Shown: one piece after another, positions 1 to 64,000 of the stretch | Numbering within the stretch: position 1 is the stretch's first letter | Layout: the number at the start of each line of letters is the position of its first letter | Program-made: the position numbers and the translations under genes | Assembly (NCBI GenBank): GCA_009192285.1 | Contig: WBVU01000004.1 | Location: 2,812,001-2,876,000 of the forward strand | Reading direction: 5' to 3' | DNA: 64,000 bases | From: Morchella semilibera | Taxonomy: Eukaryota; Ascomycota; Pezizomycetes; Pezizales; Morchellaceae | Notes under the pieces: model-generated | The model's database searches: none | What the model saw: only the letters and a program-made list of their open reading frames with translations | What the model was told of the DNA's origin: nothing

Positions 1-51
1 AAAAAACGCGCTAGCAGGGGTCAAACTAGGTTGCTACCAAGGAAACGAGTA

Positions 52-203
52 CAGTCGCAACTCGATATGCCGGATCTCAATACTCCGGATCCCTTGCTGT
101 CCCGTACGAAATCCTCTGGGATTTGATTTGCTATCCCTGGTCTTCTGCTATCCCGTACGAAATCCTTAGAATCTTGGCAATCCGGCATATCAAGTTGCGA
201 CTG
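52..203. repeat. Short TIR element (MITE), TA target site
   Basis: Positions 52-77 and 178-203 form inverted repeats of about 26 bp with one mismatch. TA dinucleotides flank both ends (50-51, 204-205), and there is no coding capacity. A 15-bp direct repeat lies inside (about 101 and 152). The TA duplication suggests mobilisation by a Tc1/mariner or pogo transposase, but no partner with these ends is seen here. Confidence 0.75.
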
Positions 204-207
204 TACC

Positions 208-528
208 TACATTGGTGTGTGGGGACCGACAGACTGGTAACAATCCCGACACTATTACCCCGTTCCCCTGCTCAGTGAGATCCCTGCAGTGAGAATCGAT
301 GGGGGCAGGTGTGTAAACCGGTGCTGAGGAAAAATCTTATTGGTTGGCACAGCGCCACCAAAAGCAAATTCTATAAGATCGGACATACCGCTAGGGCTCC
401 GCTTAAAGGTTAAGGGTCTGGTATCTGGCGGATGTGTAAGAAGCCAATAGGGATTAAAGAATCATGTGATTTAGAACTCCACGATAGCAACCGTGTCCGG
501 GTGTCATCAACACAGCCCAACTGGCAAC
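208..528. other. Non-coding, nothing recognised
   Basis: No convincing reading frame, RNA gene or repeat match was seen between the MITE and the piggyBac remnant. It could be the degraded 5' flank of that element. Confidence 0.4.
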
Positions 529-1094
529 ATGTCTGCCAAAAGAGCCCGGAAGCCACTTACAGAGATCTACCCCAGCCAGTGGGGTCAGGAGCCTCCAGCA
601 AAAAAGGAAAGGGTTCAATCTGCTAGAGTTGTCAACCCGATAGTCACAAAGCGTAGACATCCTCAGAGCTTTGTGCCGTTTAAGGTGATTGAGCATTCAG
701 GCTAAAAGTGCCGATTCATACCAGTTTAACACCTGCTTCGTTCTTTCAATTATTTTGGGATGATGTCATAGTTGATCAGCTAGTTTTGGTAACAAATGCA
801 TATTCAAAATTGAAAGGAGAAGATTGACAAAAGTTGAAATAGTGGAAACCACTCACCCGAGCAGAATTATATGTATTCCTTGATCTTACCATTATGATGG
901 GACTTGTACGAACAAGTACTTAGCATCAGACAATATTGGTCCTATAATCTTTCAACTGCTAGCTTAATGAGCTCGGTGCGTTACTATCAGATACAACGAT
1001 GTTTGCATATATCGATGTTTGAAAATACAATACAACTCAACATTACAATGTGTCCTGACGTTTTAACATCGGTCCCGATGGCTCAGTATTCATA
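529..1094 (+). pseudogene. piggyBac-like transposase remnant (N-terminal half)
   Basis: Broken reading frames together resemble the start of a piggyBac (DDE_Tnp_1_7) transposase. A basic N-terminus begins at ATG 529. A frame around 727-800 reads TPASFFQLFWDD. A segment at 855-915 reads LTRAELYVFLDLTIMMG. After a frame change, 922-1026 reads SIRQYWSYN followed by a YYQIQRCLHIS block, the usual 'workable first domain' order of this family. Stops and frameshifts make it inactive, and the catalytic Asp region is missing. The assignment rests on motif memory and the copy is short. Confidence 0.6.
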
Positions 1095-1494
1095 GCGCTG
1101 TTATGGTTAATGGAGTTTTGCTAAGCAAGGATAAGTTGAGGCTGATGTCATTAGATTCTATGAGGTTCAGTTATATGCTGGATTTATAATATAGTTCGGG
1201 AGATGGTGGGGACGAATATGAGGTGTGGTTACAATAGAGTTCCATAGGATTTTATAGACTGAATCATAATGGACAGTAGAGGGGATATTAAATAGCAGGT
1301 CTGGATGTTTTCTTTTGTTCTTTTCACTCGTTTCTCTTCGTCTTGTCTTTCTGTCATTATAGTATATAGGAATATACTCCTATCCATAGTATTGCTAAGC
1401 AAAACGAGAATGAAGACAAAACAAGCTAAGATACACAACTCAGCCAGAACGAGGATGAAGGATGAGGTCAGGAGAGCACAAGGACTATGGACAA
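1095..1494. other. Non-coding, degraded repeat
   Basis: AT-rich stretch with no supported gene. The part after about 1190 resembles scrambled LTR-A sequence (GAGATGGTGGGGA..., then a TCTCTTCGTCTTG tract and a TATAGGAATATACTCCTAT block), so it is probably a decayed LTR. Confidence 0.45.
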
Positions 1495-1555
1495 TATCAG
1501 GAAACTCAACTTGTGACTGGAGTATCCCAACAGTCACAAGTTGAGTTTACTGATG
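1495..1555. repeat. Minimal palindromic copy of the CATCAGCAA MITE
   Basis: This 61-bp stretch is almost entirely two inverted arms (AAACTCAACTTGTGACTG and its complement) around a 9-bp centre. Its left end TATCAGGAAACTC matches the 137-bp MITE left end CATCAGCAAACTC. The usual interior is gone, and both arms now carry the left-end sequence, as an inversion-duplication would leave. Confidence 0.7.
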
Positions 1556-1925
1556 GAGGTAGGAGCTGTGGATATCCCTGGTGTCCTCCGGGTGCTAGAG
1601 GGGACATCTTGACAATGACTAAAATCCCTAAAGTATATATTACTTAAAAGGACAAGAAGGTTGCATGAAGAAGAAAGGAAAGAAGAAAAATCCTACAAGC
1701 GAGAGAGAGAGCTCCCTACCCTATATACTAGTATAGTCCAAGAATTCCTTCACTGACTCATCCCATAGAAACCCATAGAATCCAAATTAACACACTCTAT
1801 GAGAAATATATGTATAACATTAACTCATCGAAAAACTCCTGTGACCAAAACCTATAGAGCTCAATAGAAAACTCTGACTAATCCTTCTTTCCACAACATC
1901 GCTAGACACGTTCTATGCTGTAATA
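1556..1925 (+). mobile_element. LTR-B-like repeat copy (partial)
   Basis: Shares with the copies at 37740-38306 and 61380-61830 the ordered blocks GACTAAAATCCCTAAAG, AAAGGACAAGAAGGTT, a TATATACTAG stretch, CTGACTAATCC and the end CTATGCTGTAATA. No coding potential. The 5' end is degraded. Confidence 0.6.
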
Positions 1926-2035
1926 CATAGCCATAGTTACTTTGTCTCCAAACTCGCATTCACAGAAAGATAATTCTATAGTATCTCCTCATCATCGCCC
2001 AAGATCCCTACCTGGTGTAACGGAGTAACCAGAAG

Positions 2036-2662
2036 TGTGACGGAGTAACCTGACGCAAAGTAGAAGATGACAATGATGATGTAGAAGGACTCGAGGTACA
2101 CAGCCAACGTGACGAGGAGATCGACGAAGACAGGGACAACGCCGGGCAGGCACAAGTACAAGCACCGGTGAAGGCAAAGGCAAGGGCAAAGGCTCAAGGG
2201 CACAGGGCAGGAAGAGTGAAGACCGTATGGACCTCAACGAGAACGATGAAAGGTGCTATGAGTTTTCCTCTTAAAGAAGACAAGGTCTTGAAGGCGAGGA
2301 ACTAAGGCTTGAGAATGGAAGTATATTCCTATGTGCTGAGATGACAAGAAGACGAGACAGGGAGAAAAGAAAAAAATAACTAAGGAAAATATCTATATCC
2401 ACTATTTAACACTTCTCCTCTACCAATCTGATATAATTTACACATTTGCTCATAGAACCTCATAGAAATCTTTCACTGCCACACATTGTATTCCCCCCCG
2501 CTATCTCGCCAATTCCTATTACCAATTTTCCCTGCAACCGAACCCCATAGAACCTAATGATGACAACTTGAACCTCCCCTCATCTCACCTCATTCTTGCT
2601 AAACCTCACTTCATCCGTCACAACAGCGCTACGACTCCCGAACCATCGGGACTGATATCAAG
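2036..2662 (-). mobile_element. Solo LTR-A, reverse orientation
   Basis: LTR-A is the window's most abundant repeat. In its forward sense it starts TGTCCCGGCGTCTTGG and ends TTACTCCGTCACA. It carries a TTTGCC-rich tract and a CTTTTCTCTCTGTCTCGTC block. This copy is reversed, starts TGTGACGGAGTAACC, and its other end is worn (GACGACAGGATA). No target duplication is visible. Confidence 0.8.
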
Positions 2663-3372
2663 ACGACAGGATAGGGAGGTAAAGTAGCAGAAGACTATGA
2701 TGACGCAGAAGGACTCGAGAAGCATAGATCAACAAGCTTTACTATTTGTAATTGAAGTCTCCTGAGACTCAAATAATCTCCTGAGACATCTAAAATCTTG
2801 CTGATGTAACTAACACAACGAAAATACTGACGAGGGTGTGGACAACACCGGGCAGGCACAAGCATAAGTATTGGTGAGGGCAAAGGCAAGGGCAGAGGCA
2901 AAAGAGCACAGAATGGAGGAAGTGAGGACCGGGTGGACCTCAACAAGAGTGATGAGAGATACTATGAGTTTCCTCTTTCTAGAGAACAGAGTCTTGGATA
3001 CAAGAGGCTTTGGCTTGGAGATAGGAGTAGATTCCTATGTACCGAGATAACAGGAAAACGAGACAGAGAGGAAAGAAAGAAAGAACTAAGGAAAACTTCT
3101 ATCCCTGCTATTTAACACACCTTTTCTACCAGTCCGCTATGACTCACACTTTCGCTCATAGAACCCCATAGAAACCCATCACACCCATACCTCACATTCC
3201 TCCCCACCATCTCCGCTATTCACATTACAAATCCATCACACAATCGAACCTCCTAGAACCTAATGACGACAACCTCCTTTACCGCACCCATTCCTCGCTT
3301 AACCATTCCTAAACAATCACAACAACGCTTCGACTACTGAACTCTCGGGACCGATGCCAAGACGACGGGACA
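2663..3372 (-). mobile_element. LTR-A, 3' LTR of Ty3 copy I, with MITE insertion
   Basis: Reverse LTR-A that abuts the 3' end of the Ty3 pol region, ending GACGACGGGACA at 3372. This is the same junction as at 37022/37023 beside Ty3 copy II, which shows that LTR-A belongs to this Ty3 family. A MITE interrupts it at 2727-2806, and its distal part is worn. Confidence 0.8.
2727..2806 (-). repeat. CATCAGCAA-family MITE, internally deleted
   Basis: An 80-bp insert in LTR-A. The right end CTTGCTGATG is intact; the left end GATCAACAAG is a C-to-T-decayed version of it. Interior copies of GTCTCCTGAG and CTCCTGAGAC remain. TA lies on both sides (2725-2726, 2807-2808), fitting a 2-bp target duplication. 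Confidence 0.7.
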
Positions 3373-3393
3373 GATCAGGTCCTCTCCTAGGGT

Positions 3394-6300
3394 CTAGCTC
3401 CTGATAGGCTGAGGTTTCGAATGATATTGATCATGAAATGCTCTTCGAAGGTCAGGACTATGTTCGAGAACACTTGAAGGTTGCCAGGAAGGTTCTTCAT
3501 ATCCAATATATTTAACCAAGTACTCCACCCGTCGTCCCCTCTTCCTCGAATCCAATATCTCGGTCACTTCCCATTCAATTTCTCCTTCAACTTCCACAGG
3601 TGGGGGAGGTTCAACAACTTGTCCCGGAACTGGATCGATCACTGCTGGTGATAATAATGAAACATGAAATACAGGATAGATTTTCATAGAGGCAGGTAAT
3701 TCCAGTTCGTAAGCATAGGGACTCACAATTCGTTTAACTATGTAGGGCCCGATCTGCTTCCAATCAAGTTTCTTTGAGGGTCGCTTGGTTTCGATATTTT
3801 GAGTAGAAAGCCAGACAGAATCGCCAACTACATATCGAGGCGCTGGGGTACGGTATAAATTAGCCATTTCCTCCTGTATCTTCTGAGCCCTAAAGATCTC
3901 GCTTTTCACAAAATCAAAGACTTGGGACATCTCCCGTGTCAGTCCATTAGCCTGATCCTCATTCATCATCCGTCCATGTTGCAATGGTCCAAATGTTATT
4001 CTCAGATGTCTCCCATAGTTGGCCCAGAAGGGGGACATATTAGTAGTCTCAGAAATGTGATTATTCGTAGCAAACTCGGTAAGGGGGAGAAAGTCAGCCC
4101 AGTTATCCTGTTGATATGATACATAGCTGCGGAGATATTGTTCCATAAATGCATTGGTCCTTTCCGTTTGCCCATCGGTTTGCGGATGAAAGGCGGTGGA
4201 ATATCGGGGAGCAATCTCTAACCGATCACAAAGGGCCTTCCAAAACTCAGCTGTAAACTGTGTCCCTCGATCTGAAACAATAGTCTCTGGCAACCCATGT
4301 AACTTCCATACTTGCTCCAGGTATAGACGAGACAAATCTCTGGCGTTGACATTCTCTGTTGTGGGAATCAAGTGCTTCATTTTTGTTAACCAATCCACTA
4401 CCACTAGTATGGCATTAAACCCATTGCTTTCCAGGAGCCCGGTCACAAAATCCATGGTAATATCTGACCAAGGTCCCTTGGGTACTGATAGCGGTTGCAG
4501 AACTCCTTGAAGAGGATTATGACTCGCTTTACTCTGCCGACAAATATGGCAATTCTGAACACAGCGGTCTGTATATTTCCGCATAGTTGGCCAGTAGTAG
4601 TTCCGGCTCAGGAGTTCCAATGTCTTTGATCGTCCAGGGTGTCCGGCAGAAGGTTTATCATGGTATTCCCATAACAGGTAGAGCTTGAGTTCATCGTAGT
4701 CAGCAACATAGAGTGTATTCCGATAAAGCAATAACCCCTCCTCGCTTTCCTTGCACTCAGCCAACGAAATCCCCTTCGATTGTCGAACGCCATTCCGGTG
4801 CATGGATTGAACCTTACTTGGAAAGCTGTCACACTGGTAAGCTTTGTTAAATAAATCGAGTATGGGAGACGATCCTGCAGCCGGTTCATTTGAGAAAGAA
4901 CCCGCTAACAAACCTATCTTTGAATCTAAGTTCTCCTTCTTCAGGACTACTCGACTTTGTTGTTCCAATCTCTCAACCCCTTCCTTTGGTAAATCCTTAG
5001 GCCTCCTGGTCAGAATATCAACCTTCCTTCCATGCTTCCCGGGCCTACATTGAATAATAAAATTAAACTGAGATAATAACTCCACCCAACAAGTTTGACG
5101 CCGATTCAGCAATTTAGTAGACATAAAATACTCAAGATTGCGATGATCTGTGAGTACAGTCACTTGGAATTGAGCTGTCTCCAGGTGAGGTCTCCATTCC
5201 TCAAAACAACTAATAATGGCCAGCAACTCCTTATCATATATTCTATAGTTGCATTCCGCAGGCAAATGTGTCTTAGAAAAGAAGGCAACTGGGTGAAGTT
5301 CTCCTTCATCATCGCGTTGTGATAATACCTCTGCCGACACATAATCTGACGCATCGGTTTCCATGATAAATGCTTTCTCAGGATCAGGGTGCATCAATAC
5401 AGGAGCGGTGGTGAAAGCAGTCTTGAGTTTCTGAAAGGCTTGTTCAACCTTCTGAGTCCACTCAAATCGTACATGCTTTTTCATCAAGGCCGTTAATGGT
5501 CGAGCCACTCGGGAATAAGCATAGATAAAGCATTGATAGAAATTAGCAAACCCAAGAAACTCCTGGACCTCCTTTACCGTCTTCAGGGCCTCCCGATCCA
5601 CAATCGTCCGTACCTTAGTAGGATCCATCTTCATTCCTCCGGGAGTTAAGATCATGCCCAAATATTTAGTTTCTTGTACACTAAATTCACATTTCTCGGG
5701 CTTCAAATGAACCTCATTGGCCTCCAATGCTTCCAGTACCTGTTGCACATCCTGTTGGTGTTGCTCTAGGGTTTCCGAATAGATGAGAATATCATCAAGA
5801 TAAGCGGTAGCACAGCAGTCCAGAAAGGGTCTAAGGATATCATTAATCAAACGTTGAAACGTGGCGGGCGCATTGGTTAGACCAAAAGGCATCACCAGAT
5901 ACTCCTAATGTCCATAACGCGTTCTAAAAGCCGTCTTTCACTCATCCCCCTCTTTGATCCTAATCTGATTATCACCCCATCGCAGATCCAACTTGGTAAA
6001 ATAATTCGCTCGTGCTAGATTGGCCATAATTTCCGGTGTAAGAGGAAGAGGATATTGATCCTTAACCATAATGGCATTCAACTTCCGATAATCAACGCAC
6101 AAGCGTAGGGAACCATCAGCTTTTTTAACAAATAGCACCGGTGCACCAGTGTCCCGGCGTCTTGGCATCTGTCCCGACAGTTCGGTAGGCGATGCATGGT
6201 TAGGATTGTTAGAGTAATGTCAAGCGAGAATGGGGAGTGCGAGGTGGAGGTTGTCGTCATTGAGTTCTGGGAGGTTCGATGGCGTGATGGATTGGTAATG

Positions 6301-7267
6301 TAGAATAGCGGAGATGGTGGGAAGGATTATGAGGTGTGGTAGCGATGGGTTTCTATAGGATTCTATAAGCGAAAGTGTGAGTCATAGCGGACAAGTGGAG
6401 GAGGTGTGTTAGATAGCGGGGATAGATGTTTTTCTTAGTTTCTTCTTTCTTTTCTCTCTGTCTCGTCTTCCTGTTATCCTGGTACATAGGAATCTACTCC
6501 TATTTCCAAGCCATAGCCTTTCGTACCAAGGACTCGATCCTCTGACAAGAGGAAACTTATAGTACTTCTCATCGTTCTCGTTGAGGTCCATTCGGTCCTC
6601 ACCTTCCCTGCCCTGTGCTCTTGTGCCCTTGCTCTTGCCTTTGCCTTTGCCTGTACCTGTGGTTGTGCCTGGCCAGTGTTGCCTCTGTCTTCGTCAGTCC
6701 CCTCGTCGCGTAGATTGTGCTCCTCGAGTCCTTCTGCGTCATTATTGTCATCTTCTTCTTTGCGTCGGGTTACTCCGTCACAACCAGCTGGGGAGTTACT
6801 GGACTGAAGAAATCCTTTCTTTACGTTATCGGCCAGGTAATCCCTTAACGCCTTCAACTCTTCCCGCGACATACTATACATGGGGCCAAAGGGTGGTGCT
6901 GTTCCTTCTTGTAGTTTTATTTCATGATCATAGGAACGGTGTGGTGGTAACCTGGATACATTGGTTTCATCGAATAGTTGTCGGAAGCGTTGATAATCTA
7001 TCGGAATCTTTCCATCAGGGTTGGCAGGCATTTCTAATATCTTATTAACAGCATACAGAGTAGTTGAGTAAACTTGAACGGTAGGATCCTGAGCCAACTT
7101 CTTGAATGATTGAGGGGTGCCTGCTGAAATATGGGTAACTGGCCTTTCCGGTGGGGGAATAGAAATTCCCCGAGCGACAATAGGTTTGTGGTTGGCTATG
7201 CAGTGTTCAAGACATATTGAGGACTGGAAGCGAATCTCATTCCTTCCACTGTCAATCAAGACTCCAA
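3394..7267 (-). pseudogene. pol: Ty3 pol polyprotein, interrupted
   Basis: The longest open part (3394-5895) starts inside the RT palm at MPFGLTNAPATFQ. It contains TAYLDDILIYS (RT active site), an RNase H block, an integrase with an H-x-H/CxxC-like finger (CVQNCHICRQSK) and DDE-type segments (ITMDFVTG, VSDRGTQF), and a C-terminal chromodomain (VEYLVKYIGYEEPSWQP). Upstream, [20 protein letters not shown] lies at 5938-6149 and the protease tail at 6783-7267. Compared with Ty3 copy II, two Trp codons became stops (near 5896-5910 and 5930-5937), both G-to-A changes. LTR-A at 6150-6782 splits the frame. Confidence 0.85.
6150..6782 (+). mobile_element. Solo LTR-A inside Ty3 pol, 5-bp duplication
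   Basis: A complete 633-bp forward LTR-A. ACCAG precedes it (6145-6149) and follows it (6783-6787). The undisrupted homologous site in Ty3 copy II (about 34104-34125) has a single GCCAG. This is the best proof that LTR-A inserts with a 5-bp duplication, as expected for an LTR element. Confidence 0.9.
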
Positions 7268-7907
7268 TGTCCTGGCTTCTTGGCATCAGTCCCGAGGGTT
7301 TGATAGTCGAAGTGCTGTTGTGACTGTTTAGGAATGGTTAAGCGAGGAGGAGGGTGTGCTAAAGGAGGTTGTCGTCATTAGATTCTAGGAGGTTCGATGG
7401 CGTGATGGATTTGTAATATAATTAGCGGAGATGGTGGGGAGGAATACAAGATGTGGATGCGACGGGTTTCTGTGGGTTTTCATGAACTGATGTTTGAGTC
7501 ATAAGCGAACCGGTGGAGGAGTATTGTTAAAATAGCGGGGATAGATGTTTCCCTTAGTTCTTTCTTTCTTTTCTTTCTGTCTCGTCTTCCTGTTATCTCG
7601 GTACATAGGAATCTACTCCTATTTCTAAGCCATAGCTCTTCGTACCAAAAACTCGGTCCTCTCAAAGGAGGAAACCCATAGTACCTCTCATCGTTCTCGT
7701 TGAGGTCCATCTGGTCCTCACTTTCTCTGCCCTGTGTCCTTGTGCCTTTGCCCTTGCCTTTGCCTTTGCCTTCACCGGTGCCTGTGCTTGTGCCTGCTCG
7801 GTGTTGCCTTTGTCTTCGTCAGTCTTCTCGTCGCTTCGGCTGTGCTCCTCGGGTCCTTCTGCGTCATCATTGTTATCTTCTTCTTTGCGTCGGGTTACTC
7901 CGTCACA
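7268..7907 (+). mobile_element. LTR-A copy at the truncated 5' end of Ty3 copy I
   Basis: A 640-bp forward LTR-A, starting TGTCCTGGCTTCTTGG and ending CTCCGTCACA. The flanks differ (TCCAA left, CCCTG right). The left side is Ty3 protease sequence and the right side is not, so the copy marks a rearrangement breakpoint rather than a simple insertion. Confidence 0.8.
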
Positions 7908-8039
7908 CCCTGTCCCGTTAGAGACAAGTATAAAAGGTTTTTTGGAGTTGAGTAATGCTAACACAAAGATTGATTCAGGTAGATATTTTCAAGAACCACA
8001 AAGAACGTATAGAATAGAAGTAATAGATTTATATTGTTA

Positions 8040-8746
8040 ATACCGTGACTCTTTCTTTGTCGATGATGATTTCAACAAAGTTGGAGAATGACACTGTATT
8101 TATATCCTGCAAAAATATCACGCGGACTAAGGACTATCATTACAACAAATATGTGGGAAACCCAGAAGACCCTGATAACGCCAAGGAAACCGAACACCAA
8201 CACCAACATTCACAACGCCTTTTTTAAATCTCTCATGTCACATTGTGCTGACTGTATACACTCAGTTTTCGTCAGGGAAGGAAGTGCCGGAGTCAGCCTA
8301 CCTGATAACACCTTGGTACAGAGCCTCGACTTCGCTCGCCAACTCTTTCCCTGCATTGTTATCTATCACTAAGGAGCATGGCTCAACATTAGGACTCTCA
8401 ACGATTAGGTACCGGAGGTGTCGGGTAGTCTTACCTTTCCCTGAGAAGTCACCAGTGACAGCTTTCTCAAAACCTTCGCCGTTTGATCAGTTTTGGTCCT
8501 ATTGATCCCAAACTTGAACTACTGCCCCCTCATATACCCACCGATGTCATGAGTGGCTGTGCCGCCGCTTTGACACTCCGGGGTTTATTTTCGGGTTGAA
8601 AACTTGTTGTTTAACTAGTGATTCCGCAACTCTGCAATCTGGCCCATACTGGCACTACTGTATCTCTCTGGGGCGCCAATTGGGAGTTTAGTAAGATAGG
8701 GAGGCTTTGCTGGTCTTCTTGTCTCCATTTTCCAAAACCTGTAACA
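8040..8746 (+). mobile_element. LTR-C repeat copy 1
   Basis: Matches the 25688-26702 repeat over blocks such as GATGATTTCAACAAAGT, ACTGTATTTATATCC, GAGCATGGCTCAACATTAGG and CACCGATGTCATGAGTG, and ends CCAAAACCTGTAACA. No coding potential. The start is degraded; 7908-8039 may be its worn beginning. Confidence 0.65.
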
Positions 8747-8759
8747 GTTTGTTACTGGC

Positions 8760-9301
8760 TATCACGGTGTACTACGGACTGCGATGGAAGGGAGGATATT
8801 GTGAAATATCTTCAGTGCCACAGGTTTCTGTTTTGGATTTTGGGTTTCCATGGGTTTCCATTACACGGGTTGTCATCCCTGGACAGGGGTGTATGCTAGT
8901 ATAGATGTTCGATTATGGGTCTTTCCTTTGTCGCTTTCTCTTTCTTTCTTTCCCTACGTATTTCTCCTGTTCTCAACTCTACTCTTTGGGTTCTCTCGTC
9001 TCGTGTGTCTCTGTTTTTTATTTCGCTCCTAGATTCTTTAGACTACGTATATCTTGTTTGAATACAATCCAAATTGTTATACTTATATCTCATCTCGCCC
9101 TAGTATCCTCGTCTCGCTTATACCATAGTCCTCACTTTGCCATAATCCTCGCTTCAACTCCGTCTCCATTGCGCATCATCTATGACCATAGTCTTCATTG
9201 TCTACTGCCTTCACCCCGACCCAACCCCACTTTCGTCTACGTCACGCCTCAATTGTGTACCTTGGCTCTCTTGATCCTTGTCAATGCTAAGCCCCGTAAC
9301 A
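8760..9301 (-). mobile_element. LTR-B-like solo repeat, diverged
   Basis: Starts TATCACGGTGTA and ends AGCCCCGTAACA, which matches LTR-B reversed (TATCACGGCGTGG ... CTCCGTAATA). It is flanked by CTGGC (8755-8759) and CCGGC (9302-9306), a 5-bp duplication with one C/T difference. The interior is pyrimidine-rich with no gene. Confidence 0.55.
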
Positions 9302-9306
9302 CCGGC

Positions 9307-9529
9307 TTCGACAGATTTCTTGAAACCTGGTCTAAACCACTAACTTGTGTGGTTGCCCGGTCCTGAGCGGTTTCCCGGTAAAATACATTATTTAGTAGTG
9401 ATAAAGCTAGGTAACTATTTAGAACACAATGTAGCTACATTCTTTCGAAGGGATAATCAATTCTATAATATTCTTCCGTTCCAAAAGCTATATTAATTAG
9501 CTATTGGATTATGATATAGAACATACTTA
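9307..9529. other. AT-rich spacer, nothing recognised
   Basis: Low-complexity AT-rich sequence between two LTR-B-like copies, with no reading frame or motif that could be supported. Confidence 0.4.
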
Positions 9530-9670
9530 TATCATAGTGTGGAACATAACTACCCACGTTGTAGGAAGAAGGATTAGTCAGGGTTTTCTATGATATTCTA
9601 TGAGTTTCTGTTACAGAGTTTCTATGAATTAACGGTATGCATGTATTTCTAATAAAGTATGTCGCTTTGG

Positions 9671-10032
9671 TGTCTCGGCGTCTTGGCATCGGTCCCGAGG
9701 GTTTGGTAGTTGTAGCACTCTTGTATTAAATGGAGTGATAGTAAATGAGGAGGGGCTGATATAAGATGAAAATGTCGTCATTAGGTTCGACGCATTTTAG
9801 TTATATGTAAGATTGGTAATAGAAACTTTTGAGATGGTGAGGAGGAATACGAGATGTGCTTGCTATAGATTTCTATGGGTTTCTATGGGCTGATGTATGC
9901 ATTATATTTGACCAGCAGGGGAGAATGTTAAATAGTGGAGATAGATGTTTTCCTTTAGTTGTTTCTTTCTTTCTTCTCTATTTCATCTTCCTGTTATTTC
10001 AGTACATAGAAATATACTCCTATCTCTGGCCT
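9671..10032 (+). mobile_element. LTR-A, 3' truncated
   Basis: Forward LTR-A starting TGTCTCGGCGTCTTGG. It stops after the CATAGAAATATACTCCTATC block, where LINE 5' sequence begins. The second half of the LTR is missing. Confidence 0.7.
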
Positions 10033-10502
10033 TCAACACGCAACCCCACCTCAGGAACTGATTTTTGAAAATAACTCAACAACCAACAGAGATATCATCA
10101 AACTGACTTCAGATCCATCATCTCTATCTCAACTTGCACCTAATCACCAACTCCTGAAATCACAGCTCTTCTTTTGCAGAAGTGGCTGTAAATTTCCGCT
10201 TTTGTTCTGCTATTTTTTACCCCACCTTGCTGCCAAGCCAGCCTCAAACAAAAACTCTGCCAGCCGCCCTCACCCACCCCACCAAATTCCTAGCGCCACA
10301 GCCACTAGCCTCAATATGTCTGAAGGTGTTGAGCAATCCCTGCCAGGCATGCCATTATCCCCTCCCCCTGCACAGTCAGAAGACAGGGATATCGGAGTTA
10401 GAGATGACTATAGTATAGCCATGAACAGAAGCGAACCTGAGGAGCATATGGAAGATCCTAGCAGTGATCCTCTAGCCTCTAATGGCCAACAATACAGAAT
10501 TC
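10033..10502 (+). mobile_element. Tad-like LINE, 5'-end fragment with ORF1 start
   Basis: About 470 bp closely matching the 5' end of the LINE at 25146-30806: 5' leader, then ATG at 10316 opening the ORF1 start MSEGVEQSLPGMP, running to the ASNGQQ segment. LINE copies normally keep the 3' end and lose the 5' end. Here only the 5' end remains, so a deletion or recombination must have removed the rest. Confidence 0.75.
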
Positions 10503-10690
10503 GCTATCTTCAAGTTGCCTCCTGATTACTCTGTCATATTCAAGTTCTATGGGTTCTATGGGATAGGTTAACGGAGAAATACTGAGACTATATATAGGGA
10601 GCTCTCTCTCTCCGAGTCGCTTGTAGGATTTCTCTTCCTCTCCTTTCTTCTTCATGTCCTTTTAGTCAATATATACTTCAGGGTTCTTAG

Positions 10691-11326
10691 TATCCCGGCG
10701 TGTTGGCATCGGTGCCGATGGTTAGGTAGTGATAACGCTGTTGCGACGGATGGAGTTAGGTTAACCGAGGATGGGGAGAGATGGGGTGGGGATGTCGTCA
10801 TTAGGTTCTATGAGGTTTGATGGTGTGATGGATTGGTAATAGGAATTGGCGAGATGGTGGAGAGGAATACGAGGTGTGGTTGCGATGGATTTCTATAGGT
10901 TTCTGTGAGCGAATGTGTAAGTCGTAGCGGCCCTGGACTGGTAGAGGAGAGGTGTTAAATAGCGGGCATAGATGTTTCCCTTAGTTCTTTTTTTTTTTTC
11001 TCTCTGTCTCGTCTTCTTGTTATCTCAGTACATAGGAATACACTCCTATCCTCAAGCCATAGTTCCTTGCACCCAAGATCCTATTTTCCTTCAAGGAAAC
11101 CTATAGTACCCTTTATCGTTCTCGTTGAGGTCCATCTGGTCCTCATTCTCCCTGCCCTGCGCCCTTGCACCTCTGCTGTTGCCTTTGCCTTTGCCGGTGC
11201 CTGTGCTTGTGCCTGCCTGGTGTCGTTCCTGTCTTTGTCAGTGAACTCGTCGCGTCGGCTGTGCTCTTCGAGTCCTTCTGCGTCATCATTGTCATCTTCT
11301 ACTTTGCATCGGGTTATTCCGTTACA
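10691..11326 (+). mobile_element. Solo LTR-A with CTTAG duplication
   Basis: Complete 636-bp copy starting TATCCCGGCG and ending TTCCGTTACA. CTTAG occurs on both sides (10686-10690, 11327-11331). Confidence 0.85.
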
Positions 11327-11429
11327 CTTAGCTATCGCTAAGACGTCCCTTCTGCTTCCCACGGGACAGCAAGAACATCTTTAGTCCTCACATTACCTAT
11401 TGTTCTGGCACTGTTCTTCTCTTCATTTC

Positions 11430-12068
11430 TGTTATGGAGAAACCCGACGCAAAGAAGAAGATGACAATGATAAGGCAGAAGGACTCGAGGAGCACAGCCA
11501 ACGCGACGGGTTCACTGACAAAGACAGTAACAACACCGGGCAGGAACAAGCACAGGCACCGGCAAAGGCAAAGGCAAGGGCAAAGGCACAAGGGCGCAGG
11601 GCAGGGAGAGTGAGGACCAGATGGACCTCAACAAGAACAATGAAAGGTACTATGAATCTCCCCTTCCTAGAAGACAGAATCTTTGATACGAGAAGCTATG
11701 GCTTGAAATAGGAATAGATTCCTATGTACCGAGATAACAGGAAGACGAGAAAGAGAGAAGAGAAAGAAAGAACTAAGGAAAACACCTCTATCCGCTATTT
11801 AATCCATTTCCTCCACCAGTCCGCTATGACTCATACATCAGTTCGTAGAAACCCACAGAAATCCGTCGCATCCACACCTCGTATTCCTCCCGACTGGCAC
11901 TATCTCCGTTATTTACATTACCAATCCATCACGCTATCGAACCTCCTAGAACCCAATGACGACACCCTCCCTTTAGCACACCCCCTCCTCGCTTAACCAT
12001 ATCTAAATAACCACAACAGCTCTTCGACTACCAAATCCTCGGAACTAATGCCAAGACGCCGGGACAAT
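11430..12068 (-). mobile_element. Solo LTR-A with ATTTC duplication
   Basis: Complete 639-bp reverse copy, starting TGTTATGGAGAAACCC and ending ACGCCGGGACA. ATTTC occurs at 11425-11429 and 12069-12073. Confidence 0.85.
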
Positions 12069-12170
12069 TTCCCGTTTCTGGACCGCCTTACTATGAATCG
12101 CCCTACTCTGCCTCGCCCCGCCTCGTCTCAACCTCCCTCGTACTTGTTTTCGCTCCGCTCTGTGCCAGTG

Positions 12171-12480
12171 ATAATTTAGCTCTATTGTAGGAAGAAGTAT
12201 TAGTTAGAGCTTCTCCTATGTTCTTTGAGTATTTGTTAAACAGGTTTTATGAGTCAATACTATGAATATATTTCTAATAGAGAGATTTAACTGGAGTTTT
12301 ACGGAGTATTATAGAATAAGTCAACAAATATATTCTAGGGCTATCAATATAGAACTTTTTTGCTCGCTTGTAGGACTTCTTTTTTTTTTCTTCCTGCTTC
12401 ATGTAATCTTTTTGTTCTTTTAAGAATCGACAGAATATAATTCCTCTTTAGTTCTACCTGGTATGCCATACCAGGTGCCA
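12171..12480 (-). mobile_element. LTR-B-related remnant
   Basis: Begins with TTGTAGGAAGAAGTATTAG, an LTR-B block also seen at 9559. It continues through a TATGAATATATTTCTAATAGAG block and a CTTCCTGCTTCATG tract. Neither terminus is preserved. Confidence 0.45.
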
Positions 12481-12504
12481 GTAGTATGGATAAAAGTATA
12501 TTGC

Positions 12505-12735
12505 TAGGTATCAAGAGAACAGGAAGACGAGACAGAGAGAAAAGAAAGAAAAGAGCTAAAGAAAAAATCTTCCCGCGCTATTTAACACTTTCCCCTGCCA
12601 GTCCACTATGACTCATTCATACCTTCGTCCATAGAATCTCATTGAAAACCTATTACTACCATACCTCATATTCCCCTCCATGATTTTCTCAAATCCATCA
12701 CGCCATAGAATCCCATAGAACCTCATGACGAAACC
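12505..12735 (-). mobile_element. LTR-A fragment
   Basis: A reverse LTR-A middle section, recognised from AACAGGAAGACGAGACAGAG, the CGCTATTTAACAC block and ACCATACCTCATATTCC. Both ends are missing. Confidence 0.6.
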
Positions 12736-12844
12736 CTTCTCAAAGGGCGTCAAGAGTGTAGCTTCGTTCAGCAGGGTTCGTAATAGTAACAGCAACACCT
12801 TTAAGAGGAGGAGGGGTATAAGAGAGAATAAAAGAGGCGGCAAT

Positions 12845-13379
12845 TGTCACTAATATATAATAGAGACTAAAATAGATTGGTATGTAGATACAGAAGATGT
12901 TGCGTAAAGAGAAAAGGAAAAGAAAGAAAGTACAGAAGTAGGCACCGTTGCTTTGCTTATATACCCATCACCCCATTGCCAAGCCTAACTCATATTGTCG
13001 TGTAACCCCACTATGACTCATCCCTTCGCATACATCAGCAAGATCTCATTTATCTCCTGATGTCTTACGAGCTTTAGGAGACTCAAAAAATATCCAGGAG
13101 TCTCAGGAGACTTTCAGGAGACCTGGGAGATTGTTGGGAGACTCCATTAACAAGTTGAGTTTGCTGATGTGACAGAAACCCATAGAACCTATTCTGACTC
13201 ATTCCCGACTCCTAGCACACAATAATCCCAGCCTTGTCAATCCTTCCAACTCTCTGATCCATATGTATCCATGAGAACTCTCCCTTTGTTACATATCCTC
13301 TTCGCTTAACATTCCTTCATTAGTTACAACCACGCTTCGACTACCAAACTCTCGGGACCTATACCAAGACACTGGGACA
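12845..13379 (-). mobile_element. LTR-D solo copy carrying a MITE
   Basis: Its outer end ACCAAGACACTGGGACA resembles LTR-A, but the body differs and matches 24880-25145 (GTAGGCACCGTTGC, TATATACCCAT, CCAAGCCTAACTC). It begins TGTCACTAATATA. Without the 137-bp MITE at 13033-13169 it is about 395 bp. It is probably the LTR of the Ty3 relative whose gag lies at 23408-24730. Confidence 0.6.
13033..13169 (-). repeat. 137-bp CATCAGCAA MITE (copy in LTR-D)
   Basis: Full length, reversed: CATCAGCAAG at the left and TTGAGTTTGCTGATG at the right. Inside are about eight short copies of the motif CTCAGGAGAC / GTCTCCTGAG in both orientations around an A/T-rich centre. The flanking dinucleotides are TA and TG. 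Confidence 0.85.
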
Positions 13380-13947
13380 CTTCCATCACGTCTAGTTCCA
13401 ACTCACCATGCTTTATTCCATCTCCGATATATACTTTGGCTTGTCTCACTCTCGTCTCCACCCTGCTCCTTGATACTGACCCAGGTTAAATCACTCTTTA
13501 TAATCATAAGAAATAATTTCTGTACCTCCGACTATTGAACTTGGGGTTCAATTTAGAAATTTTTTGCACAGACAGGAAGTTAGGTTTCATAATACTTGAT
13601 TAAGTCTCCTATTCTTACCTGTCAATCATCATTAAATAGAAAAAAAACTTGATTCCCTTTTAATAACGAGACTCCTTAAAGTCATTCTTGTTCTTGAAAC
13701 TCTATTCTTATATTATTGTTGCCTTGAAGAGTATCTAAACGGGACAAAAATAGTCTTTCTTCGCTATTGTTCTTTAGAATACATGGCTGCACTCCTAAGG
13801 ACTTGGAGAGGCTTGTAATAATATTGAGCTAAGAAGTTAAAAGTGTGATGGGGCTCTACCCCTAATAAACAAGAATGTAGGAAGTGGAAGGGCCGGTGAA
13901 AAATAAGTTAGTTTTAGATAATAAAGATTCTTTCTTGATAGACTTAG
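13380..13947. other. Non-coding AT-rich stretch
   Basis: The first 120 bp resemble LTR-B outer sequence (CTTGTCTCACTCTCGTC). The rest is AT-rich with no supported gene or repeat end. Confidence 0.4.
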
Positions 13948-14579
13948 TGTCCCGGAGTCCTGGCATCGGTCCCAGGTGTTCGGTAGTCGAAGCACTGTCG
14001 TGGTTGTTTTGGTAATGTTAAGCGAGGAGAAGGTATGCTGAGGAGGGGGTGTCGTCATTGGGTTCTAGGAGGTTCGATGGCGTGATGGATTGGTATTGTA
14101 AATAGCGAAGATGCTGAAGAGGAATACGAGGTGTGGTAGCGATGGGTTTCTATGAGATTCTATGAGCGAAAGTATAAGTCATAGCGGACTGGTGGGGGAG
14201 ATGTGTTAAATAGCGGGGTTAGATGTTTTTCTTAGTTCTTTCTTTCTTTTCTCTCTGTCTCGTCTTCCTGTTATCTCAGTATATAGGAATCTACTCCTAT
14301 TTCCAAGCCATAGCCTCTCATACCAAAGACTCTGTCCTCTAGAACGAGGAAACCCATAGTACCTCTCATCGTTCTCGTTGAGGTCCATCTGGTCCTCACT
14401 TCCCTTGTTCTGCGACTTTGTGCCTTTGCCCTTGTCTTTGCCTTCGCCGGTGCCTGTGCTTGTACCTGCCCAGTGTTGCCTCTGTCTTCGTCGGTCTCCT
14501 CATCGCTTAGGCTGTGCTCCTCAGGTTCTTCTGCATCATCATTGTCATCTTCTTCTTTGCGTCGGGTTACTCTGTCGCA
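13948..14579 (+). mobile_element. LTR-A copy
   Basis: A 632-bp forward copy starting TGTCCCGGAGTCCTGG and ending ACTCTGTCGCA. The flanks CTTAG and GGCGG do not match, and LTR-B-like sequence starts immediately to the right, so one flank has been replaced. Confidence 0.8.
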
Positions 14580-15117
14580 GGCGGGATGCGACAGGAGGCC
14601 AAGGTATAAGCGAGGCGGGCGGGTTCAGGACGGAGGTACTAAAGGGCACACAACCAAGGGCAGGAAGTAGGAGTAAAAAGTATAACCAAATATATTTTAA
14701 TAATCGAACCAGAAGAGAAACCAGGAAGGAACCAAAACAGGAAAACCCAAAGGAAAGTATTATCTAATAGGAGGTTGTGTAAGGAAAGAAGAAAAGGAAA
14801 GACAAAGGAAATCCCAGCCCATATATATATCGCTTCCCTATTATCGATTACTAATCTGTACCATGGAACCCAGTAGAAACCCAAAGAAATACCACCACTT
14901 CCCACAACCGATCTTTTATACTAAACTCCGATCAATATAACTCGAAGAATCCCAATACAATTACCAACCACTCCTTCCATTCCCTAGCACCTACAATATG
15001 CCGTGACAGCTCCCTATATATAGCCCTAGAATCCCTCCTCTGACTCATACCATAGAAACCCATAGAATCCTTCTATTAGAAATATATACATACCGTTGAC
15101 TCATAGAAACTGTTAAG
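14580..15117 (+). mobile_element. LTR-B-related copy
   Basis: Contains the GCGAGGCGGGCGGG start-like block, then AAGGAAAGAAG and TATATATATCGCTTCCC tracts and the CATAGAAACCCATAGAATCC block typical of LTR-B. The 3' end is worn. Confidence 0.45.
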
Positions 15118-15530
15118 GGAGTCACCTCCAACCACCACATAGTTCAACACAGAGCTCGGAGTTCTCAGGGACCATGGCTAAGGCCATAGGGTAAGAATTT
15201 CTTCAGTCTGTATCGCGAATGTGTCCTAGTGGCCGGAGGCAGCCCTGTGAGTCCGTATCGCTGGGGAGCGTATGGCTCCATACAAGGGAGAATTCATCAG
15301 GCAGAGTAGACAATCACAGAATACTAAAGTTCGAAGAGAAAAAACTCTCTCCCCAATGGGAAGAGGTAAAAAACTCAGAAGTCTCATTACCAGTGCCTCG
15401 CGCTGGCCTATCAATCTCGCGATAATAATATTAGATTCTTTCTTCCCCCGTAGGTCATGATGGATGAAGATCAAGTGGCAGCCCATTTCTACCCCGCGGG
15501 TATACCTCTGCGGCCAAGCCAGGGTTACTA
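15118..15530. other. Unclassified non-coding stretch
   Basis: No reading frame resembles a known protein. It could be the internal leader of an LTR element next to the LTR-C-like copy, but nothing specific (primer site, gag motif) could be confirmed. Confidence 0.3.
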
Positions 15531-16383
15531 ACTATATACATGACTCTTAACCCCGACGGATTTTGGATATTAACACCGGGGCTGACGCCCTTTCTCAACC
15601 TTCCCCTTCCAATAGTATCGTGAGGGGTTTTTCTTCGTTTCCTTTCCTAGTACTTGTTATTTAGGAGGTAGGCTGAGCTTCGGTAGGCCCTTCAGTAGGT
15701 ACTTGATGACGTACCTTGTTCCCTTTCCTCTGGGCATAGGCCAGTGTTGTTGGATGTACTCAACACGTCTGCCCCACTGCATAGTCTTCTTTCCCTCCGA
15801 GAGAGTTGTACTAGCCCCTAGGGCCCTCCATTACCCTCCCCGGTACCGGAAGACCTTGTCGTGGTGTTCTGTGGAGTACCCACCCACACCACCCTGTTCC
15901 CTCAGCTTCCCCTTTCCCGCAATCCAACCAGTAGTACTCCCGAAGACCCCCATACTCTGCTTCCTATAGGCTCCGCGCTTCCTCTGCGGCCCCCAGCAGG
16001 CTGTCCGAAGTCCTTTGCTTCGCTTGTCTCATAGCTTCATCAGCTTTGGTCCGATTGACTCCAAACTTAAACTGCTGTCCCCTCACATACCCACCGGTGT
16101 CCCCAGTAGCTGTGCCGGCGCTTTGACGCTCTAGGGGTTATTATTGGAGTCCAAAACATGTCCATTTGCTAGCATTTCCGCAACTCCGCTTTTCCGGCCA
16201 TATTGGCCACACCGCGTGCCCCAAAGACTCCCTTAGTGTAGTAGAGACTGAGAATATCACTCCTCTCATCCTCTTTCAACTCATAATTGAGTTACAGCTC
16301 GATCGGAGGTCGTTTGGTGAGGATACAGTAACTCTCGACTGCTAAACCACTGATGCCCCGATTCAGAAGCCATACCCGTAACA
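15531..16383 (+). mobile_element. LTR-C-like repeat, diverged copy 2
   Basis: From about 16030 it follows LTR-C closely (TTGGTCCGATTGACTCCAAAC, CCCACCGGTGTCC, GCCGGCGCTTTGACGCTC) and ends CATACCCGTAACA like the copy at 25688-26702. The first half is divergent but alignable in places (CGGTACCGGA). Confidence 0.5.
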
Positions 16384-16478
16384 GAAACCCTGTACTAGAA
16401 ACTCATAGAACATCATAGAAAAACCATGACTAATCCTTCTTCCCGCAACATCGCTAAGTACGCTCCACGCCGTGATAA
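16384..16478 (+). mobile_element. LTR-B 3' tail
   Basis: The last 95 bp of an LTR-B: CATGACTAATCCTTCTTCCC and the end CTCCACGCCGTGATA. Confidence 0.55.
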
Positions 16479-16946
16479 GATGGTGAGGAAGAATACGAGT
16501 TGTGGCTTCGATGGATTTCCATGTGGTTCTATGAATGAAGGTGTGAGTCATAGTGGATTGACAGAGGGGAGTGTTAAATAACGCAGGAATAGTTTTCATT
16601 TAGTTCTTTCTTTCTTTTCTCTCTGTCTCGTCTTCCCGTTATTTCAGTATATAGGAATATACTCCTATTCATAGCTATAGTTTCTCCTCTCCAAACTCAC
16701 CTTCGCAGGAGGCAATCCTATAGTCCTCTTGATCCTTGCTCCAGTTCCTACCTGGTCCTCGCTTTCTCTGCTCTATCCTGCGCCCTCTGCCTCTGCCCTT
16801 GCCTTTGCCTTTGTCAATGCCTGCACTTGCGCCCACTAGGCTCTCTTCTCGTCCTCATCAGTGTCCTCACTATACTAGCTGTACTCCTCGAACTCCTCTG
16901 CGTCGTAATTGTCATCTGTCACGTTGAGTCGGGTTACTCCGTCACA
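16479..16946 (+). mobile_element. LTR-A, 5' truncated
   Basis: Begins within LTR-A (AGATGGTGAGGAAG) directly at the LTR-B tail and ends TTACTCCGTCACA. It is followed by another LTR-B tail at 16947-17055, so the LTR-A 5' part has been lost. Confidence 0.7.
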
Positions 16947-17055
16947 ATCCGTTACTCCGACCTCAACCCTTGTCATAGAAACCCATCGAACGTAGAAAAC
17001 CCCTGACTAATCCCTCTTTCCGCAACACCTCTATACCTCGCTGCACGCCGTGATA
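16947..17055 (+). mobile_element. LTR-B 3' tail
   Basis: Short terminal piece: CCCCTGACTAATCCC and the end CTGCACGCCGTGATA. Confidence 0.5.
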
Positions 17056-17119
17056 CTGATTGTGTAGCCAGTATTTACCGTATTTTTTGATGTTCTTCTT
17101 TCTTTTTTCTCTCTTTTAT

Positions 17120-17908
17120 AACCATCCTATCATAGAAATCTCTTTCCTCCTTCAGTTCTTTTTCCCAAATGAACAACGGTCCCCGATAACTATAGGCAAT
17201 ACAACTCCATACCATCAATCTAGCACCCGTAGGTTCTCTCATCTTGTGCTCTACATAATCATAGGTATTTGATCCGGTAGGTCTAGTGATGCGAACTCTC
17301 TTTTTGGGTACATTAACTTCAATAAAACACTCATCAGAAAAAATCCAGCAATTTCAAGTTGTTGGAATAGGAAAGGCTCGATCCAACAGCTGAAGCCATT
17401 TTCTTTTACTTTCCTAGTCCAATGGAGGTTTGAGAACAGGTCGGTACCGTCCAAGGTTGTTTCTTTAATGCTCTGTTTATCGTAGTACGAGAATCCTCAA
17501 TTCCTAATCCCTTGGCTACTTCCGTCCACTTCATCTCCGATGGTTGTCTTGTAGCGCGAGATCTCTTAAGTTTGTTGACAACACAGAGCCGGTAGGGATA
17601 ACTTCTGGTTTTCCGGGTCTTTTCTTCACCTCTAAAGCAGAGTATAGGTCTCTAACATTTTTTCTATCCGGGGTACTCTCCTATAGGAGTCAGTATTCTT
17701 CTTAAGTGACTCGCTGTCAAGTACATACAGCTGCTTTTTTGCAAATCAACCTAGCAGTTTCCGGGTGAACAAGCAACAGCTTAGAGGTCTCTACCCATGA
17801 CTTTTCTGCAAATAGATGAAGAGTAAGGATAGCGGCCCTAACTGTCAAAGGCAATTCGTGCGATCCGGAGTTCTTTCCCCTCGTTGTCAATGCTATGTTG
17901 AGTCTCAA
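17120..17908 (-). pseudogene. Tc1/mariner-type transposase remnant
   Basis: The minus-strand 5' part (17717-17908) encodes a helix-turn-helix-like segment, ELPLTVRAAILTLHLFAEKS. After several frame breaks, 17160-17470 encodes NLGRYRPVLKPPLDW and WIFSDECFIEVNVPKKRV, the first catalytic-Asp region of a DDE transposase, then RLMVWSCIAY. The rest of the catalytic triad is not found. Frameshifts make it dead. Confidence 0.65.
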
Positions 17909-17909
17909 G

Positions 17910-18009
17910 GCTGTCCGACCATGACATCAACCGGCGGGCTCATCACGTGACCAATATTCTAAGCGCTTCGCCGGTATAGCCGATTAAGCGATTGGATTTT
18001 AGCATACAA
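17910..18009. other. Short spacer, RecQ 3' side
   Basis: About 100 bp between the mariner remnant and the RecQ stop codon, probably 3' untranslated region. Confidence 0.4.
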
Positions 18010-19999
18010 TCACTCGTCATATCCAGAGTTATAAAAAGATCCAGATCCCCGCTGCGTCGATATCCATTCCTCATCTAAAAGCATTTTTCGGTTGGCTCGC
18101 CTCAGAGTGTTTGCATCTTTACAGTAATCACATGCAAAATCGCATTTCGGCGACTTCATGTCGCCGAAATATTCGGATATGGCTAAGTGACGACAAGTAG
18201 AGATATCTTCGCAGTAGTTGGTTAACTTTTGAGCACGTCAGCACTTCTCGTGTCTGTCAATATAGTAGATAAAAGACAGCTCGCCGTACAGCCTGAAAAC
18301 TCTTGGCCCTCCCGAGACGCTCTACACTAACTGACGTACTTCTACTCGCTTCTAGGCTCACGAGATATTGTGTGCGGTCCCTGTCCTCCCTGCTGTAGTA
18401 AAGGATACACCTCGCAGCCTTGCCATCCCTTCCTGCACGTCCAGCCTCCTGGTAATAGCTTTCGAATGACTTTGCCATCTGCCAGTGCACAACAAATCGA
18501 ACCTATCCGAGGATTTAGTCAGGTTAACTATAGGGGTGTGTCGTGGGGCTCTACCTACGTTCGGCTTGTCAATACCCATTCCAAATGCCGTTGTTGCAAC
18601 AATTACATCATAGCCAGGTTTGTCTTGCAGCCAGCTGGTAGTTATATTCTCCTTTTCGTGATCTTCAAAGCTTCGCGTGTCAGTAGTTATCACCATCAAT
18701 ATGAGTTTGAATGGGGTCAGAACTTACTGCTGAGCCCTGCATGATAAGGCCTGCTCCTACGGTTAGCATAGCTTTGCCGCTTATTCGGAGAGGATTATTT
18801 TGACCTAGCCCCAACACCATTATCCCGAAGTACTTTCGCAAGATCTTCGCACTTCTGTCTTGCCCGGCAATATACAATTCCAGACACTGCCGAAGCCCGC
18901 ATACCTTTATCTTGGAGCAATTCCCGTCTTTTATAAACCTCTCGAAGCCAACCCACAAAATCTTTCAATATGTCAAAAGAATCATTCGTATACCTGATCT
19001 CGTAGTGAAGGTTGATGCCTTTGTATGTTAAGTAGCAATTGATAATGAGAAGTGATATAGGCTGAAAACTTACGTGATGTGGAGAGGAGATATATTGCTG
19101 TATCTGGTGGTGGGGGAAGTTTGAGTATTTGCAGGATATCAAGTCTTACTCTTTCTGTGGCAGTAGCGGTAACTGCCATCACCGGAACCGATGGATATTC
19201 AGACTTGAAGAAAGAAAGCTGCTTAAACGAAGGTCGAAAATCGTGACCCCATTCTTTACTAGTGATAGAATCAGATTAAAAATCATCCACAAAAGAGTGT
19301 TTCAACTAATTCCAAGATTGATTAAACCCACCCGAGATACAGTGAGCTTCATCAATCACAATGCGGTTGAGCTCGCGTTGTCGATAGACTAGTGCAAGCT
19401 TGTGGCGAAAGCTCCGAGTGGCACAAAGCTCTGGGGTAACTATAAGAAGAATACAATCTAATGAGTGCTAAAAATACCAAAAGGAGTAAAGAAGATTACG
19501 AACCATATAAAAGACGAATTTTCGGATGTCCGCATTCTAGATCAGCAAGGATCATTTGCTTTTCCACAGCCGGCAAACTGCTATTTAGGGTGGCTGATTT
19601 GATACCCGCCGCTCTCAAAGCATCAACCTGGTTGGCCTAAATATGTACACCAAAAACTATGTCAGGAGATCTATGGTATGACCGACATTTTCGTTACAGG
19701 TCTGAATATCTCACCATGATGCTCAGCAGCGGCGAGACTACAATGGTTAAACCATGGTCAACCACCACGGCCGGCAGTTGAAAGCACAGGGACTTTCCAA
19801 GGCCCGTTGCGGCTTGAAGATAGACATCGTGACCTTCCAGGGCAGACTACTTGTAGGTCCCATATATTAGTAGACTGAAACAACAAAGTGTATCGAAAAC
19901 CGTTACCTCTATAACTTCACGCTGAATTGATCGGAATGTTTCTTTTTTAAATATACGCTTGAGCGCAAATTCGAGATCAAATTTCTTCAATTTGGACAT
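18010..19999 (-). CDS. RecQ-type ATP-dependent DNA helicase, 10 exons
   Basis: Exons on the minus strand: 19907-19999, 19715-19846, 19504-19636, 19332-19439, 19074-19253, 18805-19018, 18728-18750, 18559-18662, 18290-18502, 18010-18225. They join to 1416 nt, 471 residues, with GT-AG introns and no internal stop. Visible parts: Q-motif-like start (FRSIQREVI), Walker A ATGLGKS (residues 44-50), DEAH box (149-152), VTATAT, the [17 protein letters not shown] and [12 protein letters not shown] motifs, and a RecQ zinc module with Cys 411, 428, 432 and 435, spaced as I recall it for RECQ1. It ends soon after the zinc module, with no winged-helix or HRDC domain, so it is shorter than animal RECQ1. Known role of the family: 3'-5' unwinding in repair and replication, in the nucleus. 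Exon 7 is only 23 nt. It is the only intact-looking non-transposon gene in the first 39 kb. Confidence 0.88.
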
Positions 20000-20185
20000 C
20001 ACAGTGTGGAGAGAATATCATAGACAGGTTTAGGGATTAAGACTAACAAATTTCCAGGTTTTGTGCCTCGCTCGCTTAGTCATACCTCAACAATGTTTTG
20101 CCCCATGCTGCTTGGGCTCCATGAGCAATAGAACGTGTTCTATCACTCAATAGCCCCGATCCCCCCTTTCCATCAAATAGAACAC

Positions 20186-20203
20186 GGGTGTCTATAGACA
20201 CCC
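20186..20203. promoter_or_regulatory. Perfect 18-bp palindrome upstream of RecQ
   Basis: GGGTGTCTATAGACACCC lies about 190 bp upstream of the RecQ start codon, within an interrupted outer CAC...GTG pair. A protein-binding operator or the centre of a small foldback repeat are both possible. Function is unproven. Confidence 0.3.
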
Positions 20204-20421
20204 CACTCCGTGTTATATTTGCTGTCTTTTCGGGGTACGTGGGAGGGGGGAGTGTCCTTTGGGGAAAACACTATTAGGTGTAGCTTTACCAAAGAGGCAA
20301 TGTATGATTTTAGCTAGATAAAAGAGGCAAGGTGAAGACGAGGAGAAAGACAGGCATCTCTACTCATTCACTGAAGTTGATTAAAAAGACTTTATAGACT
20401 AGCTTGCTTACTAGAGAGTGC

Positions 20422-20525
20422 GGCCCCTTAACGAGCGTACACCCAAAGTTTGGTGGGTAGCATCCGTTGCGACGGGAAAAATAGCAGGCAACGCTCGCTG
20501 ATGGGCCGTGCTCGTTGATGGGCAA
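20422..20525. repeat. Imperfect inverted repeat around GCCC-TAACGAGC
   Basis: GGCCCCTTAACGAGCG at the left faces two partial inverted copies at the right (20492-20507 and about 20508-20524). It may be a decayed MITE. The arms are short and the match is imperfect. Confidence 0.3.
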
Positions 20526-20559
20526 GCTGGTCTACATCAAAAAAACTTTCTGTTACTTC

Positions 20560-20952
20560 TGACTCGAAGACTTAATCAAGAACTCATATAAACAATATCA
20601 TCAAAAAAAGGTAACAATCTCAGCGTTAGAGCTCCAAACTAGTATCAAGGAGTTATACAACAACAACAGCCAAGATGCCAGAAAATGGTAAAACATGATC
20701 GAGCTAGCCTTAAGCAAAATGGAAGGACAAGAACAATATGAGAAGACACTAATCAAACTAGTAGATATAAAGCTGTGCGGTGATACTTCAAGATGGGTTG
20801 ATGACACATCAAATATGGCTGAGATAATTGAAAAGCCACACCCAAACAAAGACAATGTGGCTGAACTAAAAAGGTTATTCATGGACAAATTTAGGAAAGC
20901 AAGGGCGCTGCCTAAGGACATTAATAAACTACAGTACCGGAGAAGGGGGTAA
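20560..20952 (+). pseudogene. Possible retrotransposon gag fragment
   Basis: One frame, with a stop near 20686-20688, encodes a helical charged segment (SALELQTSIKELYNNNSQDA, then MIELALSKMEGQEQYEKTL and LKRLFMDKFRKA) of the kind seen at the start of Ty1/Ty3 gag proteins. No zinc knuckle or neighbouring pol is present. It could equally be an unrelated broken gene. Confidence 0.3.
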
Positions 20953-21105
20953 ATTGTTTACTGTAGTAAAAAGTTATCCTTGAGAATACTGTGTTAACTT
21001 GAAACCTGCACTTCATAAAATCTTTTATTTGTAGCAACAATTATTCTTGTGAATACGTACTTCATACACCGTATCACTGAGGTATTGTATTTTGATATCG
21101 TGAAT

Positions 21106-22068
21106 TGTCCCGGCGTTTTGGCATCGGTCCCGGTGGTTTGGTAGTTGCAGCGCTGTTGCGACGGATGGAGTTAGGTTAAGCGAAGATGGGGTGTGCAAAG
21201 GAGAGGTTGTCGTCATTAGGTTCCATGAGGTTCTATGTCGTGATGTCCCGGCGTCCTGGCATCAGTTCCGAGGGTTCGGTAGTCGAAGCGCTGTTATGGT
21301 TATTAGGGTAATTTTAAGTGAGGAGGGGGTATGCTGAGGAGGAGGTGTCGTCATTGGATTCTAGGAGGTTCGATGGCGTGATGGATTGGTAATCTAAATA
21401 GTAGAGATGGTGGGGAGGAATACGAGCTGTGGTTGCGATGGATTTCTACAGGTTTCTATGGGCTGATATATAAGTCATAGCAGACTGGTGGAGGAACAGG
21501 GTTAAATAGCGGGTATAGATGTTTTCCTTAGTTCTTTCTTTCTTTTCTCTCTGTCTCGTCTTCCTGTCATCTCGATACATAGGAATATACTCCTATTCCT
21601 AAGTCATAGTTCCTCGCCTCCAAGATTCTACTCTCTTGCAGAGGAAAACCTATAGCATCTCTCATCGTTCTCGTTGAGGTCTATCCGGTCCTCACCTTCT
21701 CTGTCTTGTGCTCTTGTGCCCTTGCACTTGTCTTTGCCTTCGCCGGTGCCTGTGCTTGTGCCTGCCCGGCGCTACCCCTGTCTTCGTCGGTCTTCTCGTC
21801 ACGTAGGCTATGCTCCTTGAGCCCTTCTGCATCATCATTGTCATCTTCTACTTTGCGTTGGGTTCCTCCGTCACATCATTGAGGTCCATCCGGTCCTCAC
21901 TCTCTCTGCCCTGTAATCTTGTGCCTTTGCCTTTGCCTTTGCCTGTGTCTGTGCCTGCTCGGCGTTGTCCCTGTCTTCATCGGTCTCCTCGTCACGTTGG
22001 CTGTGCTCCTCGAGACCCCTTGCATCATCATTGTCATCTTCTACTTTACGTCGGGTTACTCCGTCACA
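21106..22068 (+). mobile_element. Older LTR-A with a second LTR-A inside; TGAAT duplication
   Basis: The outer LTR-A has pieces at 21106-21243 and 21876-22068, and TGAAT flanks it at 21101-21105 and 22069-22073. Its middle third is missing, replaced by a complete younger LTR-A (21244-21875). The inner copy has no matching duplication, so deletion accompanied or followed its arrival. Confidence 0.85.
21244..21875 (+). mobile_element. Complete LTR-A nested in LTR-A
   Basis: A 632-bp copy starting TGTCCCGGCGTCCTGG and ending TTCCTCCGTCACA, in the same orientation as the host LTR. Confidence 0.85.
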
Positions 22069-22314
22069 TGAATGCAGATTCTCTTGACAATATCGATTCT
22101 TTGGAATACGTATCCATAGCAATTATTTCTTTCTTTGATTACTGATTTCATATAATACCGCTTGTAATTGGTATCCCTTTGGTTTGTAATGTAATAAAAT
22201 AGTGCTCTGGTGCTTACCTGGATACTAACCTTGTATCGTAGCCCTTCGATGTTTAGAACAGTACTGTATTGTCATAAAGACCCCATTAATCTTGTATCGA
22301 TAATTTTCAAGTTA

Positions 22315-22645
22315 TCAGTACCGAACTAACACTGTACCAACACTCTTGGGGTATTTATACGTCACTAACAATGCATCAACGCTCCTATGTTATCGGTACC
22401 GTATCGTTACCATACAAATACTTTTGACTTGTTAGCATCATATCACCCTTGTATCAAACTTCTCGTGTCTTTATATAGCACTAACACTGTGTCAATGCTG
22501 CTATATTGCCAATACTGTATGGACACTTTTGACTTGTTGGTACCGGATTAATACTGTATCAACATTTTCGTGTTGTCAGTACCGTATTATTACCATACCA
22601 ATACTTTTTTGCTGTCATATAGTATTATTACCATACCAATACCAT
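22315..22645. repeat. Diverged tandem repeat, unit about 40 bp
   Basis: Eight or nine imperfect units with the core GTACCGTATTAATACTGTA followed by CAACACTTTTG and TTGTCA-like ends. Units are 34-43 bp and strongly diverged, so the array is old. A MITE is inserted just beyond its right edge. Confidence 0.6.
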
Positions 22646-22651
22646 TATATA

Positions 22652-22788
22652 CATTAGCAAACTCAACTTGTGACTGGAGTCTCTCAACAATCTCCTAGGT
22701 CTCCTGAGAGTCTCCTTAGACTCCTGGATATTTTTTGAGTCTCCCGAGGCTCAGGAGACATCAGGAGATAAATGTAGTCTTGCTGATG
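22652..22788 (+). repeat. 137-bp CATCAGCAA MITE, TA duplication
   Basis: Full length: CATTAGCAAACTC at the left, GTCTTGCTGATG at the right, with the same internal GTCTCCTGAG motif array as the copy at 36700. TA is present on both sides (22650-22651, 22789-22790). Confidence 0.88.
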
Positions 22789-23400
22789 TACAGTATCATC
22801 TTTAAAAATATTGGTATCGTATTCAAAGCAGCAACAGCTCACATGTTGCAGTAAGATCCATGTATTCCGAGCAAAGAAACTTGTATAGCAAATAGAATAC
22901 TATCAAATATTTTAAAGAAAAGCAAAGCAAATCAAATGAATCATAAACCCCTGATTATATAACATGAATGTCAATACTGTTTACTCAACTGCCCATTTAT
23001 GGCCCAGTTACCACCAGATAATCTTCCTGTTTCTGTTTCAGTATTGCCTATAAATTATATTCTTGCCTCCAAATCTGTGTCGATGATCGGGAGATGCTAC
23101 TTGGTCTCCCGTCAATCACCTCAAGAGTACGGAGGTATTTTAAGCGGGCGAGAGAGAAGTGGTGATGCGCGCGCAAAGGGTTTTCATCGATAAATCGTCC
23201 CGGAGGGGCGGAGGCGGGGAGTGATCAACATAGCAATAGTGAAAAATGAAGATCAAATTATTGTGAGCAAGTTACAAGGCTACCAACTAAGTGATCTCCA
23301 TTTAATTCCTCCTCCGCCATAACCGAAACCGAACCCAAAAATAGAAAACGCAGATAAAGAAAATTCCTTTGAAGGTCCCTGGCGAGGGCCATGATACTGG
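22789..23400. other. Non-coding stretch left of the gag remnant
   Basis: AT-rich, with no supported gene. The part near 23290-23400 may be the start of the pol junction of the gag-bearing element, but no protease motif could be read. Confidence 0.35.
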
Positions 23401-23407
23401 CCAGGGA

Positions 23408-24730
23408 CTACTGAAAACCCGAATTACCAGAAGACAACACAATATCCGTAGACGAAGAAGAGGAAGAAATAGGAGCAGAAATCTCAATAGGAGCGACGGG
23501 GGGAGCAGATAAGGCGGCACCTCTCATAACCGGAGGGGGAACACGCGGGCGATTACCTTGGGGGCAGTTGGCGAACACATGGTCAGGGGCAGCGCAGTAG
23601 GCACAGCGGCTATTCTCCATTCTCCATTTCTTTTCAGCAGGGGTGATCTGTCGGTCGGCCATGGGTAAACGTATATCGCCCTTCTGGTGAGGACGTATGG
23701 TGGAGCGGGCTTGAAGAGCTGATAGATCCATAGGGGCAAGGCCCCCTGGGGTGTGCGATGGATGTGGAGGGGCAGGTGAGGAGGCAAATTGTCCCATTGG
23801 ATTCCGATTGGCCTTATGGGCATCCTTTCTGGCCCGATCCTATTATCCATGGTCATAAAGCCTTCTAACATAGGCATCGAAGCCCTCCATGGTAGTATCC
23901 TGGTAAATCATTGCGTCCTTAAGATCGTCAGACAGTCCGTTCTCCAGGGCATCCTTCTTGGCTTCCTCGTTGTAATCGAGTTGGCCCATAACACGCAGGA
24001 ATTGTGTAAGATAGGTGGCAAAGTCTCCTTTGCCCTGGCGGAGGTTCTGAAGTTCCCTCCTGGCGGTACCTCGAGGGTCTCGGTCCCCAAGGAGGCTTCC
24101 AAAAATGCAACGAAGTAGCGACCAGAAGCGAATGGGGGAGCGTCTCCAGTGGCCATGGGAATAACTGGTCCAACGCCTTTCCTTCCAACCGAGAAACAGC
24201 GTAGAACACCTTAGCCTCCTCATTCAGGAACCTATCATGATTTACCCTGAGTTTGGTGCGGAGGAGATTAAGAAATCCAGGTAGCTCCTACGAGTTCCGT
24301 TAAACTTAGGGGGGTCTGGGAATTTCTCGGAACGGAAGGCTGGGGTGGGGCATTCACTGGGGAGGTACTATTGGGGGTGGGGTGGTGGTGGTGGTGGTTG
24401 GTGGTGGTGGAGCTCGGGCCGCGGCGAGTTGGAATTCCAGGGTGCGAACCTGAGCTTCCAGAGCATCGGTGTGGTTATTGGAGGTGGTGAGTTGGTCCCT
24501 TGCGATGGTCAACTCTTGCCTGGTTTGGGCGTGTAAGTTTCGGCTAGCATCTCGTTCTTTCTTCCATCGATCCCTTCCCGTATAAGGGTTAGGAGATGTA
24601 CATAATGATAGTGTAGGTTCTCCACTGCTTCGAACTCTGTGAAGGTCTGAGGGATTTGGTACTGGCCATCGAGGATGACCCCATCCACAATGGTGGCTGG
24701 GGGAGGGGGTGGAGGAGCCGGGGTGGACAT
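23408..24730 (-). pseudogene. gag: Ty3-type gag remnant with CCHC knuckle
   Basis: Starts at a proline-rich MSTPAPPPPPPATIVDG. After frame breaks it shows the capsid-like segment SRLEGKALDQLFPW, then LRQGKGDFATYLTQFLRVMG (the retrotransposon gag core), and then a zinc knuckle CAYCAAPDHVFANC (C-x2-C-x4-H-x4-C). At least two frameshifts lie in 23870-24210. An LTR-D lies just upstream on the same strand (24880-25145), in the order 5' LTR, gag. No pol follows. It represents a Ty3 lineage other than the LTR-A elements. Confidence 0.75.
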
Positions 24731-24879
24731 GGTTGGGTGCGGTGTGGATGACGACGTAACGTAATCTCAAGGAGGGGGTGGCGGTGTAGCTTTGTTCCAC
24801 AGGGCACGAGGAGTGACAACGATACGACTCAAGTATAAGGGAGGTATAAGGAAGAAGTCGAACGGACAGCGATAGTCAC

Positions 24880-25145
24880 TAAAGAAGTAGAGACTATAAA
24901 GTATATTGAATACTAGTTCTAGAAGACGTTACGTAGAGAAGAAAGGGAAAGAAAGAAACTACAAGAGTAGGCATCATTGCCTCCCTTATATACCCAATAT
25001 TTCCGGAGCCAAGCCTGACTCATACCCTCGCGTAACCCCAGACATGACTCACATTCCTGCGTAATGGAAACCCATAGAACCTACTCTGACTCATCCCCAC
25101 CTCCGAGCTTACAGTAATCCCATCCCTGCCACTCCTTACAGTCCC
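24880..25145 (-). mobile_element. LTR-D, truncated, upstream of gag
   Basis: Matches the LTR-D at 12845-13379 (AAGTAGAGACTATAAAG, GTAGGCATCATTGCC, TATATACCCA, CCAAGCCTGACTC) but lacks the first 140 bp or so. It abuts the LINE 3' end at about 25145. Confidence 0.6.
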
Positions 25146-25151
25146 CCGAAT

Positions 25152-28100
25152 CTAACATATCCATGAAAATGGGGTAGCTGTGGGTTCCTCCTCTCTTCCT
25201 GATTCCTGTGTACTTGGAAATGAATCCGGGCTGAAGGTGCTAATAGGGTGGGTGGCCGGCATGCTTAGAATGCGTAGAGCATATTTCTGTTGTTGGAGGT
25301 CAAGCCTGATCTCTATGGGTAGTAGTGCAGTTTCTGCTTGGAGTGCTGATATTGGTGTTGTTCTGAAAGCACCAGTGATCCTTCTCATCGCATTGTTTTG
25401 TATCTTCTGAAGCTGCGTTTTGTATCCTATCTGTCCGTTCCACCAAACTTCTGCACCAAAATCACTGATTGTAGTGACGCAGGTCTGATAGAGCTGTCTT
25501 GGAGCTGTCTGGCTCAGCCCTTTTTCTGTATTTCCTAACCTGGCAAGTGCAAGAAATGCCCTCATAGCTGAAGCCGCTTTAGTTTTTGACATGATGTTTG
25601 AAAGATAGCTTCCTATCAAACCAAACACCCAGCCACCTCAGTGTATCGCTGGCCTCAACCAAAGTACCATCAGGCATTCTGACCTTGTATTAGGGTGTTA
25701 CACCAAGCAACCCGAGTAGTCAAGTAAAGAGCTTGGAGTTTGAAACGCTAACCGCAAAGGCAGTAAGGAACAAGGTCTCCTCAGTCTTAACCAGCCTAGA
25801 GTCTCGATCGCTCGATGCTAGTCCTTTCAGTATGCAAAGGGTCCTGAAACACGAAGATGGTTCGAGGTGGAGTTTCCAAGTCACTTGCGAGATCCTCGAA
25901 GATAAGGTATAAAGCGTAAAGTAATAGTGATTATATCGATAAGACTCTTTCTTCGTCGCTGATGATTTCAACAAAGTAGGAGAATGACACAGTATTTATA
26001 TCCCGCGCAAATGTCACGCGGACTAAACATTATAACTACAATCATCCAGTGCGAAACCCCGAAGACCCTGAAAATACGCCAAGACAACCAAACGCCAAAT
26101 CTATCCCACCATCTTAAAATACCCCTGATCTCTAATCCCAGAAAATCCCTCACGCTCTATTCCCTTAGTAGATAACAACCCGTCGCTGCATGCACTCAGC
26201 CTTCAACAGTGATCATAAGGAGTCTTCGAAGTTAGCCTTACCTGATAACATCCCGGTACCGGGGCTCGACTCCGCTCGCCAACTCTTTCCCGACATCGTT
26301 ACCTATCACCAAGGAGCATGGCTCAACATTAGGACTGCTAACCGGTACCGGAGGAGTCGGGTAGTCTTACCTTCCCCTGAGGCGCCACCAGGTGAGCTTC
26401 CTTACGACCTTCGTCATTTGATCAAATATGGTCCGATTGACTCCAAACTCGCACTGTTGCCCCCTCATATACCCACCGGTGTCCTGAGCGACTGAGCCGG
26501 CGCTTTGACGCTCCGGGGGTTATTTCAGGGGTCGAAAACAGGTTCGTTAACTAGGGATTCTGCAACTCCGCACTGGGCTCCATACTGGCAACACCGTGCC
26601 TCTTTGGCGCGCCCAGTGGGACATAGAAACTTTTAGCAGCGTAGTACCGTGGGAGGGTCCTCCTCTTTCAGTCTTCGGGTTCCTTTTCTCATGCCCGTAA
26701 CACCTTGACTGTATCCGTAGTGTTTGTAGTTCGTTTGTTGTGGAAGTGAAGTAGTTCTGTTTTGAGGTTGTCGAATGCCAGAGCATTAGCTTCACCCCAT
26801 GTGACAGCTAGCTGTGTCATTCTCTCCAAGTGTCTGCAGTTTGAGCTTTCATCTTTGCCCACCATTATCATGCCAATATCATCAATATAGCTGGGTATTT
26901 GCTGGTGAGGAAACTGGCGTTGAAGAATATCGAAGAGTGGTGATAAGTAGAGAATAAAAAGAATCGGTGATGTTGGACTTCCCTGTGGAATTCCTGTTGC
27001 TATTGTTGACATCGGTTCTTGTTGCCCATCAAAGGCTAGTGAAGCTTTCCTGTTGCTTAGGAGATTGTCTATCCATCTGACTATTTGAGTGGGCAGGCGT
27101 TTTTCTTTTGCTGTATGTATGAGTCTGTCCTTGGATACATTGTCAAATGCTCCTTTGACATCCATAAACAGTGCTGAAACGACCTTTCCTTTTCTCTTCG
27201 CTTCATCCACTATGCTTGCTACCAGCATACAGGCATCTACAGCAGATCTCTTTGGTCTTCCTCCAATCTGCCAGTGGTGGAGTAGATTGTATCTCTCCGC
27301 TAGATATGCAAGTCTTGAAGCTATTATCTTTTCCAGTACCTTGCCTAAGCAATTAAGCAGGGAGACTGGCCTATACGCTTTTGGAATCGAATAGTCTGGT
27401 TTGTTGGGCTTTTTTATAATAACAACAGTGGCTTCTCTCCAAATGTGTGGGTGATAGCCAGCGGTCATGGTTGCTTTATAGAATGAGTTGAAATGGTGAA
27501 GTATCGCTAGGTATGCTTGTTGAATGCATTTGAAGTTGATCCCATCTGGCCCTGGAGCTTTGTTGGGAGAGGAAGTCATGATCGCCCTCTTGATTTCATC
27601 ATCCGCCAGGCCCTTCCATGGTATTCTGTCCTCCTGCTTTTGGATGTCCCTTTGAGGTGAGATAGGGGGAGGTGGGAAGAGAGCAGCTCTGTATAGATTG
27701 GCTTTCTCTGCAAACGTGGCAGCTGTTTCTCCAGTTGTAACATTGTTGAGTGGTGGTGTACGTTCCGTCTTTCTGGGTTTGGTGAATCTGAAGGCTGTGA
27801 ATATATCTTTTCCTTGAGCGTTCTCAAGGAAGCTATTCCAATGAGACTCTTTAGCTCTCCTGATACTTTTGAAGTATTCCGATCTGTGCGATCTGAATCT
27901 TTGATGCATCATTGGAGACCTTTCCAACTTCCATTCTCTTAGAGCACTTTTCATATGTCGTCTATGTTCTGTGATCTCCTCACTCCACCATGGTTTAGAT
28001 CGAGGAGAGGATTTCCTGATAGGAACATTACGTTCAGCTGCTGTGGTTATAAGTTCCAGAAGTAGGATGGCTCCTGCTTCTAGGTTTTGTTCATTTGGAT

Positions 28101-28962
28101 GAGAGTGAAGGAAGTTCCATTGAAAGGCTGAGTTTAAAGAGAGATCTCTAAGCGTTGTTTGAAGGGATTCCCAGTCTGCCTTAGCCCAGTTGAACCGTTC
28201 AGTTGAAGGGGGAGGTACTGATTCAATTGAATCAGATACAAGATCAAATCGAATTACTTCATGATCTGATCCTGTTGCTGCTCCTTCATCAATGGCCCAA
28301 TTGGCAGGTAGTGTGTTGACCGCTGTAGATGCAAAAGCTAAGTCTAGAACTGAGGTGCCAGTGCCAGTTCTATAGTGGTAGGTTGGGATGTCTGGTTCGT
28401 TGATGAGAGTGAAGTTTCCAGTTTCCAGAAGTTGAACCAATGCTTCATGGCGTTTTGGTGTGCGGTTTGCTGAGTTCCACCATGGATGATGCGAGCTGAG
28501 GTCTCCAGCTATGATTGTTCTTGCAGGGAGTTGAATATTAACCAATATTCTCTCCACCGTATAGGGTTCATTGCTGTGTCCAGGTGGATCTTCGTTATAA
28601 ATGTTAAAGAGGGTTAGGGCAGGTATTGAGGGGGTGGATATCTCTATTGCTTGTAAGTCTGGATCATTGACGATATCTGGTTTAGGTTGAATGATAAGGT
28701 GGGGGTTGAGGTGTGTCTTGATGGTGAAGGTGAGTGTTCTTGGTGGTCGATCTGATGTGGGAATGATACTATCGAAGGAGGGGTGTGATATTGATGTCCG
28801 GGAACCTGCAATCATGCCAGGCATAACAAAAGGTTCCTGAATTATAACTATGTCTGCTGTCTCATAAACTGAGTGCAGCAATCCAATCATGCAGTTTTGT
28901 GATCTTGCGCAATTATGTTGAATAATTCGCACTCTGTGAGGATTAGGTTGTGTCCCCATCAT
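25152..28962 (-). pseudogene. LINE ORF2: AP-type endonuclease and reverse transcriptase
   Basis: The 5' part (28962-26703) has an endonuclease domain (RIIQHNCARS, IIQEPF, GDLSSHHPWWN, SVLDLAF, GSDHEV) and an RT domain (NKAPGPDGINF, PVSLLNCLGKVLEKI, ALFMDVKGAFDNV, GIPQGSPTSPILF, SYIDDIGM). It is interrupted after TDTVKV by LTR-C (25688-26702). The frame resumes with RMPDGTLVE and a RWLGVWFD segment, then has a small frameshift near 25580-25590 before the C-terminal domain that ends at 25152. The start ATG overlaps the ORF1 stop (ATGA at 28959-28962). Confidence 0.88.
25688..26702 (-). mobile_element. LTR-C solo copy in LINE ORF2, CCTTG duplication
   Basis: A 1015-bp insertion flanked by CCTTG (25683-25687, 26703-26707). 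Taking one copy of the duplication away restores the ORF2 frame. In the minus sense it starts TGTTACGGGCATGAG and ends TAACACCCTAATA. No coding potential. Likely an LTR family distinct from A. Confidence 0.7.
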
Positions 28963-30527
28963 AGCATCTCCTGTTCATTGTCTTCGTTGTTGAGGCGTTG
29001 GATGATAGAATTTCTGACAGGGCATGACGGATCATAGGCTGGGTGTTGTCCTTCGCAATTGGCGCATTTTGGTAGGAAGTGAGCACAGCTCTTGCTCTGA
29101 ACCTTGCATTGAGGGCAAAGATGGTTTTGACTGGTATGCCCGGCAGCACAGATAGAGCACACAGGGCTGTCCTTGGTTGCGCATCTCTGCCAGTTGTGTC
29201 CAAATTTCTGACAGTTCTTGCATTGGTCTGTTGGTCTTGATGTATGGTACTCAGTAGCTCTGTGTAATTGTCCGAAGATTCGAATCCCCCTAGAGAGCAT
29301 GGCATTGTATGATGACTTGTTGCTGACAGCAATCATAACTGAGCTGTGAGATTTTCCTACTCTCTTTTCGGGGTGCGTCATATACCTAGGTGTGGTAGCT
29401 AGAGTGACTCCGGTATTGAGTTCGTGGATTTCGCTTCTCAGGTCTTCCATTCCCTGAGCGTTGTCAGGATAGTGTTCAAGATTAATGCCGTGTACCGCAA
29501 GCTTGAACCATGTCTCTTGCATCGCGATGGATACAACACAGGGATCAACCTCTTTCATAGCTTTTTCAATGTTCGTTTTATAATTGGCGAATTGAGTTTC
29601 AGTGAATGCTCCTTTGCTGAAGAGCATCAGATTCCCCCTCTGATTCCAACTTGCTCCGCCTATCTGAATAGCTTGGTCTGCTTTGGCTATAGTGAGATCC
29701 CTGTTGATGGTGTTTCTGAGCTGGACAAGGTTGAGTGCCCCATTCTTAGGTGTTGACCTAGTCACAATAATAGTTTTAGTAACTGGGAGTTTTGGTGGAA
29801 GTGGTGTCTTGAGCATTTGGCCCTGTTGCCTAGTTCCCTTCCTAGTCACAGTTGCCCAAGTATCCTTTTGTTTCTCTTGTAGCTGAACGGGGTGAACATG
29901 CTCATTCGAATGGACTGGTTGCTTTCCTTGATCTCTCTTGCTGAGTTGAGGTTTGGGGTTTGCCGGGCCTGATGTGGTGTTCTGGGCTGATGATTGTGGT
30001 ATATTTTTCTGTATTGCTGAAGCTTTCATAGATCTAGCCATTGCATCGAATCTGCTCTTCATTTCATTGTTGTTTTGGTTTGTGGCGGCAAGGACTGAGT
30101 TAACAAGGGTCTGTAATGCTTGAATCTGAGTTATCAGCTGTTGATTTTGTTCTCTGATTTCGGTATTCTGTTCTTTGATTTCAGTAGTCTGCAATGTGAG
30201 AGTCTGAACGCAGTCCTATAGTCGTTGGTTGATGTAGTTTGAGGATCCAAACGAAATAGGCTGACCAGAACGTCCTGGTAGAGCCTGTCTTTTTCCAGAA
30301 ATATTTTCATTAGATTGAAATAATATTCTTTTAGTTGGTATAATTCTGTGTTGTTGGCCATTAGAGGCTAGAGGATCACTGCTAGGATCTTCCATATGCT
30401 CCTCAGGTTCGCTTCTGTCCATGGCAATGCTATAGTCATCTCTAACTCCCATATCCCTGTCTTCTGACTGTGCAGGGAGAGGGGATGACGGCATTCCTGG
30501 CAGGGATTGCTCAACCCCTTCAGACAT
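28959..30527 (-). pseudogene. LINE ORF1, zinc-knuckle RNA-binding protein, one stop
   Basis: Starts MSEGVEQSLPGMP at 30527. A coiled-coil-like stretch rich in EQN follows (about 30190-30090). The C-terminus has three closely spaced CCHC knuckles, beginning CKNCQKFGHNWQRC. The whole is one frame of 523 codons, broken only by a TAG at 30216-30218. ORF1 proteins of Tad elements bind the element RNA. A relic ORF1 start also lies at 10316. Confidence 0.85.
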
Positions 30528-30857
30528 GTTGAAGCTAGTGGCTGTGGCGCTAGGAATTAGGTGGGGTGGGTGAGGGCGGCTTGGCAGAGTTTTTGTTTGA
30601 GGCTGGCTTGGCAGCAAGGTGGAGTAAAAAATAGCAGAAAAAAAAGCGGAAATTCACAGCAACTTCTGCAAAAGAAGAGCTGTGATTTCAGGAGTTGGTG
30701 ATTAGATGCAAGTTGAGATGGAGATGATGGATCTGAAGTCGGTTTGATGATATCTCTGTTGGTTGTTGAGTTATTTTCAAAAATCAATTCCTGAGGTGGG
30801 GTTGCACGGCTTATGTTTTCTTTAGTTCTTTAACGCTCAGGGAATGGAAGACCTGAG

Positions 30858-30911
30858 TGTCCCGGCGCCTTGGCATTAGTCCCGAGGATTCGGTAGTCGA
30901 AATGCTGTTGT
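30858..30911 (+). mobile_element. LTR-A 5' fragment
   Basis: Only the first 54 bp (TGTCCCGGCGCCTTGG...) remain, directly left of the pogo element's flank. Confidence 0.65.
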
Positions 30912-31196
30912 TCCCACTCTCATTGTATATGGGAGGGTAGGCTGGATAGTCCTCGCATATTTAGTACATCAGTTCAAAATAGTATGGCTTCTACACTTAC
31001 TAGAAACAAAGGGAAAAGGCCAACCCACTGGCAAATCTGTACTTTTTGCAAATTTTGCCAGACTTTCCTTTGCGCAGATAAATGTTTTGATAAGTACCAT
31101 AGTAACTAGAATTTTTTATACTAAAAGTCTCGGCTTTTAACGTGTTCCACCGTGAAAGTGACTGGCACCGGAAAAGTGATCAATCATGAAGAAATT
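30912..31196. other. Left flank of the pogo element, no gene
   Basis: Probably the element's 3' untranslated and terminal region; no terminal inverted repeat could be paired, because the other end is lost under LTR-C. Confidence 0.35.
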
Positions 31197-32946
31197 TTAT
31201 TTATGCTTTGTTGCCAAACTTTTCCCTATAGTCAAGGTACCTAATGCCTCTGTAGCTATATTTATATCTTCTTTTGGTTTTCTTCGCCCTAGAGTCTTTT
31301 CTTTCTTGAGTGCTACCATCTTTTCTTTTTCCTGTTCTTTGCGTAACTGTACTACTACATCTGCAGAAACTACAAGCGCCTTAGTCAATACCTTCCTACT
31401 CTTGACCTTTTCCATATCCTTAGCATTAGATGCGTTCTGTCTCAACTTTGCTATTTCCACTTTTAATATAACATTTTCTGCAGTTTGAACTGCAGCGGCT
31501 TTTGCCAGTTTCTCCGCCATAAGTTTCCTGTCCAAATTGGAAGTTTCCTAAAATAGGGCCATAGTGCGTCTGGTGAGACTTAAAATACTTTTTCCGTTGG
31601 TAGGAGTTTTGGGAGCTGAAAATCTGCTATTCTCAGCGCCGAGGCTATCGGTTTTGTTATCTTTTGACATGGTACTAAGGACTCGCCTAGGGTTATATGG
31701 GAAAATACCAGTTGCTTCAAATGCACTCTTGATATTTGTTACTGTATAGGTACGTTCTCTGGCTTGAACTAAGAGTCTAATTTATAATTAGGTGGGTTGT
31801 ATTGTAATAAGGGTAAAAGTTTACTTACGGGTAAAAGGTTCCTTTATGTATGCCGTATCCACCTGATTCTAGCCAATCATCAAGGGGCGTAGCATAATTC
31901 TTTTGGAGTGACCCAAAAAGACCAACATCAAGGGGCTGTAAAAGGTGTATTGAATGCGCTGGTAGGCAGAGAGGGATAATATCATGACTAATACAATAAT
32001 CAAAAAATTCCCATGCTACGTAGGAAGTATGTCCATCAATAATTAATAGTCTCGTACGACCAGATGATCTATAAGAAGTTAGCTTTGTTTATTCCAAAAT
32101 AGTATAGCTTACCTCGCTTTTGTATCAGCTTCAAAATTCTCTATTGGATATCTTTTTCCTATTTCCCTGTTCGACTATCCAGTGCTTGAATAACTGAAAT
32201 ATGTCTTATCCCCTTCTTTAACCAATGCGTGCCAACCTTGATATTGTACAGCCCCCTTATAGACCACCATTGGAGGTAACACAAACCCACCAGCTGAAAC
32301 AGTCTCTAATACCGTAATTAATTCTCTTAATCCGTCCTGTATTTTTAAATTCCGTTTCTTTCCGAGTCCCCTTCTACAAATCACCTTAACCGCAGCTGCT
32401 CTGCCCATCAAAAACATCTTCTCATCCATATTGTAAGTATCGTCTGGTAGGATACCATGCATTCTAACAACAGCTAATAACTGAATAGATATATTAGTTT
32501 ATTCTCTGATACAAAAAATAGATCCATACCTTATAAGAGTCACGTATAATGTCAGGATTATTACCAAACCCCCGTTGCTTATGAAGACGTACAGCAAACT
32601 TGGCTTGTAACTCTGGATGCCGAGTAAGGAAGCGAGTAGTCCAATTGGCCCCTAGGTTCTTTATACCACGACTTCTAACAAAATGTGTTACCATATCTTT
32701 GACATTCTTCATACGAGGTAGAAACCCTCAGTGATCCAATTGTATTATCCATTTTGTAATTGCTTGCTCTTCAATTGGTGTGAGTAATTGCTGGTCAACA
32801 TGCGCTTTGCCCTTGGGTACCTTTCCAGCAAGGCGGTTTCTTAATCTTCCATAAGTGACATCATAGGCAGTGGCCGCATCCCTAATGTTCTTGAATTTGT
32901 TGTTTTTATAATCTCTCATCGCAGCCAAAACTCGAGCCTCTGTTGG
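31197..32946 (-). pseudogene. pogo/Fot1-type transposase
   Basis: Read on the minus strand: an HTH_psq-like start (TPTEARVLAAMRDYKNNK), a CENP-B/Tc5-like DNA-binding part (TRFLTRHPELQAKFAVRLHK), and a DDE_1 domain with NMDEKMFLMGRA, GFVLPPMVVYKG, LLIIDGHTSY and a PLDVGLFG segment. A lysine-rich coiled C-terminus ends at 31197. A 54-bp intron (about 32473-32526) fits between SYK and the next exon. Two Trp codons have become stops (TGA near 32727-32729, TAG near 32174-32176). LTR-C truncates the 5' end. The family cuts and pastes at TA sites. Confidence 0.82.
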
Positions 32947-33364
32947 TGTTATGGGTTTTGGAAGATGAAGACAAGAAGACCAACAAAGCCTCCCTATGCT
33001 ACTAAACTCCCAATTAGTGCCCCAGAGAGGTACAGTGGTGCCAGTATGGGCCAGATTGCGGAGTTGTGGAATCTCTAGTTAAAAAACACGTTTTCGACTC
33101 TGAAAATAACCCCTGGAGCATCAAAGTGCCGGCACAGCTGCTCAGGATACCGGTGGGTATATGAGGGGCAGCAGTTCAGATTTGGGATCAATCGGTCCAA
33201 AACTGATCAAACAGCGAAGGTTCTGAGAAAGCTGACTCTAGCGACTTCTCAGGCAAAGGTAAGACTACCCGACACCTCCGGTACCTAATCGTTGACGGTA
33301 CTAATGTTGAGCCATGCTCTTTAGTGTAGATAAAGATGCAGGAAAAGAGTTGGCGAGCAAAATA
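32947..33364 (-). mobile_element. LTR-C copy, truncated, beside Ty3 copy II
   Basis: Starts TGTTATGGGTTTTGG and follows LTR-C through CCGGTGGGTATATGAG, ACCCGACACCTCCGG and GAGTTGGCGAG, then switches at 33364-33365 to the Ty3 protease sequence. The junction is a recombination or deletion point. Confidence 0.65.
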
Positions 33365-36300
33365 AAAAATCTATTGTGCCCACCTATGCCTTGATTGATA
33401 CTGGAGCGTCAGGATATGCATTTATTGATGAAGACTTTGTATGCCACCATGAAGAATTTGAGGACTGAGAGGGTGATTGATGTGATTGATGGGAGGCCTA
33501 TTGAATCTGGAAAGGTGACCAGGAAGGTGACGTTAAAATTGGAAATTAATAGGCATGTGGAGGAATGTTCTTTTTTTGTTACGAAATTGGGACATTATCC
33601 GATAGTAATGGGAATACCTTGGATGAGGAAGCATGGAGTCGTGATTGACAGTAGAAGGAATGAGATTCGCTTCCAGTCATCAGTATGTCTTGAACATTGC
33701 ATAGCCAACCGCAAACCTATTGTTGCTCGAGGAATTTCAACTCCACCACCGGAAAAGCCAGTTACTCATATTTCAGCAGTTACCCCTCGATCGTTCAAGA
33801 AGTTGGCTCAGGATCCTACCGTCCAAGTCTACTCAACCACTCTATATGCTGTTAATAAGATATTGGAAACGTGTGCCAACCCCGATGGAATGATTCCGAT
33901 AGACTATCAACCCTTCCGATAATTATTCGATGAAACCAATGCATCCAGGCTACCACCACATCGTTCCTCTGATCATGAAATAAAGCTACAAGAAGGAACA
34001 GCACCACCCTTTGGTTCCATGTATAGTATGTCGCGGGAAGAGTTGAAGGCATTGAGGAATTATCTGGCTGAGAATTTGAAGAAAGGATTTCTCAGGTCTA
34101 GCAACTCCCCAGCTGGCGCTCCAGTGCTATTTGTTAAGAAAGCTGATGGTTCCTTACGCTTGTGTGTTGATTATCGGAAGCTAACTGCCATCACAGTTAA
34201 GAATCGATACCCTCTTTCACTTACACCAGAAATTATGGCCAATCTAGCACTGGTGAATTATTTTACCAAGCTGGACCTACGATGGGGTTATAATCAGATT
34301 AGGATTAAAGAAGGGGACGAGTGGAAAACGGCTTTTAGAACGCGCTATGGACATTGGGAATATTTGGTGATGCCTTTTGGTTTAACCAATGCGCCCGCTA
34401 CTTTTCAACGCTGGATTAATGATATCCTCCAGCCCTTTCTGGATCGCTGTGCTACTGCTTATCTTGATGATATTCTCATTTATTCAGAAACTTTGGAACA
34501 GCATCAGCAAGATGTACAACAGGTGCTGGAGGCCCTAGAAGCTAACGAGGTTCAACTGAAACCAGAGAAGTGCAAATTCAGTGTACAAGAAACAAAATAT
34601 TTGGGCATGATTTTGACTCCTGGAGGAATGAAGATGGACCCGGCTAAAGTGCAGACGATCATGGACTGGGATGCATCAAAGACAGTAAAGGAGGTTCAGG
34701 AGTTTCTTGGATTTGCCAATTTTTATCGACGCTTTATCTATGCTTACTCCCGGGTGGCTCGGCCATTAACTGCGCTAACGAAGAAGCATGTACGGTTTGA
34801 GTGGACCCAAAAGGTTGAACAAGCCTTTCAGAAACTCAAGACTGCCTTCACCACTGCTCCAGTATTGATACACCCTGACCCGGAGAAGGAATTTATCGTG
34901 GAAAACGATGTGTAGGACTATGTGTCGGCAGGGATACTATCACAACGCGATGACAAAGGAGTACTCCATCCAGTTGCCTTCTTTTCTAAGACACTTTCGC
35001 CTGCGGAATGCAATTATGAGATCTATGACAAAGAGTTGCTGGCCATTATCCGTTGTTTTGAGGAATGGAGACCTCACCTGGAGACAGCTCAGTTCCAAGT
35101 AAAGGTGCTCACAGATCATTGCAATCTTGAGTATTTTATGTCTACTAAATTGTTGAATCGGCGTCAAACTCGTTGAGCAGAGTTCTTGTCTCGGTTTAAT
35201 TTTGTTATTTAATATCGGCCTGGGAAGCAGGGAAGGAAGGTTGATATTTTGACCAGGAGGCCTAAGCATTTACTGAAGGAACGGGATGAGAGGTTGTAAC
35301 AGTAAAGCCGAGTGGTCTTGAAGAAGGAGAGCTTAGACTCAAAGATAGGTTTGTTAGTGGGATCTTTGTCAAATGAATCCGCTGAAGGATCGTCTCCCGT
35401 ACTTGATTTATTTAACAAAGCTTACTAGTGTGACAGCTTTCCAAATAAAGTTCTATCCATGGTCCGGGATGGCGTTCGACAATCAAAAGAGATTTCATTG
35501 GCTGAGTACAAGGAAAGCGAGGAGGGGTTACTGCTTTATCGAAACACACTCTATGTTTCTGACTATGACGAACTCAAGCTTTTTCTGCTACGGGAATACC
35601 ATGATAAACCTTCTGCCAGACATCCTGGACGATCCAAGACATTGGAACTCCTGAGTCAGAACTACTATTAGCCGACCATGCGAAAATATACAGACCGCTA
35701 TATTCAGAATTGCCATATTTGTCAGCGGAGCAAAGCGAGCCATAATCCTCTTCAAGGAGTTCTTCGACCGCTATCAGTACCCAAGGGATCTTGGTCGGAT
35801 ATTACTATGGATTTTGTGACCAGACTCCTGGAGAGTAATAGGTTTAGTGCTATATTAGTGGTAATGGATCGGTTAACAAAGATGAAATATTTGATTCCCA
35901 CCACAGAGAATGTTAACGCTAGGGATCTGTCTCGTCTATACTTGAAGCAGGTATGGAAGCTACATGGGTTGCCAGAGACTATTGTTTCAGATCGAGGGAC
36001 ACAGTTTACGGCTGAGTTTTGGAAAGCTCTTTGCAATCGGTTAGAAATTGCCCCGCAATATTCTACTGCATTTCATCCCCAGACCGATGGACAAACAGAA
36101 AGAAAGAATGCGGTTATGGAACAATATTTGCGCAGCTATGTTTCCTATCAACAAGATGATTGGACTAGTTTTCTTCCTCTTGCTGAGTTTGCTACTAATA
36201 ATCATATCTCCGAAACCACCAATATGTCCTCCTTCCAAGCAAACTATGGAAGACATCCTCGAATGACCTTTAGGCCACTACAACATGGAAAGACAGTGAA

Positions 36301-37001
36301 TGAGGATCAGGCTAATAGGCTGGCAAGGGAAATGTCCCAGGTTTTTGACTTCCTGAAGAGCGAAATGTTTAGAGCTCAGAAGATACAAGAAGAAATGGCA
36401 AATTTACACTGGACTCCGGCAACTGGCTATGCTGTTGGCGATTCCGTTTGGCTTTCTACCGAAATATTGAAACAAAGCGACCTTCGAAGAAACTTGACTG
36501 GAAATGGATTGGTCCCGGTTAAACGAGTCGTGAGTCTCAATGGATATGAGTTGGAATTATCTATTTCCACGAAAATACATCCGGTATTTCATGTTTCACT
36601 ACTATCGCCAGCGATGAATGATTAGGTTCCAAGACAAATTGTTGAACCACCCCCGCCAGTGGAGGTAGAAGGGGAGACTGAATGGGAAGTAGCGGAGTTC
36701 ATCAGCAAACTCAACTTGTGACTGGAGTCTCCCAACGGTCTCCCAAGTCTCCTGAGAGTCTCCTGAGACTCCTGGATATTTTTTGAGTCTCCTGAGGCTC
36801 AGGAGACATCAGGAGACAAATGAAGTCTTGCTGATGTTATTGGACTCTAGGAAGAGGGGACGGCGGGTGGAGTATTTGATTAGATATGTTGGATATGAAG
36901 AACCTTCCTGGCAGCTATCGAGTGATCTTGAACATAGTCCTGACCTTCGAAGAGCATTTCATGATCAATATCCTTCGAAACCTCGACCTATCAGGAGCTA
37001 G
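33365..37001 (+). pseudogene. pol: Ty3 pol polyprotein, several stops
   Basis: Protease: DTGASGYAFIDEDF at about 33400, then a frameshift near 33435 into IVMGIPWMRKHG. A TAA lies at 33920-33922. [55 protein letters not shown]. Further stops lie near 34914, 35176 and 35200-35310. Integrase (35459-36625): CQRSKASHNPLQ, ITMDFVTRL, VSDRGTQFTAEF, HPQTDGQTERKNA. Chromodomain: 36840-37001, separated from the integrase by a MITE at 36700-36836. Comparison with copy I confirms the frame on both sides. Confidence 0.85.
36700..36836 (+). repeat. 137-bp CATCAGCAA MITE in Ty3 integrase tail, TT duplication
   Basis: Left end CATCAGCAAACTC, right end GTCTTGCTGATG. TT is repeated at 36698-36699 and 36837-36838. 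Removing the MITE and one TT restores the frame seen in Ty3 copy I, so the 2-bp duplication is firmly shown here. Confidence 0.93.
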
Positions 37002-37022
37002 GCCCTAGGAAGGGACCTGATC

Positions 37023-37655
37023 TGTCCCGGCGTCTTGGCATCGGTCCCGAGGGTTCGGTAGTCGAAGTGCTGTTGTGACTATTTAGGAATGGTTAAGCGA
37101 GGAGGAGGGTGTGCTAAAGGAGGTTGTCGTCATTAGATTCTAGGAGGTTCAATGGCGTGATGGATTTGTAATATAATTAGCGGAGATGGTGGGGAAGAAT
37201 ACGAGGTGTGGATGCGACGGGTTTCTGTGGGTTTCCATGAACTGATGTTTGAGTCATAAGCGAACCGGTGGAGGAGTATTGTTAAATAGCGGGGATAGAT
37301 GTTTTCCTTAGTTCTTTCTTTCTTTTCTCTCTGTCTCGTCTTCCTGTTATCTCGGTACATAGGAATCTACTCCTATTTCTAAGCCATAGCTCTTCGTACC
37401 AAAAACTCGGTCCTCTCAAAGGAGGAAACCCATAGTACCTCTCATCGTTCTCGTTGAGGTCCATCCAGTCATCACTCTCCCTGCCCTGTGCCCTTATGCC
37501 TTTGCCCTTGCCTTTGCCTTTGCCAGTGCCTGTGCTTGTGCCTGGCCGGTGTTGCTCTTGTCTTTGTCGGTCTCCTCGTCGCCCGGGCTGTGCTCCTCGG
37601 GTCCTCCTGCGTCATCATTGTCATCTTCTTCTTTGCGTCGGGTTACTCGGTCACA
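37023..37655 (+). mobile_element. LTR-A, 3' LTR of Ty3 copy II
   Basis: A 633-bp complete LTR directly after the pol 3' tract. Same length as the solo copy at 6150-6782, and a good reference sequence for the family. Confidence 0.85.
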
Positions 37656-37739
37656 ATTATCAGGGAGATAGTACTTGCTTTTAAAGGAAGACATTTTTTA
37701 TTAGCAGTAAATTTAGCAGAGTTCTACAATATCTATAAT

Positions 37740-38306
37740 TATCACGGAGCTAAACGGAGACAAAGGCGAAGATAAGCCAAGGTATATCACAATGTCAGAG
37801 CGAGGTGAGATAAGACGGAGCGAGTATTACAGAGATTGGTGGGACCGAGGACGAAACAGGTCAAGTTAGTATTCAACCGAGGCGAGGCGTGGTGGAACGA
37901 GGCGAGGGATGATGTACGCAAAGGCGCAAGAGCTATGGATGGGGTAGAGGCTATGAGTGTTTTTCTATCCACCCAGAGGATAGAAGGAATGTCTTGGCGA
38001 TGGCTAAGAGCCCTAAAGTATGTATTGACTAAAAGGACAAGAAGGTTACGTGAAGAGGAAAGAAACTATCTACAAACAAGGGCAAAGCCTCTATATATAT
38101 TCTATATTCACACTGGTACCCGATGACTAACCTGTACAGAAATCCAAACAACCTTCCAAAACACTTTTTTCCGATCCTGAACCTGGCCGCATCACTAACC
38201 CATAACTCTGAGCTCAACACTCAGTATAGAACTCCATTGAGCATAGAAAACCCCTGACTAATATCCCCTCCCACGATACCTCTAAACATCGCTCCACAGC
38301 GTGATG
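37740..38306 (+). mobile_element. LTR-B copy
   Basis: Starts TATCACGGAGCTAAACGG and ends CGCTCCACAGCGTGATGA. Shares the order of blocks with 61380-61830. It joins pogo-like coding sequence at its right end. No target duplication was seen. Confidence 0.65.
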
Positions 38307-38930
38307 ATGATGTTCTTAACACTTTCCTACAACATGGCATAATTTCTTCTATAATTCCTGGAGGCCGTACTGAATTGGTTCAACCTTTAGATATTTCTAT
38401 CAACTATACATTTAAGGATATACTCAGAAAAAAAATGGAGGAATTCATTGATATTGGGTAAGAGCAAGGAAGAACGAAATGTACTGTAAGGGGTAGAAAA
38501 GTAATGATTACAATCTGTGTTGGGAGAGAATAAGGGAGCATCAGCAAACTCAACTTGTGACTGGAGTCCGAGTCTCCCAACAGTCTCGAGGGTCTCCTGA
38601 AAGTCTCCTAAGACTCCTGGATATTTTTTGAGTCTCCTGAGGCTCAGGAGACATCAGGAGACAAATGCAGTCTTGCTGATGGAGGCTATGTTTAGAAAAG
38701 CGAAATATTATACAAGATGCATTTTTAAATGTTGGCTTGTCTCTTCCTATTGATGGAAGTCATGATTCAGAGTTAAGGATTAAAAGATTTACACCTGGAA
38801 AGCTGGTAGTAGGTGATTGGAAACAGGATTATATTCCTTTAGACTATGGGCTTATTGGGGAGATTGGCACTGATGGATCATTAGCAATAGAGTTTGTCTC
38901 CTGTAGTTAAGGTATATATGGATTTTTGCT
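38307..38930 (+). pseudogene. pogo/Tigger-like transposase C-terminal fragment
   Basis: Encodes TELVQPLDISINYTFKD and, beyond a MITE at 38539-38681, a stretch with NIIQDAFLNVGLSLPIDGS and DDWKQ-like text in shifting frames. The LQPLD-type motif lies just after the DDE_1 catalytic core. Both the core and the N-terminus are missing. Confidence 0.5.
38539..38681 (+). repeat. CATCAGCAA MITE (143 bp) in pogo fragment
   Basis: Same ends and motif array as the 137-bp copies, plus a 6-bp internal duplication (CCGAGT). The flanks read GAG on both sides (38536-38538, 38682-38684), so the duplication could be 2 or 3 bp here. Confidence 0.85.
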
Positions 38931-39679
38931 TATAACTCTTTCCTCATTCATTTTCGGGTAAAACCGACTGGAAATTCGGATTCTACGCACTTTTTTACCC
39001 CTAAAAATATATTCAACGGTATGTTTCTGGGGCCTTCATTCTTCACGAGGGTTACCCGGCCCGGGGTGAGGTTGAAAATCCTATCAACACCACAGATCGA
39101 TCTTCCTGCAAGCCGCAACCCTTAGCAACCCCCCGAATAACTCGATCTAATGTCTGTGCGCCTCTGTCCGTGCCTAGGCTTGGTATTCCAAGCCGGCCCA
39201 CCACACAAAGTGGGACCGTGCTGCTGGAGACCACTCCGGATTTCTGCCTCTCCAGATATCACCTTTATGAAACTGTAGTTGTTTTTGACATGACCCGAGA
39301 TATAGTCACAGTATCAATGCTCCTCGTTTGGCTTTCATAATTACTCTACAAGAGCGGCGGCCCAAGGGCTGGTTAGATATCGGATATGGATTCTTGTCTC
39401 ATACTTCAGGTCTTTTTGGAGTACAGTAGTGGTTACTGATAATTTCTCTAGGATCAGTTAAATTTTCATACTCCCCTGACGCGGACTCATTTAAACCATC
39501 ACTGGAATCTGTAATAAATGAATTTCTGGTCCAGTGACTTGCAGATTATTAAAATCCAGAGTGAGAAATGTTATAATAAATGAAACATTTGATACTTTTT
39601 GGCCGTTAAAAAATGCGAAGGAAAAAGAAATGAATGAAATCTAATTGAGTACGACAGGAGATGGATTGCTTGTTAATTA
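38931..39679. other. Spacer between repeat block and nem1, nothing recognised
   Basis: No gene-like frame beyond short chance ORFs. The last 100-200 bp are probably the nem1 3' untranslated region. It marks the edge between the transposon block and the gene island. Confidence 0.4.
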
Positions 39680-41236
39680 CTAAGGTGTTTCACCCATTCG
39701 CAGCGCAAGGAGTGCCCTGACATCCGTGGCATACTGAAGGGCTTCCAAAAGAGGTATTAGATGCAGGAGGTCTATATCGGTTGGATCATTAATCCAGCCT
39801 TCGATTGGTATTGCGTTATCTTGTGAAAAATCAATTTTTTATAAAAGTAAGTATTTTTGCCCGAACTCCGATGAACTTCTCAACCTCACTTTGAAAATGT
39901 GGGTGCCAGCACCAACCTTCATGAAAACAGTAGCTAGTTGGTGAATTGTCGATAATCATCACTTTTGAAAGGTCGGGCTCCACAGCACTCAGATCCTTGA
40001 TGTATGCGCCATTTCGCTGTGTGCAATGTTGCCGGTAGTATCTGCCTTTAAAATACTTCCGATCCTGCTCTAACCAGTCTATGACAGGATCGGCGTATTC
40101 TTGAACGGAGGCTGTAAAAACTACCAAATTGTACCATTTACAAACCTATATATTTGACCTAGTCAACAAAAGGTAGACAAACTTAATGAATGAAGTGATA
40201 CCTTTCGAAGAAAATCATCGCAGTAGGGCCGTTTATGGACATAATAAAGAATGGCGTGTTGTCTGTCGAGTTTGACCTCAACCATGTGACCTGAAGTCAT
40301 CCGCCCACCTTTTGCTAGAGAGTGAATCAAGGTCTCATCGAGGTCCAGTATCAATGTTTTTGATGAAGGATGACTTGGCAAAAGAGGTTTTGGGGGCCCA
40401 TAGTTACGGGGATACTTTGTGAGCCTCAGGCTAGATGAGGGTGACGTTGGTGATTTTACAGAGGAAGTCCTTGATTTGTTTGTTAGGTCATCGTTATATA
40501 AACGGATCCGTATCGATCTTTGTGGCACTATTTCTTCTTGGAGGAGGGGGTTTGAATCCTGACTGATGGATTTAGACCGGGAGTGATGAGTAGGTGATGT
40601 CGATATAATCTCTGAATCATTGGGGTAATGATCGTGCTCTCTTCTCTCGTCGGTTATATTATGATTGGTAGGCCATTGTTGGGATTTGGCGGAGGAGTTT
40701 AAATTTGTATTTTCATGGCTTGTAGCCATGAACGGCCCCATGACAAGCGTACTAACCCTGCGGAATGGCATGAAGGGTGAGAAGATGCCCTGCTCATCGT
40801 AAATACATGATATGAGCCAGTTGGTTGATGCAACCAGTGTAGAAATGAACCACCGGAAAGCACCTAAACTGATCAGGGCCATGTATATCCTTTCAATGAG
40901 CGACTGCGGACATTTCTTGTAAAGCAATGGTGATTGCTCTGTACCTCCGACATCTTCGTCGTATTCATCATCATCCACCTCATCATCCTCGGCGTCATCG
41001 TCTTCCTCATCATTCTCATAGAAAACAGCTTCGTCTAAAACTCCTCTAGACATGAAAGACCTATCGCCAGGTGAAGCTGACGAGCTCGAGTGATGCTCAT
41101 GTCGCAGGGGTTTTGAGGCTTCGGGTCTGTTCGTTGACGTGGGAGTTCCGCCGATGACTTTATCAACTTGGGAGGAAAGTAGGCTTAGTGAGTTCATCGT
41201 GGTGTTGAAAAGGCCATAGATAGGATTGAACACCAA
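39680..41236 (-). CDS. nem1: Nem1-type protein phosphatase (nuclear envelope/lipid regulation)
   Basis: Three exons: 40202-41236, 39917-40145, 39680-39819; introns of 56 and 97 bp; 467 residues. An acidic disordered N-terminus (D/E-rich at about residues 74-96) precedes a hydrophobic membrane segment at about 119-145. The phosphatase domain carries the catalytic DLDET (298-302), then VFTASVQEYADPVIDWLEQD, MIIDNSPTSY and a C-terminal EGWINDPTD, as in Nem1/Dullard phosphatases of the FCP/SCP family. With Spo7, Nem1 dephosphorylates and activates the lipin Pah1 at the ER and nuclear envelope, which controls triacylglycerol synthesis and nuclear shape (known from yeast; inferred here). It shares a divergent upstream region with the gene at 41709. 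Confidence 0.93.
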
Positions 41237-41708
41237 GAAGCTGCTCGAATGTAAAATAGCTGCTTGATTGTGTATTTATCTGATGTATGTATGTTATTGG
41301 TTTTCTTGACCTGGTATTTTGGTAATAACTGAGCCTTTCTGTGATTCGCTTAGGAGGCTGTGTAAGACCTTGTCTGGCTGCGACTCTGGGTTCGTGTTCT
41401 ACGGAGTAAGTACCTACATGTAGGTACATATATGCCAAGACCATACCAATGATACATAATGTACTTCGGGTGTAGGGGTAAGTGAGAAGACACCATTCAC
41501 GCAAACTTGGCAGAGTGGTGTCTTCTCACTCACCCTCACACCCGAAGTAGAACACTATAGACTCACCTCCAAGTCAGATTCGACGAAACCAGGACCAGGG
41601 CCGGTCATTGTAATTACATCCGTCCTAGCACCAGTTTGGCAGCCTACCGAGGGGAGGGAGCAACAGCCCAGAAACGGTGCTTAATAGAGTGCAATTATTT
41701 TCAAAGCA
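41237..41708. promoter_or_regulatory. Divergent promoter region of nem1 and the 41709 gene
   Basis: 472 bp between two divergent start codons, containing a foldback repeat at 41462-41549. No clear TATA box was identified. Confidence 0.5.
41462..41549. repeat. Foldback repeat in a shared promoter
   Basis: Two 34-bp arms (41462-41495 and 41516-41549) pair with only a few mismatches around a 20-bp loop. The arms begin TACTTCGGGTGT, and TA occurs at both extreme ends, which would suit a TA-targeting MITE. It sits midway between two divergent genes. Confidence 0.75.
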
Positions 41709-42617
41709 ATGCACGCTGCAGACGATGGAAGCCCGGCCGATTACACAGCCTTAGATGAGGAATTGTTTGGAGACTTCTCCGGTCATGAAGGTGACGATCA
41801 TAGAGTATTGCATAATAACCCTCACAACAAGAACCAGGAACCTACCCTCCCAACCAGACATGATCCCGATAGGCTTTCCGATTCTCAGCACCAGGAGGCC
41901 ACGTCAGGACACCTCGGAATCAAAATCGTACAGCAAGCTACGACCACGTCTCAGTCTGAGAGCAACTCACAACCACAAGTGTTTCCTCCAACCAAGAGCC
42001 AGCAGCATCTTAGTCCTTTGGAGTTTCCGAGCACCGATGCTGTGCTTCTGGATCCAACCTTTTCCCCATCCAGTACCACCACATCCGCGTCTACGCCTGC
42101 ATTGGCCAATCGTAATGATTCCACTCAATTAATCACTGAGAACATATCTTGGATGAAGGCCCGGATAACCGATGTTCATCAACTACTTCTGCACTACATT
42201 AATCTTCGAAATTCCCACAATGACATGGCCACAAATTTGCAGAAGGAGATTATCCTCCGGTCTGAGACCGGAGAAGCTCTCGAAAGTATTCGCGAACAGC
42301 AGGACCAAACAAGCGAGGATTATCCTAGGCTTCAGTTTCAAATAGCTCAATTAAAACTCGATGTTCAGAATGAGCGCGCCGCTCGAATTGCAACAGAAAC
42401 CAGTATCACAGATATTAATCAAAAGCTTTGCAGCTACGACGAGCTCTTTTCTTCGATGCGGACCCAATTGCACGAGTATGAAGAGAAGGAGAGAAATTGG
42501 CAGAAGGAGAAGGAACTATTGACAGCCCGAATTGGGGGACTTTCGGATGCAACAAGTTCTAAACCCCCCGCGACATTTTTCCAGAGCTACGCTCGCCTGC
42601 TTACGCGAAGGGAATAG
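41709..42617 (+). CDS. Hypothetical coiled-coil protein
   Basis: An intron-free 302-residue frame. The first 130 residues are polar and disordered, rich in Ser, Thr, Gln and Pro, with an acidic start (ALDEELFGDFSGHEGDD). Residues of about 140-285 are mostly helical with heptad-like spacing (ITDVHQLLLHYINLRN, TNLQKEIILRSETGEALE, LRTQLHEYEEKERNWQKEKE), suggesting a coiled coil that dimerises or holds a complex together. No catalytic motif, signal peptide or membrane segment is seen. I do not recognise the family. Its place in the gene island, opposite nem1, supports a real gene. Confidence 0.75.
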   Translation: MHAADDGSPADYTALDEELFGDFSGHEGDDHRVLHNNPHNKNQEPTLPTRHDPDRLSDSQHQEATSGHLGIKIVQQATTTSQSESNSQPQVFPPTKSQQHLSPLEFPSTDAVLLDPTFSPSSTTTSASTPALANRNDSTQLITENISWMKARITDVHQLLLHYINLRNSHNDMATNLQKEIILRSETGEALESIREQQDQTSEDYPRLQFQIAQLKLDVQNERAARIATETSITDINQKLCSYDELFSSMRTQLHEYEEKERNWQKEKELLTARIGGLSDATSSKPPATFFQSYARLLTRRE

Positions 42618-43253
42618 ATAGGGCCTTACTTGCTCCGCATCCCTAATCGTTCAGGGGAACATACGATCTAATCGACAAGGTAAATCCCCTCGGGGCTAGG
42701 TACGTTTATCACCCTGAGTATGAAAGGCCCTTTGTGCAAAGACTCCAGACTCTTTTTTTACTTATGTGATTGGTTGATGGGGGGATAGGCACCAATCAAG
42801 TGGGAAAAGACTCTGGGGTCTTTTGCGCAAAGAGCCTAACATAGATATTCCCCTGCAAGTAACACCTAGAAACGTGTAGGACCAGTTTCTCTTCTCAACA
42901 GTCAAGGAGAACCGAGACATAAAACTTGTAGCAGTAGGTGGGGATTTAACCAAATGTTAGATTCTTGTGTTATGAGCATAGCGTCAGTTTGTAGTAATAG
43001 GTTAAGGCCATCGTCCAGCAATTTACACTTCCATTGGTTGGGCTATTTACTACCAGTGCGCGCCTTTATAAAGTACTTAAAAATCTCAAGCTTAATCCAG
43101 TAGGTAATTATATTACCAGAGTGGTCCTAAATGCTCCGGAATAATATTTTTGGGATGATTTTTCTCAGCAGCTGTTTCAGTGGGGAGGTGGAGAGGGCCA
43201 GTGTGTCCGCAAAACAGGTCCTTTGTCGGTATGGTTCAAAAGATACCTTCATA
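42618..43253. other. Intergenic stretch with one foldback repeat
   Basis: No gene seen. Contains the inverted repeat at 42725-42838; the rest is AT-rich. Confidence 0.45.
42725..42838. repeat. Inverted repeat, about 32-bp arms
   Basis: AGGCCCTTTGTGCAAAGAC at the left pairs with GTCTTTTGCGCAAAGAGCCT at the right, and the match continues inward through AGACTCTTTT. About 114 bp in total, with a short unpaired centre. Probably a MITE; no clear duplication. Confidence 0.55.
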
Positions 43254-43255
43254 TA

Positions 43256-43732
43256 TTTTGAGCTGTGTCTACAAAGTTTCCGGAGCCCCCCAACCATGGC
43301 AACGGCATAGAATACCAAACCTTAATTAACTATAGAAGTTAAAACAAAGCTGAAGATTACAAATATCTAAAAAAAATTAACTAGAAAACCTTCATTTTGA
43401 TGCTTATTCTTGACCTATTTCCCTAGTTGGTGATTGTATTCGACCTAGCCAACAAAGGATATAAGTACATATGTACTTAACCGACATAAGAATATCAGAA
43501 AATGAAATATAGATTCATATATCTACCTATATCCAATTTGCGGTTAATTGAATAACTCTGCTTAAAGGTCACTTTATAGGGATATAAAGCTGTCTATGAA
43601 TAAACTGTTTATTTTATGTACCCTGAAGGTCTTTCTAATATAGAGGTTTGTGGTTGATGGAATGAAAAACCGAGTCTGTTGCTTATAGGGGGCTCCGGAA
43701 ACTCCCTAGACACGGCTGGACGTACAGCCGCG
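43256..43732. repeat. MITE-like TIR element beside the mariner copy
   Basis: The ends pair through GTTTCCGGAGCCCCC (about 43276-43290 and 43688-43702), with weaker pairing further out. It is bounded by TA at 43254-43255 and at 43733-43734. The right TA is also the left target site of the neighbouring mariner element. Confidence 0.55.
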
Positions 43733-43734
43733 CT

Positions 43735-45049
43735 CAACAAGTTCCCGCCGTTTCGCCCGGGTCAACCACGCGCGACACCCCCGAATATCAACGAATAAAT
43801 CAATTAACAAGCAATTTGATAGAGAATACATAGTAGTGTTCAAAAAAATATAAGGAAATTAAATATGTGACTACCATTTTGTGTGTCCTCCATTTGCTGC
43901 CAAACATGCTTCAATTCTTTTTGGTAAGGAATCCACCAACTTATCTAGCTTTGCCTGAGGAATTGCCTCCCACTCCTCCTGAGCTGCAATAAAAAGTTCA
44001 TCTTCACTATGGGGCCTTCTCTGGGTATAACTCCATCTCTTTCTTAGGGCTGCCTTGAGCATTTTCCATGCATTTTCAATAGCATTGAAATCTGGGGAAT
44101 TTGAGGGCCAATCATCCTTAACAATTCCATATGCCTCCCTATACTCCTTTGCCATTTTTGACTGATGAACCTTGAGATTATCTTCAATAAGATAAGACCC
44201 TTCGGGATTCTGCAAAGACATCCAATATGGGGCCAAATTGTTGTCAATAATCTCCTCACAGTACTGTTTTGTATCCATCCCCAGTTTGTCCTTTTTTGAA
44301 GACCTTTCTGCAGGTGTCCTTTTCCGAATTCTTACTAGGTTGCATCTGCTGCCGTACTGGAATGCACACCAAACTTGAATTGAGGTTCTGCCGCTTTTGA
44401 AGGTGGGTTTAAGGTGTTTTTCATTGAGTTGTTCCCCTGGCCTATATCTGACTTTTTGACCAACTGGGTTTGGATCATACTCAATCTTGCACTCATCTGT
44501 CCAGACTCTTTTCCTCCATTCCTCCTTTCTCCACTGACGTCTCCTATTACACTACTCCTTCCTCAGTTGGGGGTGATCTTTTTTGAGCCAGGGTTTGGGT
44601 CTTTTGACATGGAGGGTTAATTTCTCTTGCTTGAGAAACTTGCTGATGGTATTGCAACAGGCATTGATATTTCCGAGTTTTTTAATTTTGATGAGGGAGG
44701 AGCTTGGGTCATCCTTAACAACTTTCAATATCCTTTTTTTCTCCCAAGTTGTTAAGGAGGGTGGTCTTCCAGATCTAGGGAGTTCATAGGTATGACCTCT
44801 CTGAGCCTAATTGGTGATGGTTTCAAGAACAGTCCTAGTAGCTGGATACCCTGTATCTCTTGATATTTGGGCAGCAGTAAGTCCTGTCTTATGGAGGGTA
44901 ATGACAGCTTGTCTCTTGTCATATCTTGAAAGCTCCCTTTTGGGGGGGGGTGGTTGTGGCTTCATGGTGTTGCGCAATGGTTGCGGGGGGGTGGGTGTTG
45001 CGGGCGTTGACACGGACAAAAAACGGCGGAAATTAGTTGAGCGCGACTG
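43735..45049 (-). mobile_element. Tc1/mariner element, 1.3 kb, complete ends
   Basis: Terminal inverted repeats of about 55-60 bp start CAGCCGCGCTCAAC at the left and CAGTCGCGCTCAAC in the reverse complement at the right. TA flanks both sides (43733-43734, 45050-45051). The single transposase gene fills the interior. Only two stop codons disable it, so it is fairly young. Confidence 0.92.
43871..44965 (-). pseudogene. Tc1/mariner transposase with two TAG codons
   Basis: One continuous frame of 365 codons, starting MKPQPPPPKRELSRYD. The N-terminal helix-turn-helix (VITLHKTGLTAAQISRDTG) binds element ends. The catalytic domain has WTDECKIEY (first Asp), YLIEDNLKVHQS (second Asp) and SPDFNAIENAW (third acidic residue, Glu), the DD34E-like layout of Tc1 elements. 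In-frame TAGs at 44807-44809 and 44552-44554 replace what were probably Gln or Trp codons. No frameshift. Confidence 0.9.
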
Positions 45050-45404
45050 TACATGCATTTTGTGAAAGGGACTCCTCTAACGCCTGTAGAGCTTGTGAAA
45101 CGGATCATAATGTGCGTTGTTTCGTATATTAAGAAACTAAACAATTCACTACTAAACAATTTGAATCCCAGGCTTGGAATAGAAACTCGCAGCATGAGGG
45201 CATTGAAACGAGACATGAAAGTAAGGTATATTACATGTTCCGCCTAGAAAGGCCCCCTTAATAACTAGTATTAGGCCCTAGCCCCAAATAAATCATTCGC
45301 TCCCCCCTCGAAGAGCGACAAAGCATATCATCATAGAAATGTACAGGCGTACGATGTTATCAGGATATAAATGCTTAATCGAATGTCCAAATATCTATTT
45401 GCTA
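45050..45404. other. Spacer between mariner element and PLC-like gene
   Basis: No gene seen. The part next to 45405 is probably the 3' untranslated region of the PLC-like gene. Confidence 0.4.
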
Positions 45405-46963
45405 CTAGATAGAGATTAATAGTATAATTATGGCTGCTAAATAAACGAAGTCGAGGCGTATATGAGGCGAAGAGGCAGCTGAATCTCTCTTGCCGCAACA
45501 CGTATTGACATAAGTAACGTTATTTGCCATTGCTGCAACCTCGAATACGGATCCATTCCCAGACTCATAAAAATCCACTAGTAAAAAGTTGGGATAACGC
45601 TCCCAAAGCACTAATGTTTATTAGAAAAGCTTCGTATTAAAGGAACGTACTCATCGAACCTCTGCATTGGTTTGCTTGTAATCCTAGAGATCCCGGCCCA
45701 TCTACCGCATTTGTAGAATTAATAGCCACGGTGTTTGGCACTAGGAGTGATTGACCAGCAAAAGAAAATTCAACATTGAGGTTGTGATTGGCAATATAAA
45801 GCTTTCCTTCAGTATCGTTCTTAGGCTGGTCTGGAGGCCTATCGATGGTGCAAGGGAACGCTACGTCGGTTTGAGAGAATGGTGTTTCCCACATGTAGCT
45901 AAATTCGTCTAAAATATATGGAACAATCCCCTCATCTGCCTTGTAATCCATGAATACAATGGCTCGCTTGCCTTCGTGTGTGTGAGCTTGTCTCCTTAAA
46001 GGGGGAAAAAGTGGGGAAGAAAAAAACTATTGAGAGCTCATGGAGTTTTACCAGTCAAAATCAATTCCGAAAGAGTTGGCCACTGGTTGTACTTGATGTT
46101 TCGTTTTGGAGGAATATACGCGATATCTGCTAGGCCAGAGTTCACTAGAGGATCCGTGTAGTTGCCAATATCGACGAAATCCCCATTGCCTATAAGAATT
46201 GTGACAACCTCAAAGGGATTTCGTTTGATCCACTTTACAACTTTAGTGAGGTAGTCTTCAACCGTTCCAGCATTAAGAATATCGCAGCTAGTATATAAAG
46301 TCAATAATGATCATCGGATAATGCTCAAGATGGATTCTCTACCTTGTATGGCAATAATATAGAGTGTTGTTTATCATATGGGTCTGTCCCTGGACTGATT
46401 TTTCGAGGAATGTAAGCGAACAATTACAACAAAATGTACATTTATAAGTCATGGAAGTGTCGCAAAGGAAACTTACGCATTCGAATTCCATCGTTGAGTT
46501 GAGTCTCCACGTCCAGCTCCTGGTTGGCAGCTGCATTGCTTTTACGCACAAATGGTGAGTTATGAGTTCCAATATAAGTGACGTTACTATATAGTCGAGT
46601 ACAAAATTCAACATAAAGGTTGCAAGGTTGGGTGTTTGTGGGAAGTGCAGTGGTTGTTAATGTTGCTGCAGCCGAAACTGAAGGTGTTAAAGTAAATGTA
46701 CCATTTGGCAATGTTGAGAGCATTGTCGTCTCATCATTTCCGTCGTATGTACCACGAAGCAGTGTTTCTGACGCACTGGTATCTGAGTCAGTGCTCTCCC
46801 TTGTCGCTGATGTAGTACGCCCTGTTGCCGTTGCCGTTGTCGTTGTTGCCGTTAATGAGCTTGCCAATGTTAAAGAGGAATCCGTAGATGTAGCTTCAAA
46901 GCTACCTTGGGCAAGGACAGCCAAAAAGGCGTGGCAGCAAATGAGTAGCCACGAGTTCAGCAT
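45405..46963 (-). CDS. PLC-like phosphodiesterase, secreted/GPI-type
   Basis: Five exons: 46477-46963, 46343-46394, 46052-46287, 45651-45971, 45405-45610; 433 residues, GT-AG introns, no stops. An N-terminal signal peptide (residues 1-20, LLICCHAFLAVLAQG), a Ser/Thr-rich linker to about residue 105, then a TIM-barrel domain related to PI-PLC X: YIGTHNSPF (likely catalytic His134), LQGQTH, WPTLSELILTGK, AIVFMDY, and NFLLVDFYESGNGSVFEVA. The C-terminus is hydrophobic (FVYLAAIIILLISI), fitting a GPI-anchor signal or a membrane tail. In fungi, proteins of this kind are cell-surface or secreted and their substrates are mostly unknown. The gene is divergent from the SUR7-like gene. Confidence 0.88.
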
Positions 46964-47735
46964 TTCAATTATGCGGCTATATTATGCCGTTTTATGCTTG
47001 TTTAGAGAATACCCTTAAGGGCAGGTGGAACTTTTAAAAGGTGGAGAGAGTGAGGGAGAAGGCGGCCTACCTGAATATATATCGGAATAAATAAATAGAT
47101 CCCAGCGCCGCCCTAACCAGTAATATAATAACTAGGGGCCTATCAAAGCAAAAGTTACCGTCGCGGAACTCCCGGCCTTCTAGAACAAAACCTGTTTTCA
47201 ACCCCTGCTATAAGGCCCCTACATTCTCTACGGAGTTCGTGCCGTGCTTGAGCTACTGGCATACTTGAACGCTTGGATCTACGGGCCCGAGAAATCGTTC
47301 GCCGAGAGCTTGCAGGCACCCCTGCATATTTCAATCTTGGTAATCCTCCCTGTCTAACAATAGGCCTAACACCGACCTTCTACCAACGTCACAGTGATTA
47401 CTTATGGACGCTTACGGCGACCACTGATTTTGAGCACATCATAGGTTCTATATTACGCGCGGAAGCTTCACACTAGCTGGGATCACTTTCTCTGCTCAAG
47501 CACAGCCATCCATATATGACCGCTCTTTATTTGTTCCAAACCCGCTGCAATGGTTTCATGCATATACTCATTTTTCTAGGGCCGGGTCGGATCCGTCGGT
47601 CGAACAAAGTACATACATTTAGGTACTAAGGAATCCTTTTTCTCTAAACTCTCTAACACACCCCACTCTATCAGGCGTTTTTTCTTTTAGAATAAATACA
47701 TAATCCCACACTCTCGTCGTCGCCTTCATAAAACG
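46964..47735. promoter_or_regulatory. Divergent upstream region, PLC-like and SUR7-like genes
   Basis: 772 bp between two divergent start codons, with no supported gene inside. Likely carries both promoters. Confidence 0.5.
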
Positions 47736-48750
47736 ATGTTTAGCCGACAAAAAGGAGAAGGTCCTCTGTCTTCAATCAAAAACGCCACCCCACGCAGAAA
47801 ACGGGTCACCACAATAGCGGAATTTTGTGCCTTCGTCTCAATAGTCTTTTCGATCTTGGTTCTTATTGGTAACATTCGGGATGTTCGGATACTTGATAGC
47901 ATGTACTTCCTTCGGATCGATGTTTCAAATGTTATCCCAAGGTCAATTCCAAATGCGGTCCTTGTCAACTCAATTGCACAGAGTTTAGGCCTTAGGGACT
48001 TCTACCAAGTGGGATTATGGAATTATTGTGAAGGGTATAAAGGCCAAGGGGTTACTTATTGCTCACCTCCTAAAGCCATGTACTCTTTTAACCCGGTGGA
48101 GATCTTACTGTCCCAACTTTTGGATGGAGCCACAAGTGAGCCTTTTGCCCTATAACGCCTTAGTTAGCATCGCTAACAACATCCTATCCAGTTGCTATGC
48201 CTGCTACAATCACTGATGCACTAGCCATTGTAAAGATGGCGAGTCATTGGATGTTTGCATCTTATATTATTGGTATATGCTTGGCAATGATAACCTTAGC
48301 AATCGGTAAGTTTATGCCTGCAGCCCTATTGCCCAGCCGGAGAGTTAAACATGTGACTTTATAGGCTGGATTGACATCTATACTCGCTGGAACTCTGTGG
48401 CAACGGGTCTTATTTCCTTTGGTTCCGCACTCTTCACAACTATTGCAGCTGCAATCTCCACTGCTCTCTTCGTTGTCTTTCAAAAGGTCTTTGAGGATCA
48501 GCCGGATTTTAATATTCGTGGAGATCTTGGAACACGCATGTTTGTATTCATGTGGATGGCGTCTGGGTTCGCTATCCTAACGTTCATACTACATGCTGCG
48601 ATGTGTTGCTGCACTACATCCCGGAGGAGGGCGAAGAAATTGGCAGTGAAGGATACTCAAGAGAGCTCGACTGCCACAAGCACCACTGAAGAGATATTGG
48701 AGAAAAAAACTACCAATCGAGGAAGCCCCGGCGCAAGAAAAAACGACTAA
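47736..48750 (+). CDS. SUR7/PalI family plasma-membrane protein
   Basis: Three exons: 47736-48135, 48192-48305, 48365-48750; 299 residues. The basic cytosolic start is followed by a first membrane helix (about 27-47, FCAFVSIVFSILVLIGN). A large outer loop with NYCEGYKGQGVTYC (cysteine pair) comes next, then three more helices (MFASYIIGICLAMITLAI; LISFGSALFTTIAAAISTAL; FMWMASGFAILTFILHAAMC) and a charged cytosolic tail. This four-helix plan with the W-x-YC-x-G-x-C-like loop marks the SUR7/PalI family, which acts in eisosomes, the cell wall and pH sensing. Whether it is Sur7-like or PalI-like cannot be settled here. Confidence 0.88.
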
Positions 48751-49471
48751 AGAAATTACATTTTATTGGTTGATCATCGAATCGTGGATATTATATCACT
48801 CTTTGTAGACGGTGTTTGGCTGGGCCGGGTTTTGTTATTCATTTATGTACCATTTGGGTGCCTCTGAAACATGTTGGTTAAATACCGTACAGCCGAACAA
48901 AGGTAATCTCTTCGCTGGACTATCACTTTTTATCGTGTTGCGGACTCTCTTGGGATTAGAAGGAGAACAGTGTCTTCCTAAAGCATTATCAAAACTAGAC
49001 GAGAATGAGGGGGTGGGGGGTGAATATTTACTGGTCTAGCTTCCATGTAACCTTATGATCAACCTTGACCAGGCGAAAAATCTAGATACAAGCTAGTTTC
49101 TGCCCACCACAAGGGCTACCTTGCTGTCCACAAATCTAAAGGAAGAGGTGATCAAGGGGGAATAGTTGGAGTGAAATGATAGAAGTAAAGAAATCTCTTG
49201 AATTTCAGGCTCGGGTAATCAATTAAAAGTAAAACAGCGCCTGTAAGTGTCATGCCTAAAAAGAGAAAAAACTTTTGTCCAAACTCCAAAATCACAATAC
49301 AAAAGAGAAGATACAGTGGTATATAAAATACAGTACAACGAATAAATAAACCTGACGCAAGATTTATAGTGCCGCGTTAGTCTAGGTGTTATGAAATAAA
49401 AACGAGGCTATTAGAACTGGGAGCAGTCCTGGTCGATAACCACTCGGGCGGAGAGTGTCTCTCCTTGGTAT
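48751..49471. other. Convergent intergenic region
   Basis: Lies between the 3' ends of the SUR7-like and Ups2-like genes. No gene or repeat was recognised; both 3' untranslated regions must lie here. Confidence 0.45.
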
Positions 49472-50088
49472 CTAAACTTTGGCTTCTTCAGACCTCATCT
49501 CGCGAAATGCTTTTGCAGACATTTCTAGCACCGCCTCAAATCCCAAGCGACCTTTCATCGCATTCTGACCAAATCGCTCCACCGACCAATCTTCAATGGC
49601 GCCGCATAGCCTCGAAAATGCGCCGTACGCGGTAATCCGGGCATCTTGTTTGAAGAGAGTCTTTGATTCCGGGGCAATGGGATCCGGGGAATAGATCACG
49701 GTTTCCTGAACCGAGACAAAGTTTGACCCTGTCAAATTCGTTGATCGTAGAGTGACTGTGCGTTTTGATGGATCAACTTCTGATACTTCACGAACAAAAG
49801 ACTCCTCCGTTCCACCAACAAACTTCATCAACCATCTAGGTGCACTTTGTTTGCATGTGATTAAGCGCTCAGTCCGGAGCTATTTGAGATTTTGGGGTTA
49901 GTAAAGAAACTGATACTGGGTCAACAGAAACTTACAACACCAGTTGAGGGATCCACGCTCCTAGACAGTGTATCAACAGCAACAACATGGGTACTCTGTG
50001 TATTCCATGCACAATATTTCCTCCAATTTGCCACGGAAACGTTGGCCCATGGGTAATCAAAAGTGCAGGAGGATTCGAAAACCTTCAT
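49472..50088 (-). CDS. Ups2/PRELI-like mitochondrial lipid-transfer protein
   Basis: Two exons, 49936-50088 and 49472-49879, 56-bp intron, 186 residues. It is a single PRELI/MSF1 domain: it starts MKVFESSCTFDYPWANV, has STHVVAVDTLSR, then TERLITCKQSAPRWLMKF, NLTGSNFVSVQETVIYSP, and ends with FGQNAMKGRLGFEAVLE. Family members work in the mitochondrial intermembrane space with Mdm35; Ups1 carries phosphatidic acid and Ups2 phosphatidylserine. The sequence reads closer to yeast Ups2/Ups3, from memory. The length is near that of yeast Ups proteins. Confidence 0.9.
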
Positions 50089-50820
50089 ATTCGGTGGAGG
50101 TGTCGATGGTGATTTGAATTTATGCCCTTGAGAGGCAAAGACTCGGTCCTTTAGAACGTTTTACTCTTGGCCTTGACCTACGGTATTTGCTTATCACCCT
50201 CTTCTTTCCTTCCTTCCTTCGGTGACACTCCTAGGTATGGTGTGAATTGCTACCGAGCTTGATACAAATGTTGATCCTTTGTAGAGTTCGTCAATCCTTC
50301 GAAGAGGATGAGGGATGAATGTAGTTGGTTTGTGGGGGCGGACGATAGAGGAGGAGGATAAGGCGAAGTGTGAGTAGGACGAATCTGTCTTATCAAAACT
50401 TGCAAGGTGAAAAAACGAGGCAGAACAAAAGTAGGTAGCCGGGTAGGCGGAGTAGAGCTTGATGAATAAATTTGCTTGTGAAAAAGAGTCCCAATCGATG
50501 ATGACTAAGCCTGCATCACTAAAAATCTACTTGCTATGACATGACAGTAGGCTCTCTCTTGTAAGGAAATAAGCTACTGATCCGCTTTTTTTTTTTTTTT
50601 AACTCAGTTATATTTATTTAAGGTACAAAACATTATATAAGGTGTAAACTATAAAAGCTACCGGTCCGTGGGGGCCAGTTCAATATATCCACTCACTTAC
50701 TGGATGCTATCCCGTGGATATCCTGTTGGCGGTAAAGTCACAAATAAAAAAGTTTGAAAGTTAGGTTCAGACCCGTGGGGTCAAGTAGGAATAAAAATCG
50801 ATACCCGATATTTTACTCAA
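50089..50820. other. Ups2-like upstream region and left flank of the Harbinger element
   Basis: Contains the Ups2-like promoter and, somewhere before 50821, the left end of the PIF/Harbinger element. A poly-T run lies near 50587-50600. The element's other end is outside the window, so its inverted repeat could not be paired. Confidence 0.4.
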
Positions 50821-52600
50821 ATGGGCAACTTGAGGCCCGTGCCACTTTACTCTTCCTTTACCATGGACTCTCGGCTATCTTCAGCTCATCACCACATTCA
50901 TCAATACGTCCTCATATTAGTTAAGGTATTTCTCCCAATAGGGTTTTCAAGGGCCGTCATTCTTTCTGACATGATTAATAGAACTGGCCCGCTGAATCCA
51001 ATGGCACCATCGAGGGTTACACGGAGTGCTAAGGCAAACAAAGGTGGCAGAAAGCCCGGTGCTCAGAACTCTACAGCTGAGGATCTCTTGAATCTCGTTG
51101 AGATTCTGGAAGATAAACGGCCCTTAGGAGGTGAAGATTGGGATGATGTCGTCCTAGCCTATAATAGCGCTACTGGATACGCTGTTAGGAATGGGAGACA
51201 TGAGAGAGATAAGGAAAGTCTTCGCCATCAATGGCACAAAATGCTCAATAATAGGAAACCTACCGGCGACCCCACCTGCCCTGCACACATTCGTAGGGCA
51301 AAGAGACTTAATAAGAGTATAATGGACGAGGTGGCAATGGAGACTATCGATGATGGTAGCAATTCAAATGGGGAGGAAGAGGAGGAACTCGGAGGGGAGG
51401 GTAGTTTAGGGGACACGCTGCAGTCAGATTTTCAGACAGCTAAGATTCCAATTGACCCTGAACTTGAGAGGATTACGGATGGTATAATAAATATATATAA
51501 TTTCCGAGAAATTTGCTAACATTACTATAGCTTCCCTAGCTCGATCCCCACCTCTTCCTTCTAGCCCTATGCTTCAAGCTTCCGCTATGATATCAGAGTC
51601 TGTCCCTGATACTCCGGCTGGTAGTACCGAAGTGTGACGGAGTAACTTGACGCAAAGAAGAAGATGACAATGACGACGCAGTAGGATTTGAGGAGCACAG
51701 TCTAAGTGACGAGGAGACCGACGAAGACAGAGGCAACACTGGGCAGGTACATATACAGGCACCGGCGAAGGCAAAGACAAGGGCAAAGGCACAAAGTCGT
51801 AGAACAAGGGAAGTGAGGACTAGATGGACCTCAACGAGAACGATGAGAGGTACTATAGTTTCCTCGTTCTAGAGGATGGAGTCTTTGGTATGAGAGGCTA
51901 TGGCTTGGAAATAGGAGTAGATTCCTATATACTGAAATAACAGGAAGACGAGACAGAGAGAAAAGAAAGAAAGAACTAAGAAAAACATCTAACCCCGCTA
52001 TTTAACACATCTCCCCCAGCAGTCCGCTATGACTCACACTTTCGTTCATAGAATCTCATAGAAACCCATCGCTGCCACACCTCGTATTCCTCCCCACCAT
52101 CTTTGCTATTTACATTACCAATCCATCACGCCATTGAACCTCCTGGAACCCAATGACGACACCCCCTCTTCAGCATACCTCCTCCTCGCTTACCATTACC
52201 CCAACGATCACGACAGTACTTCGACTACTAAACCCTCGAGATCGATGCCAAGACGCCGGGACACGAAGTTCCTTCAAAGCGATTGAGAACCAAACCCACA
52301 GCGAGTCAAAATATATCAGTAAAACAAATTCAATCTTTAATCGTAACCGCCCTAGACCCTGACAAACAGGCTGCACTAGATGAAAGTTTCAATTTCCAGA
52401 TGTTTCTTCGGATGAGGATCTCAGAGCTGGAAAACAAATTAGCACAAGCAGAGCAATTAGTCTGTAGTACAGAGAAAAAATTGCATATTGCGGAAAGGGA
52501 AAATCAGAGACTGGAGATGAAATTAATGGTATTGAAGCTTACTGGTGCTTCTGAGATACGTGTAGGGAGTCAAAAGCATCGGAGTGATACTATTGAATAG
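50821..52600 (+). pseudogene. Myb-like protein of a PIF/Harbinger element, split by LTR-A
   Basis: Exon 1 (50821-51481), a 49-bp intron (51482-51530), and exon 2 (51531-52600) that contains an inserted LTR-A (51633-52263). Without the LTR and one CGAAG the frame is open to the stop at 52598-52600. The protein has an N-terminal Myb/SANT-like (DUF6818-like) domain (GGRKPGAQNSTAEDLLNLVE ... LRHQWHKMLNNRKPTGDP), an acidic patch, and a C-terminal coiled coil (RISELENKLAQAEQLV). ATGs at 50863, 50971 and 51001 are alternative starts. Harbinger elements typically carry such a Myb-like partner beside the transposase, which lies here in convergent orientation. Confidence 0.75.
51633..52263 (-). mobile_element. 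Solo LTR-A in the Harbinger Myb gene, CGAAG duplication
   Basis: A 631-bp reverse copy. CGAAG flanks it at 51628-51632 and 52264-52268. Confidence 0.93.
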
Positions 52601-52719
52601 ATTTATCATGAGCGGACTATATATAGGGACTTTTTCACCTTTTATTACTCGACTCCTATATTATAGTAGCGCGCAATCCTATCGTTTTTTCTGATTTGGT
52701 GAAACATTATCGCTTCAAA

Positions 52720-52860
52720 TTACTGGAATTCGTACAGACCCATCTCTCTCCATACTGGTTCATATACATGTTTGATTTGGTTTCTTCCCACAAGCTTTGT
52801 TCGAACCTGATGCATTCTGCAAATTAGATTCAGTAACAATCGTCGCCAAGGAAGGTCATC
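52720..52860 (-). pseudogene. PIF/Harbinger transposase, C-terminal piece
   Basis: 47 codons including the stop (TAA, 52720-52722), reading DDLPWRRLLLNLICRMHQ and LVGRNQIKHVYEPVW, the usual tail of fungal DDE_Tnp_4 proteins. It continues the frame of the piece at 63538-64000 once the Plavaka element and one copy of the TC duplication are taken out. Confidence 0.88.
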
Positions 52861-53250
52861 CATCAGCAAGCTTGCAGTTGTCTCCGGGCGCATAATCCTC
52901 CGCCCTGGCGCATCCCTGCGCCCTCAGCGCCAGGAGCGCCCTGGCGCAAACCTTGTGGTTACCCTGCGCCAGGTGGCACCCTAGGAATTACCCTGCGCCC
53001 GGCGCCCTCCTGGGAATCGCTCTGCGCCTGGCGTTATCCCGTGAATTATCCTGCGACAGGCGCCATACACCGAATCATTCTGCGCCAGGCACCATCCTCT
53101 GAATCATTCTGCGCCAGGCACCATCCTCTGAATTATTCTGCGCCAGGCGCCACCCTATGAATCATTTTGCGCCAGGCTCACCTTATTCTTCTCCATTCAC
53201 GCCAGGAGATTTCCCGTGTCCCATACGGCACCTGGCGTTCCACGAGATTT
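52861..53250. repeat. Left terminal and subterminal array of the Plavaka element
   Basis: The terminal inverted repeat (52861-52891) is followed by about a dozen copies of a TGCGCCAGGCGCC-like motif. From about 53040 to 53170 these form a tandem array of 29-bp units (GAATCATTCTGCGCCAGGCA plus CCATCCTCT). Such arrays near the ends are usual transposase binding sites in CMC-type elements (inference). Confidence 0.8.
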
Positions 53251-53307
53251 GGCGATAGCTCCTTTCACTATCGCGAATCCCTACGAAGCTTTAGGTAGGC
53301 TATATAT

Positions 53308-56300
53308 CTAACTAAATTCATTCCATGTTTGCAGATCTATTCTAGTATTCACAAGCCAGTTTCCCTCATCGATCTCAAATAAATGTGCCATCCCTAAAAT
53401 ACACCGTATATTCACTACCCAAATTTGGTTACTACTCCTTCTAGAGGCTTTAAGAAGACCATGAGAGCTATCGGCAATCCCTAGGTCTTTGGCCTCCAAG
53501 AGTTCGATCGCGCATAGCCGGTGCGCCCGTCCCCTTTTATCCCGTAGCTTAAATAAAGCCTCCAGGCGTCCTGGTAGCCTCCCCCCGAACGCTCCCCATT
53601 GATCTCGAGTCCCCACCGTTACCCATGTCCAATCTCTCCTCGGTGATCTTTTTCTAAATGCTGCATTTCCCGTGCAGCGCAGGTTATGAATTTCGTACGC
53701 ATCTGGTCTTTGAAAAATTGGAACCGGAACCTGGAGGCAGGTAAATCGTTCAACTCGGAGCTCGCCAAGGTTCTCAAGGCTTCCGCCAAAGCTCTCTGAA
53801 CATCCCGCATCCTTCGCATATTCTCTTACCATGCGATAAAATTTTATTCTACTCATCGCAAGTCCATCTGCAATATCGCATAAGCTTTCAAACCTGGTAG
53901 AGCGATTGCAAAGCCTTTTTAAGGGTAACTCTGAGTCGATTATAGGCCGTTCATTCGGTGCTCTCTTCCGGTCTTCTATCTTAAAGATATCAAGTAATTC
54001 TCGCAAGTTCTCACGATGCTCCCATAGGCTCTCGTTGCGGTTCTCGGAAGCTCCGTCAGCTCCCACAATATCCTTGAGGTTTAATATCCGTATTTCTAGT
54101 GCCAATCGCCTTCCGCCGTAATCAAGTATTTGGGTCGCCGCATCAACTTTGTTTGAAGCGGCGTATGCTTCTTTGATTGGGTGTACGTGGGCCAGTTCGC
54201 TGATATCCGTAGAGAACATAGGAATATTCCCGAATCGCTCCACATGCTCTCGGTAATGTGATAATTGATGCAATTTGATGAAGTTGAAATGAGATTTCTC
54301 GCGGATCTCGCGGACCTCTTCTAAGCCACGGTGAATCCTCTGAGAGCTCTCCTGCCGGAGAGCCCGTGTTCGATTCTTTGCATCCTTCTTAGTTTGCTTG
54401 TAGGCTCGAAATTCTAAAAAGATATCCTTATACCTATGGAAGTCCTTGAGATAACTCTCTAGATATTCAAGTGTACTCTTGGTATGATTCCCGTATTGAG
54501 CCATCAGGTGAAAGTCAATCATTGCCCGAACGCATTTCAAAGCCTTTCCGAAGTCAGCTCTGACAGAACTCCCTGGATTTCTCAGAGCCACCGCCAAAGC
54601 TCCCAGAACTATACGCCCTAGGTTTCGCATCTCTTTCTCCTGCCATTGCGTGGTTGCCCTGTAAGGCTTGTTCGGTACTACAAGCCGAGGATAAGGCCCA
54701 ATCTTTGACCATGCTATATCGAACGCGTCGAGACGCCCGTGTTTTTTGAGAAATCCTTGAACCCATTCCATCATATGCTTTAACATTCCAAGGTAGATGT
54801 TGTGTAATAGGTCCGGTTTGTTCAGGTCGTACACCTTGCATCTCGGCATATCCCATAAAGCATTGAAGAGAGTCTTCAAAGACCTCGATACAAGGTATTC
54901 TACCGGCGATGTATTCGTCGGATTCTCATTAAACTGCCGTACCATCTCCTGGTAGGTCTCCTGATCACGCATAGAGCTCTGCTGATAGCTTCCAAGGTTC
55001 TTATACTCCACCTCACATCTTGGGCAGGCGAAATTGCTGATGTTTTGCAACGAGGCGTGCTCAGGTTGGTCCGCGATCCACCCAAACAGTACAGGAAAAC
55101 ATAGCCGTTCATATCCATCCGCACAGGATATCAACTCGCCCTCCTCGCCACTACTTTTCAGTCTTTTGAAGATATCTTTGAGAGCGTTGTGCAGAGCCAT
55201 CTGCGATTCCCGACGCAAAGTTGCATTCGCACTCGCATTTGAACTGAGCTTAGGGGGCACTGGTAATAGCGCCAGGAGTACTAACAAGTGCCCAGAGACT
55301 TTCATTCTCACCGAGGACTTGATATTTCCAATTGTGAGATAGATTGGCCATGCCTTCTTATCACCACTAAAGTTCGTCAGGTGAGTGCCATCCGAGGCAC
55401 AGATTACCGGAACTAATGTCGAACCCTCAGGGAGAGAATTCTTTTTGAGATCAGTCATGACTTTTCTGACTCCAACGAAACCTCCTAAAGATCTCGGAAA
55501 GCTTCTCCTCACCTGTGTTTCCCACCACCAGTCCCCTGTATGCATTTCGCCGTAGATTCTCTCTCCCTTCTCGTTGTGTTCCATTGACGGTGCAAATATA
55601 AGAGACTCCTTGAAGGCCCGTTGTCCAAGGAGGAATCGAATAATGGTCATAGGGTCGCGATAGTAGTATGGTATGTTTTTCCCTCCTATAACAACCTCCA
55701 TATGCTTCCATGTTGATCTCCCTAGGCAATCGTTCATTTCCTCCATTTTTCGTATAAAACCTCGCCCATTTCTATAGGAGCTATGGCAATGGTCTCCAGG
55801 GGCATGTAGAAAGAAGCTATCGATACTTCCTTGTGATGCTTTGGACAAAATAAAGTACCGCGCCATCCGGAATTCATAAGATGAATTGAAAGGGTGCCAT
55901 GGGTTGCCGAGAAGCCGTTGTGCGCTTTTTCGATAGCCCTCAAAGCGATATAGAGCCTCCCCAGCACCTTCGTAGACCGTCGTGGATGCATCGCGAGTAA
56001 CTCCCAACTCCTCCTCACAATCCTCCCTATTGTCTACAAAGTAAGACTCTGATTCTAGGTCTGAATCTCCAGCAGTTCGTTGAGAGAAGTTAGAATATGT
56101 AGATGACCCGTCCTCGCAACTAGCATCATCCTGATCAGAGCTTTCTGAAACCTCGTGAGACTCCTGTAGTCGTTTGTGATTCTCTTGCAAAAGATCGCAT
56201 TGATTTTTGAACCATCCATCCGCTTCGTTAGGGTGGATATTCCGTAGGTGCTTCTCAAAGTTCGCCGAGGAGCTATATCGCTTGCTGCAAAAAGGACAGG

Positions 56301-56310
56301 AGGACTTCAT
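53308..56310 (-). CDS. Plavaka transposase, intact
   Basis: An uninterrupted frame of 1000 residues. A C2H2 zinc finger at the start (C5, C8, H21, H26) probably reads element ends. An acidic linker (about 50-110) follows, then the Plavaka core: PWHPFNSSYEFRMARYFILS (137-156), CASDGTHLTNFSGDKKAW (304-321, likely first catalytic Asp), YLTIGNI, CADGYERLCFPVLFGWIADQ (396-415, likely second Asp, with a C-x2-C pair at 429/432), and KPDLLHNIYLGMLKHMMEW (498-516). The RNase H fold and DDE chemistry are assumed from the family. The long intact frame suggests recent activity. Confidence 0.93.
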   Translation of the reverse strand: MKSSCPFCSKRYSSSANFEKHLRNIHPNEADGWFKNQCDLLQENHKRLQESHEVSESSDQDDASCEDGSSTYSNFSQRTAGDSDLESESYFVDNREDCEEELGVTRDASTTVYEGAGEALYRFEGYRKSAQRLLGNPWHPFNSSYEFRMARYFILSKASQGSIDSFFLHAPGDHCHSSYRNGRGFIRKMEEMNDCLGRSTWKHMEVVIGGKNIPYYYRDPMTIIRFLLGQRAFKESLIFAPSMEHNEKGERIYGEMHTGDWWWETQVRRSFPRSLGGFVGVRKVMTDLKKNSLPEGSTLVPVICASDGTHLTNFSGDKKAWPIYLTIGNIKSSVRMKVSGHLLVLLALLPVPPKLSSNASANATLRRESQMALHNALKDIFKRLKSSGEEGELISCADGYERLCFPVLFGWIADQPEHASLQNISNFACPRCEVEYKNLGSYQQSSMRDQETYQEMVRQFNENPTNTSPVEYLVSRSLKTLFNALWDMPRCKVYDLNKPDLLHNIYLGMLKHMMEWVQGFLKKHGRLDAFDIAWSKIGPYPRLVVPNKPYRATTQWQEKEMRNLGRIVLGALAVALRNPGSSVRADFGKALKCVRAMIDFHLMAQYGNHTKSTLEYLESYLKDFHRYKDIFLEFRAYKQTKKDAKNRTRALRQESSQRIHRGLEEVREIREKSHFNFIKLHQLSHYREHVERFGNIPMFSTDISELAHVHPIKEAYAASNKVDAATQILDYGGRRLALEIRILNLKDIVGADGASENRNESLWEHRENLRELLDIFKIEDRKRAPNERPIIDSELPLKRLCNRSTRFESLCDIADGLAMSRIKFYRMVREYAKDAGCSESFGGSLENLGELRVERFTCLQVPVPIFQRPDAYEIHNLRCTGNAAFRKRSPRRDWTWVTVGTRDQWGAFGGRLPGRLEALFKLRDKRGRAHRLCAIELLEAKDLGIADSSHGLLKASRRSSNQIWVVNIRCILGMAHLFEIDEGNWLVNTRIDLQTWNEFS

Positions 56311-57111
56311 TGGGTGTCGCGATAGCTCCCATGGCTCTCTCGGAGATGGTTCAAAATTACTACTGCCAAGCCTGTAGATTACTAATACTTGCTAGGGTGT
56401 CTTGGAGGGCACATAACCTCTTGCTAAACAAACCTTCTAGCAACGTCATATATTCACGTTGAAAACTAACCAACATATGCTCTCAGAGCAAACCCAACAT
56501 ATGCTCTCAGAACAAACCCAACATCTATCCCACACATCGGCCAAACCTTCTCGGAGTCCACCACTACTCCAAAAGGTTTCACGAATACCCTCAAAATCGT
56601 GGCTCGAGATCGTGGGCAATGCCGGAAAATCCCTATCTTTTGATACCCAAATGACTATATCTGTACTTGAAAACGAGATCAAAACAGCTAACTATTCAAA
56701 GAAAAGTTATCATGCCAACACCAAAGTGGACTCGAATACCAACACTCATGTTGATCTACGTCATTTAGTAACTTACCCAAAAGCATCGAAACACACTCGA
56801 GCAATCAATGATTCTGGCTCTGTGCGTTCTGGCGAAGACTGTGGAAGCTTTCGAAAGATCCTCTCATAGCTCTTAATGACTAATTTGATTTCGTGTGAGT
56901 GTTGGAAGAAGAGGTATAAGAACTGCTTCTTCCACCCTCGGGAGACCTTTCTTCACCATCCCCATTACTCTTCACAACCTCGCCAGGCATTGAGCTGGTG
57001 TGTTCTACCTATATTACGTTAATCATTCGCCTTTTCAATTTCATTTCAACTTGATACCATCCACTTCGACAGCTCCAACCTGATACCTCTCCCAGAGTTT
57101 CAAGTTGAAAG
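56311..57111. promoter_or_regulatory. Divergent region between transposase and passenger 1
   Basis: 801 bp. Contains a 28-bp direct repeat (about 56472-56528, ACATATGCTCTCAGA...) and an open frame at 56459-56869 (136 residues) with no recognisable domain, which may be chance. It probably holds two promoters. Confidence 0.45.
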
Positions 57112-59552
57112 ATGCCTCCCAACGCTAGTAAGGGTACCCCTGGGAAGGTAGTATATAAACACCACATGGTTGTTCCCTAATCCCTATACATTAGTTCCTA
57201 ACATACCTCCAGCCCGGTGGCAAGTCGAGAGGCCCCTCCCATCGTACTCACGATACCTTACAAAGCACTGCCAAAAGCCCTAGAGTAGAGATCCCAACCC
57301 CTCGAAAGCGTCAGCGCCAACCAGTCCCTGAATCCGAAGACGATATTGCCACAAGGCCCCGTCATTTGAACCCACAGGCTCCTGATAGCTCTCCCCAAAG
57401 CTCTCAAAGATTGTTCGCAACCCCCCGAAAACGTGGGCGCCAACAAGTTCTTGATTCCGAAGACGAGATTGCCACACGTCCCCATCGTTCTAACCTGCAG
57501 GCTCCTGATAGCCCTGACACCACTCCCGAAAGCCCTGAAAGATCTCGACCAACCCCTCGAAAGCGTCTGCACCAGCCTATCCCCGAAATCGAAGAGGAAG
57601 ACTCGGAGTTGATTGTTCTCTCACATAGAGTAGGAATTCCCTGGAGTTACGACGGTCCCCCACCAGACCTCACCCCTAAACAGCAACTGACACCCACGAA
57701 GACTGCTCCCGCGCCGCCCAAATCTTCGCAAGCACCCAAGCCGCCTCCACTTTGGAAAAAGGCAACAGCAGCAGCAGATATCGCGTTGGCTAAAGCTTAT
57801 CCAAGCACCCCAGAGACCATCACCACATCTCCTAAAACCACAGCAAAAACCCCCAAAACCACAGCAAAAACCTCTAAAACCACAGCAGCAACCTCCAAAA
57901 CCACAGCAACTTCCAAAACCACTTCAGCATCAGCAACACGGACTGCTGTCGCAGGCCCAAGTACTCCAAAAGCCACAACCAAAGCTCCAAGAGCAACAGC
58001 ACCAACTGCCCGGCGCCAAGATCTGCAGTCTGGGGGATCCTCTACTACTAATTCCCAACCTGCTAGTACACCCCCGAGAGCCATCCACAAAGCTCCCAGA
58101 GCTATCGCGGTATCTAAGAGCGCACATCAAGACGAAGATAGAGACGAGCACAACCATCCCGAGGGCGGAGACGAGGACGAGGACGAGGACAATCAAGACG
58201 AAGAAGAAGACGAAGAAGAAGACGAAGACGAAGACGACGAAGACGAAGACGAACCTCGCCACGCCTCACAAGGACGTCGTCAGAGACAGAAAAAAAAAAG
58301 GGCTTTCAAGGCAAAGTGGTCAAAGGAGGTTGTTTCGATGGACGCAAGCACTGCCAAGGTGACTTTGGGACTGGCCGCCTCGCCAAAGAGTTACAACAGG
58401 TTGAGGAAAGACCTCGCGGCAGAGATGACGAGAACAGGATGGGTCAATAAAAGAACTAGTGGGCTTAAACATTATAATGAGTTGGTGGCATGGCTTCTCG
58501 AACAGAGGCCTCAGGTAGGTTTGGCCACGATTATGGGAGGTCAGAGGAATAGCGCCAGGGCCAAGGTACAGGAAGCACTTACCTGGCTAGTGGTAGATGT
58601 CAGTCGGAAGGAAAAGGTCTCTAAGGGTATGGGGAACCGGGAATTCACCGAGATTGACGCTCACGACCCCGAGCTGGACGCTGACGATTCGGATGATCTG
58701 CCGCAAAGGTCCTCAGAGCGCTCGGCAAAGCGCCAGAAGCTATCGCCACACCCGGACCGGACTAATATCTGGGTCACCGTTGTCGACCCGGACCAGTTTA
58801 ACGACTATGATCCTGATGCTAGCAGACGGGAGTACGCTTGGACTCATGAAAATAATGAGCCTAGTTACGCTGCCGTGGTGACTCGGAAGAATATCCAAGA
58901 GCTTGGGAGAGTCGCATCCAAGCATATCCCTGTTGGTCGATTGGTCAGGGAATTCTATGGCTCGATGAACCAACCAGCCGAACCGGAGGAGGAGCCAACC
59001 TGGGTCCGCATAATGGACACTGAGGAGGTAGAAGCCTGGATGCTGGGAAGCCTGGCGAAACCTCTCCGGGTTCTGGCCATACTTCACAGAGAAGGCCAGA
59101 CTGAGCCCCATGGTGGTGATGAAACCCCTCCTAGAAGACTATACCAGCCGTACACCACCAGTGACGATTATGGACACTTTGAATATCCGGCTGAAGACTC
59201 TGAATTTGAGGGCGGAGTTAGATTGACCTCGATTGGAACCAGGCTTATCATGCCGAATAATGATGCATCGTTCCAGGTAAACCTCCACAAGATCTCGTCA
59301 CGCCGGAATAGGCAGCAAGCAGCCCTTGAGCTCCTCAACCAGAAGTACCTTAATAAGTACCCTGTGGGTGTTGGTATTGCAGACCCTAACTTCAGAATTG
59401 GGCGTGTCTGGGGGGCTGCGGAGATCGCTCAGAAGCGTGAGGAGGACAGAAACAAAGCCCCGCGCCGCCGTACAATGGGAAAGATGAAGACTCCCTTGGT
59501 TCCCCTCCCCGGAGGTAGTGGTGACGGTGACGGTGATGGTGATAGTGCTTAA
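57112..59552 (+). CDS. Plavaka passenger gene 1, unknown nuclear-type protein
   Basis: Exon 1 (57112-57147, MPPNASKGTPGK), a 65-bp intron with a CTAAC branch site, exon 2 (57213-59552); 791 residues, no stops. The N-terminus has three imperfect repeats of about 43 residues, each with TPRKR and most with SEDxIATRP. A Thr/Lys/Ala-rich stretch follows (KTTAKTPKTTAKTSKTT), then an acidic D/E run and a basic RRQRQKKKR (possible nuclear signal). The second half looks folded: KVTLGLAASPKSYNRLRKDL, TGWVNKRTSGLKHYNELVAW and, later, RLIMPNNDASFQVNLHKISS. I do not recognise a family. Being intact on the element suggests it matters to it, perhaps binding DNA or chromatin (inference). Confidence 0.82.
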
Positions 59553-60167
59553 GCCTATTTGGCGAGAGTTTGGAAAGGTTTTGCGAGATTCTGGTGAGTT
59601 ATTCGCACTTCAGCATGATTGATCTATGTTAACCGACCCCATAGATTTTTTCCCCACTATTTTTTATTAAGGTATACAGAGGTTTCGAAAGGTTTGGCGA
59701 TAGCTTTAAGAGCTTTCAAAACGGTCGGTAACAGCTTTGTGTTAGGTATTATTTGTTGTTTCCTTGGTCCGCGCATGTTAAACACGTAGCATTTTGGGTG
59801 ATTACTATTATTAGAGAGTGTTGATTTGAGGCTTGGTATTATTAGATAGCGTTGATTTATTCTTAGGTTGGGAGCATTTATTTGATACTGATAGGTAGCG
59901 AATATCAAAGTGATTTGAAGCCTTCTTGAATGCTACTAGTGATCTCGAAAGCTATCGCGAAGCCTCCTGAAAACATCATTATTGCGAGTGATTACCGATG
60001 AGACTATTTTAACCCAAATTGGTGTGCCCAGCCCATCTAATTAGCCAATTTTAGTCTGTATGTGGTTAGCCTTAGATTACATGAAAAATTTTCACGCCAA
60101 GCACTTCGTTTGATTAGAAATCAGGACAGCTTTCAAAACCCTCAGGGGGGCCCTCACAGGCATCAAG
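59553..60167. other. Spacer between the two passenger genes
   Basis: No gene seen. Holds several CGATAGCT / AAAGCTATCG motifs (59692-59704, 59950-59960) typical of the element, and presumably the passenger 2 promoter. Confidence 0.5.
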
Positions 60168-63012
60168 ATGCCTCAAGCAAAGCGTCCCTCAACGTCCGAA
60201 ACGACCAAATCTACCCCAAGGTTCCCTGACCCTAAAGACCACAATGGGGAAACTACACAGGAAGATCCAGACGAGGGTGAAACTGTACTCGAGAGAGCTT
60301 CCAACACTCTCACGAGAGTCAGCACAACCACGAAGAAAGCTCAAGGAAAGCGGCCGTCAGTATCCGAAAGGAGCACTTCTTCTCGTAAACGTTCAAGGCC
60401 CACAAATGAAATTTCATCGGATGAGGATCTACCTGATCCTCCATTGCGCCGTTCGGCCAAAGCTCAGCGAGTCCCCAAATCGTCTCTGAGGAGCCATTCT
60501 CGACGGAACAAAAAATCTAAAAAATCTGGTGCTCGGGTGGAGTTTAACATCGAAGAACAAACGTCGGAGGGGGAGCAAGAGGTTCAAGAGCGCCTTACAA
60601 CCAGTTCTTCAGAATATGATGATGACTGCCTAGACACTCCGGTAATACGCGACCAGAGCCTGAGGCATCAGGTCGGAGACAAGAGACCCCCGGGAACGCA
60701 GGTCGGAGACAAGAGACCCCCGGGTACGCAAGTCGCCGGAAAGAGACCTCCGAATAGTCAGGTAACGACTGCCAGAGGTGTGGCGAGTGCCCGGAGAAAG
60801 CCCACCAGTGCGGTTGCTGAGGCAATTGCGTCGTCAGCAGTGGAGATTAACGTTATTGAAGTAATTAACCCCAGTCCTTTTTTGATAAGTGACTGAAATG
60901 AAAGAAATTTTAGATGGGAAATCGTACATCGTCGAAGCCAACGAAAAATCCATCAAGCGCTCCACAAAGACCGCCGATGACTCCTGTGGACCCAGCGATG
61001 GCTCCTACTGCTACCCCCAGAAGACTGACTGCTTTTAATTACTCTTCATCTTTTCGTTTCCCGCCCCCTTCCTCTTCTAGGTTTGGAGAATCGTCACCAA
61101 CACCAATGGCATTGAATCCTGGATCCATGCCACCAAGCGATGATAGCTCCTGGGGCGGTTCTACAGGCTTTGGGATTAGCTCTCGAATGCCTCAAAGAAT
61201 GGAGCCATCCCCACTAGGGAGACCACCTCGGAATAATGATACAGCGAACTCTAACTATCTGTCGCCTTCACCTTCTTTACCTCCGCCCCACGATGACGAC
61301 AGGTATCATTACCAAACCCCTGAAAGCTCTCGTCAAGCCTCTTCTGGCCAGATACCTCGTATACCTGCTCCAAACTCTATATTACGGAGCGAGGCGGAAG
61401 ACTGGGCGGAGGGCCAAGGTACACTACCGAGGCGAGACGGAGATATATTATCCGAGGTGGATCGAGGCAAAACTATGGGAGCGAGGCGAGACACGAAGTA
61501 GAACCAGGGAACCGAGTATATTCTTAAAGGACTACAAACTCCTGAAGATAGGAAGGTTGCGTGAAGAGGAAAGGAAAAGAACTATCTACAAGCGAAAACG
61601 AGACCCCTATATATACACCACATGTCGACACGATGACTCATCCACATAACCCTGTACAGAACCCCATAGAATCTCCCAAAACCCGTAACCCCGAACCCAA
61701 CCTTATCTCCTAATCCCGAACCCCTATTACCGAACCAAAACCCTTGCTTCCGAAACCTAAAGAACCTAGAAGAATCCCTGACTAATCCCTCTTCCCGCAA
61801 CATCACTAGACCATGTTCCACGCCGTGATACTCTAGAAGTGCGAGTGTGCTTCCCCCGGAAGCCCAAAGGATCGAGAAAAAGTGTAGTATATTGATAGGT
61901 GATCACACACTGTTTGAGGAGCCTTTTCCAAGCCCTGCGAGACTCTCGGTTTTGGTGGTGAATATGTGGGTACAAGCAAGTCGTAGTGTAGGAATCAGCG
62001 GAGAAATCGACGAGGTTATTATAAAACAGGTGAGTGTCCCCGAAGATCCCATGATAGCTCCTAGGGAACTGAGGAGGCCCCACAGGTTAGGAGCTTGCAC
62101 TCCCGAGTGCGCTCACACCTGATGAGCGCAGTGAAGGAACGGCTAGCAGACTCTAGGATTTACGGAATTGCAAAGATTCGCACACAAGTGGAGAGGGCCG
62201 GGAGAGTTGACTATCTTTTGAGGAATGATCGGTTCATCAGCCATCCAGCGCATTATGAGGTATATCCAAATTCTTGGGGACCACGGCGATAGCTCTAACA
62301 AGCCTTAGACGTCTAGCTGCAAATTCTTGGCTCCGGAGATCATCGAGGTTTTATACTATAGGTTTTTTGATGGGGCGAGGAGGCGAGGGTCCCGTGAACC
62401 AGATTTCCTTGACCGAATAAACCATACGTTAATATATCTAATAGCGACCGCCATTTAGCATAGGATTCGCGCATGGTCCACGGGGAATTATGTGGTGCCG
62501 CAAAATTTCCAGACTCAAAATGATAGTGTAGTGAGTAAGTATTTCTCATATCTCCTAGAGATATGGCGAGTGCTAACCGAGGTGTTACGAATGCTCTAGA
62601 AACCTTCACGAGGATGGTAAACACTTGGACGTCACGTAGTCGTTCCAACCAAGAGGGCATCTTGAAATGGATAAAGGACAATCTCCGAGACAAGGTAAGA
62701 ACCCGATCTTAATCACCGGTTATAACCTAAACTAATGATTTGTAGATACAAGAGAAGAAGGGGGTCACGGTCGAGGATATCCCAGTCGAGGGTCTTAGCG
62801 AGGACGATGATGCTCTGGCGGAGGCTCTGAAAGCTCTCAGGAGTGCTCGGGGAGGCCAAGGCGAGAAATCTAAACCCGGAAAAACTAACCTTCCACCACA
62901 CGGGCTTGAATATGGTACGGATGGAGTGCCGGACCTACCTGAAGAAGAAGAGGAAGAGATTGAGGAAATAGTGGAAGAGGGTGGAGAAACAACAGAAGAG
63001 GACCCTAACTAA
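60168..63012 (+). pseudogene. Plavaka passenger gene 2, DUF6532-like, broken
   Basis: Six exons: 60168-60860, 60914-62029 (holding LTR-B at 61380-61830 plus a CTCTA copy), 62086-62259, 62309-62534, 62600-62694, 62746-63012. Without the LTR they join to 705 codons in one frame, broken only by a TAG at 62456-62458 where a Gln (CAG) is likely. Residues 1-390 are disordered and basic, with a 10-residue tandem repeat (QVGDKRPPGT, 60670-60765). About 405-620 resemble the fungal DUF6532 domain: GDHTLFEEPFPSPARLSVLV, RLADSRIYGIAKI, LIYLIATAI and HRIRAWSTG. The tail is acidic (EEEEEEIEEIVEE). The domain name is from memory; function unknown. Confidence 0.75.
61380..61830 (+). mobile_element. LTR-B solo copy in passenger 2, CTCTA duplication
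   Basis: A 451-bp insertion starting TATTACGGAGCGAGG and ending TTCCACGCCGTGATA, with CTCTA at 61375-61379 and 61831-61835. This is the only LTR-B with both ends and duplication clear, so it defines the family borders. The 5-bp duplication suggests an LTR. The TA...TA termini could be decayed TG...CA. Confidence 0.85.
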
Positions 63013-63189
63013 AATAACGAGATCTCTGAGAGGTATGGGGAAGTCTGTAGAGATAGTAATAAGACCTTATGTATTATTATAATTATTATATAGTGGCGAG
63101 ACTATAAGTGAATATATCCATACCATTCGAGGAACAGAAGAGGCCTCTGAAAGCTATCGTGAGGTGAATAAATACATGAAAAGCACCAA
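63013..63189. other. Passenger 2 3' flank
   Basis: Non-coding, with one GAAAGCTATCG motif at about 63148-63158. Confidence 0.4.
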
Positions 63190-63537
63190 CCAGCACCAGG
63201 AGCTAGATGTGCGCGCCAGGGACTCCCCAGGCGCAATGGATGATGGAAAGTATATTAGCAGGGGAGATCGGGGCGGAAACGTGATGCCCAGGCGGAGCCA
63301 GGCGCAGGGTATCTCCGCCAGGGATATAGGTGCCCTTCCAGGCGTTACCTGAGAGAAAACCAAACTCCTGGCGCTAACCGAGGTTGGGATTTAGTTCAGG
63401 GCTCTCAGGGCGTTGAAAGCCTCGCCCGGAGCGCCCGGAGGTTTGGCGAGGTTCTCAGGAGAATGGGTTTTTATCCGGTGCGCCCTCAGCGCCCTGAGCG
63501 CCTGGAGCACCCGGCGAAATCGGCAGGTTTGCTGATG
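63190..63537. repeat. Right terminal and subterminal array of the Plavaka element
   Basis: The motif CCAGGCGCA/GCGCCAGG recurs about ten times in both orientations (about 63220-63520), then the inverted repeat ending TTTGCTGATG at 63537. It is less regular than the left array, with no 29-bp tandem. Confidence 0.75.
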
Positions 63538-64000
63538 TCGGCAGGCATAGGAATGCGAATTCTTCCAAAAGAACTTTGTAGAGATCGCATTCCCCATTCT
63601 GCAGCCTGACGCGCCGATGTTATCTGTGCATTGAGCTTCACTAATGCTGCACGTTCACCATCATTAATTGGCCATTGACGGAATGATCCTTTGATAGGTT
63701 GTTTGATTTTGTCGGCAAGGCGTTGGGCCGTAGGGAAAGCTGTATCGGTAATGATGAAATAAGGGTTCGGTTTTTGGTTTTCAAGGCGTTGGTAAAAGGG
63801 ATACACGACAACTGAATCATGCCAAGAGCCAGGCACGTTAACAACGCAAAATATTATGCTTCCGTCGATACCAAACACAAAGATATTTGATGTAAAATAT
63901 GAAGCACACCATCTATTGTGATAAGCATTTTGAATATCAATGTTCCCGTCACATTCAAGAGGTAGATGTAGACCATCAGCAAATCCAAAACAATACTCAA
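63538..64000 (-). pseudogene. PIF/Harbinger transposase, catalytic part (runs off the window)
   Basis: The minus-strand frame is open to the window edge. It reads FGFADGLHLPLE (first catalytic Asp), NVPGSWHDSVV, YFIITDTAFP (second Asp) and ITSARQAAEWGMRSLQSSFG (Glu), the DDE_Tnp_4 layout of PIF/Harbinger. The Plavaka insertion at 63537 cuts it after RIPMPAD, and the tail is at 52720-52860. The N-terminus lies beyond 64000. Confidence 0.9.

What the first reader, a model, noticed from the sequence alone, without database searches (positions are those of the whole stretch)
52861..63537. A 10.7-kb Plavaka transposon carrying two large passenger genes
Exact borders are set by the terminal repeats, the 2-bp TC duplication and restoration of the interrupted Harbinger frame. 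Beside an intact 1000-residue transposase it carries about 5.9 kb of intron-containing passenger genes. I know of no described function for such passengers, which makes this the strongest candidate here for an undescribed system (for instance a transposase helper, a silencing antagonist or a chromatin reader).
Basis: partly seen in the sequence, partly recalled or inferred. Interest (0 to 1): 0.9.

Follow-up and report, generated by a model that had tools for sequence, protein, structure and literature searches.

The report
Fungal transposon with phased self-address motifs
A fungal jumping gene of the Plavaka group travels with two partner genes and has its own short DNA signature written along its length, even inside its protein-coding genes, in a spelling that differs between its relatives; this looks like a way for the element's proteins to recognise their own DNA.

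Summary
The borders hold: 52861-63537 is a PlavakaB transposon (CATCA..TGATG ends, TC duplication) inside a Harbinger-type transposase gene. The transposase (1000 aa) and passenger 1 (P1) are open. Passenger 2 (P2) is a DUF6532 gene, broken here by a 450-bp insert and an in-frame TAG. The passengers are old parts of the element: of 43 transposase loci found in this genome, 22 have P1 and 33 have P2/DUF6532 on the expected side and strand; P1's core is about as constrained as the transposase (dN/dS ~0.3). The surprise lies elsewhere: octamers of the form GANNGCTC recur through the whole element, in alternating orientation 11 and 10 bp apart (period 21). Four subfamilies share this spacing but differ in the middle letters (strong in A and B, moderate in the window's E, one copy only for C). 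Coding sequence carries it beyond what synonymous shuffles give. Most likely an element-encoded protein (P1 first choice) reads it for self-recognition: anti-silencing like plant VANC, or transposition like CACTA TnpA. Binding is inferred, not shown; other fungi could not be searched.

The parts
52861..63537 (.). PlavakaB transposon, subfamily E
   Evidence: ends, TC duplication, restored DDE_Tnp_4 frame and empty paralogue
52861..52869 (+). left terminal repeat CATCAGCAA
63529..63537 (-). right terminal repeat (CATCAGCAA on the minus strand)
52935..53177 (.). left subterminal tandem array, period 29, unit around CTGCGCCAGGCGCC; CCTGGCGC 12 times in the element, 0 in 52.9 kb outside
53308..56310 (-). 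Plavaka transposase, 1000 aa, N-terminal C2H2 finger (below its Pfam cut-off)
   Evidence: PF18759 E 5.3e-73; Met at codon 27
57112..59552 (+). passenger 1 (P1): inferred exon 57112-57147, intron 57148-57212, exon 57213-59552; acidic/low-complexity N-terminus, conserved core with weak PF24465 (Tri-helical)
   Evidence: first exon and intron inferred from the sequence by eye
60168..63012 (+). passenger 2 (P2): multi-exon DUF6532 gene, broken in this copy; start and exon limits inferred
61380..61829 (.). 450-bp insert inside P2, flanked by ACTCTA on both sides; absent from the C2, C21, C9 and C10 copies
62315..62518 (+). DUF6532 core of P2 with an in-frame TAG
   Evidence: 33.3 bits, cut-off 24
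53766..53805 (.). phased motif cluster, 4 units, inside the transposase gene
54847..54886 (.). phased motif cluster, 4 units, inside the transposase gene
58078..58116 (.). phased motif cluster, 4 units, inside P1
59669..59717 (.). phased motif cluster between P1 and P2, contains GATAGCT-N5-AGCTTTC
60115..60174 (.). phased motif cluster, 4 units, at the start of P2
62032..62081 (.). phased motif cluster, 5 units, within the span of P2
62810..62848 (.). phased motif cluster, 4 units, in P2 (46 clusters in the element in all)

Best explanation
This is one copy of a three-gene PlavakaB transposon lineage (transposase - P1 - P2/DUF6532) whose DNA is marked through its length by a subfamily-specific octamer, GANNGCTC, set in alternating orientation 11 and 10 bp apart. 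Shown: the cassette, the selection on the genes, the motif, its spacing, its difference between subfamilies and its presence in coding sequence. Inferred: an element-encoded protein, most likely P1 (helical core by weak Pfam match, faster diverging than the transposase, duplicated in subfamily B), binds these arrays cooperatively along one face of the helix, about every 190-270 bp, and so recognises its own subfamily. Inferred further: bound in this way it keeps the element free of host silencing (first choice, as VANC does for plant VANDAL elements) and/or helps assemble the transposition complex.
For: P1 on the expected side and strand at 22, P2/DUF6532 at 33 of 43 transposase loci, including subfamilies at 59-72% transposase identity. 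dN/dS of the P1 core mostly 0.31-0.37, range 0.24-0.47 at dS near 0.2, beside 0.27-0.34 for the transposase. Exact 7-bp half-sites 14/14/32 in E/A/B against shuffle maxima 5/6/7; inward pairs with a 5-bp gap 9/12/29 against maxima 3/3/4; outward pairs with a 2-bp gap 15/16/20 against maxima 2/4/4, 200 shuffles each (half-sites came from octamer counts and from contexts, where inverted pairs were already visible by eye; gaps were measured). Learning from each sequence's own commonest octamers: 48/43, 39/41, 102/114 and 26/23 inward/outward pairs in E/A/B/C against at most 15/17 in five 10.6-kb segments outside; direct 21-bp pairs, not used in learning, 4.8 to 21 times their control distances in the four best solutions, 0.65 to 2.6 times outside. 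Genome: 41 vs 3, 62 vs 2 and 188 vs 0 matches for the E, A, B patterns against the reversed control; 26 of 32 distinct E places and 41 of 56 distinct A places lie within 12 kb of a transposase, P1 or P2-exon match, an area of 2.8% of the genome (B not counted, its list was cut). Models learned on non-coding DNA find 31/17/88 pairs in coding DNA of E/A/B, synonymous shuffles at most 13/9/30. Clusters fall at the same transposase codons in different subfamilies (E-A 7 of 18, E-B 10 of 18, A-B 7 of 10; P 0.007, 0.004, 0.003 by circular shift); at codons 197-210 the word reads ATAGCTC, AGTGCTC, AAGGCTC, AAAGCTC in E, A, B, C. The host has PF00145 methyltransferase matches; CpG transitions exceed those at CA in 11 of 12 loci compared (some loci are parts of one copy).
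Against: No binding was shown. P1 matches PF24465 only below the cut-off (20.8 and 21.9 of 27 bits), has no solved relative, and its single-sequence model is useless (pLDDT 35). The motif of E, the window's subfamily, is the weaker: nearby distances are also raised, and in the exact 7-mer scan its score of 10 stands beside up to 8 for other gap pairs in E (partly shifted registers) and 4-5 outside. In that scan C scores 5, no better than outside; C rests on learned models and one copy. Coincidence of clusters across subfamilies is partly plain homology of coding DNA. Retention of the motif among E copies beats all random-substitution runs in only 3 of 18 loci compared (16 above the mean, 2 below; loci overlap, and protein constraint confounds). 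Gene-less 137-bp elements with the same ends hold AGTCTCC-like units, which would favour a role in movement; but their phase at 10.5 bp is no better than at other periods.
Confidence: 0.55

Rival explanations
1. The motif serves transposition, not silencing: P1 or P2 is a TnpA-like accessory protein and the arrays are dispersed cis sites that gather the element into a synaptic complex.
For: Plavaka belongs with CACTA/EnSpm (PMC12730594, passages), whose TnpA binds subterminal repeats that differ between families (PMC2613891, passages). The window element has subterminal repeats. Gene-less 137-bp elements with the same ends hold about ten AGTCTCC-like units, 4 of 9 gaps in the window's one being 9-11 bp.
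Against: 36 of the 46 clusters lie within the spans of the three genes, away from the ends; cut-and-paste should need sites at the ends, not 10 kb of them. The CCTGGCGC subterminal repeat could already fill the TnpA-site role in E and A. The short elements show no sharper phase at 10.5 bp than at other periods.
Confidence: 0.3
2. The arrays are read by a host factor (chromatin or replication protein) and the passengers do something else.
For: No binder has been identified in any call.
Against: Host reading would not readily explain why subfamilies in one genome use different spellings with the same spacing, and a silencing factor would select for loss of its sites, not for codons that write them.
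Confidence: 0.1
3. The motif is a by-product of tandem duplication or base composition with no function, and the passengers are ordinary accessory genes.
For: Subfamilies A and B have tandem 21-bp spaced copies in places.
Against: Inverted pairs do not arise by plain tandem duplication; the sites are spread over 29-50 separate clusters; they exceed dinucleotide shuffles and synonymous shuffles.
Confidence: 0.05

Closest known systems
PlavakaB DNA transposons (Kojima 2025, PMC12730594)
   Same: CATCA..TGATG ends, 2-bp duplication, PF18759 transposase
   Different: the accessory gene described there is a TET/JBP dioxygenase, not found here; the passages and sections read describe no P1, DUF6532 gene or internal motif (its supplements were not open to me)
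VANC anti-silencing system of Arabidopsis VANDAL elements (PMC5735166)
   Same: short motif that differs between related families and repeats within the element; an element-encoded accessory protein
   Different: VANC21 sites are in non-coding DNA; here the motif is also in coding regions and forms an alternating inverted array of period 21, and no binding or demethylation is shown
TnpA and subterminal repeats of CACTA/EnSpm elements (PMC2613891)
   Same: related transposase group, repeat motifs that change between families, separate DNA-binding accessory protein
   Different: CACTA repeats sit near the ends; here 46 clusters run through the whole element

Membership tests
PlavakaB | PF18759 transposase | tested here: met
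   246.5 bits, cut-off 26.3
PlavakaB | 5'-CATCA..TGATG-3' termini | tested here: met
   definition
PlavakaB | 2- or 3-bp target duplication | tested here: met
   TC here, TA in the C2 copy (L004 left end, L009 right end)
PlavakaB | C(2)C and H(3-4)H between second D and last E | tested here: met
   CPRC at 455 and HQLSH at 707 between ADGYER 423 and ISELAH 729; which D and E are catalytic is my reading
TET+ Plavaka | TET/JBP gene in the element | tested here: not met
   no such domain in the frames scanned; of 11 Tet_JBP places in the genome the nearest to a transposase, P1 or P2-exon match is 66.6 kb away (3 lie on contigs without such matches)
VANC-type anti-silencing system | family-specific short motif enriched in the element | tested here: met
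VANC-type anti-silencing system | motif confined to non-coding parts | tested here: not met
   coding enrichment
VANC-type anti-silencing system | accessory protein binds the motif and removes DNA methylation | not testable with these tools
   needs protein and methylation data
VANC-type anti-silencing system | sequence relation of the accessory protein to VANC | not tested
   no VANC sequence was compared
CACTA TnpA system | subterminal repeats at both ends | tested here: met
   29-bp array on the left; two 27-bp repeats with a CGCCAGG core on the right, 70% alike
CACTA TnpA system | accessory protein needed for excision | not testable with these tools
   needs an excision assay
DUF6532 (P2) | Pfam PF20149 over the cut-off | tested here: met
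   33.3 bits in the window copy, read through one TAG by the tool; 33.6 bits in L051; the stop-free window piece alone scores 17.2, below the cut-off of 24
PF24465 Tri-helical (P1) | Pfam score over the cut-off of 27 | tested here: not met
   20.8 bits, 21.9 bits for the core; 4 of 6 members match at E up to 1

The most novel reading that the evidence does not exclude
A transposon writes an address code over its whole length, coding exons included: a subfamily-private, helically phased inverted motif that an element-encoded protein uses to coat and protect or move only its own kind.
Probability: 0.33. Interest if true: 0.93.

Novelty: new variant of a known kind. Interest (0 to 1): 0.8.

Why it matters
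How transposons tell their own DNA from that of the host and of rivals is open outside a few plant cases. It would also be a clear case of coding sequence shaped by a DNA-binding code, and it gives two orphan fungal domains (DUF6532 and the P1 core) a setting and a testable function.

Tried and rejected
P1 as a TET/JBP-type dioxygenase: no such domain, and no Tet_JBP place near the cassette loci. P1 by solved structures: best E 0.12 and 0.43. Single-sequence fold of the P1 core: pLDDT 35; no fold search was made with it. NCBIfam: nothing useful. The paper search for the name of PF24465 gave two unrelated papers.

First learning of half-sites drifted to a looser motif in E and to a palindrome in B; I replaced it by a pair-based version, which is trained on the very pairs it then counts; searches are the less circular tests. 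The noncoding-trained B model also drifted and is poor in distance specificity (69 pairs at 10/9 and 53 at 12/11 beside 88 at 11/10); for E it is 16 and 10 beside 31, for A 0 and 1 beside 17. Subfamily C (L052) is cut up by short insertions and its second-best learned solution was another word (CTCTCCAA). D (L053) and F (L054) proved to be the same subfamilies as B and A and were not counted as independent. With the E model, 24 chains also turn up in 52.9 kb outside, against 46 clusters in 10.7 kb.

In the genome, 6 of 32 distinct E places and 15 of 56 distinct A places lie away from cassette matches. Of the 14 control genomes none has DUF6532, but those named are bacteria and archaea, so this says little. 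Searches behind any statement that a thing is not described in print: open-licence papers only.
Full report
Borders and identity. The element runs from 52861 to 63537. Its ends are CATCAGCAA/TTGCTGATG and it lies between two TC dinucleotides. Joining the flanks gives a 199-aa open frame over the junction with a DDE_Tnp_4 match of 45.5 bits that reaches it, as in Harbinger-type transposases. Places on contigs C12 and C13 align over the junction in one piece at 73%. These ends and the 2-bp duplication are those given for PlavakaB (PMC12730594; outline and abstract, passages, section 18, section 24 part 1). A second copy, on C2, is flanked by TA on both sides (left end in L004, right end in L009).

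Genes. The transposase matches PF18759 at E 5.3e-73 and has an N-terminal C2H2 finger at 20.3 bits, under the cut-off of 25.2. P1 is a 785-codon open frame with a short upstream exon that I infer from splice sites by eye. Its core has invariant residues around WVNK..SG in 6 aligned members of four subfamilies, one of them a near copy of the window's (97%) and two from the tandem pair in L051; 4 of 6 match PF24465 and 2 of 6 DUF7767 at E up to 1, the window's PF24465 score lying below the cut-off. P2 is a DUF6532 gene (L051 piece 33.6 bits). In this copy P2 is broken: a 450-bp insert flanked by ACTCTA and an in-frame TAG in the DUF6532 frame. In L051 the P1 gene is tandemly duplicated.

The cassette. 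Searching the whole genome found 56 transposase, 70 P1, 54 P2-exon-1 and 51 DUF6532 matches (lower bounds by the tool's own statement). By start coordinates these are 43 transposase loci; 22 have P1 within 16 kb and 33 have P2 exon 1 or DUF6532 within 20 kb on the expected side and strand, 9 have neither. Neighbouring elements can lend each other genes in such a count, and some contig pairs look like haplotypes of one region, so the loci are not all independent. The arrangement holds in subfamilies whose transposases are 72% (C, L052), 65-69% (A, L050/L054) and 59% (B, L051) identical to the window's. Of 51 DUF6532 loci, 10 have no transposase, P1 or P2-exon match within 16 kb. Four DUF6532 places match most of the model in one frame and may be other genes.

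Selection. Between the window element and copies with synonymous divergence near 0.2, dN/dS of the P1 core is mostly 0.31-0.37 (range 0.24-0.47), of the P1 N-terminal half mostly 0.3-0.5 (one 0.71), of P2 exon 1 0.37-0.60; for the transposase it is 0.27-0.34 in the three long copies L002, L003, L005 at dS 0.11-0.13. Very close copies give scattered values from few changes, and several loci are parts of one copy. P1 and P2 are thus selected with the element.

The motif. AGCTATCG and GAGCTATC are among the commonest octamers of the element. Relatives from other subfamilies had other favourites, and these fitted GANNGCTC: GATAGCTC 8 in E, 0 in A, in B and in 52.9 kb of window outside; GAGTGCTC 6 in A (1 in E, 0 in B and outside), CAGTGCTC 11 in A (1 outside); GAAGGCTC 23 in B (2 in A, 0 in E and outside). 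Half-sites pair inward with a 5-bp gap and outward with a 2-bp gap in E, A and B, hence a start-to-start rhythm of 11 and 10 bp and a period of 21, two helical turns. Shuffles that keep dinucleotides within 250-bp blocks do not reach these counts in 200 runs. A learner started from each sequence's own commonest octamers found the same rhythm in E, A, B and C and not in five outside segments; direct 21-bp pairs, on which it was not trained, rose only in the elements. Subfamily C, trained from four different seeds, went each time to GAATGCTC, but the plain 7-mer scan did not set C apart from outside sequence. With a model trained on its own pairs, A has 39 at 11 bp (inward) and 41 at 10 bp (outward) against 0-3 at the other distances from 8 to 14 bp. 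The window element has 46 clusters, A 29 and B 50, one per 190-270 bp; 36 of the 46 lie in the spans of the three genes, the P2 span including introns.

Coding sequence. With models learned from the same elements, 12 of 13 coding stretches carry more pairs than any of 300 synonymous shuffles; the exception, P2 of A, has none. With models learned only from non-coding DNA the coding totals are 31, 17 and 88 for E, A and B, shuffle maxima 13, 9 and 30. Clusters lie at the same transposase codons more often than circular shifts predict, though homology of the coding DNA contributes. At codons 197-210 the subfamilies read CATAGCTCCTAT, CAGTGCTCCTAT, CAAGGCTCCTAC and GAAAGCTCCTAC (E, A, B, C): the core stays, the private letters change, and with them the amino acids. 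Copies of the E subfamily keep more pairs than random substitution predicts in 16 of 18 loci, beyond all 60 runs in 3.

Genome-wide. The patterns GAWAGCTN5AGCTNTC, SAGTGCTN5RGCANTS and GAAGGCTN5AGCCNTC occur 41, 62 and 188 times, palindromic sites counted on both strands, against 3, 2 and 0 for the reversed control. Of distinct places, 26 of 32 (E) and 41 of 56 (A) are within 12 kb of a cassette match, in 2.8% of the genome. Copies share sites by descent, so these are not independent events.

Mechanism. One unit per helical turn, alternating in direction, with subfamily-private letters, is what a cooperatively binding dimer would need to mark a stretch of DNA as its own. Which protein reads it is not shown. 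P1 is my first choice: its core falls to 41% (A), 36% (C) and 26-30% (B) identity while the transposase keeps 59-72%, its core is weakly like a three-helix domain, and B has two copies. P2 exon 1 diverges as fast, so P2 and the transposase finger remain possible. For function, plant VANC21 binds YAGTATTAY, the related VANC6 acts at AGTTGTCC/AGTTGTAC, and both cause loss of DNA methylation (PMC5735166, passages; PMC10398659, abstract). CACTA TnpA binds subterminal repeats that differ between families (PMC2613891, passages). The host has PF00145 methyltransferase matches at four places on four contigs, two of them an apparent haplotype pair, and CpG transitions are moderately raised between copies. 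Gene-less 137-bp elements with the same ends carry AGTCTCC-like units (only pairs of ends with equal 2-bp flanks were listed), which hints at a role in movement, but their 10.5-bp phase was not better than that at other periods. That TnpA combines both roles is recalled, not taken from a call.

Novelty. Eleven open-licence papers mention Plavaka, ten of them listed, and one mentions DUF6532, in a list of domains. Of the Plavaka papers I saw passages or sections of four (PMC12730594, PMC9674265, PMC8290104, PMC8955403); nothing in those parts describes this cassette or motif. The proteins and the transposon group are known; the linkage, the phased code and its presence in exons appear undescribed within those limits. 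On re-checking I lowered the probability of the boldest reading slightly (0.35 to 0.33) and the interest from 0.82 to 0.80, because C stands on learned models only, P2 diverges as fast as P1, and the short elements show no clear 10.5-bp phase.

Noticed in passing
window 61380-61829: 450-bp insert in P2 flanked by ACTCTA; similar sequence (78-80%) lies in L022 and L030/L031, so it is a small repeat of its own.
   Followed up: partly
window 36700-36836; L052 3161-3297, 3457-3593, 6924-7060; L053 110-246; L029 1371-1507 and 2732-2868; L038 551-687; L043 3380-3516: 137-bp gene-less elements with CATCAGCAA/TTGCTGATG ends and equal 2-bp flanks (the script listed only those), holding about ten AGTCTCC-like units in the three examined.
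   Followed up: partly
L051 4040-5626 and 6609-7922: P1 is tandemly duplicated in subfamily B.
   Followed up: no
G000:C2:3036241-3042365: About 6 kb separates the two halves of P1 in the close C2 copy, apparently an insertion.
   Followed up: no
contig pairs C9/C10, C12/C13, C21/C22 of G000: Matches recur at nearly the same coordinates, as if the assembly held both nuclear haplotypes in part.
   Followed up: no
G000, 11 places: Tet_JBP matches exist in this genome, 4 over the cut-off, none within 66 kb of a cassette match on the same contig.
   Followed up: partly
transposase versus P1 of copies L002 and L003: Synonymous divergence is lower in the transposase (0.11-0.13) than in P1 (about 0.18-0.20) of the same copies.
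   Followed up: no
L053 (T about 48% to the window's, yet 91% to L051 in DNA): A subfamily B copy whose protein comparison is lowered by stops and shifts, with B-type motifs kept.
   Followed up: no
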